Origin: Bolinopsis microptera
Taxonomy: Eukaryota; Ctenophora; Tentaculata; Lobata; Bolinopsidae
Length of the DNA: 64,000 bases
Direction of reading: 5' to 3'
Assembly (NCBI RefSeq): GCF_026151205.1
Contig: NC_087080.1
Location: forward strand, 10,711,837 to 10,775,836
Numbering within the stretch: the stretch's first letter is position 1; the number at the start of each line of letters is the position of its first letter. Below are positions 1 to 64,000 of the stretch, piece by piece. The notes beneath the pieces are model-generated. The model did not search any database. It was not told where the DNA came from and was given only the letters and a program-made list of their open reading frames with translations. Both the position numbers and the translations under genes were made by a program.

Positions 1-351
1 TGGGCCCGCTATAAAAGTTTACAAAGAATGTTTTATAGTAAAATGGGCGTTTATTCTTTTATTATACGTTTACCAGGATAATGACTGCGCACGGAAATAT
101 ACATTAGAGTCTAGAAAGAGATTTAAACTCAGTTCATATCAAAATATCACAAAGAATCATTGTGTAAGTATAATAATTCAAATTGTCTTGAATCGCTAGA
201 TCAGGTAGAATTCCAACTTAGATCAGTCGCTCTGCGAATATTTTACATCTTTTCCATATCTTCACCCCATTCTAAAATCTGATAGAAAATTGAACACATG
301 TCCACCATCTGACTAGATCAATTAACAAATACTAAATTCCCATCCGTGCCT

Positions 352-1950
352 CTAATCCAGTTGAATCCATTTCTGACTCTTAGGAATGGGAAGGCTGCTA
401 GTTAATGACGTTTCTCTCCAATTACACTTGTCGTGTTCGTCGTAAGTGTGGTGTTTACCAGCACAGCCACAGTTCTCACAGACGGGCCGCACTGTGTACT
501 CCTGCAATGCATTTGAGGATTAGGTAATAAGTTAAACATGAAATGGTAGGTATTACAAGGTCACGCTGTGGACCTTCATGGGAATTGGGGATGTGGCACA
601 AGTTTGTTTTGGTACATGTATATGATTCGACGATTTGATTGGTCGATACTGTCAGCTGCTAGGTTATTCAGAGTCAAGTATGATAATAAAACTTGTGCCA
701 AGTCCCCAGCACCACTATATCTACACCAATAAATACTAAAAACGACTATAAAAGACAGTATGTGAAGACTGAAACTAGGGTCAATACTTCAGCACAATAA
801 ATAATGCTCCTATCCAGATATTACAATCCCAGATAGTATCACATCAGATATAACAACCAGATATTATCACATCAGATATTACAACCAGATAATATCACAT
901 CAGATATTACCCTCCCTGTACCTTGTGAGGTTCCTCTGAATCGTCGCTGTAAAAGTCCTGCTCGCTATCTAAACAAGTACTACCTCTCGTACTATTGCTA
1001 CCTCTGCAACTCCAGAATGCTTCGCTCACGTCTGACCTAAAATATAAGATCATGATATCGTCGTATTTGGAATTGGATTTAGGATTTATTTAATTTCTGA
1101 TATAAGTTAGTTGCTGTAAAATTTGAATTTTGAAGGCGACGATTTGTAAGATATACTGTGGTTTTACTGAGGTAACAGCTGTAAAATTAAATCGTTAATT
1201 CATGAGAAGAGTAAGGTAGGTGTAAACATAGTAATCTCAGACAGAATTATAAAGATAGAATAAGGATAGTAAAATACCTGAGGTCGTTGGCGGAGGTAAG
1301 GGTACTCCTCATCCCTTGGGAGAGGGTCTCAAACAAATCGGTATCATTCAGATACCCAAAACTGGCGCTAAATGATCTTTTGTCTGGCTTCATGAAGTCG
1401 TTAGCATAGTAGTAATCGGTACTGAAATACGGTTTTATATGCTTAAAATGGAATAGTTATCAAGAATTACTTAATTAAATTATACTTATAATCCTCTTCT
1501 TATACAAATTATATTGGAGAGCTACAGTTGGAGCCATCATTGTTGATAATCGGGGATTTACGAACAAACCTTCTGAAGATTTCGCTGGTAGATTTAGATC
1601 TGTAATCTAGGCCATGTGTCTGGAATGGTGGTTCCACTGTGTCGTATCCGTTATCTCGGCGACCTACCACAAATAATATTGCAAATTAATTTATTAGCAG
1701 ACCACTAATTTAAAGACGGATGCAATACTTGGAGCACACTGTGCAATATCGAGGTGAAGCTATAGCAATAATCAAACAATCAACCAATTCAGATAATAAG
1801 AGTAGAAATCTACCTGGATTTGATATTCCGTTGAGACTATCTAAATCTCCGGCCCTTGGAGACTCTTCGATGCTATCATAGCCTGACGGTGTGCCGAGTC
1901 TCTTAAAACAGGGGCCGAAACACGACCTCAGTGTTGCTGCGAGCATCCAT
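352..1950 (-). CDS. 3' end of an unrecognised Cys-rich protein gene (five terminal exons)
   Basis: Five exons join in one frame, in transcript order 1814-1950, 1570-1663, 1278-1421, 922-1036 and 352-501. All have AG acceptors and GT donors, the phases agree throughout, and the last exon ends in TAG. The visible 212 residues start WMLAATLRSCFGPCFKRLG, a Cys/basic stretch like a palmitoylated juxtamembrane segment. Two similar GYDSIE and GYDTVE motifs follow, then Ser/Asp/Tyr-rich sequence, and the tail holds CENCGCAGKHH with a later Cys. I do not recognise the family. By inference it is the cytoplasmic tail of a membrane protein. The 5' exons were not found and should lie further right, or beyond the elements at 2-10 kb. 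Exon structure is well supported; identity is unknown. Confidence 0.65.
835..910. repeat. Short tandem repeat, about 26 bp x 3, in an intron
   Basis: Three slightly varied copies of a unit containing ATCACATCAGATAT and ACAACCAGATA lie next to the exon at 922-1036 of the unknown gene. No function is apparent. Confidence 0.6.
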
Positions 1951-2369
1951 CTACAGCATCCTTAAAATAAAAAGGGAGCTTGTTAGTTTACATAAACTAA
2001 ATAAACTTATAAATCGGCGAGTTTTTTAAACAGCTTCCTTGATTGTTGGAATGAAATTGAAGGGAAATTTTGCAAAAGGATCATTGATAACACGAGCGGT
2101 AGGAGCGGTAGGAGCATGACCAGCTAGAAATGTTAATGAAGGTGCAGAAGCTTAAGCACCGCCAGCTATTATATTAGCGACAAGAGAACCGTCATTGTTG
2201 GACGTGAGGAGAGTGAGGACTCCTCAAACTACATTAAATTAAAACTTTTAACTAACGAGGAGGATTTACAGTTATTGTGTTTAGTGTTTGCCCAGCATAT
2301 AAACCAGCTACTTGTATTACAATACTGAGGAAAGTTCATTTCTTTAATTTATTTCTTTTTCGGGACTAA
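1951..2369. other. Noncoding stretch left of the large palindrome
   Basis: AT-rich sequence without a supportable exon. One short piece contains a repeated GTAGGAGCGGTAGGAGC. The 5' exons of the unknown gene at 352-1950 were searched for here and not found. Confidence 0.4.
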
Positions 2370-3726
2370 TTAAGGGGGCATACCCCAAAACAGTGGTTTG
2401 TGCCGTCCAGACCAAATGACCTCATAGGCAGTTCAGTGACCTTCTAGCGCACCGTTTCCACACAAAAAAAATTATTTTGAGAATTCCCATTTTTGTAATC
2501 GACCATTTCCTGGTTAAGAGTGCAATTTTCGGAAAAAATTATTTTGTGGTTGAGACGCTATAAGTTAATCATTTCTTGCGGTATCGGGTTGAAATTTTGC
2601 TCGCCGTTTATTCACATCTATGTCAAGGTGTGTGTAAAATCTTGATATCGTATCTAAAAAGGCTGGTGTGTTATGAATTTTTAAAGTCAAAAAGCTAAAA
2701 TTGTCCTTTTCAGGCTTATTTTAACAATAAGTCAGTCAGAGAAGATCGGATTATTTGATACTTGACATCAAATTGTTCTCTGAATTCTGGCGCAGTTTTT
2801 GATGCCCTCAAAAATGTTTTTACTCATTCACCTTCTGATCTATTGGACCTCAAAGCCAAACAACAAATTTAGGCACATTTTTCGTTTTTAATATTTACTG
2901 ATTTTTCTAAAATTTTGATAGGAATGTGCTAGTGACTTTTTGAAGGGAGCAAAATAACCGCAACTAGCACATTTATATATGAGTTATGAACAACAAAACA
3001 CCCTAAAATGCTTCCCTTTGAAGTTATGGGAGAAAATGTGATTTTTTGGCTTTGCAGATAAAAAATCACATTTTCTCCCATAACTTCAAAGGGAAGCATT
3101 TTAGGGTGTTTTGTTGTTCATAACTTATATATAAATGTGCTAGTTGCGGTTATTTTGCACCCTTCAAAAAGTCACTAGCACATTCCTATCAAAATTTTAG
3201 AAAAATCAGTAAATATTAAAAACGAAAAATGTGCCTAAATTTGTTGTTTGGCTTTGAGGTCCAATAGATCAGAAGGTGAATGAGTAAAAACATTTTTGAG
3301 GGCATCAAAAACTGCGCCAGAATTCAGAGAACAATTTGATGTCAAGTATCAAATAATCCGATCTTCCCTGACTGACTTATTGTTAAAATAAGCCTGAAAA
3401 GGACAATTTTAGCTTTTTGACTTTAAAAATTCATAACACACCAGCCTTTTTAGATACGATATCAAGATTTTACACACACCTTGACATAGATGTGAATAAA
3501 CGGCGAGCAAAATTTCAACCCGATACCGCAAGAAATGATTAACTTATAGCGTCTCAACCACAAAATAATTTTTTCCGAAAATTGCACTCTTAACCAGGAA
3601 ATGGTCGATTACAAAAATGGGAATTCTCAAAATAATTTTTTTTTGTGTGGAAACGGTGCGCTAGAAGGTCACTGAACTGCCTATGAGGTCATTAGGTCTG
3701 GACAGATTTGGGGTATGCCCCCTTAA
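2370..3726. mobile_element. 1.36 kb near-perfect palindrome (fold-back element)
   Basis: Two arms of about 670 bp (about 2370-3047 and 3060-3726) are reverse complements with few mismatches, separated by about 12 bases. Both ends read TTAAGGGGGCATACCCC inward. The outermost TTAA is compatible with a piggyBac-type target duplication, but TTAA is itself palindromic, so it cannot be told apart from arm sequence. No reading frame of useful length is present. It is most likely a non-autonomous fold-back transposon; the transcript would form one very long hairpin. Confidence 0.85.
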
Positions 3727-4138
3727 TGATGTACATATTTGGAGTTGCTACTAACGTTGAGTTAATGTTATTGAAGTTCCATTTTTGAAGTCAAATTTTG
3801 CCACACAAGATGCCACAGACGCCATGCGATGAGCGAGAATCAAGATCAGCAATCAAGTGAAAGTGCGAAAGTTTGTGGAGCTTTTATTGCTGTATCAAAA
3901 ACACAGCAAGGAAAATTTGACTACAATCTCACAGTTACTACAGTTCAACATCAACGTCGATAAAAGGATTGCAAAATGGCTGATGTGCGGGATTAATTTC
4001 CAAGAGGTCACTTAAAATTCCACACTTACATAAGGTATCCGTTATAGGTGTACACTTGTGATGTGGAGTGTGGTCTACTTTTTTTTATAGTAATATTACC
4101 GTACGATTTATTATATTGGGTCATACATCCGGATCCCG

Positions 4139-4205
4139 ATGGCACTGTCGCGGCACTCTCGAGGCACTCCCGTGGCACTCTCGAGGCACTATGGCGGCTA
4201 GTGCC
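4139..4205. repeat. Degenerate tandem repeat based on GAGGCACTC
   Basis: Five or so imperfect copies of a GGCACTCTCGA-like unit are followed by GGCACTATGGCGG. The short open frames here and nearby arise from the repeat and show no protein-like features. Confidence 0.5.
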
Positions 4206-4677
4206 AACTTTCAATCATGTTCTTTCAAAAGCATCCGGATGTATACCTTATATTGTAATTTGTACAATGTGCACACTACACAGTGTTTAAATTTAGTGTA
4301 TAATTGGTTCACATGTAACGTTAGGATCCTAGGGGAGGGGATTTCGTAATAATTGGCTGAAATGATGACGTTAATGTATAAATTTGCACACAATGAACAA
4401 GGGATAAACTTGCTGAAGTAAGATGAGTTTAAAATGGCAAAGTGTTGCTGATTTAAAAAGGTGAATATTAAGATCTATTTTTAGAAACCACCTTTCATAA
4501 TTGTACTTGATGACTGATCTAGAGGCGGCAGTATGGAGACGATTTGTACGGAGACGATTTGTACAAAAACAACATTGGAGACTATTAATTGTATTTGTAA
4601 GGAGAGCACAACTCAAGGAGGAACAAACATTAAACATGTAACTCTATGTGAAACATCGGATCATGCACATTCCTTAG

Positions 4678-4850
4678 GGGTCGTTCACATATTACGTAAT
4701 CATTTTTTGGAACATTTTTACCCCCCCCCCCCCCCCCTCTGTAATCAGTTTTACACATATAGCTATTGTGTCAAAATTACACTAGCGTAATCATTCGGAA
4801 AACTACCCCCCCCCCCCCCCTCAGCTGATTACGTAATATGTGAACGACCC
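4678..4850. mobile_element. MITE-like element with 25 bp terminal inverted repeats
   Basis: The left end GGGTCGTTCACATATTACG (from 4678) is repeated inverted at the right end (to 4850), about 25 bp matching in all. The interior carries two C-homopolymer tracts and no coding capacity. Total length is 173 bp. No flanking target duplication was convincingly identified. Confidence 0.75.
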
Positions 4851-5204
4851 GTTATACCAGCATTTAATATTTCGATGATGCAACATTTTTGATGTCATGC
4901 CTCTCTTTAATAACATTACTACAGGCAAATAGCCAGATTGCTTCAAACATAAACACTCAAAACTATCCCGACACTCCTAACAACATTTATCAAGACGAGG
5001 AAGATTTGCTTTTAGCTTTACAAATTCACAACAACATAACGCAACAGCACAGCAGCTATAATATCGTGAATAATATCCTGTATCAGGGAGTATATACACT
5101 GATGACACTATGATTGGCTCTGTATAACCACACAAAGCAGTACTAAATCCAACAATACACCAGACAATACAATCTAACAGAACAGATAGCTGGTAGTAGC
5201 TGCG

Positions 5205-5243
5205 TGACGTCACGTGATGACGTCACGTGATGACGTCACGTGA
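5205..5243. promoter_or_regulatory. Three tandem TGACGTCACGTGA units (CRE + E-box)
   Basis: Three perfect head-to-tail copies of a 13 bp unit. Each copy contains the palindromic cAMP-response element TGACGTCA overlapping the E-box CACGTG. Such sites are bound by CREB/ATF and USF/MITF-type bZIP and bHLH factors in animals. No gene start was identified beside it, so its regulatory role is inferred only from the motif. Confidence 0.5.
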
Positions 5244-5249
5244 TCTTGT

Positions 5250-7380
5250 GCAAATAGTACCCCACCGTGTTACGCAATATATATATGGTTGCGAAATTAT
5301 CCTGAGGATGCAGTCACTAAATTGAGTTGGAGGTGCCGCTTCATGCACGGCCCACCTCGTATTAAATATACGATTGTCAGCTGTTTGAAAGCACTGTATG
5401 AGCATATAATATCCTTTATACAATTTTGTACAGTTTATAGACTATACGAGATACCTTAGGCGGAAATATTATGGGGGTCAAATTTGGTTCTTTTCGGGCC
5501 AAAAAACCATATTTATAACAGTCCATTATTTAACCCCCCCCCCCCCCCCCCCTTAATATTACCGACTAAGGTATACAGACATATACAGTGCATACAATAC
5601 ACGGTCATGATTGGCACCATTTCCGGGTCTTCACACTATCTACAACAAAACAAATGTCCTTCACACTAAAAGAAGAGATAAGCAAAGTTTCTCACCGTGA
5701 TCTTTAACGCACATCCAAGGAGAAGAAGAAGAAGAAACCTCCCAGATCAGCTACATCAGTACCACTGACCAGATCTGTAAACAATCTATACACTAGCCGG
5801 CCGCAATATACTGAAACAGCTTCACACACAATCAAACAACGCTCTATCACTCAAAGACTTGAGAGCGAGATGTAATATAACACTACACAAGATGCCTCAA
5901 CAGAAATGGGGCATGTTATTTAGGGGATTGGTAGGCAGCTCTCTCTGCTTTATTGTGTTACGTTTTACACTGGATATATTTAGTATATTATGTTGATGTA
6001 ATTTATGAGAGAGAGAGGGCCGGTGAGCTCGTCTTAAATTTGCATAATAAGTAAGTTGTTCATGTGTGTAATTTTATACTATGTTATTGGTTATTTTCTG
6101 TGAGGTGGTGTTTTTGCGAGGAAGTGAATTTTAGAATTGTACGATTGTGTTTTGGTGTGTAAGTGCATATACATGGTATTCTGTATATAGTGTATAGTTT
6201 GTAAATTGAGTTTGTTATACTATTTATTATCGTAATTATGCATGAATTGTGATCATTATGTGCCCATTCTGAGCCGACCAGTCTGCCCTCCTCAGAGGCA
6301 ACTATTAGACCTTATGAGCCCCAAATCATGAAACCACGATTACCTACCTTGTATAGTGTATTGAACCCCGAGTTATATTAATCACTGCAGCGTCATCGCA
6401 TCTTGATTCTTGAATAATATGCGCTATAATGCTCCTAACTCTCCTCGAGAGCCACGCCCCACTGCAGATCTGCAGTCCTGACACATAGTGGGGATCATGA
6501 TGAGGTCTATGTCAGGTAACCATTACAAGAGGAGCTGCTGTTGCAGAGCTTCATGTGATGGATTACAACATGGAATCTGCCTGAAATACAGGACCTGTAT
6601 CTCACATGGGCAGTGGGCATTTGCGCAACTTTGCGATTTTGGTACTAAACAGACGATAACCTTACAACTGTTGGCATCTATATAGACACATTAAGATGCA
6701 ACGGATTGAATCATGCCGCTGGGTGAAACTCGCTAGCACCAATAGTGGTTCACGATTTGACTGTGATTATGGACGATGCAATCTCTCTGGTTTCTTGAGT
6801 GACCCTTTTCGTATTGCACACACTTTAAACTGTGAAAAATCAGCACCCATTTAATTTAAATAATAAATAAATTATTGCTCAAGTGTACAGTGTACCTAGA
6901 AGTGTACCTAGAAGAATTAACAGTTGATTCCTCTTAATACAAGCAAGCAGCATATCAAATGGAGGACCAACTTTTAAATTGTCATACTAAAAAGTCTTTG
7001 AGAGCTCAATCCGAGATCAAAACAACTATATCTACTATATATTGATCTGACGGGTGCTAAGTACTGTGGGAGAAAGCAGGTAGACATACAAGCAAATTCA
7101 ATAACTCATAATAACGGGGAGCAATCAGTAGATGGCTTTATCAAGGTGGTGTAGATATATTGGGAAATCGGTACTGAATATGGGATCATTTACATAATAT
7201 TAAGCAACTTACATTTCTATACATGATCGGCTATGTGTGAAAGGGATTTCGGGGAGGGAATATGCTTGATAATCGGATGCTAGGTTACCCAAACTGGAGT
7301 AAGGCAATCTGTTCTCTTTTGAAAAAGTACAATCCCAATTTTAACTTGAACAGAAAAATATAGAGCACGGATAATTAAAA
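5250..7380. other. Noncoding stretch with no supportable gene
   Basis: AT-rich sequence with a C-homopolymer at about 5536-5552 and a short GAAGAAGAAGAAG run at about 5721. No exon with matching splice sites, RNA gene or clear element was recognised. Confidence 0.4.
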
Positions 7381-7385
7381 CTCCT

Positions 7386-7957
7386 AGGGGCCATCTACTT
7401 AGGACGTCCGGCAAATAGGAAGGGGGGAGGGGGTGGGTGGTTTTTGAATTTCGGACAAATCCGGTCAGGCCGGGGAGGGTGGTTTCTGAAAATCCGGACG
7501 TCCGGAAATTTTGGCAGAATTAACGAAAAAGTACCATTTATTTCAACTCTTTGACACTATAATTACTCTGTAGGTTTAACTTTAGATCCTGTATTTTGAA
7601 CGAGAAGACGATTCCCAGAGCAGCTCATGAGAGCCGAGACACAACTCGCATATTCTCCTACAGCCTTAAAACTTATTCGATTGGACGGCTACTTAAGTAC
7701 TTAAATGTAACTGTGCTAAACTTGCTCGACACTAAATGTATTATTGTCTATTTTAAGTAACTACACATTTTATTAACAATGAATTTGAGTTGGTTTTATT
7801 TGTACTCTTAAAAGTAGCTGCAAATCCGGACGTCCGGGGGAGGGGGGGGGGGGGGGGGCGGGGGGTGGTTTTGAAAATTCGGACACACCCGGACATGGGG
7901 GAGGGGTGGTCTGAAAATCTGCGATTTTGGCGGACGTCCTAAGTATAAGATGGCCCC
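7386..7957. mobile_element. TIR element of about 570 bp with GGACGTCC-rich ends
   Basis: The left end GGGGCCATCTACTTAGGACG and the inverted right end (CGTCCTAAGTATAAGATGGCCCC, shared core GGCCATCT/CTTAGGACGTCC) form inverted termini of about 28 bp. Subterminal regions on both sides are G-rich and repeat the palindrome CCGGACGTCCGG. No transposase frame is seen, so it reads as a non-autonomous DNA transposon. Confidence 0.7.
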
Positions 7958-7959
7958 CA

Positions 7960-9870
7960 GTACGATTTTAAAATCTCGGATTGAAAAGTCTTTAAACAAA
8001 CTCCAGACAACAAACTAAAGCAATCCAAACCTAAAACAAAGCCAAAGATTCGACACCCGCCACTCCAAGTGTTCTGTGTTACCACACTCAACGTCTGGCA
8101 TAAACTCAATCCGGCCATGTCAACCACGTTCACACGTCATCACAATATAATTGGGTTGTATAGCAAGGTTTCCTATTGTCAGACATGAGAGGGTTGGCTC
8201 ACAGTGTGTGTAATTGTAAGTGGGCTGCTATATAATATACTCTCTATTGTTTAAGATCAATTAAATTTTAGAGATTAAATTGTGTACCAGGAAAATGTGT
8301 AATGATAAGTGTCCACGTTAAGTTGCTAAGTGTTGGATCATAAGAAAGGGCTCTGTATAAATTGTGAACCTTGATGCTAAAAACTTTTAAAAAACGATTG
8401 ACAATCGACGGCACTGAAACTAAAATACACGAATGAAATTTCAGTCCAATAAAAAAACGGATACATTAGAAAGGTATAAATAAGTTGTTATTACTAATAA
8501 AATTAGTTCATATGCGAATGAAAACAATACGATCTTAGACTACTTCTCATGCGGACGGAACGGTTACCAACGACCAATGATACAACAAGGTACCACCACC
8601 CTCCGACAACTCACAATCTGACAGAAACCCCTACAACAACCTGACAGGTGTCTCGAGCCAGACTGGGGGTGGAGTGTATCTCACACACACACACATGTAA
8701 AACAGAGCTAAACCGACCATCATGGCTCTAACCCTCCCTGTAAGTGACCACACCCTCACCGAAACAAAGGGAGAGAGGTGGAGTGTTTGTTGAACATCTG
8801 TTGTCACGTCACACTCGCACGCCGCGCGCGCTGTTGTTGTGGGCTGAAAGTGGGGTGACGATGTGTTGCTAAATATAACTTTAAGGGGCGGTATAATGGG
8901 TTCTTAGGAGTTTTTAACTTGGGAGTTTTAACAAGCTTCGACGAATGACTTTACGAGAGCCTGTTAAGTTTATTTTCTATTTATACTATTGTACACCTAC
9001 ATCACGTATATACTATTTATACTTTTGTGTACCAGATTCAATAGTGTAATCTTTTACAATGGTACCACCAGATGTAGCTCTCATACAATGATGCACTATT
9101 GTTTAGTAAGTGATATTGTTCAATAAGTAAAATAAGTAATATAAGTGCTATATGTTCGCATCGGTCGATGGTTACCAGAAATGCTTTTTAGAGATTGCCA
9201 GCCAAGTTAGATTATCAAACCATGATTCGTTAAGTGATATGGTTTCTCTAATAAAATTGGTATACATTTTCAAATGACCCTTTTACCTTTTACCGTACGA
9301 AGATAGTGACATTTTAAGTAGACAGAAATCCAAAATATCAACTTATAGATTAGGTAATAGGAAAGAATCAAACGTTATGAGTATGATCGACACAAACCAT
9401 GCGGATAAACAGCGGATAAACAATATTGAGCGTAACTCGAAACTTATCGGAAAATTAAAATGTTTGATGATAAGGACATCAGACACGGTTCTAATTTCAT
9501 TTTTCTGGGTCCCGTCCAATCATTGCAACAACTATTTCCGTTAACATCAGGCAGGAGCCTGATCAATTTACTGTTATCAGTTAGACTCGGGACAAAATGG
9601 AAATCGCAAATGATAACAATTTGTTGAAGAAATTTAAAACCCAGTACTCAAATCCAACAACCAGTTGAGCAAATCCAACAACCAGTTCATGAGCAAAGTA
9701 TGGTCACACAAACATGCAGAGCTCGTAAAACAGCAGATAAATCATATTCATGGCATAAGAATCGTATACAAAACTATAAACGTATCATGCAAAAGTCACA
9801 ATCACTAAAATAGAATACCACGTTGACACAAACAGTCAAAATGCACATTCATGTAGCACTAGCAGTAGCA
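7960..9870. other. Noncoding stretch with no supportable gene
   Basis: AT-rich sequence with a short (CA)n run at about 8682-8695 and a CG-rich patch at about 8815-8832. I see no exon, RNA gene or defined mobile element. Confidence 0.4.
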
Positions 9871-9873
9871 GTA

Positions 9874-10022
9874 GCACATGGTTACTCATGGTAACATGTG
9901 GTTACACATATTTGTTACACATGGTTACACATGGTTACACAATACAAATGGTTTATACTCATGGTAACACATGGTTACTCATATTGGTTACACATGGTTA
10001 CACATGGTTACACATCGTTACA
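9874..10022. repeat. Minisatellite based on ACATGGTTAC (10-12 bp)
   Basis: About a dozen imperfect copies of ACATGGTTAC, with spacers CATGGTAAC and ATATTGG. It runs into the stop codon of the minus-strand exon at 10018-10755. Reading frames inside it are repeat artefacts. Confidence 0.8.
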
Positions 10023-10755
10023 AGCACACGGCCATGCAGCACTCACTTTTCTTCCTCCGTCTCTTCCCCCGGGAGTTTGTCTGAGTTTCCGCATCACACT
10101 TGATGTTATCAAGCTCTACTGGAGCAGTCAGGTGCAGGGCTGGCTCACTGAAGGTAGTGCAGGTCGGACTGCTGAAGTGAACTGAGACGGGTCTGTGGTG
10201 GGGTTTTGGGGCTGGGTTGGTAGTGGGGGTGGTGGTTGAAGGTTTTAGGATTGTACTTGAGGGAGTATCTTGTGGGGGTGTTCTGTTCAGTTCGTTTGAC
10301 TCTAATTTGGAGTGTTTAACTTTCATTTTGCCGTTCTTGAGTGAAGAGCGAGTGCTTTTCTGCTTTAATGAACTAGATGGACGCTTCTTGATGATACCCT
10401 GCCTGGTGGCTGGCACTGCAGTTGTCTCGACAGTACTGTACGTGGAAGCATCAGCACTCTGTAGGGTGTCATGAGCACAGCTCGTGGAGGCATGGTCACT
10501 GCTTGTGGAGGCATTAGCAGTGATATTTTGGGTATCATTAGTATTCATCTGGGTACCATTAGCACTCTTCGGAATATCACAGGTCTCATCTGATTTGGAT
10601 GAAGAAGGAAACACTGCCACTTTCAAAGTGGCACTGGTACTAGCATGATCTTCAGAAGGTTCGGAAGACAGATCAACTTTCAGATTGACCCTTAAACTTA
10701 CACCTTGCCGGATCAGGAACGACTCAAATAGAGTGACTTCAGAGTTGAAGGATAA
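10018..10755 (-). CDS. Terminal exon of an unrecognised Ser/Thr-rich protein
   Basis: A 246-codon open frame follows a good acceptor (CCACTTCAG, exon from 10755) in phase 0 and ends with TAA at 10018. No ATG suits a start near its 5' edge, so it is read as a last exon. The first 40 residues (EVTLFESFLIRQGVSLRVNL) look folded. The rest is low complexity: Ser/Thr/Asn-rich, a Lys/Arg-rich patch (GIIKKRPSSSLKQ), a Pro/Thr-rich stretch, and a basic RGKRRRKK motif just before the C-terminal CCMAVCL. The basic cluster plus terminal cysteines could be a membrane-tethering signal, but it does not fit a CaaX box. Identity unknown; coding status moderately supported. Confidence 0.45.
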   Translation of the reverse strand, partial: LSFNSEVTLFESFLIRQGVSLRVNLKVDLSSEPSEDHASTSATLKVAVFPSSSKSDETCDIPKSANGTQMNTNDTQNITANASTSSDHASTSCAHDTLQSADASTYSTVETTAVPATRQGIIKKRPSSSLKQKSTRSSLKNGKMKVKHSKLESNELNRTPPQDTPSSTILKPSTTTPTTNPAPKPHHRPVSVHFSSPTCTTFSEPALHLTAPVELDNIKCDAETQTNSRGKRRRKKSECCMAVCL

Positions 10756-10759
10756 CTGA

Positions 10760-11900
10760 AGTGGGTTGGTGTTTCTTCCTCAACATTTACTACGAACAGA
10801 ACTTGTTATCAGAACTCGTTTTAGACTGTGTGGTGTGTTTATGCACAGACACACACAAACACACGCACAGTAAATTCAGTTTTGAAATTAGTAGACTAAG
10901 TTTACACATATTATAAGCTGAAAGGAAAATGATGGACAGACTGTTTACAGTCAAATTGTATTTATAGCTAGTAGCCTTGTTGACTGTCGTGATTCTCTAA
11001 AACTACATATTATTCATTATTCCTTATTATATCAAAGTAAAAAAGACGCTACACGAATAACGCTAATGTAGAAAACGTAGAAAAAAGTCCAACAGACGAA
11101 TGGCGTGCTTGTGAGAAAGCAAGCAAGCAGAATATAATGCACTCAACAACAGTGTACTACTAATCTCTCCTCTTCTACACATGCACGAGCTATCTGGTCG
11201 TGAAACTAACGAGCACTGCACGGTGCGATAGACCGCTCGTAATTACGATAATTAATCGCTTAATTACTAGTTAATCACTCAAAAATTGCTCTAATTACCT
11301 CACAAGTGTTTACCGAAAGACTCAGCCTCTCCGTGATGATCGTTGATCTCACGGGATTATAGCAAACGAAAGTGTAAGAAAATCTGCGTATGTGTTTGTA
11401 ACCCGCGGACCGATCCTTCTCCTCCTCTCCAAGTAGAGGGACAGCTCACACACACATGCACATGCAGATTGTAGATGGAGTGATGGAGTGTAACATATTA
11501 AATAACGGAGCATAGTGACACTAAGCCGTGTTGAGTACTCATACAGCTCATGGGGATTATTCACCTCACGGATTGTAGCTGTATCATTGCGTGTGTGTCA
11601 CGTGGTGTGGGAGTGAGCCACGTGGTGGTGGGAGTGTGTCACGTGGTCTTTGTAACCGTGCGTACGTGGGGGATTGATTATTTTTCTTTTCTAGTTTGTA
11701 GTATGTCAATTGATGATATCAAGTCACAGTGAAGTCGATAAGGTAGATACTAGATACCTTATGAGACATATTTAAAAGGTACGAAATTTTCTTTAATTAT
11801 GACTGTCGATTTACTATATCAATATAGTAAGTTATAAATATGATGCATCTGACAAATGAACACTAGTATTCGATCAGGAATTGCTTTAAAACTTATTTTA
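10760..11900. other. Noncoding stretch with no supportable gene
   Basis: Several CACGTG-containing repeats occur at about 11590-11645 (three CACGTGGT copies). No exon or RNA gene was recognised. The upstream exons of the gene at 10018-10755 should lie to the right but were not identified. Confidence 0.35.
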
Positions 11901-11901
11901 A

Positions 11902-12123
11902 GAAATTTCGGGAGTGGTGGAGGATAAAAAACACCGGCGGTCTCCTATTCCGTCTGGAGGATCGGAAGTCAAGTTAAAACTAACTTTCAAAGGCGCTGGA
12001 AAAACTTTTTATAAGATGAAACCGCTTGTTAGAGGTGCCTACACCTGGGACTCACTGGAGAGAGAAACGTCCCTGAACAGTGAACCAGGAGATCAAGATA
12101 ATCAAGAAGAAATTGACTTGTAA
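11902..12123 (+). CDS. Possible terminal exon of an unknown small protein
   Basis: An open frame of about 70 codons ends in TAA at 12123, and an AATAAA signal follows at 12185-12190. The sequence includes SEVKLKLTFKGAGKTFYKMK and GAYTWDSLERE and ends in an acidic Gln/Asp/Glu tail; its composition looks protein-like rather than random. There is no ATG near its 5' end. A splice acceptor could lie at TTTTAAG or TCGGGAG just upstream. No 5' exon was found and the family is not recognised. Confidence 0.35.
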   Translation, partial: EISGVVEDKKHRRSPIPSGGSEVKLKLTFKGAGKTFYKMKPLVRGAYTWDSLERETSLNSEPGDQDNQEEIDL

Positions 12124-12954
12124 TTTTTCAAATTTCATGTTTTATTTAATTGATTTTCTCAAATATTGGGTTTTATTTTTGTAAAATAAAGAAATGAAAA
12201 AAATCCCCAAATACCATGATTTAATTTGGGGTATGAAATGCGGTGGTCTTCGGAAAAAAATCCCATATTTTCGTTCCCAAATCATTAAGGTCACCGGAAT
12301 TATGTCGAATATAAATATGTCTCGTAAGGTGTTTAGTTACAATGATATGGATATTTTATGTTTGTTGTTATGAGAGTATGAGATTAGAGAAACGAAGACT
12401 TCTGGCCAACTTCTTGCAAACAAACTTAATTAATAACAACGAATTGAAGCTGCATCCAGCTTACACGACTATAAACGATGGATCAAGAAATAGTAACTAT
12501 ATGACACAAACCTCTAATAGCCTAGATACAGGCAAATGAGTATCTAAGTTATGCGACAATAGATAAACTACTGAAACCCACAACCCATTTGTTTGGGTAT
12601 GCATAACAAATGTCAGCAGGGAAAAACACAAGGCTGGCTAAACAATCTCTAATTTAACAGAAAAAGTAGCATTTAAGCATTTAGCAATTTCAACGTCGTG
12701 ATCATAGCACAACCGCAATTTTTATCGATTAAATCTGCCTGCATATACATATCACATGATCAATGACCATGATGTGCAAACTGTACACATTTACCTTACA
12801 CGTTCTCCAACAATAAAACTACAGCGACGCTCTCTACTCTGCTCTCGTAGAAAGAAAGACATTATAATAACCACACACTCCCTCGAGAGCAAACTATACT
12901 ACAATGTAGACTATAAATTATAATAAGCAGGTAACCAAGCACCGGCTCAACTAT

Positions 12955-13598
12955 ACGATATTAGCAACTTAACTATACATTACTAGGCTATATGTTAAAC
13001 AACTTAACTATACATTACTAGGCTATATGTTAAACAACTTAACTATACTTTAGGTTATATGTAAAACAACTTAACTATACATTAGGCTATATGTTAAACA
13101 ACTTAACTATACATTACTAGGCTATATGTTAAACAACTTAACTATACATTAGGCTATATGTTAAACAACTTAACTATACATTAGGCTATATGTTAAACAA
13201 CTTAACTATACATTACTAGGCTATATGTTAAACAACTTAACTATACATTACTAGGCTATATGTTAAACAACTTAACTATACATTACTAGGCTATATGTTA
13301 AACAACTTAACTATACATTACTAGGCTATATGTTAAACAACTTAACTATACATTACTAGGCTATATGTTAAACAACTTAACTATACATTACTAGGCTATA
13401 TGTTAAACAACCTAACTATACATTAGGCTATATGTTAAACAACTTAACTATACATTACTAGGCTATATGTTAAACAACTTAACTATACATTACTAGGCTA
13501 TATGTTAAACAACTTAACTATACATTACTAGGCTATATGTTAAACAACTTAACTATACTTTAGGCTATATGTTAAACAACTTAACTATACATTTAACA
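12955..13598. repeat. Minisatellite, 31-35 bp unit, about 19 copies
   Basis: Head-to-tail copies of a unit made of AACAACTTAACTATACATTA, an optional CTAG, then GCTATATGTTAA. Long (35 bp) and short (31 bp) variants are interspersed, suggesting slippage or unequal exchange. No coding capacity. Confidence 0.9.
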
Positions 13599-13715
13599 AC
13601 ATGTAAACTACACGAACTATTCATTTACCAATATATAAACGAAATGAACTGTACATTAAACAACAAAAGTGTACAGAATACATCAAACGGCACATAAATG
13701 ACAAGAATAAGTATT

Positions 13716-13793
13716 ACCTGGGGACCCCAGGCTATTATGTTCATAAACATTAAAGATTTGGCGGAATGACAGGCTGAGCGCGGCCCAGTAAGA
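13716..13793. mobile_element. MITE copy (family also at 56.3 kb and split by the 3.4 kb palindrome)
   Basis: The sequence reads ACCTGGGGACCCCAGGCTAT at one end and GGCGGAATGACAGGCTGAG then GCGGCCCAGTAAG at the other. The same blocks appear at 56268-56406 and in two halves at about 56505-56553 and 59953-59998. Recurrence at three places defines a small repeat family. Confidence 0.7.
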
Positions 13794-13799
13794 ATAAGT

Positions 13800-15030
13800 A
13801 CAATTAGAAATGTACAACACAAGTACTTATACTATTATAGTAAAACTGAGTTATAAAAGTGCTTATTACACACAAAAACAAGCACAGCGAAACAATATAG
13901 GCAATCTAATTAGTGTATTGAAGTCTCCAATGAAGCGCTTGCAAATTATATACATTATAATATATTGTATATATTATAATATAGTGTGTATATTTCAATG
14001 TATTTTGTCCATGTATTGTATAAATTACAATATATTTTTAATTTTGCACAATATACACGGTAATTAATAGTTTATACATTGTGATCGAATCCGATACTGC
14101 ACACTAAAAATTAAATTATTTTGGACAATTGACAAAGCAATCGTATTACTCGTAAGTTTTACTATAACATTATTAATACCACAAAAGTGTGCAACACGAT
14201 CGTATCTCTCTCACACCAACTGCAGACTGATGTTCTACCTGATACACGATAGATCGTGAGGTCACGTGACATTCGAACTCGAAAATATTTCACCGCGGCT
14301 GCCAAATAATTTTCAAAATAATGATTTGCTAAACTTAGTCCAGTTATATTATGACTTTACCGGGAAATCATGGGTTGCCTGCGTAGAATTAAACGAAAAC
14401 AGCTTCTGTGTTCTGTGTGTACTGTAGGGCCATTACCAACCTCATTTGGCCTGTTCCGATTAATTTTCCGATACAGCCATATTTTGGCTTCAATAACTTC
14501 CGAAAGTATAACGTCTTTAATCACATGTCAGACTAAGTTAACCCGCAGTTTTACAACAACCATAATTAAATACTGTTTCCAACATAAAAATAAACTATTC
14601 TGTTTCTGGTTATAAATAATAATAAATCAGTACTGTAAAATCTATGACAAACAAATTCATCGCATATTGTAACAATAAATAAATGTGAAAATAAAAAATA
14701 AAATGTGTGACAATTTACACATCCCGCACTAAATATAATGTTACAAAAAAGCATAATCACACATAAATATAATACATAAATAACATTATACAGAAAAATG
14801 CACAGCTGGTATAAGCATTACTCTTGTCATCACAAAGGAGTGGTCCGGGATTAGCCGTCAATCTACTCTTCTTAACAATGGTCAAAATGGTCATTATACT
14901 CCCAAGAAAAGATCAATCCGATTTTACATTTTCCAAGAAATATAACGGCTCAGTAAAATATCAATCCGATATTACAAGACCGCTTAGGATCAGTCATTAA
15001 ACACAGATATATAGTGGAACTGAACGGAGA
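13800..15030. other. AT-rich noncoding stretch
   Basis: Very AT-rich, with a quasi-palindromic ATTATAATATATTG run at about 13950-13985. No exon, RNA gene or defined element was recognised. Confidence 0.4.
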
Positions 15031-15035
15031 TCAGT

Positions 15036-15338
<303 letters not shown>

Positions 15339-15833
15339 TTCAGATCAGGTGAGTCATCATGAGTGCCACCTGGTAAAGCCGGTAAGAGACCTGATGTACT
15401 TGGAACACAACATGACGAAGGGCCTCACATTGTACTCTATAATCATAATACAAGCCACTGATGTGAAATAAAGATAGTAGTCTTGAGCTACACTAAGCTG
15501 GAGCGGAAAATGGGCGCCAATATGCTGGTTAGCAGGATGTACTGCGGGCTAACCTAAAGGAACTAATTAATCGTTCCTGAACTGTGTTTATGATGGTTGG
15601 TGTGTAGGCGGCGTCATGATCCTACCAAATGGCAACACATTATGGGCTTGTGAACAATGTGCCGAGCTGCGGAGCAGTTCTCTCTCTAACGAGACTCTGT
15701 GTTCTGTGGGATAATATCTTAGAGAAGAGGAGATATTATAATGGAGGAGGGATATTAATAGCCAGCCACTCAAAATATCAATATCATGGTTGGAATGTCT
15801 GGTGCTGAGCTGGTCTCTAGATACTACATCTGT

Positions 15834-17496
15834 CTATTCGATAACAATGAGAGGTCGAGATGAGTCAGGATTAAGATGACTTGTAGCACAGGATGAGGAG
15901 GAATGTGGAGGGGTATTCTCTCTTGGTTATCATCCCTCTCTATCTGATCCAGCACCCACTTTAGCTGAGAAGACGGTGGTGTTAATAACGTACGGTACTG
16001 ATCTTGAAGAGTCCGCGTGAAATTAAATTACTGTAAATGGTAAAATGATGATAATATGTATGGATGACGTGTGTAATATCAAGATTCAAGTCATCTATTC
16101 TAGAAGGTAATAAAAAAGCAGGGATATACAGTTAAATCCAAGAATACCATCTTTGAATGGGGAATTGAGAAATACACGGTAATTGCAATATGCATGGGTT
16201 GAACAATAAACAAAATATCTATTTACCAGAGGTATGTCGTCTCCTTGAAGCGGACCTGGTTGAGGAAGCTAAACTCTCGTTATCTGACATTCTTGGAGAT
16301 AAGTTACCAGGGGACCTTGTTGTCTGCACACTGAGATAGTGGTATGAAATAACGAGGGAGAAGCAAATAACAGATGCAAAATATCAATAATACTTACATC
16401 CAATGTTAAAGGAATACAATTTATATAATTTCCTCTGCAAGTGGCAGCCGGCAGCTGAAAGCACCAAGACACGAAACTAAGGAAAGTTTGAAACATTTCC
16501 ACAATTTGTTAGTGCTACTCACTGCATTGTAGAGTCGAATGTTTGCCACTCTTTTTCTCCGTTCGTAAGCGACATATTGAAATCAATCTCTGAAACAGAG
16601 CATGTTAATTTAAAAATAAGTATAAGGTTTTTATACTTATCAAATAATTCAATATCACTGATGAAACATTCTCGGAGCATTCTAACTAGAGATAAAATAA
16701 CTCGCAAGGAATCTCACTTCGTCTAGCTCTAGGAGTAGAAGCAGTCTGCTGTAGAGTAGAGTTATTGAGTGACTTGAAAGGGAGGGACTGAGCGGGGGTC
16801 GGCTGGTCCACGTGGTTGGCAGGAAAGTAGCCCTGTTGTCCGGCCTTGTTCTCCCCTACCCACCATCTGAAAATACCAAAGTAATGATGACTGTTTTGCT
16901 AGGAACGTTCATATACAACGCTGAATGCTGATGTGGACCAATCTTAAAAGTGGTAAGATATTCTCTCTAATAAATTGTACCGGAAACAATAATATCCCTC
17001 ACCCGTCAGTGTCCATGTATACTAGTTTAACAAACTCTCCAGCCCTCAGTCCTATCTCATCACTACGCTGAGCAGCGTAGTCGTGCAATACTCGTAACTG
17101 GGAGAGTAAAAAGTAAACATCGTCACAAACCAGACCGAATTCGAACCAGCTGAGTCTGTCGACAATATAATCACATTGAGCAACTCATTTCGGATCAACT
17201 TTCTTACGGAAAAATAGAATTAAAATCTTACAAATATACGAAATATATTAGAAAGAAGAACTAGTCTGCATTTAAGTTGAGCGTTGGAAAGTATCAAAAA
17301 TTGCAGAGTATCAGGGTATGGTATCACGTGGCATTTTCAGTTCTTACCTTGATGAAGTTATCCCGAGGAAGGCCTGATATCTGCGCTATACCAGGAGTCA
17401 GGGTGATAGACATACCAGGGTTAATGGGTGTGCTCTGAACCAGACCGCTCTTGTCACCGGGTAGTTTCAGCTTGTTTCTCGTCTCTGCTAGAGCAG
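15834..17496 (-). CDS. AHI1: AHI1 exons 22-27: SH3 domain and Ser-rich C terminus
   Basis: The SH3 domain spans exons 23-24: LRVLHDYAAQRSDEIGLRAG (human [20 protein letters not shown]), then WWVGENKAGQQGYFPANHV. The double Trp and the YFPANHV motif mark the peptide-binding face. ALYDY is replaced by VLHDY. The tail is Ser/Arg-rich. The junctions of exons 25-27 were chosen by phase: exon 26 starts after CCAAG and exon 27 after CAAGAG, which are weaker acceptors. The last exon is the least certain, supported mainly by the C-terminal match. Confidence 0.85.
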
Positions 17497-19030
17497 CTGC
17501 AGGTTCTTACGGGTTAGATACAATTGTTTTATTTTTGTTCATTAAACCACATGAGTGGGAAATTCTAGGTTTGCAGAAAATTATAATACGATCAGATGAA
17601 AACAGGTAGAATCGGTTCATTATCTAAAATATTTAGAGTGAGTATCGATCTCACAGATCACAGTCGAAATATTAAACTGAAATCTTACTAGAATTACCGT
17701 TAAGACTTCCTTTAGAGGGTGAGACAGTCAGCAGCTTCTCTTTAATCACCTCCATCTTCATACCAGCCCCTGCAACTAGATCGTTAACTTTATAGATTAA
17801 GAAAATTACTTGATTGCATTTTGGAGTTCTTCGAAGTTCGGAATTTTGAATCAAAAAATTGTTGACGAACCAACACTAAATCTTCACCCTCACCAGGAAC
17901 ATTTGCCAGCTCCTGGACAGTATCCTGTCTGTTGTAAAACTGAACAGAGAGAGAGGATCCAAATGCGGAGATGGCCACAAAATTATCATGAGGATGAAAC
18001 TTGACGTCAGATGTGCTGTGTGGGAGACCCAGTTTGTAGGTGTAACTCAGCTCCCCTGAAAGTATTAGGGAATTGTTACAAGTCTTGTGGATGTTGTAGA
18101 ATACTGTTGAGGAACTTTGGGGTGAAGATGTGAAAAAATTAAACAAGATTAAGGGGAGTTCTAGTTCTTAGACGCAGCAGAACAAGTGAACAACAAAACT
18201 TTTCCCAATAATCTAGAGGCACGGCTACAAAAGCGTATAACTAAATATTGTAATAGTTTGTTTTAACGACCGATTCAAATTATTTCACCATAGTTTACAA
18301 CGTAAAATACGTAGTGACGTACCAGTTTCTACGAGCCAGACAAAGACGTTACCATCTTCAGATGCAGATAAGAGATATGTACCACAGGGTGATACCGAAC
18401 ACTGAAGGAACAGCTATAAGTATACATACTATATATATATATATATATATGTAATGAGTTTGTAGAGCAGTCTGGTACCTATGTAATTCCCTCATCATTA
18501 GGGGCTTGGTAGCTCAGTGGCGTGGTTTCGAGCCAGTAATCGAAGGTTGCCGGATCGATACCCGCCATCAGCAAAAACCAACCCTGGTGATTTGAGCCAT
18601 ACTGATGAGTCCTAATAGGACGAAACACTGTGTCTATGGATATATATATATATTAGTCAAGGCGTTGTTTTACTGATAGTTGTGGCTAACTAATAATATA
18701 TATATATATATCCATAGACACAGTGTTTCGTCCTTTTAGGACGTCCTTTAAAGCACTTTGGAGGGATGAACGTTAGAGAAGAAAGATGATTTTCTTCTTG
18801 CATATTTTATTTTCTCACCTCTACCACTCTTTTGGGATTTCAACCCACCATAACTTGAATTGCTGAGTTACATAAATTTCTAAATTTTAAATTTCTTTTA
18901 TTTGATTGATTGATGGATTGATATTTTGAATAAATTTACTAACATGTCTTTATATCAGGATGACTGTAAAGGTACATTTTACCGACATTTGAAGTCAAGG
19001 CGTTGTTTTACTGATAGTTGTGGCTAACTG

Positions 19031-19119
<89 letters not shown>

Positions 19120-22100
19120 TTTTACAATGCACATGAAATATAGTAGGTTAATAGACAAACCATAACGTCAAGGACAGTTTCAATGTATGCAGAAGAAGCT
19201 ACCATAGCATTTGTTCAATTGGATATTTGATTCAAGAAAGTAAAAGTCTCAAAATTGTCTATTCTACAGACACACCAAGATAACAGTTCCACTAACCCGG
19301 ATGTACTCCCTCGTATTGGTGTGGCCAGTGTAGCGCTGAGTAACCGCCCTGATCCTCAGATCCACCAGTCTCACGTGACTGTCACGTGACTGAACAAACA
19401 TTCTCCGTTTGTTGGGATGCAGCAGTAACACCGAGATAGGCACGTCCTGAAGATGAGTGGTATCAGCTGGGTTCAGGTCTCATAGAGGCATGAAGAGTGG
19501 AAAATGGAAATACTGTTGAAGATTCTAAAGACTTAAAGAAGTCTGAAACACAAGTTTACGACAATTCAGCCTTAAAATTACTAAATAAACCTTTAGTTCA
19601 GGAGGTTGCACTGTTTCGGACTGTGACCAGGCTGAGCCCCCTCCATTCCACTCAATAATCTGACCTTTACTGTCACCACTGAAATTGTGGATTTAAGCAC
19701 CCTCTCTGCTCTTCATTTCACTATATTCTTAATACTTTAATATACATCTAGATAAAATTCGAGCTTAACTGAACTTAGATCTATCTAGCTGAGGATGACA
19801 ACAGAGCAAAGTGTCTGTTAAGTGTTAACATGTTCTCCTAACCAACCTGTAGAGAGTATCGTTTCCCTTGAACACGATAGAGTTGATGTGCCCAGTGTGT
19901 CCGTGTAGCTGAGCTAACAGTGCACAGTTCTCTCCCGCACAGTTCGTATCCCAGATCCGGAGGGTTCTGTCGTAGCTTCCTGAACGGTGGGGTCACCTTT
20001 AGTGGGGTCACCTTTAGTGGGGTCACCTTTAGTGGGGTCACCTTTAGTGGGGTCACCTTTAGTGGGGTCACCTTTAGTGGGGTCACCTTTAGTGGGGTCA
20101 CCTTTAGTGGGGTCACCTTTAGTGGGGTCACCTTTAGCTTTAGTGGGGTCAGTTATCTGTGCTCAGCAGAGAAACGCCAAGACAGATTATTAAATTGAAT
20201 GAGGTTCAAGAAAATAGAAATTGCAGTGAAAAATAATTCATCTCCAAAGAACTGGAGGTCATTTTATTTTAACATTCTTACTACTCACCAGTTATAACCT
20301 TTCTTTTGTCCACCCACTTAGCACTGTACACAAAACAGGGGTGAGCCATTTGTTTTGCTTGTTGACCATTCTTCCAAACTCGAGCGGTACAATCTGGGGG
20401 TAGTGGGTATCAGTTAGTGACTATAGTAACTATAGTGACTATAGTGACTATAGTGACTCCTAACTTAACAACATTCGCCTCAAAACACCAACATTTTTGA
20501 GCTTCGACTTTGTGATTGAATCAGTACAGATTACAGGAAAAAGACGTCTGTGATGTATTAAACAAGAGAATACAATCCAAATTTTAATTAGAGTATAAAT
20601 GATACACTTCAATGATTTTAGAATTTAGAAAGTTAAAATTTGTGTTACAATGTCTTATCAATCTACCACCAAGTACATAAAGATGGGATCATAGTTTTTC
20701 GCTGGTCTGACTTTAAAGTTCGTGGACTCTCAGTCTCTCGTTACTCTTGGCTATTTGATGTAAAGCAGTAAATTTTGACGCGGACCTTTTTTCTTCTGGA
20801 AGTTCAAATTTGCCGTTTCTCACAAAATCACAAAGAGCCGTGAAAAACTTCCTCACAAACAACCCGTAACTCCTGACAGTGAAGCAGTATAACACCGGGT
20901 TGATGGCACAGTTAAAAAGAATCAGGAACGTGCACATGCTGTAGAAAACGGAGAAATGTTTGGAGTCTTTCTGAGAATTCGTCAAAATGTAATGTCTCAA
21001 AACGTAGTATATCAAGGCATAGGGAATATAGGACATCAAGTGGGTTGCAGAAACCAGTAAGGTTGTGATCAGAGACTGTCTATGCAGATGTCCCGTTATT
21101 TTCTTCACGAATTTGCACAACCACACGGTAGAAACGAACAAAACTAACTCCGAGCAGCTCACAATCACTGTTCTCGTATAACGTATTATCCTTTTCAGCA
21201 CCAAATTACCAGGATTTACCACACAATCATAAGTTGCCTCCGGAACTCAACCCTAGGATCTCCACAGAATTGCACCGCCAGGAAGTTGCTCAAACACCAG
21301 ACACCCGAAACAGTCCACGCGGTGCCGGCTACTTTCCGACCCAGTCCCTTGGAGCGAGCCATCGCCCTGAGAGGGCTCAATATGCACGTTAGCTTGCTGA
21401 CACTCAGTGCAGCGACCAGAAGCAGCTCCGTTATGAGGCAGAAATAAGCCCAGGTTCTGAACAAGCCGCAAATAATAGCGGGGTACATGTTATCTTTCTT
21501 TATTATAAGGGTGATCCAGGAGGCTATATACACCGTGAAACCCAGGTTAGAGAGTGCAATGTGCCGGATTAGAATCGTAGATATATTATCTAGATGGATA
21601 GAGTTGTGTTTAAAGGAGGACCACAACACGAATATGTTTCCTGGTAATGCTGTCAGGATGATACTTAGTGTCCATATGATCATGAGATGCCATCCCACTC
21701 CTTCTGGTGGCATGTGCCTGAACTCTAATCCAGTGGAGTTCCTTGTGCCGCTCATTCTGTCATTTAAGAGATATTATAGATTAACTTTTTGTTAATTAAG
21801 TAAATTAATTTAATATTATTGATGTTTGTTAGGATGATAGATTTATGAGGTGCGGGCAAATAAAGATCATGAAACGTGGATTGAGTCAGTTTTCTTGTAA
21901 GATCTGAAAATGTACAGTAATAAGTCAGGAGCAATCGTAGCTTGCTAGTTCATACTTGTCATTACTGATGGTCATTTCAACTTTGGCTGAAATAAAACCC
22001 CAATCTTGAGGAGCAAATATCACACAAATTTAGATGAAATAAGCAGCTGGTATGATTTCTACAGCTGATTTCTAACACCAAATCATGGGGACGAGGAAAT

Positions 22101-24190
22101 AAGCGGTCACAAGGGACAGAATCAATCTCATCAAGACTTTTTATTCATTGAAAGATTTGAGATATATCTGGAGCTGAGTATGGGAATTGTAAAATCTGGG
22201 ATTGGAATATTATTTACTTGTGAATGGGAATTGGGTCATAGTTCATACTGCAGAATTAAATATTCTCATATCATATTACATATTATTGTGTTCTAATATC
22301 ACTATCAGAACGTTATGTCCTTGTTGAGCAAAATCATTCTGAAGCAATGTCGGTTATCAGTAAAGTACTGCAAGGGACTGATCTCGGTCTTAACTTCATT
22401 TACTGTTAAATTAAATGATCTAGATCAGTACGTGAAAGATTTTAAATAAAACTGAGCAGCGTTGGCGATAACACTCGATTAGGTGGGACAATATTAACGT
22501 TAAATAACTGCAATTTTCTCCAACAAAACCTAAACAGAATCATTCAATGGTCTGAGGAAAACAACACGGAGCTGCATGGAAACAAGTTTGAACTAGCTAA
22601 CAGGTTCACGTTCAACAAAAGAAAAAAATCGACTTTATCAAAATCTGATAAAAAGTAGAAAAATGTAGTAAAAAGACACAGCCTACGATCAAGCTTGTAA
22701 TAGATGATAATCTAACCCTGAGATGAGAAATACGTATCGTACGTACTTATAAAACCGCCTGTACGATACGTACTTTTCAATGTTTTCTACAACAAGAACT
22801 TCATAATTTCTATAATCGTCATAATAATAGGATCGTACGTGCCGCGAGCGCAAGAACCAAGATTATTCTGGAACTAATCGAACACGCGCATTGGATCAAA
22901 ATTATTCTGAAAACGTAGATTATGCACCACACCAACCCGGTGACCGACAACTAAGAACCTCTCATTCAGGCTCCCGCAGGTATCACATCACATGGCCCAA
23001 TCAGTGACGTGTCATTTGTAATGTGATCCCTATTCTAGCCATCCTAACGGCCGGACAACCAAAAACCTGGGTATAGGGTTCACAACCCTCCGTTTGCTGA
23101 AAACCTGCTACCTCTTGAGTGGGAGTACGCAGACGACGCAGACTTCACAGACGAGGATAAAAAGAATTTGGAGTCCATGTTACCAATATGCAAGGAGATA
23201 TTGGAGGAGTGGAATCTTTTTGTCAACGAATCAAAAACAGAGTTCACACCTATCTATCTGGCCGAGAAGAACGAAGTTGATGACAAAGGAGAGCCACTTC
23301 GAGGAAGAGAACCTTGGAGATCATCTATCTCACTTGGTTCCAAATTGTGCAGCAACGAGGACATAAAAAGACGATGTATTTTGGCAAATCTTGCTTTCCA
23401 AACCTACAAGAAAGTTTGGGAACAAGGTAAACGCATACCTCTTAAGACCAGACTTAAGATCTACGAAGCCCAGGTGGTCTCCGTCTTAATGTATAATTGT
23501 AGCTGCTGGGCTGCTTCAAAGCAGCTACTGAGTAAACTGGATATTTGCCACAGAAAGCATCTAAGGCAAATCATCAGAATGACTTACCCTAATATAATCA
23601 AAAACGACACCCTTTACAAGAGATGTGAAGTGGTTCCACTCAGTGAGCGTGTTGCATGTGCACGATAGAGGATGCTCGGACATGTCCCTCGCAGTGATAA
23701 CAACTCACCTGCACAGCTTGCATTACACTTTGCAGTAGAGAGTCAGAGTACTAAGGGTTCACATGACAGTTTAATAAGTAGTTGTGTATATATAAGTGTT
23801 CGAGCTCTCGGCATGTGTTCACATATAAACGGTCGTGAGTCAGGTCACGTGTGGCAGTGCAATTGTTTCATATTCTAGCTCAAACCTAGCTCTCCTTCAA
23901 AGTTTTAACAACAATTTCAAAGTTTGGCACTAGTAGTCTCTTAATAAGTTTCACGTCTTTGTGTTTTCAGTCTCGACTTTCCCTCATCCCCTTCATGACT
24001 AATATGCACGGGGAACTATAGGGGCAAATGAAGAAGCGAGGACTATTGTTATGCAGCTGTTACGTACCGACTCAAAAACGGCTGAATCCCCGCCTAGAAA
24101 GAAAACTCATCTCACAGTTTTCTTAGTAACACTAACTGTGTTTTGGAAGAAAATATGATCCACCATACACCCAACGTACTAAGTGTATGA

Positions 24191-24222
<32 letters not shown>

Positions 24223-27200
24223 ATAGCAGTGCACTTACATTGAACATATGTCTGATGAGCGTGACTCCTATTCTGTTTGAGAACATGTAGAGGTAGTGAG
24301 CTAAGTATACAACGACCACTTCGACATCAGGTCGTTCAAGGTTCGCACTGTACGCCTTGAAACAGTCCGATGACCGACAACTACGAACCTCTCATTCCGG
24401 GCGAGGCATACAATCACAAGTACAAGAGTTGATCAGCTGTTAATATACAACAGCACTCCTGGTAAACACTTACAAGTAAGCTACAAGTAAGTGTATACCA
24501 GGAGTGCTGTTGTATATTAACAGCTGATCAACTCTCGTACTTGTGTATATACAAGTAATAATAATACAATTGTATTTTAATCGTGTATTGAGTGTAAATA
24601 GTATAGTATCTGAGCGTTAATTTAATCAATCATTTTATTTACGTTTTACCGAAAAATAAATATTTCGGGGGAAAAATTACATGGTATTTTTCAAGAATGA
24701 AATACGGTTTGTATCGTACGTATTTAACCCCCGGTACGATACGTATTTCTCCTCTTAGATCTAACCGGAGGAAGCGGAAATTTCTTTCATAAAGATTTAA
24801 AATAAAACTGAGCAGCGTTGCCGATGACACCCGAATGGCGAATAGGCGGTACAATATTAACGTTAAATAATGCAATTTTCTCCAACAAACACTTAACAGA
24901 ATCATTCAATGGTCTGAGGAAAACAACACGGAGCTGCATGGAAACAAGGTTGAACTAGCTAACAGGTTCACGTTCAACAAAAGAAAAAATATTTACTATC
25001 TCAAAATCTGATAGAAAAGTAGAAAAATGTAGTGAAAAAGCCACAGCCTACGATCAAGCTTGTAAGATGATAATCTAACCGGAGCAACTAAGGAAGCGGA
25101 AATTTCTTAAAAACCTCCACATAACTATTTTTAATCTATCATCTCATCAAGAAATTTTACTTATCGGAAGATTTGAGATATATCCGGAGCTGAGTATGGG
25201 AATTGGGTCATAGTTCATACGTACTGCAGAATTAAATACTCTCATATTATCATATTGCATATTATTTGTTCTCATATCAGACTGCCATTGTTAATGGAAA
25301 ACATTCTGGAGCAATGCCGGTTATCAGTTAAGGACTGCAAGGGACTGATCTCAGTCTTAACTTTATTTATTGTTAAATTAAATGATTTAGATCAGTACGT
25401 GAAAACTGAAAGATTTAAAATAAAACTGAGCAGCGTTGCCGATGACACCCGAATAGGCGGAACAATATTAAACTTTAACTTATTAACTTTAAATTATAAC
25501 TGCAATTTTTTTCCAACAAAACCTAAACAGAATCATTCAATGGTCTAAGGAAAACAACATGGAGCTGCATGGAAACAAGGTTGAACTAGCTAACAGGTTC
25601 ACGTTCAATAAAGGAAAAAAAATTGACTTTCTCAAAATCTGATAAAAAGTAGAAAATTGTAGTAAAAAGCCACAGCCTTCGATCAAGCTTGTAAGATGAT
25701 AATCTAACCGGAGGAAGCGGAAAGGAGAGAATGCTTGTACCACTTGAGATCGTATACAATGTTGTAGTGTCCAGTAAGGGTGTACTGGTGTATCCCGTCG
25801 GGTATGCTGTAAACCAGAATAGGGTGACTGTCTTTACCCACACATCCGCATGCCAGCCATCTGTAGGGGTGTGAAGTTACTTATTCTGTAGATTTATGGG
25901 TTAGAGATCGTGATAAAAACATAAGCTTTTAATTGTCCCGAAATGTCTTAATAAAACTCCCGAAGCCAGAAATAAATAGCAACAGTCAACATTGATAGCT
26001 CATGGTGACCTGCACGTCCACACGCTGTCTAATGCGCGCGACCAGCCGATAAACTGTTGCACACACTACAGAAATTTACGCTTTTATCATAATAAAATGT
26101 TCGCGTGCGACGCAAACAGCTGATTAACTCTGTGTCGGACTGGTTCCCACAACACAATTGTAGATAAATTTGTTGGGCAACAGAATGCTTTTTGCGGAAA
26201 TCTATTATATAAATAGAGGAACACGAATTTCAGTCGTAAAGCTATGACTTGTTATATACCCACGAAAATGCCAGTAAAAACGTGACTAAGGACAAAATAT
26301 TTGAACATAAGTTATAAGTAAATTCAAAATGATAAACCTGCCATCATTAGAGAAGCACATGAGAAGGCAGCCCATCTCTGGTGTAGGAATCTCAAAATGT
26401 TCTGTTTTTGGAATCTTGCACATCTGGCCGGGGGCGCGACTCCACGTGGGCTTCTGTACTTTTGTTGCAACCTGGTTAAAGAACGATATCTGGGGTTTTG
26501 TTAGTATTGAAGAAATAAAGTAATGAGTTATGTTTGGTAACGGATAGGCCACGGACCCCTATCCACACGGACCACTATGCACACCTTATCGTGGGTTGTG
26601 TCCTGGGTTGAGTGAATTGAAGATTCACGTGGTAGTTATATATACTATTATTGCTAATATAATACTGCACACGATACTTACATTAATATTACTAAGTTAA
26701 CACTGTAAGTTTCTGTCAGAAAAGCTGCTAATTACTAGAGTAATTGAAAGTTCCACAGATACACTCAGGATTTTCAGAGGACAGAGTTGTATTAAATATT
26801 TATTAAATGTGTGTGATAGTGGTCAGTATTGATAAGAGGGGTAACATACAATACACGCTAATCTCAGAGACTTAACGACACAGTGATGCGGAGATTGTTA
26901 AATAAAAGTGTAGGAAAGTACAAGAGAGGTGACACTCTGTCTAGATTCGTCTGCTTGTATCCAACGTTTATTATAATTTGTGTGGCACATTAAACAGCTT
27001 ACATGTATATACATAGTGTGGTGAAGGCATATCACAACATATTTCCCAATAATAGAACAATTGGTCTACTCAAAGTTCAGCTCGAACCAAGTAGCCGGCA
27101 CTATCAGATTGTCTATTAATCACGTGTCCATAACCCTGATATATGATTGAATAAAGTTGACAAGAAATGCCCAGATATTGGAAATATGTTAAATGAGTAG

Positions 27201-30200
27201 ACTTGTAACGAGCCAAGAAAGACTGTAGTTGTGTGTTGCAACACTGTGAAGATATAGCCCAGTTTTCTAGTGTGCTGTTTCGTTTTGTTTTCTGCCGTTT
27301 TGTATGTTGGGTAACGAAATAAGGAGTTTTAATTTTAATAAATAAGGAGTTTTTATTCTTATTTTACTATTTCAATTAGTAGACACTGCATAATTTTCTC
27401 AGGAATAAATACACTGTTCTGCAGTTTGTCGTGAAGTTTAGATTATTTTAAGTAATGTTATTCTCTGCCTGTGTTTTGGTACCACAATTTAACCTCCTGA
27501 CGAACCTAGGACAAATAGGACCATGATTTAGGAAAAACGAACTAAAAAAACGAACTAAGAGTACAAGTACGAAAACTGAGCAAATGTTGGACAAAAAGTA
27601 GAGAATTTAGCAGGTAATTACATCTTTACATCAAAGACAAAAATTATACACAACTACAACATTGTGTTCTTAGTCCTTATATTCTACTATATCTGTAACA
27701 GAAATTTAAATCAACAACAAGGCTGTCAGTAACTGAGTAACTGGTCAAGGTCACGTCTCCATTAAAAAGGATTGTAAATTTACAGCAGTGAGCTAATTCC
27801 TAAGTTATTAAGAAACTGTTTACACCATTAAAATATTCAAAACCCCTAAAAGAAATCAAGTCATCCTAAAATGGTGATCAGTACAGATCAAGACAGCTAG
27901 AGTTAAAATTTGTTTCTCCAAGCAACTCTATCATCGGCTAATATCTTAAGCTTATTAAGATCATTCAAAGAGTTAAGTTTTAAACCTCTACGGGTCAAAT
28001 CATTCACAATAATCTTGAACAAATTCTTACGATGCGCACCGACGCGCCCTTTACAGTTTGTTGTGACAGCAAACTTTAACGCTAATGCAGCGGGGGAGTC
28101 ATCAGCACTACGCAAGATATGACCTAGGAGCTTCCACCTTGCTTTAGGGACACGATCTGATAGCTTAACTGAGTTACATCTTAGGTATAAGTTTGCATTG
28201 GATATTGTTCCATGAGGCCAATAAATGTTCAGTAATGATCTAAGGTGTTTTCTATGGCAAATGTCTAGTTTTTCTAGTGACTTTGCAGTAGGACACCAAC
28301 TACTGCAATTGTACATGATGATTGATACAATTTGGGCTTCGTATACTGCTATCTTTCTGGTAACGGAGATATTCTGCTGAGACCAGATCTTGGTGAACTT
28401 ATAGAAGGCATTGTTCCCAGCAATGCATCGAGCAGCTATATCACTTTCACTACACAACAATGACCCAAGAATCTTACACTTCCGCCAATCTTCATTTCCA
28501 CGTAACATGGTATCATCACGACCAGGGATTGTTTCTCCAACAGGAGCGAGGAAAACATGGGTAAATTCTGTTTTCTCTGTGTTAATGAACAGGTTAAACT
28601 CCTTGAAGACTTCCTTAGCTATTGGTAGGATAGCTTCTAAGGATTCTTTTTCCACGTTCATGAAGTTACAATCATCTGAATACGCTGACTCCAGTGGCAT
28701 ACCTTCTTTTGAAATAGGGGGATTGGGTATGTGTGGGGGAGACTCTGCTAGTCGATGGCGTAGTTCTATAAGAGCTCCTGCTAGGACAAGAGTGAAAAGC
28801 TTGCCGGAGAGACTGTCACCTTGAAAGGACCCAAGAAGACTCTCGAATACAGCAGATAGTTCTCCTTCCACTCTGACCTTGAGCATGGTGTTGGTTAAGA
28901 GGAGTCTTACTAGCCTGAGGTCGTCGTCTGTGCATCCAGCTGTGCTAATTCCTAAGTAATTTTTTTTATTCAATTATTAAAGTTCTTCTGATGAGAATAT
29001 ATCAGGAACTCATTGATTTTGTTGGAAGAATTTTATATCTGTAGAATTTTTGTTTAGACTTTATCGAATGACCGACCAAGTTATTTACGGTGAAAATTTT
29101 TATAACGTGACCTGTTCTTTTTGTAACGTGACCTGTTCTTTTTGTCCTTCTTGTTCTCAGAAATATAGATTTAAAATCATTGCATTATCTCTCAGCCAGT
29201 TTTAAAGCTCGACAATGAATTCAACAGACACCTCAGTTACCACGATGATGCCAGACCCCGAAAATTACTTTAGATACTTCTCCCCTGTCAATCTTACCTT
29301 AGCAGTCTACATTGTGATCCAGAACTCAATGATAATATACCATTATTACAAAGACTGGAAGAGGCTGTCTGTAAAGCAGACCTATTAGTAGCCGGTTCTA
29401 AACCGGCTACTAGCCGGCACTTGAAAAGCGGTCACTAGCCGGCTACTAACCGGCTACTAACCGGCTAGTAACCACCAAGTGGCTACGAACCGGCTACTAA
29501 CCGGTCACTAGCCGGCTCTAAAGCAGACCTATTAGTAGCCGGTTAGTAGCCGGCTAGTGACCACTTTTCAAGTGCCGGTTAGTAGCCGGTTGGTAATGTG
29601 AAGTTGAGGAGCTGTTATTACAAAAGTGGCTACTAGCCGGCTAGTAGCCGGTGTTCATATGGTACTGTGCAGGGACGTTGCATAGACGTTGCATAGACGT
29701 TGCATAGACGTTGCATAGACTGACCGTGCAGGGAGTGTGCATAGAGTGTTCATTGTGCAGGGACGTTGCATAGACGTTGCATAGACGGTTCTTTTGTTGT
29801 TGCATGGACGTTGCATAGACGTTGCATAGACTGTCCGGAGCTAAACGACCAAGTTGCCTGTCTTTTCATTCTGATCGCTGCTGTGGACATAGGAAGTGCT
29901 TGTTGTGCAATGGTGAGGGGATCTGTTGTACTGCTATGCTTGAACCGTTCTTCCTTGAATATGCCCAATTGGATTTTATCAGCATTGAGTTCGATCGGAA
30001 TTCTTTGCTACACCACATCAGCGTTCTTTGGATTGGTACTGACAGTTGTTAAGACCATAAACATAATTAACCCGTTCTATAGTATTCGCGTACGGAGTCT
30101 TATGATTGCTATCATAATACTCCCATTTTTAGGCCTTATTTTGTCCGTGGTTGATACATGGTCTTTGGCGACTCATTTAATACACCCGGGGAACGTGCAA

Positions 30201-33200
30201 TGTACTATTGATGGGTCACCATTTTACTCCGCGGACGTATTTATTGGATATGGCATACTATTTACATATATACGGACAAATTTATATCTTTTAATAATAG
30301 GGGTTACCCTAGTGTTCTTAGAGTACTGTATACCGTGTTTAATTGTACTTGTATGCATGGTTCTTCAAATAGTTTATGTCAAGAAAACTCTCCAGAGTGT
30401 GGATCCACGACAAAGAAGTTGGAATCAAGTAACCATCACAATACTTATAATATCCTTGCTTTATTTAATGAGCTTCGCGGTTTACTCCTATATGTTATTA
30501 AGTTCATTCTTTTACAGCGGGAGCCCTAACACAACATTTTTCAAAATATTTTATCAAATATATATGATTACAAAATACACCCTTCCCTTGGTAAATTCAG
30601 CACTATTCCCGACCATCCTAATCGTGCGTAAACCAGATCTGTGGGCAACGTACAAAGGGTACATGTGGACAGTTATATCCCTACCTGTCACCCTCTTCCA
30701 CAAAGTTTGTCAGTGTAGAAGAGGCTACACAGAAATCTAACTGAAAACTATCAAAACGAAAGGTTGAGTAGTAGTACTGTTATTGTAAGGTTGAAATAGA
30801 AACCTTACTATCATTGGAAATGTGAACGTGTGTGAATGTGATTAATAGACTGATGGAATTTGTTTTACAAGACTTGTTTGAAAATACGAGAAAAACAGTA
30901 TAAAAAGAGACAATTATCATTGTTAAATTATATTAGTAGTTTAGGAGAATAATTGTGTGATTGATTTTAAATATGATTTTGTAAAAAGTAAATTTAGAGA
31001 TAAAAATGGCTTCTATTCGAGATCATTAAGATTGAGAGATTCACGTGTGATTAATGTGATTAGACACAACTGAAGCTAATTTCAACTCTCGATTGACATA
31101 ATGACATTTTGAAATACATTGATTCTTGAAATAGAAATTTCCATATTTGTACATAAACGCAAAAAAAGAGAGAAAAATATATGAAAATCATTATCATTAT
31201 TGGTAATTTGAGAAAAAAAAGTGTGATCGATTCAAGATTTTTATTAGAATAACTAATATGAGCTGCATTGTAAAAAAGTTCATGTCGATTTTAACTGTTG
31301 ATCGATGATTTTTTTAAATGTTATGATTTTTGAAAAGCATTCCAGATTGATACAGTTAAATTACACATAAATCTAACTGAAAACTATCAAAATAAACGTT
31401 AAAAATAGAAACCTTATTATCATTGGAAATGCGAACGTGTGTGTATTGTGTATGTGATTAATAGACTGATGGAATTTGTTTCACAAGAATTGTTTGATAA
31501 TACGAGAAAAATATATAAAAAAAGGAACAGTTATCATTATTATAATTAGTAGTTTAGAAAAATTCTTGTGTGATTGATTCAAATGACATCGTAAAAAGTA
31601 AAAAATAAGATAAGAAATGAGTTCGAGGTTGAGATTTACGTGTGATTATTGTGATTAGGAATACCTAAAGTTCATTTCTAATTTAAACTCTAGATTGATA
31701 TAATAATAATACAATGATTATTAAAATACATCCCAGAATTGATCATTAGCACAAAAAAAAATAATTATCATTATATCATTGGTAATTTGAAAAAATATGT
31801 GTGATTGATTCAAGACTTGTATAATGATAATGTATTTTGGCACACCTAATTATATATAATATACTTTAGTATATATACTAAAGTTCGCTTCAATTTTAAT
31901 TTTAACTCTTGTTTACAGATCTGAATTGCATTCTCGATTTTTACACAGGAAGAAAAGAGAAAAATCTCACATAATATCTATCATTATTATGATCGATTGA
32001 ATACTTGTGTTACAATTAAAATCTTCACATACTTTTCCGTTTTGAAATTTTTTTTACTGAATTACAATTGTTTTCCTGAATAGTTTCCATTGGATACTAT
32101 TGTAAATGAAACATGCGGCGAATTAAAGTTTAATTCATTATGTCAATCTGCATGAATCATTCTTCATAAGATTACAATTTAAAAGAGGTTGAAATCTAGA
32201 AAACTCATCTAACGGTTTAAGGTCTCAGTAGGGCTAAGTATCATCATAATCAACACATTAATACGATAAGAAATATCCCCCGGAGAAAAATTAATAAATG
32301 TGAATCCAATAATATATGGTCTAGGAATCGTAAAACTTCAGACGATCACTGATCGTGGCAGTAGGCATATCATAGTAAAAGTTAGATGAACAATGAAAGT
32401 TAATAGTAAAATTAAGAAAAAAAAGGTTTTAAAAAAATAGTGAAAGTAAGTCATTTATGACTTACTTTCACTATTTTTTTAAAACCTTTTTTTTGTATTG
32501 AAAATATGTCATAATATATTGATGTCGTGATGGTAAGTCATGATGATAACATGACAATGAAAATTTCTTAAGTAAGATACTATCCTGACAACATCTGACC
32601 TGCTCATTCGGTGAAGTAGACTCCTGAACAACCTGCTCAATATACTGGGAGAGAGCCGGGTTCTGGGCCGCTACCTGGTCCACGTACAAGCTGGACAACA
32701 CAGACTTGTCCGTGATGTTACCCACTGTCACGTACATGGTACTGGGGTACTTTGTTCGGCTGAGTCCTAGGAAGATGTCTGATATCTGGAGGGAGAGAGG
32801 TTTGGTTGCCAGATTAAATTTATCTGGTGGCTGTTCATCTCAATATCATTAAAAAAGGTTTTTTACGCGAATAAATCAGAGCATCTTCAATAATCGAATA
32901 ATATAGCTTTTAAGAATTTGAACTCATGATTTGCAGTCTCGACATTGAAATTAGTAAAAGTGGTTTTAACTCAACCCACACTTTGTTCAATGATCGGATA
33001 TCTGAACAGTTGTAGTCTCAGTTTTCTGTTAACATTGTGTCCACCCTGTCCTGATTTTAGTTTCAAGAAGGCCCAAGCTATGAGATTCCATCCTGTCTTG
33101 TGCTTTTTAAGAGCTCGTGCTGGGACTATATCAACTATCTGAAGTTAAGATTTTAATGAAAACATCTTCATCTTCAGGCATGAATTTCAGCAGAGGTGAG

Positions 33201-36200
33201 ACCGTAGAAAAAGAAATGGGTATCATAAAATTAATAGATCTAATTTATCATATTATATTAGATTAATAAATAATTATATATTACCTCAAGGAATTATCTA
33301 TTACCTCGAGAAACAACATAGCGTTATCATTACCAATAATACTATTGTAATGCTCGGGAATAAGAAGCTGCTCCTCCCAACAGGGGGACATAGTCTTATT
33401 AATCCTCAAATCAAACGGCTCTGTCAACAGAGGCTGTATAGTGCTGTACCGTGCATCACCTGCAATTTAAAATGTTTTAAAGCAGCTTATTATACGACAT
33501 ATACAGGATACCATAGTCGTGGGAATTTAAAATAAGTGCCAAATATTCTGAAAAGGGCGAAGAGTTTACATGGAATACCAACCACAGGCTTGGGATGTGT
33601 ATTGTGTTATACCGAAAATTATGGTCTCCATAAAATCCAGAGAGACCAGCACTCAAATAATAACTCACCTTAAGTTGAGGGTAAAGGTTTACCTGTCTTG
33701 CTGTCCAGCACTCAAATAATAACTCACCTAAAGTTGAGGGTAAAGGTTTACCCGTCTTGCTGTCTAGCACTCAAATAATAACTCACCTAAAGTTAAGGGT
33801 AAAGGTTTACCCGTCTTGCTGTCCAGCACTCAAATAATAACTCACCTAAAGTTAAGGGTAAAGGTTTACCCGTCTTGCTGTCCAGCACTCAAATAATAAC
33901 TCACCTAAAGTTGAGGGTAAAGGTTTACCCGTCTTGCTGTCCAGCACTCAAATAATAACTCACCTAAAGTTGAGGGTAAAGGTTTACCCGTCTTGCTGTC
34001 CAGCACTCAAATAATAACTCACCTAAAGTTGAGGGTAAAGGTTTACCTGTCTTGCTGTCCAGCACTCAAATAATAACTCACCTAAAGTTGAGGGTAAAGG
34101 TTTACCCGTCTTGCTGTCCAGCACTCAAATAATAACTCACCTAAAGTTGAGGGTAAAGGTTTACCCGTCTTGCTGTCCAGCACTCAAATAATAACTCACC
34201 TAAAGTTGAGGGTAAAGGTTTACCCGTCTTGCTGTCCAGCACTCACATAATAACTCACCTAAAGTTGAGGGTAAAGGTTTACCCGTCTTGCTGTTCAGCA
34301 CTCACATAATAACTCACCTAAAGTTGAGGGTAAAGGTTTACCCGTCTTGCTGTTCAGCACTCAAATAATAACTCACCTAAAGTTGAGGGTAAAGGTTTAC
34401 CCGTCTTGCTGTTCAGCACTCACATAATAACTCACCTAAAGTTGAGGGTAAAGGTTTACCCGTCTTGCTGTTCAGCACTCAAATAATAACTCACCTAAAG
34501 TTGAGGGTAAAGGTTTACCCGTCTTGCTGTCCAGCACTCAAATAATAACTCACCTAAAGTTGAGGGTAAAGGTTTACCCGTCTTGCTGTCCAGCACTCAA
34601 ATAATAACTCACCTAAAGTTGAGGGTAAAGGTTTACCTGTCTTGCTGTCCAGCACTCAAATAATAACTCACCTAAAGTTGAGGGTAAAGGTTTACCCGTC
34701 TTGCTGTCCAGCACTCAAATAATAACTCACCTAAAGTTGAGGGTAAAGGTTTACCCTGTCTTGCTGTCCAGCACTCAAATAATAACTCACCTAAAGTTGA
34801 GGGTAAAGGTTTACCCGTCTTGCTGTCCAGCACTCACATAATAACTCACCTAAAGTTGAGGGTAAAGGTTTACCCGTCTTGCTGTTCAGCACTCACATAA
34901 TAACTCACCTAAAGTTGAGGGTAAAGGTTTACCCGTCTTGCTGTTCAGCACTCAAATAATAACTCACCTAAAGTTGAGGGTAAAGGTTTACCCGTCTTGC
35001 TGTTCAGCACTCACATAATAACTCACCTAAAGTTGAGGGTAAAGGTTTACCCGTCTTGCTGTTCAGCACTCAAATAATAACTCACCTAAAGTTGAGGGCA
35101 AAGGTTTACCCGTCTTGCTGTTCAGCACTCACATAATAACTCACCTAAAGTTGAGGGTAAAGGTTTACCCGTCTTGCTATCCAGCACTCAAATAATAGCT
35201 CACCTAAAGTTGAGGGTAAAGGTTTACCCGTCTTGCTGTTCAGCACTCAAATAATAACTCACCCAAAGTTGAGGGTAAAGGTTTACCCGTCTTGCTATCC
35301 AGCACTCAAATAATAACTCACCTTAAGTTGAGGGTAAAGGTTTACCCGTCTTGCTGTCCAGCACTCAAACAATAACTCACCTAAAGTTGAGGGTAAAGGT
35401 TTACCCGTCTTGCTGTTCAGCACTCACATAATAACTCACCTAAAGTTGAGGGTAAAGGTTTACCCGTCTTGCTATCCAGCACTCAAATAATAGCTCACCT
35501 AAAGTTGAGGGTAAAGGTTTACCCGTCTTGCTGTTCAGCACTCAAATAATAACTCACCCAAAGTTGAGGGTAAAGGTTTACCCGTCTTGCTATCCAGCAC
35601 TCAAATAATAACTCACCTTAAGTTGAGGGTAAAGGTTTACCCGTCTTGCTGTCCAGCACTCAAACAATAACTCACCTAAAGTTGAGGGTAAAGGTTTACC
35701 CGTCTTGCTGTTCAGCACTCACATAATAACTCACCTAAAGTTGAGGGTAAAGGTTTACCCGTCTTGCTATCCAGCACTCAAACAATAACTCACCTAAAGT
35801 TGAGGGTAAAGGTTTACCCGTCTTGCTGTTCAGCACTCACATAATAACTCACCTAAAGTTGAGGGTAAAGGTTTACCCGTCTTGCTATCCAGCACTCAAA
35901 CAATAACTCACCTAAAGTTGAGGGTAAAGGTTTACCCGTCTTGCTGTCCAGCACTCAAATAATAACTCACCTAAAGTTGAGGGTAAAGGTTTACCCGTCT
36001 TGCTGTTCAGCACTCACATAATAACTCACCTAAAGTTGAGGGTAAAGGTTTACCCGTCTTGCTATCCAGCACTCAAACAATAACTCACCTAAAGTTGAGG
36101 GTAAAGGTTTACCCGTCTTGCTGTTCAGCACTCACATAATAACTCACCTAAAGTTGAGGGTAAAGGTTTACCCGTCTTGCTGTCCAGCACTCAAATAATA

Positions 36201-39200
36201 ACTCACCTAAAGTTGAGGGTAAAGGTTTACCCGTCTTGCTGTCCAGCACTCACATAATAACTCACCTAAAGTTGAGGGTAAAGGTTTACTCGTCTTGCTA
36301 TCCAGCACTCAAACAATAACTCACCTAAAGTTGAGGGTAAAGGTTTACCCGTCTTGCTGTTCAGCACTCAAACAATAACTCACCTAAAGTTGAGGGTAAA
36401 GGTTTACCCGTCTTGCTGTCCAGCACTCAAATAATAACTCACCTAAAGTTGAGGGTAAAGGTTTACCCGTCTTGCTGTCCAGCACTCAAATAATAACTCA
36501 CCTAAAGTTGAGGGTAAAGGTTTACCTGTCTTGCTGTCCAGCACTCACATAATAACTCACCTAAAGTTGAGGGTAAAGGTTTACCCGTCTTGCTGTCCAG
36601 CACTCAAACAATAACTCACCTAAAGTTGAGGGTAAAGGTTTACCCGTCTTGCTGTCCAGCACTCAAACAATAACTCACCTAAAGTTGAGGGTAAAGGTTT
36701 ACCCGTCTTGCTGTCCAGCACTCAAATAATAACTCACCTAAAGTTGAGGGTAAAGGTTTACCCGTCTTGCTGTCCAGCACTCAAATAATAACTCACCTAA
36801 AGTTGAGGGTAAAGGTTTACCCGTCTTGCTGTCCAGCACTCAAATAATAACTCACCTAAAGTTGAGGGTAAAGGTTTACCTGTCTTGCTGTCCAGCACTC
36901 ACATAATAACTTACCTAAAGTTGAGGGTAAAGGTTTACCCGTCTTGCTGTCCAGCACTCAAACAATAACTCACCTAAAGTTGAGGGTAAAGGTTTACCCG
37001 TCTTGCTGTCCAGCACTCAAACAATAACTCACCTAAAGTTGAGGGTAAAGGTTTACCCGTCTTGCTGTCCAGCACGTGAATTCTAACCAGTGGATGGAGG
37101 AGGTAGAGGGTAGGGTAGAGGTGGTCGGCGTAGTGAACCTTTACACTCATAGCTGAGTCTAACTGTCTGATAGCTGGTGAGGAGAGGACTGTTGCTATTG
37201 GTTCCTTTTCTGAGGGAGTTAAAACTAGGTTAACAGTTCAAGTATGTTGTATTATCATGTTGATAGAAATGGATCAGTCAATAATAAATCATCTCCATTA
37301 TAATTCGGAGTTTTCTCCGTGTATGTTTGTATGACCGCCCACGTGCAGATTAGGTTCAAATAAGGGAGCTGCATAGTAACGACGTTGGAACTATATTATG
37401 AGCGGTTTTTTAGTTATTATTATTGTTAAGTAAAGTGACGTGTTTTACATTAAATCGGCTGTATCTTCGGTTGGTATTTATTCATAAACTATTACCTGCA
37501 TTCTTCGGAGACGGCCCTCCTTTGCTCTTTTTATTGGGCATTAATTTCCTGAGGGTACTAGTCTTCTGCTTTTCCGGAGTCTGTGGTTCCTCAGCTTCTG
37601 CTGATAACACTGCTTTGTTTGAGATTATGACATCTTCATCTTTTTCAGATAGGACTGCCCCTGTTAGATATCCAACATAAACTTTTGATATTAAGATTGT
37701 ACAATTATATTGAGCTGAATGTTGCATCTCAGGAATTTACGACCATACTGTTATTGGAATTATGATAATACAAATATTTACCTCCATCAACTTCAGTTTC
37801 TAAACCCTGTTTAGCCTTCTTCTTTCTCCGTTTCTTCTTCTTCTCTCTAGGAGATGGCACCATGTTGGCCTCAGCAGCAGATACATCAGGGGTAGGACTG
37901 CCAGGTGTAGGACTGAGCGGTGCAAGACTCTCTTCTGGAGTTTCCTGACTTTCTGGATCAGGCAGGTCACGCTGGAATCATTTGAGTGAGTCAAAATTGA
38001 GGTCTAAAAAGGACAAGAAAGATTAAATGTTTCACTGAAAGATCAGATTTAAACTTAAACATTATGTAAACAAAACATTACGAGAAAAGATGTGAAACCT
38101 TTCGTCGTCGATTTCTCCTTTTAGGAATATCCTCAGTATGAGATTCAACTGTCTCAACCTTTTTTGACGGCTCAGGTGTTATCACTGTCACTCTAGAATC
38201 ATCCTTCGTCAACTTCCCCTCATCTTCCATTTTTTCAAGAAGTTTCCGTCGGGCCTGCCTCCTTGCTTCCCGAGCATTTTCGAACTTAGAACTATCAGTT
38301 GGTGAGACAGGTGATGTTTCGAGAGTTTGACCAGATGAAACGGTTTTAATTTTTGTTCCCATTGGGGAATCTGGTGTTTTCTCTGGAGTAGCAACTTCTT
38401 GTTCTGGGGGCATCACCAATTAAAATATAGCTAGGCTTTTCGAAACGATAACAAACTGTTTCAACATGTAACAAAGAAATAACATAAAATAAAATTCTAA
38501 ATTGAAAGAGTCACAATTATTGCACAAAGTGATCTGATAAAAAATAATTACCATCTTTGAGTGAAGGTTCCTCTTCGTCCAGTTCTTCCTCAGCTTCATC
38601 TTCACTATCAATCTGTTTAGCTCCAACATCCTCATCTTCTTCTACCTCCACTTTTTCTTCATCCTCCTCCTCTCCCTTGTCCCCATCTGCTTCCTCTTCT
38701 TCAGCCTCCACGAGAGCGTCTTTATCAGCGGTTTTCTGTTAACAAAATAATAAGATGATTTCCATAACGTCGATATTTTGGAAAGGGTACTATACGATGT
38801 ACATCAAATAAACAGGATTTACAAAAAAAAACCAAACTGATAACAGTTATTAAAATACCTTTTTCCCTTTCATTTTGGACTTTCCCTTAGATTTCAACTT
38901 ATTTCCAAGCATTGAAAACTTGTTTTTGAACTTCTTCTTTGCCTTTTCAGATTTAGTTTTGCTTTCTCCCGCGTCTTCCTCTGCCTCATTTGTCTCAGCA
39001 ATGTCGTCTTCTGCAAGGTTGATATTTTTACAGATGTGCATAATGCAAAAATTCAAGATACAAATAATCATCTGTCTAATCATCTCCTAAAACAAGAGTT
39101 TAAAATACACTAACCTAATGGAACAGGTTCATCAATACTTTTACCATCTCTCTCGCTGATATCTTCCTCATTTATAACCTGAAATCAGAAATCACAGTTT

Positions 39201-39981
39201 TAAATTGTAGATAAACTGAAAAGCAATATCAGTTAAAATTAACTACACTAGAATCCATTCCAATTATTAAATTAAGTCAAAATGGTGAATTGTGTGGTAA
39301 GTATGTACGGTGTATAGTTGTACAGTACACACAACAGTACAATCAAACAATTCTTTTAGACTTACCTTACTACTCTCAATTACCAAATCGTCAGCAACAC
39401 TTTCTGATTCGTTTCCAGTCGAACCTTTCTTGGCCTTCCCCTTCATTTTCGCCACTTTCATCTTACCTTTCAGTACTTTCCCAAATTTCATCTTCTTATT
39501 CTTTTTTGAACTAATCAACTCTGATTGGTCAGCTGCAAATACACATGTTGTATGATTTGAAAAAAACAGTGACAACTCAAAAATGAAATATCCTAAGAAA
39601 CAAATACAAAGCCCATTCATATAGAGGTGATATGAAGAGGTTCACCTGTCATTAATCAGTAATCAACAACTGCAGAGTGCAAGCAATCTGTATTTTTAGG
39701 CAGCATCCAAGAAGCCCAACCAGCGGAATTTGGCATGAACCCAAACCACGCCCTACTGCTGACCCTAACCACAACCATATTCCACTTTGAGATATCCATG
39801 CAGGATTTCGCTGGTCAGCCTTCTTGGATAATATTAATGTTTCGTCTGTAGTTGTACCTTGATTTTCTTCAACAATCTCTGCTGCATTTTCCTCAGCATC
39901 GGGGGTAATCTCGATAGTAGGGATTTCTTGTGTGTTTGCTTCATCTAGAGATGGTATAGACTCTTCTTGTAGCTGCAGCAT
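15834..39981 (-). CDS. AHI1: Jouberin (AHI1) orthologue, 27 coding exons, complete
   Basis: Scaffold protein of the ciliary transition zone and basal body, mutated in human Joubert syndrome. Exons in transcript order: 39858-39981, 39366-39532, 39115-39178, 38859-39010, 38552-38735, 38099-38403, 37782-37971, 37496-37660, 37033-37209, 33305-33459, 32980-33138, 32600-32785, 26338-26471, 25709-25860, 20289-20393, 19847-19979, 19591-19678, 19297-19446, 18323-18401, 17894-18055, 17698-17769, 17348-17496, 17003-17097, 16718-16866, 16523-16589, 16227-16291, 15834-15919. They total 3,714 bp, 1,237 codons plus stop, with phases agreeing at every junction; human AHI1 is 1,196 aa. The order is charged N terminus, central domain, WD40 repeats, SH3, Ser-rich tail. 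The end PLIVIE resembles the human end VTLIE. The start is the first ATG of the acidic exon; untranslated 5' exons are possible. The introns are unusually rich in nested genes and repeats. Confidence 0.93.
17894..26471 (-). CDS. AHI1: AHI1 exons 13-20: WD40 propeller
   Basis: Residues about 677-1010. Exon 13 holds WSRAPGQMCKIP (human WKRLPGQACRIP). Exon 14 holds GHYNIVYDLKWYKHSLLSAS. Exon 15 holds CTARVWKNG and AHPCFVYSAKW. Exon 16 holds GSYDRTLRIWD and GHTGHINSIVF. Exon 17 holds SGDSKGQIIEWN. Exon 18 holds DVPISVLLLHPNKRR. Exon 19 holds SPCGTYLLSASEDGNVFVW. Exon 20 holds VKFHPHDNFVAISAFGS. GH, WD-type and SPxGxxLxSxSxDG signatures recur as expected. Intron 14 (20394-25708) contains a GPCR gene and LINE fragments; intron 18 (18402-19296) contains the hammerhead SINE. 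Confidence 0.92.
18501..18655 (+). mobile_element. tRNA-derived SINE head carrying a hammerhead ribozyme
   Basis: The 5' part resembles a tRNA gene. Its box A-like motif TAGCTCAGTGG is at 18510-18520 and its box B-like GGATCGATACC at 18552-18562, with a possible anticodon stem TTCGA/TCGAA between them. These are the internal RNA polymerase III promoter elements of SINEs. The hammerhead follows about 35 bp downstream, and the element ends in TA repeats. It sits in AHI1 intron 18, antisense to AHI1. A free functional tRNA is unlikely because the acceptor stem does not close. Confidence 0.7.
18597..18639 (+). ncRNA. Type I hammerhead self-cleaving ribozyme with short stem III
   Basis: All conserved parts are present in order: stem I strand CCATA (18597-18601), CTGATGA (18602-18608), stem II GTCCT-AAT-AGGAC (18609-18621), GAAA (18622-18625), a short stem III ACA/TGT with a three-base loop, the cleavage triplet GTC (18632-18634), and the returning stem I strand TATGG (18635-18639), which pairs fully with CCATA. 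Predicted cleavage is after C18634. Minimal stem III versions are known from animal and plant retroelements (Penelope-like elements, retrozymes, schistosome Sm-alpha SINE) and are thought to act best as dimers. Activity was not tested. Confidence 0.88.
18711..18743 (-). ncRNA. Broken hammerhead copy, opposite strand
   Basis: On the minus strand the stem II hairpin, GAAA, stem III, GTC and TATGG are all retained, but the catalytic CTGATGA box is replaced by AAAGGAC. It should be inactive. It faces the intact copy across a TA-rich spacer, so the pair is an inverted arrangement. Confidence 0.75.
19985..20150. repeat. 15 bp minisatellite (10 copies) at the 3' end of AHI1 intron 15
   Basis: About ten copies of AGTGGGGTCACCTTT end only a few bases from the acceptor of AHI1 exon 16 (19979). 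On the transcribed strand each unit reads AAAGGTGACCCCACT, which contains an AG-GTGACC donor-like motif. The array occupies the place of a normal polypyrimidine tract. Confidence 0.9.
20713..21755 (-). pseudogene. Intronless class A GPCR with a single-base frameshift
   Basis: An ATG at 21755 opens a rhodopsin-type receptor. It has an N-glycosylation site (NSTG), TM1 with GN, and a TM2-TM3 region with IICGLFRTW, whose Cys is the usual disulphide partner. The DRY site is replaced by SKLTC. The frame breaks in extracellular loop 2 near 21222-21235, after FRRQL, and continues one frame over with YDCVVNPGN (the second disulphide Cys), TM5, a basic loop, TM6, and TM7 with the NPVLY motif, ending at 20713. 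The two parts together would be about 345 aa. It lies in AHI1 intron 14 on the same strand. One base indel suggests a recent pseudogene or a sequencing error. Ligand unknown. Confidence 0.82.
22150..22725 (+). mobile_element. Degraded non-LTR reverse transcriptase fragment, copy A
   Basis: Homologous to 24780-25085 and 25140-25708. Frames are broken, but translation shows IIQWSEENNTELHGNKFELA and a damaged DDTR segment, typical of the region after the FADD box in LINE reverse transcriptases. It ends with a degenerate copy of the sequence flanking the AHI1 exon 14 donor (GATGATAATCTAACC). Confidence 0.65.
23080..23790 (+). pseudogene. LINE reverse-transcriptase fragment with in-frame stop
   Basis: In-frame sequence runs from WEYADDADFTDEDKKN (the YADD catalytic box) through FVNESKTEFTPIYLAE, IYEAQVVSVLMYNCSCW and LDICHRKHLRQI to LSERVACAR. 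A TAG at 23666-23668 then replaces the Trp expected in the ARWKLLGH motif, and reading continues with RMLGHVPRSDN. The family is the same as the copy at 27806-28943 on the other strand. It lies in AHI1 intron 14 and is antisense to AHI1. Confidence 0.82.
24192..24222. repeat. Poly-C tract, about 30 bp
   Basis: An uninterrupted C homopolymer in AHI1 intron 14. Similar C or G runs occur at 4720, 4806, 5536, 7840 and 43604 and are a marked feature of this genome. Confidence 0.9.
24416..24545. repeat. 130 bp fold-back palindrome
   Basis: Arms of about 55 bp, starting ACAAGTACAAGAGTTGATCA on the left, are near-perfect reverse complements with a spacer of about 20 bp containing TACAAGTAAGCTACAAGTAA. 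It lies in AHI1 intron 14 next to a repeated LINE segment (CCGACAACTA at 22943 and 24374). Confidence 0.8.
24780..25110 (+). mobile_element. Non-LTR reverse transcriptase fragment, copy B
   Basis: A shorter copy of the family at 22150 and 25140. It starts at ATTTAAAATAAAACTGAGCA and runs to a copy of the AHI1 exon 14 boundary (GATGATAATCTAACCGGAG, then GGAAGCGGAAA). Coding frames are broken. Confidence 0.6.
25140..25708 (+). mobile_element. Non-LTR reverse transcriptase fragment, copy C, abutting AHI1 exon 14
   Basis: The best-preserved copy: LSVKDCKGLISVLT, VKLNDLDQYVKTERFKIKLS, VADDTRIGGTI and, after a frame change, QWSKENNMELHGNKVELANR. It runs directly into the donor side of AHI1 exon 14 (exon edge 25709). 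Only the part around the catalytic Asp box remains. Confidence 0.7.
27806..28943 (-). mobile_element. 5'-truncated LINE insertion with 14 bp target duplication
   Basis: GCTAATTCCTAAGT flanks the insertion exactly, at 27792-27805 and 28944-28957. The inserted piece carries the C-terminal half of a non-LTR reverse transcriptase on the minus strand: FQGDSLSGKLFTLVLAGAL, the catalytic box as YSDD in SAYSDDCNF, FINTEKTEFTHVFLAP, IYEAQ-like VYEAQIVSIIMYNCSSW, LDICHRKHLRSL and ARWKLLGHILRSADDSPA, with a stop at 27903. The open frame of about 347 codons has no internal stop, which suggests a recent copy. The Ala to Ser change in YADD is unusual. It lies in AHI1 intron 12. Confidence 0.88.
29215..30740 (+). 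CDS. Divergent 7TM receptor (class A GPCR-like), two exons, nested in AHI1 intron 12
   Basis: Exon 1 (29215-29370) starts MNSTDTSVTTMMPD, has two glycosylation sites and TM1, and ends ...DWKRLS before GTAAAG. Exon 2 (29841-30740) resumes in phase 0 with LNDQVACLFILIAAVDIG (TM2) and gives TM3 to TM7. The result would be 351 aa, normal for a GPCR. The NPxxY site is altered (LVNSALFPTI) and there is no DRY (KTINIINPFYS). The 470 bp between the exons is built of repeats, and the acceptor CCGGAG lacks a pyrimidine tract. So this is either a working gene with a repeat-built intron or a gene broken by an insertion. It is opposite in strand to AHI1. Confidence 0.75.
29371..29660. repeat. Inverted and tandem TAGTAGCCGG repeats
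   Basis: The block is composed of CCGGCTACTA / TAGTAGCCGG units in both orientations, with AGCAGACCTATTAGTAGCCG occurring twice (29376 and 29523) and CACTTGAAAAG / CTTTTCAAGTG forming an inverted pair. It interrupts the 7TM receptor between TM1 and TM2. Confidence 0.85.
29673..29832. repeat. 11 bp minisatellite GACGTTGCATA
   Basis: About ten copies of GACGTTGCATA interrupted by TGACCGTGCAGGGAG and TTCTTTTGTTGT spacers. It forms the right half of the interval between the two 7TM receptor exons. The open frame through it (HRRCID repeats) is not the true receptor N terminus. Confidence 0.85.
30738..32000. repeat. Diverged tandem duplication, period about 640 bp, in AHI1 intron 12
   Basis: The segment starting CTAACTGAAAACTATCAAAA at 30738 recurs at 31373. 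Both copies continue through TAGAAACCTTA, ATCATTGGAAATG, GATTAATAGACTGATGGAAT and a TGTGTGATTGATT block, with many substitutions between them. Further ATCATTGGTAATTTGA blocks suggest older internal copies. The 7TM receptor's 3' flank starts the first copy. Confidence 0.7.
32417..32494. repeat. 78 bp perfect palindrome
   Basis: Arms of 38 bp around a 2-base centre, with TGAAAGTAAGTCAT facing ATGACTTACTTTCA and A/T-rich outer ends. A transcript of either strand would fold to a perfect hairpin. It lies 105 bp from AHI1 exon 12, in intron 12. Confidence 0.85.
32600..37209 (-). CDS. AHI1: AHI1 exons 9-12: conserved central (C2-like) domain
   Basis: Residues about 451-676. Recognisable landmarks against human AHI1 are HPLVRIHVLDSKTGK (human MVRVHVVDEHTG), LLTEPFDLRINKTMSPCWEEQ (here 20 residues or fewer are quoted per motif: LLTEPFDLRI and PCWEEQLLI), GWNLIAWAFLKL, NRKLRLQLF and KYPSTMYVTVG (human HYPSTLYVTV). 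Exon 9 ends inside the first unit of the 59 bp minisatellite, and intron 9 (33460-37032) consists almost wholly of that array. Confidence 0.9.
33645..37075. repeat. 59 bp minisatellite, about 58 copies, each with the AHI1 exon 9 donor
   Basis: On the minus strand one unit reads: the last 13 codons of exon 9 (LDSKTGKPLPSTL), the donor TTTAGGTGAGT, and the first intronic bases ATTATTTGAGTG. The rightmost unit (about 37017-37075) contains the true exon end at 37033. The other copies fill intron 9 to about 33650. Variants (GTCC/GTTC/TATCC; AAAT/ACAT/AAAC) are arranged in higher-order blocks; for example 35128 onward recurs at 35424, a shift of 295-296 bp, or five units. It is not CRISPR: there are no unique spacers. 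Confidence 0.95.
37496..39981 (-). CDS. AHI1: AHI1 exons 1-8: charged N-terminal region (residues 1-450)
   Basis: Eight exons encode alternating acidic and lysine-rich blocks. The first exon is acidic (IEITPDAEENAAEIVEENQ). Then come basic blocks such as KNKKMKFGKVLKGKMK and LKSKGKSKMKGKK, a run of about 40 mostly Glu/Asp residues in exon 5, and Arg/Lys-rich ends (KRRNRRRK). Human AHI1 has a similarly disordered, charged and partly coiled-coil N terminus. Sequence similarity here is compositional, so assignment rests on continuity of splice phases with the conserved downstream exons. Confidence 0.8.
39707..39833. repeat. Small fold-back element beside AHI1 exon 1
   Basis: CAAGAAGCCCAACCAGCGGA on the left matches, inverted, the right end CGCTGGTCAGCCTTCTTGG, giving arms of about 28 bp. 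It lies 25 bp inside AHI1 intron 1. The open frame of exon 1 runs into it, but the consensus donor CAAGGTACAAC at 39851-39860 removes it. Confidence 0.7.
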
Positions 39982-40279
39982 TGTTCTTTTTCTAACAATT
40001 ATTACAAGGTTATTCGGATATGGATTTCAAAGTGGCCACTACTTGAAGTTAATTTACTGATCTACAAATTTATTAAGACTTCAGAATGAGTATTAAGTAT
40101 TGAATCAAGTAAACAAAGAGTTTTTTGAGAGTTCAACGACATTATCAATGTAATAATTAAGTATAAAGCATCCTTCAAAAAATTATAAGAGCTGATGAAT
40201 ACTAATTGGTTGACTGAAACATGATAAATGCATAGAAAATAGTTAATAAATTCAGTATCTCAATAAATTGAACACAGCA

Positions 40280-41212
40280 TCAAGACTCTTTCAGGTCAAT
40301 TGTTATAGTGAGTCGTTTTGTTTTGCTGAACTTAGCTCTGATGCTCTCCTCAATAATCCTTTCAAACTGTGGAATTTTGCAACGAGTTACTGAGAAAGAA
40401 TCAGTTGTCAGAACAATATCATCATCAACTATTTCTAGATCAATGTCATTAAGAGAATCAATAAAATCAATATGAGCTTTCAGCTTGATGCAATGCCTAG
40501 GCTCTGAGAGGATTTCGGTTGAAAATTTGATTTCTTTGAGGTTTGAAGAATTCAGCTCACTGATAAGATTTGTCTTATTTTGCTTTGTGTCACTTGTTAT
40601 CTTGAAGTCCTTGTCAAAGTTCATATCATCTTCATCTTTAATATCATCAAATGGTAGTTTAACCTCAGTGGGTTCAGATTTGCTTGATGCCTTGGTATGA
40701 TTTCGGTCAGTCGGTGATCTTGTAAAGGCAGAATTCACTTTTAAAGGATTTCCCACCAGTTTTTGTGAAAACCCACAATTGTAAGACATATTATATTTCT
40801 TTGTGTCATTGTAAAAATCAATCGCTAGTTTTATAAGCATTTTTTGCAGTGATTTATCAGAACCAACTTCATCTAATACTTTAGGATTGATGCCCAAATA
40901 TTCGATGATGCTTTCTTTTCCGTTAACAACTTCTTCATAACATTCACCGCCATGAACAGAAATTGGATCATCATCGCTTTTCGGCGCAGGTACAGGAGGA
41001 AATCCACAAACATTGATAAACACCTTCTTCGAGTCCTTCTTACTCATGCCATGAATAGAAAATCTAAATTCTGCTACTTTCATTTCTGATTTTCCTTCCT
41101 CCAAGGTTTTCTTAATAAATTGCTGATACTCATCAGGATTGCTCTCGTGCATATCATCTAGCAATTTCATAATCTTTTCAGCTTCTTTCAGCATGTGATC
41201 CGGTGCCGCCAT
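40280..41212 (-). CDS. PIH1D2: PIH1 domain-containing protein 2-like, single coding exon
   Basis: 310 aa from ATG at 41212. The N terminus KIMKLLDDMHESNPDEYQQF (human PIH1D2 FWNLLDDLAQSDPEGYEKF) is a helical segment. The PIH1 domain follows, with KKVFINVCGFPPVPAPKSDD (human KILFINLCQWTRIPAPQS) and the typical INPKVLDEV and QKMLIKLAIDFY segments. A charged linker leads to a C-terminal CS/p23-like beta fold (CIKLKAHIDFIDSLNDIDLE ... LTITIDL). PIH1 proteins act with HSP90/R2TP in assembling complexes including axonemal dyneins. The gene lies 298 bp upstream of the AHI1 start on the same strand. Length matches the human protein (315 aa). Confidence 0.86.
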   Translation of the reverse strand: MAAPDHMLKEAEKIMKLLDDMHESNPDEYQQFIKKTLEEGKSEMKVAEFRFSIHGMSKKDSKKVFINVCGFPPVPAPKSDDDPISVHGGECYEEVVNGKESIIEYLGINPKVLDEVGSDKSLQKMLIKLAIDFYNDTKKYNMSYNCGFSQKLVGNPLKVNSAFTRSPTDRNHTKASSKSEPTEVKLPFDDIKDEDDMNFDKDFKITSDTKQNKTNLISELNSSNLKEIKFSTEILSEPRHCIKLKAHIDFIDSLNDIDLEIVDDDIVLTTDSFSVTRCKIPQFERIIEESIRAKFSKTKRLTITIDLKES

Positions 41213-41639
41213 GACAAATGTGAGAGCTAAAGAATGAAACCTTAAAGAAATAATTAGTCAGAAAGTAATTGATCAAGATATCATGAGAACGGTAAAATTG
41301 TTTATCAATTATTCATTGTTCATACATTAATGAAAAATAATTGAGCAAATGATTATGAACCTATGTAATATACACTACAGTTTAAAATGACAATGAAGAG
41401 AAGACAAGTGAGACATTTGTTATTCCAAATGATAAGGACAGAAGAGGCAGTAAATTTCTCGTTGGTCTGGAACAAGGCCAAGGTTTCAAAACTTGTAAAG
41501 TGGTCTGGGGTCCCTGGCTTGTGACTGGAGTGTGCAACATGCAGTCAGTGAAACAAGAAATTGTTCAATGAAACATTTTACAGAATCAACAAATGTAACA
41601 ATTCATTTAAATATAATGTCCACATGGTGTACACATTTT

Positions 41640-41995
41640 TGTCCTTGGCTGCTAATTAGATTGTGGAAGGACAGGCAACTACAAAGCAAGGAATGTGGTG
41701 GCCTGAAAGCTTTTGCACACACTAAAACGCTATTTCAGATGAGATTTTGTAGAACACATTTGGACCAAATATGAACATTTGCTGGCGGAGATAAAGGGTT
41801 TTGTTTAGGGCTGTTACTATGGATTGCATTCTTGTTGTGACATAATGGAAATTCTGCACTAATTGCTTTAATTCATGTTGTGTAATTCGAGGATATAAAA
41901 TGGAAAATGCAACTTGAAAGTAAACATTCTGTAGTAAAGATTATGGCCTTTGTGTTGATGGTTATCATAAGCTACAGATATATTAAACTTATATA
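41640..41995. repeat. Diverged duplicate of 43800-44110, copy 1
   Basis: Shared landmarks in order are CCTGAAAGCTTT, GCACACACT, ACGCTATTTCAG, TTGTTGTGACA, GAGGATATAAAATG, ATTATGGCCTTTGT and GGTTAT...ATAAGCTA. The spacing is about 2.15 kb, and MITE-like insertions lie between. Both copies sit in the interval between PIH1D2 and the FAM47 gene, possibly a duplicated promoter or untranslated exon. Confidence 0.7.
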
Positions 41996-42299
41996 TTGTG
42001 TTAATTTCAGGGTGTTCCATCTCCTGTAGCTGTGACCGAAAATCAATCAGGCTTATAAATCAATATTCTAATGTCTAAAAAATTTCACGATTGGAAATAA
42101 ATATACGTAGAGGTAGAGGCTGTAATCTGTATTATATGGCTCAAAAACTTAAAGGAGAACATATATTGTATATAATATAAATTTATTTAATGAATTGATA
42201 AAATGTACTTTGTGTATAATACAACAAAAGTTAAAACCAACAATGCAATGAATATTTGCTAAAAATGTAATATATCAGAAAACAAAAAAATTTGTTGCA

Positions 42300-42500
42300 A
42301 ATATTAACAAGACTGTCGTTGTAAGTTTATAATTGGTTTTGTCAACGGTCTCTAATATTTGGAACAAAAATTATGTACGATCACGAGTATCAACCGCTGA
42401 TAAGACCGTTAATAAAAACTTAACGGGTGATACTCGTAAAATATCTGTTCCAACTCGGCGCGCGTCGGCCCTGTAGGTTGTAAACCTACAAATAAAAACA
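42300..42500. repeat. Repeat family shared with about 60090-60190
   Basis: CTAATATTTGGAACAAA with upstream TTGTAAGTTTATAA occurs here and at 60089-60170. The downstream piece TAACGGGTGATACTCGTAAA is the inverse of ACGAGTACCACCCGTT there. The copy here is partly palindromic. No coding frame. Confidence 0.65.
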
Positions 42501-43159
42501 CGTTAATAAGACCCATTAATAAAACCGATAACGATTCCATTAACTTGGTGCGCGACTTGATAGATTTTAAACTTACAAAAAAATCCAAATTGCAAAACAA
42601 TTTTTTTGGCTCAAAATATAATTTTAGAAACATGGTTTTTAATTTTTTTAAATAAATTAATTTTAATTTTGTATCGAAAAATTTAAATAAATAGATATAA
42701 AAACAATTACACCAGAAGAATAAAAATAATACATAATATATGATATATATAAATTTAGTAAATCATTTTATTTTTCATTAAATAGAAATTTTAAAATATC
42801 TTTAAAATTTGGGATTTTGGCGCACATTTTATGTTTTAGTTATGCAGTGCTTTAGTACTATTTCGTGGGCAATTGTTTTTATATATTTTGTTATTATTAC
42901 TTATATAAATGCATTTAATACAACTGTAGCTAAAAATTATTTTAAAATGAAACTAAAATTGTAGCCGCGCCGCGCATATTTATACTGTACTATGAAAATC
43001 GAGCGCTGAAGCAATTATTGTCATATTTTCACAAGAATACCTTTCGAGTTTTTAGTGCAATTGGTACATTCCAGCACTCCTTTTGCCTGCTTTTGCTTCC
43101 ATTTGACCATCGTCTCAATGTGTTAGACTGTCGGGACAGTCATTGTTGGCAGCATGCGT

Positions 43160-43440
43160 TAGGATCCACGGGTCCGTATTGCCCGATTTAAGTTATACAA
43201 AAGTCAGTGGATGGCCAGCGGAAGCTAGCGGCCGCCTAACGGAGATGCACTAAAATGCAGCATTTATACCTAGCGGATGGCTAGCGGAGTATAGCGGACA
43301 CCGGCGCAAACTAGCGGAGAATAGTACTAGCTTCATTAACACATCCGATAGTTTCCGCTAGCTATCCGATATTGCTGCTAGGTCCGCTAGTTTTTCTGTA
43401 ACTTAAATCTGCAAAATCGGCTATATACGGACCCGTGAGG
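43160..43440. mobile_element. MITE-like element with CACGGGTCCGTAT ends
   Basis: CACGGGTCCGTATTGCCCGA on the left is mirrored by TCGGCTATATACGGACCCGTG on the right (core CGGGTCCGTAT). Further inward, TTTAAGTTA pairs with TAACTTAAA. The interior is a cluster of AGCGGATGGCTAGCGGA and inverse TCCGCTAG units, so the whole element can fold back. Confidence 0.72.
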
Positions 43441-43799
43441 AGTACCTTTTTAAAACGAATTCTATGAGAGTAGTCAAGAAGCTTAAGTTTTGATGCTATT
43501 GTGCTCCTGATTTTGGTAGATCTTTATATAACATTTCTGACTGATTTCTTTTCTATATTTTTCACTATAACTTGAGGGCACCTCAATGAAACAATAAAGG
43601 CGGGGGGGGGGGGGGGCAAATCGTCGTTTGAATGTGGGATTATTTTGAAAAACTTATCTCCAGTACTTAACTGCGCGTTTTGCTCTAGAAACACACTTTT
43701 TTAGAGATTTAACCGGCATATCCTCTAAAATCATCTTATTTTTTCAATTTTAGGGAGCCAACATGGGGGCGCTTTTTCAGTGGGGGCGCCAACAGGCAA

Positions 43800-44110
43800 C
43801 ATTACGCCACTGTCTGTTAGTTTGATTTTGAAGGGACAGGTAACTAACGGCAAGGAATGTGCGTGCCTGAAAGCTTTAGCACACACTGAAACGCTATTTC
43901 AGTTAGTCTTTAGCAGACATTATGGGTTCTGTTTATATTTGTTACTATGGGTTGCAGTCTTGTTGTGACAGAAAGTCTACACTATAGTATACTCAAGTTT
44001 ATATTGTATAGTTTGAGGATATAAAATGCAACTTCACGATGGATATTGGTGAGCTGGTGAAAAATTATGGCCTTTGTATCAATGGTTATAATAAGCTATA
44101 AATATCCTAA
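43800..44110. repeat. Diverged duplicate of 41640-41995, copy 2
   Basis: The second copy of the block described at 41640. It ends about 390 bp before the FAM47 start codon. Insertions and deletions of 10-40 bp separate the copies. Confidence 0.7.
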
Positions 44111-44505
44111 ACTTTATAGTGCTAATTAAACCTGAGTTTGAGTATTTTGAAGACTTCCACTAAAATATGTTATGAATAATGAATATAGATATTTTCTTGC
44201 ATGAAAAGTGGTTAACAATGCTCTAGTTGGAAGAATGTGTGAACAAGTCAGTAAAACAAATTTATCAGTAAACTGATCATTCAATTGATGCACTTCGACC
44301 ATGTGCACACATGAGTAGAGAAGTGGATCAAATGTTTTGTTAAGGTTAGGGTTTTAAAAGTTTCGTTACCAACCCTTGCTCAGGTTCATAATCAGTCATC
44401 AATTTTAAAAGGATGTCACGAAATTGTGTATATTTTGAATATATGATTATCAATTCCCTTCCTTTATAAATCTGATATTTACTTCAGTTATTATGAACTT
44501 CAGGT

Positions 44506-45855
44506 ATGGCTGAACAAAAATATGAACTATGGACCATCCCATCAAAGAACAAGCTTCCCAAGCACTATCCATGGTATTCTGAGAGACTGAGGCAGAAGTA
44601 TTTGTCAACCAAACCATCTGGTGCATTGCTGTCAAGTAATTGGGTCTTTGTAAAGGATGGTGGTGATGATTACAGGACTGGTATCCCTCGAGAGACAATG
44701 TCTGCTCAACCCTATTTGACAAAGAAAGATGGCTCACGCCATCCAGCAATGGCACCAAGAAATTTACCTCCTCTCAATCAAAACAGGGAGCCCTCTGCAA
44801 GAATCAGCAAAAGCTTAGACAAGCAGACAATTGCATTTTCCAAGAAAGTTCCTCGAAAAGAAGCACAAATGCAGTACATTGATGTTATTGAGGAGGGTCT
44901 GACTGGTCATCCCCTTGCAGTGTTTCCACATTATGAAGATGCTGTTGCACCTGAACTTTTTGAGGAAATCGTGGAAGCTCTAGATCCTGAGGTTCGTCAA
45001 GATAGTTCCAGTGATTTGTCTGAGTCAACTGAAAATGATTCACCAAGAGATGATGCTGTTTCCGAAGCAGAGGAATCAAAAGTGTCACAGGAATCACCAG
45101 TGCCAAACCAATTAGACTCCGAAAGCAAAACGAGTGTTGTCAATGAAAATTCTCTGCCTATTAGCTCTTTTAGATGGTACCCATCAGAGGAACCTTTTGA
45201 TGATAACAATTCTTCTCCAGGAGTCCAAGAGCGAGGCTCAGGGCACACCAAGATTCAAAGTGTCACCAAAGACTTTTGTGACTGGGTAAGAGAACTTGGA
45301 GGGGATCCAAATGATGCTCATATCAATAATATTGAAGAGAGTACTATCTTCAGTTTGTTTGCAAGTGGATATGAAACAAAACCAGCCCTCTCTGTCCCTA
45401 TACATGTTGTTCAACTCTCTGATGTTCCTTTGGAGCTCCGCAATGGAGCAATGGTATCACCTGATTTACCAAGTCTCCTCCAATATGGAATTAAGAATTT
45501 GACAATCAGACGAGGCGACACCCCTAGCAGTCACAAGGGAATTGTTTCCCGGAATCACTGGATAAGACATCAATACGGTGCCTGGTATTTACCAGTTGAC
45601 TTGTGGAGACACAAAAATACTCCAACTGGTTTAAGTGATCCTCAGGAGGACACCATGAAAACTGTCTCTGAAGCAAAACTGAAAAGCAGAGAGCTAGACT
45701 CTACCCTGGCAACGATGCATGGTGCAATGTCTTTCAGAGAGTATGTTGATAGAAAAAACAGACGGCGACCAGATTTTCTTCACTGTGTTGATCCTCTAGA
45801 GAAAGAGGAGATAAACATTAACAGTGCTAAATCAGCGCGTGGCGGATCATCATAG
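44506..45855 (+). CDS. FAM47 family protein, single coding exon
   Basis: 449 aa from ATG at 44506, in an exon with an acceptor-like CTTCAG just before. The family N-terminal motif is clear: NWVFVKDGGDDYRTGIP (human FAM47 NWVFVKEGMDDFRYGCP). Then comes EEGLTGHPLAVFPHYEDAV and ALDPEVRQD (human TKHPLAMYPNLGEDMP and PLDPERKLED). A Ser/Glu-rich linker follows, then the C-terminal YGAWYLPVDLW and LATMHGAMSFREYV blocks that match FAM47E (YGAWYLKPKLW, LYGTIAFKDFI). Human FAM47E has been linked to PRMT5 and chromatin; some relatives are testis-expressed. ATTAAA at 45883 may be the poly(A) signal. Which FAM47 member is orthologous cannot be said. Confidence 0.86.
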   Translation: MAEQKYELWTIPSKNKLPKHYPWYSERLRQKYLSTKPSGALLSSNWVFVKDGGDDYRTGIPRETMSAQPYLTKKDGSRHPAMAPRNLPPLNQNREPSARISKSLDKQTIAFSKKVPRKEAQMQYIDVIEEGLTGHPLAVFPHYEDAVAPELFEEIVEALDPEVRQDSSSDLSESTENDSPRDDAVSEAEESKVSQESPVPNQLDSESKTSVVNENSLPISSFRWYPSEEPFDDNNSSPGVQERGSGHTKIQSVTKDFCDWVRELGGDPNDAHINNIEESTIFSLFASGYETKPALSVPIHVVQLSDVPLELRNGAMVSPDLPSLLQYGIKNLTIRRGDTPSSHKGIVSRNHWIRHQYGAWYLPVDLWRHKNTPTGLSDPQEDTMKTVSEAKLKSRELDSTLATMHGAMSFREYVDRKNRRRPDFLHCVDPLEKEEININSAKSARGGSS

Positions 45856-45859
45856 TAAA

Positions 45860-46290
45860 AGTTTGCTTTAAATTTGATTCCAATTAAAATGTGCTGGAGC
45901 TGTACAAGCTGTGATTTTAAGAATGAAGATTGAGATAGATACAATTAAAGATAAAGTTTGATGAATGATGATTTTGCATCAAACTCTGCTTTTGGTATTT
46001 TGCTGTGCTGTTGATGAACTGTAAAAACTCCGACAGTTATGCCGCTGTGCTGCTGCTGCTGCATGCATATCATACTTATACTTTTGTGTTTATATGATAA
46101 TTTGAGATTATAGAAGTACGACATTATTGAGATTTTTTAGAGTTGATGTGTTTAACTGTATCAACAAGTAGCGATATCAAATTGTATGAAGATCAAATAA
46201 TTTAGCATAAATTGCAATCATATAATTTCATACTTCGTCTGTATAGTAGATTATATCATATCATATACATCATTCTTTTTACATAGTCAC
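45860..46290. other. Intergenic interval between the FAM47 and DLEC1 genes
   Basis: About 440 bp of AT-rich sequence. It contains the probable FAM47 poly(A) signal and, immediately before the DLEC1 ATG, a CACGTG E-box within GTCACGTGATGG. The DLEC1 promoter should lie here, but no core element stands out. Confidence 0.4.
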
Positions 46291-46293
46291 GTG

Positions 46294-49200
46294 ATGGATC
46301 ATGCACTCGTCCATCAGCGACCAGATGATTGTTCTAGAGAACCCGTCATGCGGCCTGCCCGCCCATCATCACCAAGAAACCAAGTTAGATCCTTACGAAT
46401 ATTTTGATTATTTAATGTTATAGGATTTAACCATAAGTGCTGCATTCCTGGATGTTTATAGCGTTTCTATCTGTCAATATCTCAAACAGCTCAGTCGATA
46501 AAATAACCTATTTCAGGACGTGTCATATGTGTTATCAAGTGTATTCGGGGATCTGTACTCCCAAGATGTGCTTCAAGACGACACTATCATTAATTTAGAG
46601 ACAAGTAGGACCCACGACCCAGACTTTCATGACTACTATGTTCAACTTCTTAACGAGGTATTACCTTTAACATATAAACCATATCAAACCATATCAAACC
46701 ATATTCTAAGTTATCGTTATATTAAATTATCTTATCAGTGGTGATCGATTGTCGATTTTTCGAACCATGTTTCTATCTTGGGACAAATCAGGCAATCTTT
46801 CTACTGGAGAATTACAAAGATTTTATCCATTCACTAATAGTGAATCACTCCACATCAAATAGTTTCAACATTATTCTAAATTTAGATAAGAACTGAGAGA
46901 ACGGAGAGACTTGCAGCGCTGAAGACAGTAGAGGAGCACATGGTTAGCGCTTTTAACTTGGCGTCAGAGCAAAACATGGTGCTTCAGAGTGAAGAGTCTC
47001 AGAATAATTTGGGGATCCCCGAACGTGAGTCTGAGTAATCGGGGATAATATGGATGGGTCCCAATCTCCATCCCAATCGCCGTCGACCATCAATATTCTT
47101 TCTGTTAATGGGGTTAATGTATTCTTCTTTTCAATAACCACGGTGCAGTTATTGGCCACCACCATTGCTACATGATCAGATTTGTTAAAATTATCCATAA
47201 TTAACAATCTTAAAAGTTGGTGATTAGTAAAAACAACCTCCAAGTCTCCCCAGGTCACGTGGGTATCTCCAGTTATCTTGACGAGGAAATGTTAGCAAAG
47301 TACAACCTTCTGACTCCGGGATCCTACCTCCGACCCTCCCCACCCTCTCTTAACCCTCCCTCTGTTCCTGAACTTCCCAACTTCATGAAAAATACCGAGG
47401 TCAGTGTGTCACACAGGGTAAAGAGTTTAAAGTGGTTTTTAATGTTACAATATCTAAGTTTCCTGCCTGAATTTACTAACACTGATTTGATATTGTGATT
47501 GTCACTGCGGCACTACACCCATGACATAGTAATATGGTTCGCGAGACATGATGTATTGATTATTGAGTATTGAGCCAGGCCATGTACATATGATATCGGT
47601 CGCATAGATAATAAGATAATGTTCGATTAGCCGGAGCTATCGTTAGCCATTACCGAAACTTGAAGTTATGTATAAGAGCTCTAGTAGACTATACATTTTC
47701 AGTTGAATATGTTTTATAAAGAGCCTTCTTATCCTTGTTTGATCTCCTGATAGTAACGCTTAGAATCCCATTAATTTTACACTTGCATTTCCAATGCAGA
47801 TCCAATATAACCCGTACCCAGGTAATGGAGGAACACGAGAGAGCACGTATGATACCCATAAACAGAGACACGGCTCTTTTAGCTCCAGCTAAAATTAAAC
47901 GTTCAACTTTGTCTGCAGGCTAGTAAAGTTCCATCAAATTAGTGTTTTGGTATGTTATTTGTAAATTGTGTAATGAAGTGTTGACTGTGAAATGTTCTAA
48001 AATTCTATTCTGCTCTTGTTTGCAAACAAGTGTAATTCTAACAGTTTCGAGAACTTGTTCTGGAAGAATGACTCTTCTGACTTTTTATTGTTTTTGTTCA
48101 ATTTTTGGAATACCTACTGTCATGTTGGGAATGCTTTCTGTTTTGGTGTACTCTTTGTTCCGGAATGCCAAATATTTTGGAATTCTAACGTCTTATAAAC
48201 AGGTTCTGCAGGTTATATTAAAGTACAGGCTCCAACAAGGAATGCCTGGAGAGATAGTATGCATCCTGATGTTCGAATCGAGGAACAAAAGGTAAACAAT
48301 AATTTTAAATATTTGCAAAAAATGAGCTCCTGTTCTGCTGATTCGTAATATTACTACATAGTATGTATTGTCTTGTCACTAGTGTGAGACCAGTTACGGT
48401 AACTAATTACTTCCAGGGACTTGAGAAACTGCAAGCAAAGAGTCATTTCTTGAAGACGAAAAGATTCGGAAAAGATGAGACGGAAGAACAAATCTTCTGC
48501 ACCGTACCATCTAAGATACATTTCGAAAACTACAAGATTGGCGAGGTAATATTATCAGCTTATCAGTTATGAGTAATTACACTTTTAGTACTTCCATTTT
48601 GAGAAGCCTGGGACTGATTTGTCTTTTACGGCTGTTATTGGGCAAAAATATGAAATTTAGTTTAAATGAAATATTTTTTCGCAGAATTATGAACAGAAAC
48701 TGAAGATAAAGAATGTCAGTAATTCTAGTAGACAACTAAAAGTGTTGCCACCCAGAACGAAGTATTTTACTATTAGCAAAAGTAAGTTATATTAAGCAAA
48801 AGTAAGTTAAGTTGAACTTTGCTCTTAAAATTTTAAACTGCATTCGATCGGAAATCATTTCATGTATGAGGTGACACAGGTATCGACTAAAAACTACACT
48901 TTTCTATTTCTAAACCTACACTATTATATTTCTATGACTCACTAGTCACTACTCAGTCCAGTAAACTACCAGTAAACTTCAGGTGCTGACCCTTCACAAG
49001 GTGCTATAGCTCCGGGACTCTCAGTAGAGTACACGGTCACATTCCTGCCCGGGAGTCTGGGACTCCACCTAGACGAGTTACAGATCATACCACAGGGTGG
49101 TGCTCTGACTAATGTACCGCTAGTTGGAGAGCGGCCCCCACCCAAACTGTCACGTGAGTATCATGTGGTTATCTGTTATCTTCCGCTTAGTTCTGTTGTT

Positions 49201-52200
49201 TATTATCATAATATACTAGCTGTATTATACTGTCAGTTTAGACTGTCAGTTTGTTTACTTCATTTTTTGTGACATTGGTTGTTGGGGACGAAATGAGTGG
49301 AGACTCTCGTTTCGTCCCCAATAATCAATTACGATATACCCACTCACGAGAGCGAAAAAATATACTTTTTTTGTGATAATCAAAACCTCACAGTACCTGA
49401 CATACTGGATTGTGGTTATTGTCTTGTTAACGGCACTTTAAAGACACAGTTTAGATGTAAAAACTCCGGAGGACACGGAATCTTCCAACTCTACCCTCAC
49501 GGTGCGAAATATTTGTTATTGTCACGTGATTTGTGTTAGTCCGACTTCCGTTCTATCTAACTTCACTGCAATAGTCTATGTATGTACTAAGGAATATGCT
49601 GCCTTGGCAACAGCCAATTAGTAAAAAACAATTATATAATTTGTCTCAACACAGTGTATGTAAGTAGTTTATGATATGAGTGAATACACAGCTAATGTTC
49701 AAATACTTAAATTCATCTCTCTCAGGCACTATTTCGGATCCGTTCCTGTTCAATGACCTACTTCCACCCAAGTTCACTTTTGAAAGTAACGGTTTTACAG
49801 TGACACCCACTTCCTTTGCTCTGGATACTGGAGATGAAGTTGTTATTGATGTAGAGTTTCGGCCGGGTGAGGTGTGTAGTAAGATGATTTCAGAAATTGT
49901 GGGTGAAAAATATCAGATACATTAATATTAGAAAGAAAAATGAATTCATGAAAATAATAAATTTGAATATGAAAGAGTCAATTATGAGAAATTTGTTTAT
50001 TTAAAGAGGAAAATATAAGATAGTAAAAAACCTTGGATTTAGGTTGCACGCAGTACAACAAAGTTCACTCTGACAGTGGACAATTGTACACAACATGACT
50101 ACTCGCTTACTGCCGAGTCTCAATCTTGTAGAGTTCAAACCATTGCTGTCAGCGGAGGTTAGATATTGTTTCTTTATTTAGTTACTGACAAGAAACTGGA
50201 CTGTTCAAGTAAATTGTTTGAGTTTTGGACCCAGGTCTGAGAAACAAGGTGATACAAAATTGACATTAACAGGTGAAAGTACAGTGGATTATGACATTAG
50301 AAATGAGGAATCTGTCGAGCCTGTCACCATCAACTTTGAGGATCAAAATCCTGGCACCACAGAGGAGAAAATATTTATTCTAAGAAATTGCGTGTAAGTA
50401 ATAAACATGGATGGAACCATTTTCTGTTTATTCATGTTCAAGTTAACTCTTTAATGAATTTCATTGGACTATTTAGCTTGATAAGTCGTATCATTCCTAT
50501 CTAAATTATTAGTATTTTTTCAGGAACGTTCCTCTTCATTTCAACTGGGAGGTCTGTAAAATATTGACGGAGGAAGAGAAAGGTGAATCTGTCCTGCTGA
50601 GTGCTGATCCTCAAGCTCCTTTCCAAATATCTCCTGCCATTGGAATACTTGATCCAGCCGCTGAAGCTACCTTCTCCATCACATGCAATCCTCAAAATGT
50701 TCGTGCACCACTTAACACTAATTATTATAAATGTGTCAACACATATAGTTAGGATTGATATATCAAGCATTTTTTGATTAACTGTTCGAATATATACATT
50801 GTTCGGACAACTCTCACTTTTTTTAGGCAGGAAAATACGAAAACATGGCACGCCTCTGGGTTGACGACATACCAGCAATGTTGCCATCTGGCATCGTTCT
50901 AGAACGATTTGACGCCTTGCACATCACCCTGACTCACCTGACTCAGCCACACCAGATAAAACTAGATCCTCCAGCTCTGGTAATTCCTGGTGAAAATGTT
51001 GTGGGTAACATGGTGTCCAAAACTGTCAAGATTGTTAATGAGAGTTTGAGTGATACGAATGTGAGATGGTCATGGCCGGAAGGAGATCTCAAAGTGTGTG
51101 TTCACCCTGAATCTCTTACTGTCGGTATGTTGATTTATTAGCCAATTCAGTTGATTATAAGAACTATTTGCTTGTTACCGTTCCCTTAGTCCTAATTAAG
51201 CGTATAATGTAACTGATGATTACTATTCTTTCAGGAGCGGGATCAAGTCGAACCGTACAGATTGATGTTGAGAGCCTATCAGCGGGTGATAAGGAGATAC
51301 ATCTTACTTGTTCATTGGAAAATGTTGACAAGCCTCTGAAACTCTTCCTCAAGGTATTATCAAATCTTGTTTACGACCTTTCCATACCACATGTTTTCTA
51401 TTGCTAGTTTTTGTATATTTTAGGTATCAAAGTACCCCTATTTTCGCGCAATATTGGACGCGCGCGGTCTTATCTCCATGGTAACAAGCGCGCACCAAAC
51501 TTTGTAACTAAATTTAAATTTCTCACAATTTTTAATATAACCGCTACAGCCTACAACTTACAAGCCGAAATAAATACGGCAGTTACCAGCCATGTAAACT
51601 AATAAGCAAAGATAACTGAAGCCACGGCCCACGAAGTTATAAAACTCCTTTTCATCCCAGGCCAAATTCCGTGGACCACGGGTGACGATTTCCGGAGATA
51701 GAGAGGATCCGGCTATAGACTTCGGCTTCATTCACTTCAGAGAGAACTGTTCAGTACAGCGACAGTTTGAGATAATCAATCATGACGGAGTTCATGCGAA
51801 ATGGAGTTTGGCTGAAGTTGATCATTGCGTCGACAAAGATTATGTAAGACTTTTAACTGATTCTGATCTATTGTCATAGTTTAAGAATTTTCAGGTTTTA
51901 TATTTAATGAATGGAATTGAAATGATTCCTACTATTCATAGTTATGTTCAAGTTTGTTGTTCCGATTGAATATCTGTGTATTTTTCAGGGTCAGTCCGAG
52001 TTCCAGTTTTCAGAGACCGGGGGTGAGATTGGACCCTACGAAGTTAGAGCTCTTCATGTTATCTTCCGACCTCATCTACCAAGATCCCTTAAGTCTTTCA
52101 TTGAATGTACCGTAGAAAACGGGACCGGAAAGTGAGTTTTAGTTCGGTATTCTATTGGCTTCCATCGTCTCCTGAAGACGGATATTTTTGATAAATTGAG

Positions 52201-55200
52201 ATTAGTTTTGTCATACTTTGCGGATTGTTTTAATGTACTTATTGGCCAACTATTTTTTCAGCAAACTGAGGGTGGTAGGAGAAATTCAAGAGCCAAATGT
52301 GGTACTAAAACAATCTTCTATCGACCTTGGTGTGATTTATATGGGTGTGCCAGTCAAGAGCCAAATTGTTTTTGAGAGCTTGAACTTTGCAGATTCGTCC
52401 TTTACTGTAGCAAGTGTAAGTTTTGTGATACTGTTTATCATCCCAAACCTTTCTGACTGATTCAGCTCTTGTTTGACTTTATTATTATGCATATAAAATT
52501 TCGAAATATAGATTAATTTTAAACATTTTCAGGCTGAAGGAAGAGATAAACAGTTTGGGCACATCGAATTCGATAAGATGAGTAGCTCGATATACGCAGG
52601 GGGCACCCACACTATCCCCTTCAAATTCACGGGCCGAGAAGCAGCTAAAATTGAAGACTTTACTGTGGTATTCAACATGGACGGCGGGAAAGTTCTAGCT
52701 CTAGGAATCAAGGCAGAAGTTCGGGGTCTGCACATCGTACACGAGACCCCTGATGTTGACCAGATAGCACCAGAAACAGGAGCTGAGCAGCTTGAAGCAC
52801 CCATCTTGGACTTCGGCACTACCGAAATACTGACACCAACATCCAGAGTCCTGAAGATAATCAACAAGTCCCACATTTCAACCAGCTTCAATCTCCGAGT
52901 GATTCATTTCGATGGGGCAGGATCTGTGCCACCACCCCTCTCTGCTAGAGGCATGACAAACTTGTCTGAACGAACGTTCAGGTCCGCTTCAAACCTACTG
53001 ACCAGGAGCAATGCTCTACTGGATCCCAAGTCTAAGAGCAGGAAGCAAAACGATCAGGAATACTGGAAAGGACAACTGAAAGACAACAAAGGAGCGTGTT
53101 TCATTGCCAGCCCTGCTTCTGGATACCTTCCTGGTAATGGAGTTACCATAGTAACAATACACGCTAACTGTGATATGTGGGGTCAGTACAGTGACGTTTT
53201 AGTATCTCAAGTCGGAGATATGGAAGCTGTCGAGATACCGATCAAGCTAAACGCGATTAACTCACCCCTGTACTACAAGCTCTCCAACAACAATAAACCT
53301 ACGGTCAGATTTGGAAGCTACCCGCTCAACGAGCAGCCAGTGTCTCGCACGGTCCATATTAGCAACCAAGGTCCGGTAAATATCAGACTTGATTGGGAAA
53401 CCTTTAATATTGTCCCAGAGGATGATACACTAATAGATTTGAACTTCCATATCGGAGATGCTTTCCCAGACAAGTCCGGAGATAAAGAAGAAGTGGAAGA
53501 GGACGGTGATTTGATACGTTTGAAAGTGGTGCCCCACGAAGGGGAACGCTCTACCGGCCCCTTCAGTTTCTCTCCGGACCAATGTGTTATCCCTGCTAGG
53601 GGCAGCTCCAAGGTTACACTGCTATTTGACCCTAAATACGGAATTGGGAAATGTGACGGAAATTATCACTCATTCGCTTTGGCTTATCAGAGTCTAAAGG
53701 GGAACAAAAACTCAGGTCTCTGCACCAGATCACAAGGCGAGCAGGTTCCTCCTCTGAAGATCATGATGACAGGCAAAGTCGAGGTACCAGAAGTGGTGGT
53801 AACAGCTGAGGAGCATGGATTCACGTTCAAGCTCATGGCTGGAATCATCAACTCCAGGGTTAGGGAGCACACCAAGATTCACAAGATGTCACTCTTAAAC
53901 GGCAGTAAGTTGCACCTCCTGTTTAAGATTTCAGCATCCCTGCCGTTCACCCTGCTGGATGATAAAGTAGAGTACACTCTGACACCCAGACAGAAGATAA
54001 AACTTGATCACGGTCTTGTGCTCTCTGAAAAACTTCTCTCGTCCCTTCTTGGCTCTTCTAAACAATCGTTCCGTTTGGAGTTCAATAAATCAGAGGGTAC
54101 GTATAGCTATTAAGATATAATGTAAGTTGCGCTTTTGACATTGTTTGAGATCGGTTGAAAACTGTATTTATCTAAAAATTGATTTATAACTTAGTGTTGA
54201 AAAGATTTCGTGAGTTGAAAGTTGGAACATAGTGCTGGTGGAAACAGTTACTAAGGAAATATCAGTTGTATTTTGGTTTTTGGTATGTTATTACCAGAAT
54301 AATTCGATTGCAGGTGGTTTTGTAGAGTCAGAGGAAGGAAGGGTTGAGGTAAATGTCGAGGAACAATTACTTCACAAAACGCACGAGGTTAATCTTTCCG
54401 ATGGATCTGTTGAGACTATCGTTCAACAGGTTTGTGCAATTAAATGAGATCCCGGGATTTTGGTTAATATTAGTTAAATTGCAAAATTACGAATTGATGG
54501 AGTAACAACAAATTAAATTGTTTATTATCTGTACAGCTGTTCGCCTTGTCTCTATGAAACCAGAAACACAGAACTTATTCTAATCTGTGTGATCACGTGA
54601 CCTAATCTGTGTGATCACGTGACCTAATCTGTGTGATCACCTGACTTAATCTGTGTGACCACGTGACCAGGTACCAGAGAAACGTTACCACCTCCACTCA
54701 CACCTCCTCCTCAACTACAACAACGGACACCAGCAGAATATCCCAGTTCACTGCAGGATCGTGCTGCCCACTTTCTACATCTCCCCAGGAACTGTACAGT
54801 TTGGGACATGTCTTGTTGGACAGACCTCCCACCTGACTGTCAGATTGATTAATCCCAGTAATTCTCCTCTGAGGTGGACATCAGTGTACTCTGGTGATAC
54901 CGGTAAGTTTGATTTTCTTATTGTTTCGTTTTTTCACTCCAGAAAATAAACTCGACAAATTCGGTTAATATTTCCCCTTTTTCTTTGTTCTCCGCATTCC
55001 CAGCTGACTTACTGTTTTGTTCAGCTGAAGGAGACTTTGTGATCAGCCCTTCCTCCGGAGAGTTTACCAGAGCAGACAGTGTGCTCCTCAATCTGACTTT
55101 CACAGCCAAATCCTGCAAACCCTCACGGGGAACTTACACATTTACCGGTGAGCACTTTATCTAAATCGACAACTTTCCTAAAAAAGTTTTTGGAGAAATC

Positions 55201-55343
55201 CTCAATTTCTGATGCACTCATATTCCTTAGATATTCAATTTGACGAAGTTAATGTTTTGTCAGGTACCCCAGGAAACAGAACTCTACACTTATCCCTTGA
55301 AGGTGTCGGGTCACATGATGAGCGTATGCAACGTCTTCTGTAG
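46294..55343 (+). CDS. DLEC1: DLEC1 orthologue (ASH/MSP-repeat cilium protein), 24 exons, complete
   Basis: Exons: 46294-46383, 46517-46657, 46886-47024, 47254-47399, 47822-47918, 48203-48291, 48417-48545, 48685-48781, 48983-49153, 49394-49501, 49726-49871, 50043-50157, 50273-50393, 50524-50698, 50827-51124, 51235-51353, 51661-51843, 51989-52131, 52262-52415, 52533-54096, 54314-54429, 54671-54902, 55025-55147, 55264-55343. Total 4,776 bp, about 1,591 aa (human 1,755), phases consistent. Matches to human DLEC1 include DVSYVLSSVFGDLY, ILDCGYCLVNG, ALVIPGENVVG, ANCDMWGQYSD, LDWETF, VQFGTCLVGQ and the C-terminal GVGSHDER. Repeated beta-sandwich ASH-type segments fill residues from about 270 on; this group binds microtubules or axonemal parts. 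AATAAA lies at 55427-55432. Exon 5's donor is uncertain: either GC (CAG-GCTAGT) or GTTCAA at 47901. Confidence 0.93.
52533..54096 (+). CDS. DLEC1: DLEC1 exon 20, 1,564 bp
   Basis: The only long exon of the gene, about 521 codons. It covers several ASH-type segments (LDFGTTEILTPTSRVLKI; ASPASGYLPGNGVTIVTI; RFGSYPLNEQPVSRTVHISN; QCVIPARGSSKVTLLF) and the conserved CDMWGQYSDV and LDWETF blocks. The surrounding exons average about 140 bp. Fusion by intron loss, for example through a reverse-transcribed copy, could explain it, though the ancestral structure is unknown here. Confidence 0.88.
54575..54668. repeat. 22 bp tandem repeat (four copies) forming the DLEC1 exon 22 acceptor region
   Basis: Four copies of CTAATCTGTGTGATCACGTG with GAC joints, slightly varied. 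The last copy supplies the splice acceptor GTGACCAG used before exon 22 at 54671. Each unit contains a TCACGTGA palindrome. Confidence 0.88.
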
Positions 55344-55498
55344 CCATAACAACCATAGTCCTTGTGATCAACTGTAAAAACGTCAGCTTTCTAATCTTCT
55401 CTTGGCTACCAATCTTCTTTGTTCTCAATAAACTATTCGACAAATTTTAGGACTTGAAAGAGTAATCATAAATCATAAATGACAATTTCCGCTCCTAC

Positions 55499-55865
55499 TA
55501 AATCGCTCACCCAAATTTTAAGAAAATTCTTTTGAAAAGGTCCTTTGGGGTATGAAATTGATCCAAATCGGTGTATTTTTGGACGCTGATTCCGAATCAC
55601 CCCCATGACGTAGGGTAAAAATGCTTCCCTGGAGAGTTATGGGCAAAAAACCGTTTTGGTCACGTGACAGGCTAGTAAAACATGAATTCGATTGTTTAGG
55701 GCTCGTATTAGGGTTACGGTTGAGATAAGGGTTATGGATAACTTCGGGGTTATGGTTAGGGTTAGGGTTGGGATTAGGGTTTATGTAAAACCGTTCTGTA
55801 CGGCTGCAAAACCATAAAAACCAAAGTCACGTGAAATTTTTGGGTGAGCGAATTTATCGTAAGAG
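55499..55865. mobile_element. TIR element with degenerate telomere-like interior
   Basis: The ends AAATCGCTCACCCAAATTTT and, inverted, AAATTTTTGGGTGAGCGAATT define an element of about 360 bp 3' of DLEC1. The interior at 55690-55785 contains many GGGTTA/TTAGGG-like words (GGTTATGGTTAGGGTTAGGG). The interior also holds TGGTCACGTGACAG and CACGTGAAATT. Confidence 0.65.
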
Positions 55866-56267
55866 CCGACAATTTCACCTCTTTAGAGGATGTAAATCAA
55901 TACCTCCGAAAGACTGTAGCAGCTTTAGTTAAAAAAACATGCACACACTTTGTACTAGCCCATAGCAATTCTACTACTGTCTACTTGCACTATTATTTAT
56001 AGTAACGAAAACAAATTAAAATATGTTCAATGTTATTTAAAACTCACAACTGAACAGTGTAATATTAATAAACTATTTAAAGGAGAATCATTTTATCATT
56101 TCTTGATCTTGATTCTCCTAATTTGTTTACCAAATTTTTACTTGAAATTTAAAGTTTCTTCATTTTTTATTTTCAAGTTCAAAGATTGGAATTTGAACTT
56201 ATAACAAAAAAGTAGCAGATTTTCCAACTGCAGACATTGCATTTACCTAGCTTGATAGTCTATTACT

Positions 56268-56406
56268 TACTGGTATGGGCGGCGCTAAGCCTGTCATTCG
56301 GCCGCCAAATCTTTATTCTATTATAAACATAAATATAATAGCCTGGGGTCCCCAGGTTGCAGGTATAATAAAGCGGTCCCCAGGTATAAAGCGCCGCCCA
56401 GTAAGT
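56268..56406. mobile_element. Fold-back MITE, same family as 13716
   Basis: Inverted ends TTACTGG...GGGCGGCGCT and AGCGCCGCCCAGTAA enclose CCTGTCATTCGGCCGCCAAA and AGCCTGGGGTCCCCAGG, the blocks that define the family. It lies 100 bp left of the split copy that hosts the 3.4 kb palindrome. Confidence 0.75.
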
Positions 56407-56504
56407 AAGTGTAAAATAATTAATCATCATGATCATCTCTTTTTGCACTAATTGAGAAATCAGAAAAGCAAGCAACAAATTAATAAGCTCAAAGCTAGGC
56501 AAGC

Positions 56505-59500
56505 TTTATTTTACTTGGGGACCTCAGGCTATCATGTTCATAAACATAATAGAATATACTCTAGTAGCAGAGCATAGTTGAGTGTGCACTTCGATGTACA
56601 CGATTTCTGACAACACAGGGTTGTTTGTTAGGTCATTCTAAACCAGAATCGTTTAGGTGGACAATTTCTTTCGCTAGAGACAACCCTACAGGGCAAATTT
56701 TCTAAATTACCCTCAGTCGCGTATACGGGATTTTTGTATTTCGGCTCCTGAAGGTCATGGAGACTTTATTTTTGGCGTAAAATTACCGCAGTGGCCACAT
56801 TTATATACAACTTATTAATCAATGTATGGTCTAAAATTGTTTGTTCCCGAGATATCTGCAAAAAACTAATTTAAGCTCAGGCGTAGGCACAAATTTCATC
56901 AAATTCGTATCTCAGCTTCTGAAGGTCTTAGCGACTCAAACTTTGGCTTAAAATGACCACAATGCACATGTTTATATTGACACTATAAAGGTCATAAAGG
57001 TCCAAAATGCTTGCTTTTGGAAAAAACCCAGAAAAACTGATTTTCACTGAGGCGAGTGAAAAAAATCTACTCTAGAAGCTAATTGAAATCGAGTATGCAG
57101 TTTGGTGTCTACAACTTTTCTAAAAACCAGGTCCTTTGTAAGGTCATTCTGGATCAGAATTGATAAGGTACGCAATTTCTATCAGTAGTTCCAACCCTAG
57201 GGGGAAAATTTCTAAATTACCCTCAGGCGCAAATATATGACTTTTGTATCTCGGCTTCAGAACGTTGTAGGGGCCTCTTTTTTAGCTCAAACTAACTGCA
57301 AAAGCCACATTTACATACTAGCAACAAAGCAACATAGGGTTTATAGTGCTTAGCTTTGGAGATATTCATTAAAAACTGTTTTAACTTTCGTGCATCCTAA
57401 AATAGTAACATCAAACATGTAATTAATTTTGGTATCCTGGGCTAAAACAGTCTTACAGACACTTTACTTGCAGCACAGCAAAATTTTCAGCATGAACACA
57501 TTCAGATAAAATTTATGGAGCAACACAATTCAGTTTCAGAAGCTCCTTCCAGCTATCTTATCTTATTCCCAAATGTATACATCTAACCGTCTCTCTGGCT
57601 ACTTCAAACTATTTCAATACCCAAATTTATACATGAACATCTAACTATCTCGTTATAGCTACCACAAGTTGGGCTCTCTCCAGTACTGTTTGACTATTAT
57701 GGCTAATCAACTTGAATCCCACCTCATGAAGTAGAATCTACTTCTAGCTACCTTTAATTCTGCTACCTCCATGCCATGCCTATATCTACCTAGCTACCAC
57801 CAGCACGTTATAATTTTAGCTCTTTCTAGCAACCTCTGAATGCTACCTCCTGATCTATACAGGTACCACCAGTGGGCAGAAACCACTAATTCCAGCTCTT
57901 TTGACCTACTTCGGCTACATTTATTTAGCTACTAATGCAAGGCCCCCTGGCCCCTCCAACCTCTGCTCTTTCTAGCAAACTTAACTTAAGCTACCTCTTG
58001 CCTTTTATAGTACCGCCAGCAACAATTTATTCTGGCTCTTTCCGGCTGCCTCAGCTGCATTCAACAATTCCCAGCTCATTGAGGAAGAGGAAACCTGCTA
58101 TTTCTAGCAACCTCTGAATGCTACTTCCTGCTCTATCTAGCTTCCACCAACACCCACTAATTATTGTTCAGCTACCACCAGCACCTGCAAATTCTAGTCC
58201 TATCCTGCAAACTCAGACTACATTATGCTATATAATACAGAAAGCACAAGCACCCTCAAATTCTAGCTGGAGCCTGCAGAGGTAGCATGAATTAGGTAAA
58301 AACAGATAGAATTTGAGAGTGCTCAACCAACTGAATATGGATGGATGTAGCCCGAAGTAGCTAGAAGAAGCTAAAATTTGTGGGTACCGTTTGCTAGTGT
58401 TAGCTGGATAGAGCAGAAAGTAGTCTGAGGTTGCTTAATAGGGCTAGAATTTGCAGGTGCTGGCGATAGCTGAACAGAGTAGGAGTAAATCTTAGGTTGC
58501 TGGATAGGGCTAGAATTTGCAGGTGCTAGTGGTAACATTTAAACAACAATTATTGGGTGTTGGTGGAAGCTAGATAGAGCAGGAAATAGTATTCAGAGAT
58601 TGCTAGAAGGAGCTAGAGTGGAGGTAGCAGGATTGAAGGAAACTAGAAGTAGATTCTACTGCATGAGGTTGGATTGGAGTTGATAAGCCATAATAGCCAA
58701 ACAGTACTGGAGAGAGCCCAACTTATGTTAAGACCGGGATCCCGGCTTAATCCCGATCCCTAATCCCGGTCCCAGTCTTAATCCCGGTCCTGGCACTTTT
58801 TCCCAGTCCCAGTCCCGGCCAAACAAGCGGTCCCGGTCGAGCCTTAAAAGCAACCAGGGAGATGGTCAGATGTATAAATTTGGGTATTGAAATAGTTTGA
58901 AGTAGCCAGAGAGACGGTTAGATGTATACATTTGGGGATAAGATAAGATAGCTGGAAGGAGCTTCTGAAACTGAATTGTGTTGCTCCATAAATTTTATCT
59001 GAATGTGTTCATGCTGAAAATTTTGCTGTGCTGCAAGTAAAGTGTCTGTAAGACTGTTTTAGCCCAGGATACCAAAATTAATTACATGTTTGATGTTACT
59101 ATTTTAGGATGCACGAAAGTTAAAACAGTTTTTAATGAATATCTCCAAAGCTAAGCACTATAAACCCTATGTAGCTTTGTTGCTAGTATGTAAATGTGGC
59201 TTTTGCAGTTAGTTTGAGCTAAAAGAGAGGCCCCTACAACGTTCTGAAGCCGAGATACAAAAGTCATATATTTGCGCCTGAGGGTAATTTAGAAATTTCC
59301 CCCCTAGGGTTGGAACTACTGATAGAAATTGCGTACCTTATCAATTCTGATCCAGAATGACCTTACAGAGGACCTGGTTTTTAGAAAAGTTGTAGACACC
59401 AAACTGCATACTCGATTTCAATTAGCTTCTAGAGTAGATTTTTTTCACTCGCCTCAGTGAAAATCAGTTTTTCTGGTTTTTTTCCAAAAGCAAGCATTTT

Positions 59501-59998
59501 GGACCTTTATGACCTTTATAGTGTCAATATAAACATGTGCATTGCGGTCATTTTAAGCCAAAGTTTGAGTCGCTAAGACCTTCAGAAGCTGAGATACGAA
59601 TTTGATGAAATTTGTGCCTACGCCTGAGCTTAAATTAGTTTTTTGCAGATATCTCGGGAACAAACAATTTTAGACCATACATTGATTAATAAGTTGTATA
59701 TAAATGTGGCCACTGCGGTAATTTTACGCCAAAAATAAAGTCTCCATGACCTTCAGGAGCCGAAATACAAAAATCCCGTATACGCGACTGAGGGTAATTT
59801 AGAAAATTTGCCCTGTAGGGTTGTCTCTAGCGAAAGAAATTGTCCACCTAAACGATTCTGGTTTAGAATGACCTAACAAACAACCCTGTGTTGTCAGAAA
59901 TCGTGTACATCGAAGTGCACACTCAACTATGCCCTGCTACTAGAGTAATAGAGATTCGGCGGAATGACAGGCTGAGTACGGCCCAGACCCCAGTAAGC
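56505..59998. mobile_element. MITE copy split by the 3.4 kb palindrome
   Basis: The left half (about 56505-56553) has CTTGGGGACCTCAGGCTATC and ATGTTCATAAACAT; the right half (59953-59998) has TTCGGCGGAATGACAGGCTG and CGGCCCAG...CCAGTAAG. Put side by side they are in the order of the intact copy at 13716-13793, so the larger element inserted into this one. Confidence 0.8.
56554..59945. mobile_element. 3.4 kb palindromic element with 7 bp target duplication
   Basis: The arms are long near-perfect reverse complements, checked by eye from the ends (CTCTAGTAGCAGAGCATAG / inverse) through about 57430 versus 59090 and on to about 57740 versus 58650. The centre near 58.2 kb is made of degenerate GCTACCTC/GCTACCACCAGCAC words and their inverses. 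The sequence TAATAGA flanks it on both sides (56547-56553 and 59946-59952). The right arm has an extra block of about 120 bp at about 58735-58855, rich in AATCCCGGTCC. No transposase frame is seen. Confidence 0.85.
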
Positions 59999-59999
59999 T

Positions 60000-61480
60000 T
60001 TATTTGATTGAATATATGTCACAACCGTTAATTGCATGATCAATCATTCCTATAAGCGCGAGCGATTATATTTTTACTCTTAGCGGTTTAGTTGTAAGTT
60101 TATAACATACCAGGACGCGCGCCGAGTACAGTTGGACCCGTCGACGGTCCCTAATATTTGGAACAAATATTTTACGAGTACCACCCGTTTGCTCTCACCA
60201 AAGCCCTCTCGCTTGCAGTAGCGCGCGTGAAACAAGCGCAGTAAGCGTATACACATAACACATGGCTATGTGAATCACCCGTTAACGGTTTAGCCTTGAT
60301 TCACGATCTGTCAATCCTTCGTAGCTCGGCGAGGCCCAATTATGGTGCACCTCGCCGATCTACCGAGATCTATCTTGCGAGAAGAATTATCTGATGTGCG
60401 GCCCAGTTAGTAGTGCATCGCGCTACAAACTTAGCCCAGCTAATTTATTTAATCGATATTGTTGCTAAGCTAAAATGAAAAAGCTTGATTGACGATGTCA
60501 ATTCTTTGTAGCTCGGCAAAGCCCAGTAGCTTGCTCTAACCAGAGCCCTCTCGCTTGCAGTAGCGCGCGACCGCCGGAGGTTGACATACGTTGCATGCCA
60601 CTTTTCGCGCGCGAAGCGCGCGCCGCCGAAGGCGGAAAAAGGGGCATACCATGAAGGGAATCGGACTTTTTGGAGGGACGCATATTTTGCGTCCCTATTA
60701 TCCAATTTGACCAAATATGGGAGTAATTGACTGAGATGGTGCGCGCGCGCCACCAAAACAGTTAAATGTTATCTCTGATATTGGGATACGAAACATGTAT
60801 CAAGCCGGAGGCGGCAAAGAGGGCTCTATCCATGGCCACAACTGGCACCACAAATCGTGGTGCCAGATTTCCTCCCATATTTCTGATGCCGCGCGGGACG
60901 TGTCAGTCATTTTTAGTCATGTCCGTGGATTGTGATTGTAATAGCGGAAAACAATATTTTCTCATTGGATTTGATTTTTGTAGAGAGCTAATATACTTTC
61001 TTTGTTCACGCACTCCATTTAACAAATTTGAAATTTTGCTTGTTCCTTTGTTTGTTGCAATCATTCGGTTGATCATTCGGCGGATGCTCCAAAGGGCCGG
61101 GACATATTTTAATGTTAAATTCTCAATAACCAGCAGACTTGTTACCAGTTACCTTGCTAGTGCTACTCTTTTGTCGTTTGCAATTGGACTTTAGATTAAT
61201 TTTCTCATGACAATATACACATAATATAGCAATGGCCAATTGGCTGACTATAAGGTCATGGCCTGAACAAACAATTTTTTTAAATAGTCAAGTGATGCTA
61301 AAGCAGAGCACAAATGTGTAATAAGTTAATAGATTAAAAACTGATTCATGTGATGCATTACGCAGAGCACAGATAAAAATACTGATTCAATGATTAAAAT
61401 TATAGCTGTGAGTGTCAATAAATTAAAAGGAACGATGTACACGTGATCTGAAATACCAATATCTCAATATCAAAAGGATA
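60000..61480. other. Repeat-derived, CG-richer noncoding stretch
   Basis: It contains duplicated words, for example CCCTCTCGCTTGCAGTAGCG at 60203 and 60547, and GTAGCTCGGC at 60321 and 60508. A CG-rich hairpin (TTCGCGCGCGAAGCGCGCG) lies at about 60603. The 142-codon frame at 60766-61194 has no family resemblance and is not called as a gene. The minus-strand reverse transcriptase begins its 3' end at 61485. Confidence 0.45.
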
Positions 61481-61484
61481 GTGT

Positions 61485-64000
61485 CTAGAAACATTCATAG
61501 TCCATGGTGGCAGGTATCAAGTTAAACGAAGTTACACTGACTGGCAATGTATACGATTGCCGTCTCCCTCTCTCACCCCTGACCGCTATCAGGGTGCTCC
61601 TGAGGATTGAGAATCTAATCCTGGTGCGCATGTAACACATAATAGCCGCATAGTCTTCTCCTCTCTTCTGGGATAGTTTTTCAGCGAGTCTCTTGTGGTA
61701 TCTTGTGGCTTGTTGACCCCATCCGCCATTTGTTGAGTATATAAGTGGAGTAAAGGTGCCTTTTTCCACCTGGATGATTCTGTTGTTGTACTTTTTCATT
61801 TTCCTCATTTCATGAGCTTTATAGATCTGTTCCATATCTTTTTTGTCATATGTGGGTGAGTTGGGGTGGGTAACACAGACATCAAAGAATGTTCGTTCAA
61901 ATGTGCTCCAGAGACCTCGTGAGGATACATCAGGTGCAGCTCTATCAGCATTGGTACCAACAATTTCTTCATTATCAAGGGGTATCAATGCTGGCTCAGT
62001 CACTACATCTCTGCATACTTCACGCTGCAGCTCTGCATTTAGATCGCGGATGTTGTTGTGTCTCATAGAAACATAGCCACCTTTCTTGCATATAAGTGTG
62101 TGATTCACATTATTTCTCTCTCCACAAGCACAGTGAAATGGGGTGTTAGGGATCTCCCAACCATAACGCAAGTACAGAGCATCACGGAACTCAATCTTGT
62201 TCAGGGAGTAGCCAAATCTCTTCAATGGAAGTGCAGTAAGCCAACATCCTGAACCTTTCTCTTTGATGAACTGGAGAGATCGCTTTAGGTTGGGATCTCT
62301 TACACTGTCCTCTATTGATTTGCTAACCGTAAATAAGTGTTTCTCCTTGATTGCCTTGAGACTTTTTATAGTGTCATTTTGAATTGACATGTTGTAATGT
62401 TCAAGGGTGTTTTGCTGGTTGATAATCAGGTCTGTGAGGTCTTTTGTGATGGTGACTGAGGCTGTGAATTCTCTATTGCAGTTTTCAACTGGGTTGGAGA
62501 TACCTAGGCCACCATGTCTGACTGGCAATGCAAATATGGAGCGGTCCAAGTCTGATACGTTCTTACCCAAGATTGCTGGAATAAAATCTGTTCTGATGCA
62601 ATCCTCCAATGGTTGAAACAAGTGACTTATACCCGGGATGGTCCTCTGAATGAACGTCCACCGGTGACAAATTCCCTTAGTATATGCAGTCAAAGCAGCT
62701 TGGGGCTCCTCAATAGCAATTGATGACAACAGCTTGATGTCCTGACACCATTTATGGACTTTATCTGAGACATATTTGTTCTTAAAAGCTTCGCTGCCAA
62801 TTGCTGCACCCAAATGGCGTTCTCCTTCAGACTCGATTTTAATACCAGTGCCTGAGAATACTTTCTGCGCAAGATCTAGGTCCTCGCTATTCTTCACAAT
62901 CAGGACGGTCTTACTGGCTTTTGGGTAATATCCATACTTTGGTCCTTGCTCCAACAGCGTATCCCACCATATCTTAATACCTTTAATCTTTCCACCAGCA
63001 CTACTGTCGTCAGCATACCAAGACTGTTTGCAAACACTGGGCTTGGAGGCTGTGGCTAGGTCATCTACTAGAGGCTTGATCCCTAACGCATAGAATGCCA
63101 TTGCTGCTACATCTCCCTGAGTTGAACCTTCCTCAGACTTAAGTTGGTAGTGGTCCTCGGTAGTATTAATGATCAGGTCTGCTGGCTTTTGGTAGTGGTT
63201 CTTTAGATACTGATAGAGCGGAGGACAGATCTCATGAACATTGTGAAGGGCTGCTTCTCTATTAAGACGATTGAACGCATTATCAGCGTCAACCTGTAGT
63301 ATTGCTTCAGTGTCACTGTCTTCCCAGATCTGTCTCATTGCATGAATGGAAGCCTCTATTCCTGATTTGAGCCCTGCACAGGTCTGCAGTGGGCCAGCAG
63401 CATATTGTATATCAGTTTTGAAAGACATTATAACTGCTTTTCCAATGATTCTGCGCAATATCTCGCCGATTCCAATTGGTCTTACACCAGGTTTCCCGTT
63501 CTTATCCTGGCCTTTATCAAGAGGGATTAATCTGCATGCAGTGAACTCTTTCAGACAGCTATGATGGATATCTTCTCTACAAAGGCGCCTTGCAACAATT
63601 GCTATAGACTCAGCAAGTGTCACCGATGCTTTGCCAAATGATTTGCTGCAGATGATATGCTTCCACAAATCTGAGTCCGTTAGTGTTGGGCCGCCTGATC
63701 CATCCAAATATAAACAAGCCCTCTTGACAGTCTCTGCGTCAATCCTCTCAAATATCACTTCCTGAGGTGGAGGAGTACTGTGAGGGTGCAGAACAACTGG
63801 ATCTGCTTTAACAGCTGGAGGGTGTTTCTCCCCAAGGACCTGTTTAATGTTTGCTGTTAGGCTGTGAACTCCTAAGGTGTCATTGGAACTGTCAACATAT
63901 TTGGTGGCTTGTTTAACTTTCCCAAGAAGCATTAGTCGGCAGAAACTCTTCTTCCTGGATTCCTCGCTGATTTTTTGTTGCTGCACCAAGGCTTTCTGAA
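61485..64000 (-). CDS. Reverse transcriptase with Cys/His cluster and PD-D nuclease-like motif (5' end outside window)
   Basis: The frame is open from the window edge to a stop at 61485 (about 838 codons), so it is partial at the N terminus. The polymerase motifs are GKPGVRPIGIGEILRRI, LQVDADNAFNRLNREA (catalytic Asp), GSTQGDVAAMAFYALGI and WYADDSSAGG (YADD box, about 63000-63030). The C-terminal part has CACGERNNVNHTLICKKGG, a C-C-H-C pattern, and then RAAPDVSSRGLW followed by FFDVCVTHP. This order resembles the CCHC plus restriction-like endonuclease of non-LTR elements of the R2/R4 type. No internal stop or shift is visible, so the element may be young. Exact clade unknown; a host-tamed RT is less likely. 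Confidence 0.85.
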   Translation of the reverse strand, partial: QKALVQQQKISEESRKKSFCRLMLLGKVKQATKYVDSSNDTLGVHSLTANIKQVLGEKHPPAVKADPVVLHPHSTPPPQEVIFERIDAETVKRACLYLDGSGGPTLTDSDLWKHIICSKSFGKASVTLAESIAIVARRLCREDIHHSCLKEFTACRLIPLDKGQDKNGKPGVRPIGIGEILRRIIGKAVIMSFKTDIQYAAGPLQTCAGLKSGIEASIHAMRQIWEDSDTEAILQVDADNAFNRLNREAALHNVHEICPPLYQYLKNHYQKPADLIINTTEDHYQLKSEEGSTQGDVAAMAFYALGIKPLVDDLATASKPSVCKQSWYADDSSAGGKIKGIKIWWDTLLEQGPKYGYYPKASKTVLIVKNSEDLDLAQKVFSGTGIKIESEGERHLGAAIGSEAFKNKYVSDKVHKWCQDIKLLSSIAIEEPQAALTAYTKGICHRWTFIQRTIPGISHLFQPLEDCIRTDFIPAILGKNVSDLDRSIFALPVRHGGLGISNPVENCNREFTASVTITKDLTDLIINQQNTLEHYNMSIQNDTIKSLKAIKEKHLFTVSKSIEDSVRDPNLKRSLQFIKEKGSGCWLTALPLKRFGYSLNKIEFRDALYLRYGWEIPNTPFHCACGERNNVNHTLICKKGGYVSMRHNNIRDLNAELQREVCRDVVTEPALIPLDNEEIVGTNADRAAPDVSSRGLWSTFERTFFDVCVTHPNSPTYDKKDMEQIYKAHEMRKMKKYNNRIIQVEKGTFTPLIYSTNGGWGQQATRYHKRLAEKLSQKRGEDYAAIMCYMRTRIRFSILRSTLIAVRGERGRRQSYTLPVSVTSFNLIPATMDYECF

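Follow-up and report, generated by a model that had tools for sequence, protein, structure and literature searches.

The 64-kb stretch of Bolinopsis microptera DNA analysed here (the window; 38.6% GC) carries a type I hammerhead ribozyme at the end of a truncated copy of a repeated element, interpreted below as a retrozyme, which lies antisense to an AHI1-like gene and within an intron, next to a short inverted twin and to pieces of a Penelope-like element (PLE) (Table 1). Minus-strand frames on either side of the element match WD40 (E 6.4e-06) and two SH3 halves (E 8.4e-05 and 0.0014), all under the Pfam cut-off, and jouberin (AHI1) stands second, with E 0.038, among the best 30 solved-structure matches listed for the first SH3 half. 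An initial reading made from the letters of the window (the sequence-only reading) had placed the element in an AHI1 intron; WD40 and SH3 frames do flank it, and the AHI1 identity of the host gene is plausible but unproven. Elsewhere in the window there are a 1.37-kb palindrome (2369-3727; 97% self-complementary), a 59-bp minisatellite of 58 copies (33646-37075) and a pair of inverted 1.09-kb repeats that are 99% identical (56557-57642 and 58860-59947).

Table 1. Features of the retrozyme locus, in window coordinates.
Feature	Position	Strand	Basis
5' (TA)n target run	18430..18450		sequence; element start at 18450
5'-truncated retrozyme copy	18450..18642	+	unit positions 93-277 plus TATGGATA past cleavage site
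tRNA-like head	18501..18593	+	box A 18510-18520, box B 18552-18562; no tRNA model match
Type I hammerhead	18595..18641	+	RF00163 35.9 bits; predicted cleavage after 18634
(TA)n, 3' junction	18641..18653		sequence and end mapping
PLE-B 3' terminal scrap	18655..18697	+	96.6% over 58 nt to L057 PLE-B end; 98% over 57 nt to 18993-19049
(TA)n between PLE-B scrap and twin 3' end	18698..18710		sequence
Inverted twin, mapped as an insertion of its own with truncation at unit position 252	18709..18742	-	partial RF00163, mapping
5'-truncated PLE-B, head-to-head with twin, 3 nt between	18746..19033	+	L057 comparison
(AT)42.5 at PLE-B 3' end	19034..19118		repeat search

The motifs of an intact hammerhead had been reported at this site, and they are all in place; the Rfam covariance check agrees, with RF00163 matching the plus strand at 18595-18641 (35.9 bits, E 2.6e-05) above the gathering score of 34, and this is the sole match at that threshold across the window. 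Cleavage is predicted 3' of C18634. According to energy predictions stem III has at most about 3 pairs within a monomer and pairs well with a second copy (self-duplex -7.5 vs hairpin +2.1 kcal/mol). Its strand, ACACUGUGU, is almost self-complementary, which makes the dimer the expected active form; among random 9-mers that have the same ends, about 5% would match this self-complementarity. The minimum in local fold prediction is a non-hammerhead structure (-9.8 vs -3.3 to -6.3 for the hammerhead), hammerhead stem I has a predicted pairing probability of about 0.02, and for loop 1-loop 2 contacts an outer stem I of AUUU/AAAU is possible but unfavoured in the prediction. One unit folded as a circle gives -84.6 kcal/mol vs -67.4 for 100 shuffles (z -3.9), and its predicted minimum is still without the hammerhead fold.

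The inverted twin gives a partial RF00163 match at 18742-18717 (16.3 bits, E 1.1; model positions 14-39 of 45). It had been described as a broken minus-strand hammerhead, and it does run from stem II to the cleavage site without CTGATGA; however, it starts at unit position 252, which excludes a decayed hammerhead, and it maps as an independent 5'-truncated insertion adjoining PLE pieces. The ~43 nt that separate the two hammerhead pieces are the 3' end of PLE-B, and on the far side of the twin 18746-19047 matches the PLE-B of locus L057 with 97.4% identity over 302 nt. The twin starts at 18742 and this PLE-B at 18746, so that two truncated 5' ends meet 3 bases apart, and both 3' ends face outward, at (TA)n. 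Such a head-to-head joint, of which there is one case, would arise if copying had started at both sides of a single break, each time on a different RNA; two successive insertions are also possible. The arms 18609-18653 and 18698-18742 are 98% complementary and are predicted to form a 45-bp hairpin, in which 43 of the 45 positions pair with the twin at a probability of at least 0.88; holding the twin unpaired changes the predicted energy from -119.5 to -62.6. The window ribozyme is thus predicted to be locked by pairing with its twin. With its single hammerhead, moreover, the window copy could not release a unit circle by itself.

Upstream of the hammerhead, box A (TAGCTCAGTGG) and box B (GGATCGATACC), both identified by eye, stand at Pol III spacing, and they occur jointly in 6 of 5000 shuffles. 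The suggestion of a tRNA-type SINE head therefore holds for the boxes ahead of the hammerhead but not for tRNA homology, since neither RF00005 nor ARAGORN matches the head. The box A of the window copy is of the TAGCTC type, which is also present in L054. As a hotspot of 5' ends the expected Pol III start shows a weak excess at best (4 of 43; p 0.18 or 0.04, depending on the background) and was set aside, as was the absence of TTTT from the unit, which is uninformative because 61% of shuffles are likewise without TTTT. A separate tRNA SINE as the source of the head was also rejected: when the best 40 of 53 candidates in the genome were scored with the head, all 40 were listed as matches (C3:3635381 among them), and 37 of them lie at RF00163 places, while L056 and L091 are damaged but still hold part of a hammerhead.

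In the assembly searched (264.65 Mb, 232 contigs) there are at least 69 RF00163 matches in at least 47 places, 67 of them above the cut-off; both counts are lower bounds, obtained by scoring the best 74 of 35,380 candidates. The 47 places comprise 37 single matches, 6 pairs, 1 triple, 1 group of five and 2 of six, and 15 of the 22 spacings between neighbouring matches are 277-278; the largest mapped array has up to 7 hammerheads, and mapped multi-unit copies are arranged head-to-tail only. Cutting L011 and L040 at the cleavage site gives a unit of 277 nt rather than the 155 bp that had been proposed; it consists of a spacer of 140, a tRNA-like head of 97 that includes both boxes, and a hammerhead of 40. 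Full units of L040 are 99.6-100% alike, and four units compared in L032 are 91-95% alike. Two subfamilies occur within one array in L053 with exact phase kept, so one monomer circle cannot have produced this array. The array at L041 contains a ~3-kb insertion with inverted ends (3206-6174). The ribozyme is better conserved than the head: in 45 copies, a sample biased to intact hammerheads because most loci came from the hammerhead search, mismatches to the consensus number 13 of 2088 (0.6%) in the hammerhead, 2 of 573 at its core positions and 140 of 3311 (4.2%) in the head. In a check independent of that search, an RF00163 match lies downstream of 35 of the 40 listed head matches.

The 50 mapped stretches collapse to 43 distinct insertions, and in 42 of these the 3' end lies 7-11 nt beyond the cleavage site (exactly 8 nt in 30, by script scoring); in L055 it lies just 3 nt beyond. 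L065 and L079 have one substitution each at the 3' end, and the 3' end of L066 was read by eye. By script, TATATA lies within 30 nt downstream in 39 of the 43 and upstream in 33, vs 240 of 12,794 window positions, and two of the four downstream misses (L055 and L066) are TA-rich on reading. L042 is an empty (TA)n target that is filled in L032 and L045. The 5' phases are variable, spread from 3 to 252 in the unit, and some copies span one or two whole turns of it; four copies start at unit position 3-6, within the TA-like stretch that holds the 3' end, as expected for whole turns of the template. Since a cleaved linear monomer ends at GUC and the insertions run past it, the template would be circular, multimeric or an uncleaved transcript. 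At their 5' ends L043 and L044 start inside the head and then jump back ~20 nt, which resembles a reverse-transcriptase template switch. The 47 places, fixed 3' junction, variable 5' ends and common (TA)n targets support a non-autonomous hammerhead retroelement family, the part of the sequence-only reading that stands; the unit length and the twin as a decayed hammerhead are the parts that fall. RNA processing or circularisation, also suggested there, is plausible because head-to-tail arrays exist.

The genome also contains at least 147 GIY-YIG matches (a lower bound, from the best 150 of 524 candidates scored), in frames of up to 1043 aa. PLE-A has open frames of 1013 aa (L057) and 1043 aa (L060); the former carries a C-terminal GIY-YIG above the cut-off at residues 886-932 of 1013 aa, and Pfam gives no RT match in PLE-A. 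In PLE-B (L051) the GIY-YIG scores 18.1 bits, below the cut-off, and the C-terminal frame shares 38% identity with PLE-A over 266 aa. Among the PLE-A ends listed 17 of 18 run into (TA)n, as do 7 of 7 PLE-B ends; retrozyme and PLEs have the same target and junction type. Tail-to-tail joints over (TA)n occur in L049, L055, L057, L001 and the window. A GIY-YIG match stands within 1 kb of three of the 47 retrozyme places, vs 0.05 expected at random, and in 4 of 43 copies the 5' end has PLE sequence no more than 170 nt away, always in the opposite orientation; in L046, L048 and L052 the copy 5' end is separated from the PLE by a TA-rich or other stretch. No 3' signal common to PLEs and unit was seen in L057-L060, since the unit has no BLAST match there at E 0.01 and RF00163 has none at E 2. 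A hammerhead within these PLEs was rejected on the latter result (L058 and L059 hold incomplete frames), the four loci giving only loose core-pattern matches.

Upstream of PLE frames with an N-terminal GIY-YIG sit Twister-P5-like motifs, scoring 28.0-30.1 bits in L058, L059, L083 and L085 (cut-off 37.6) and seen in L087 by sequence pattern only. They are of two sequence types (L058 and L087; L059, L083 and L085). By strict pattern or model the motif is absent in 7 of the 12 loci examined, and searching the genome at E 0.001 gave no match; in PMC7761336 twister is noted for the 5' end of RTE elements. In PLE orientation, L059 has ~366-bp tandem repeats (1-3221) upstream of its PLE frame and L060 an 862-bp near-perfect palindrome (4388-5247); identical 266-bp direct repeats lie on either side of the L060 frame (552-817 and 4114-4379).

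The window feature is best explained as a single truncated copy of a non-autonomous retroelement that is SINE-like and of the metazoan retrozyme type. We consider it probable that this SINE-like retrozyme has a promoter of Pol III type and is moved by PLE machinery from RNA that is continuous over the ribozyme site, whether circle, multimer or uncut transcript. In the scheme that we infer, Pol III would transcribe through arrays, paired hammerheads would cleave the multimer at GUC^U, and monomers would be ligated into circles or multimers would persist. The PLE enzyme would open a (TA)n run in the target, a TA-rich primer would anneal just beyond the cleavage site (UAUGGAUAAAUAU), and reverse transcription would proceed upstream for one or several turns, which would account for the constant 3' end, the differing 5' truncations and the tandem copies. 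Direct observations are the unit, its arrays, the fixed 3' phase, the (TA)n sites, the presence of PLEs at such sites and in a joint with the element, and the stronger conservation of the ribozyme relative to the head.

A classical SINE with a (UA)n tail, whose linear transcripts would keep the flanking (UA)n and prime in (TA)n with the hammerhead as a tail-cutting passenger, would account for the fixed 3' end without circles, and copies that run from head to 3' junction only (L062, 154 nt; L065, 149 nt; L056, 140 nt with a broken 3' end) fit it. We nevertheless regard it as unlikely in view of the arrays with a 277-278 period and the copies of one or two whole turns, the greater conservation of ribozyme than of head, and the location of the listed head matches (of 40, 37 are at hammerhead places and L056 and L091 retain a remnant). 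Satellite DNA spread through unequal crossing-over, with an incidental hammerhead, would explain head-to-tail arrays and the mixed subfamilies of L053, but a single match at 37 of 47 places and one phase common to 42 of 43 ends make it very improbable. Still harder to credit is a host ribozyme working in the AHI1-like transcript: the intronic position agrees with it, but the element is antisense to the gene, is one among many copies and is predicted to be locked by its twin.

As described in the accessible parts of the sources cited here, several known systems resemble the retrozyme favoured above. It shares with the metazoan non-LTR retrozymes of PMC7229834 a type I hammerhead, a unit within their 150-450 bp, copies from monomers to tandem multimers and PLEs in the genome, and differs from them in its tRNA-like head and in (TA)n joined at the ribozyme. 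Such retrozymes have no LTR, primer site, polypurine tract or coding capacity, are expressed as linear as well as circular RNA, and in the canonical hammerhead form contacts between loop 1 and loop 2. Their GC is low (<50% in the text, <45% in a legend of that source), and that of the consensus unit is 45.8%; the accessible main text makes no mention of ctenophore, SINE, box A, RNA polymerase III or microsatellite. The newt and axolotl hammerhead repeats (PMC7229834), which reportedly cleave best as dimers, have a similarly weak, self-complementary stem III and differ in sequence and host. Sm-alpha and Sj-alpha of schistosomes (PMC2770079) also place a hammerhead in a SINE-like element, and Sm-alpha is a precedent for a tRNA-related element carrying one; however, Sm-alpha resembles tRNA-Gln-TTG whereas the head here fails tRNA models, and the phylum differs. 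With PLEs that bear minimal hammerheads (PMC7761336) the element has PLE target sites and 5' truncation in common, but its unit is 277 nt and the four PLE loci tested are without an RF00163 match. In open-licence full-text literature we found no paper joining ctenophore with hammerhead ribozyme or with retrozyme.

PLEs have been called a strong candidate mobiliser of animal retrozymes, from common features and co-occurrence (PMC7229834, accessible part). Junctions are more direct evidence on the mobiliser, and here they include common (TA)n targets, the style of the 3' end, an empty target and a retrozyme/PLE joint. We put forward, tentatively and as a possibility that we would not yet bet on, that the ctenophore Pol III-type retrozyme is a PLE parasite, in which the endonuclease would open (TA)n, the RT would start at the TA-like stretch past the cut, and the RNA would be circular or multimeric, giving tandem copies in one phase. 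The twin/PLE-B joint would then be a single event, both sides of one (TA)n break having primed copying, one on retrozyme RNA and the other on PLE RNA. If true, this would extend retrozymes to the lineage proposed as sister to other animals and would link them to a mobiliser.
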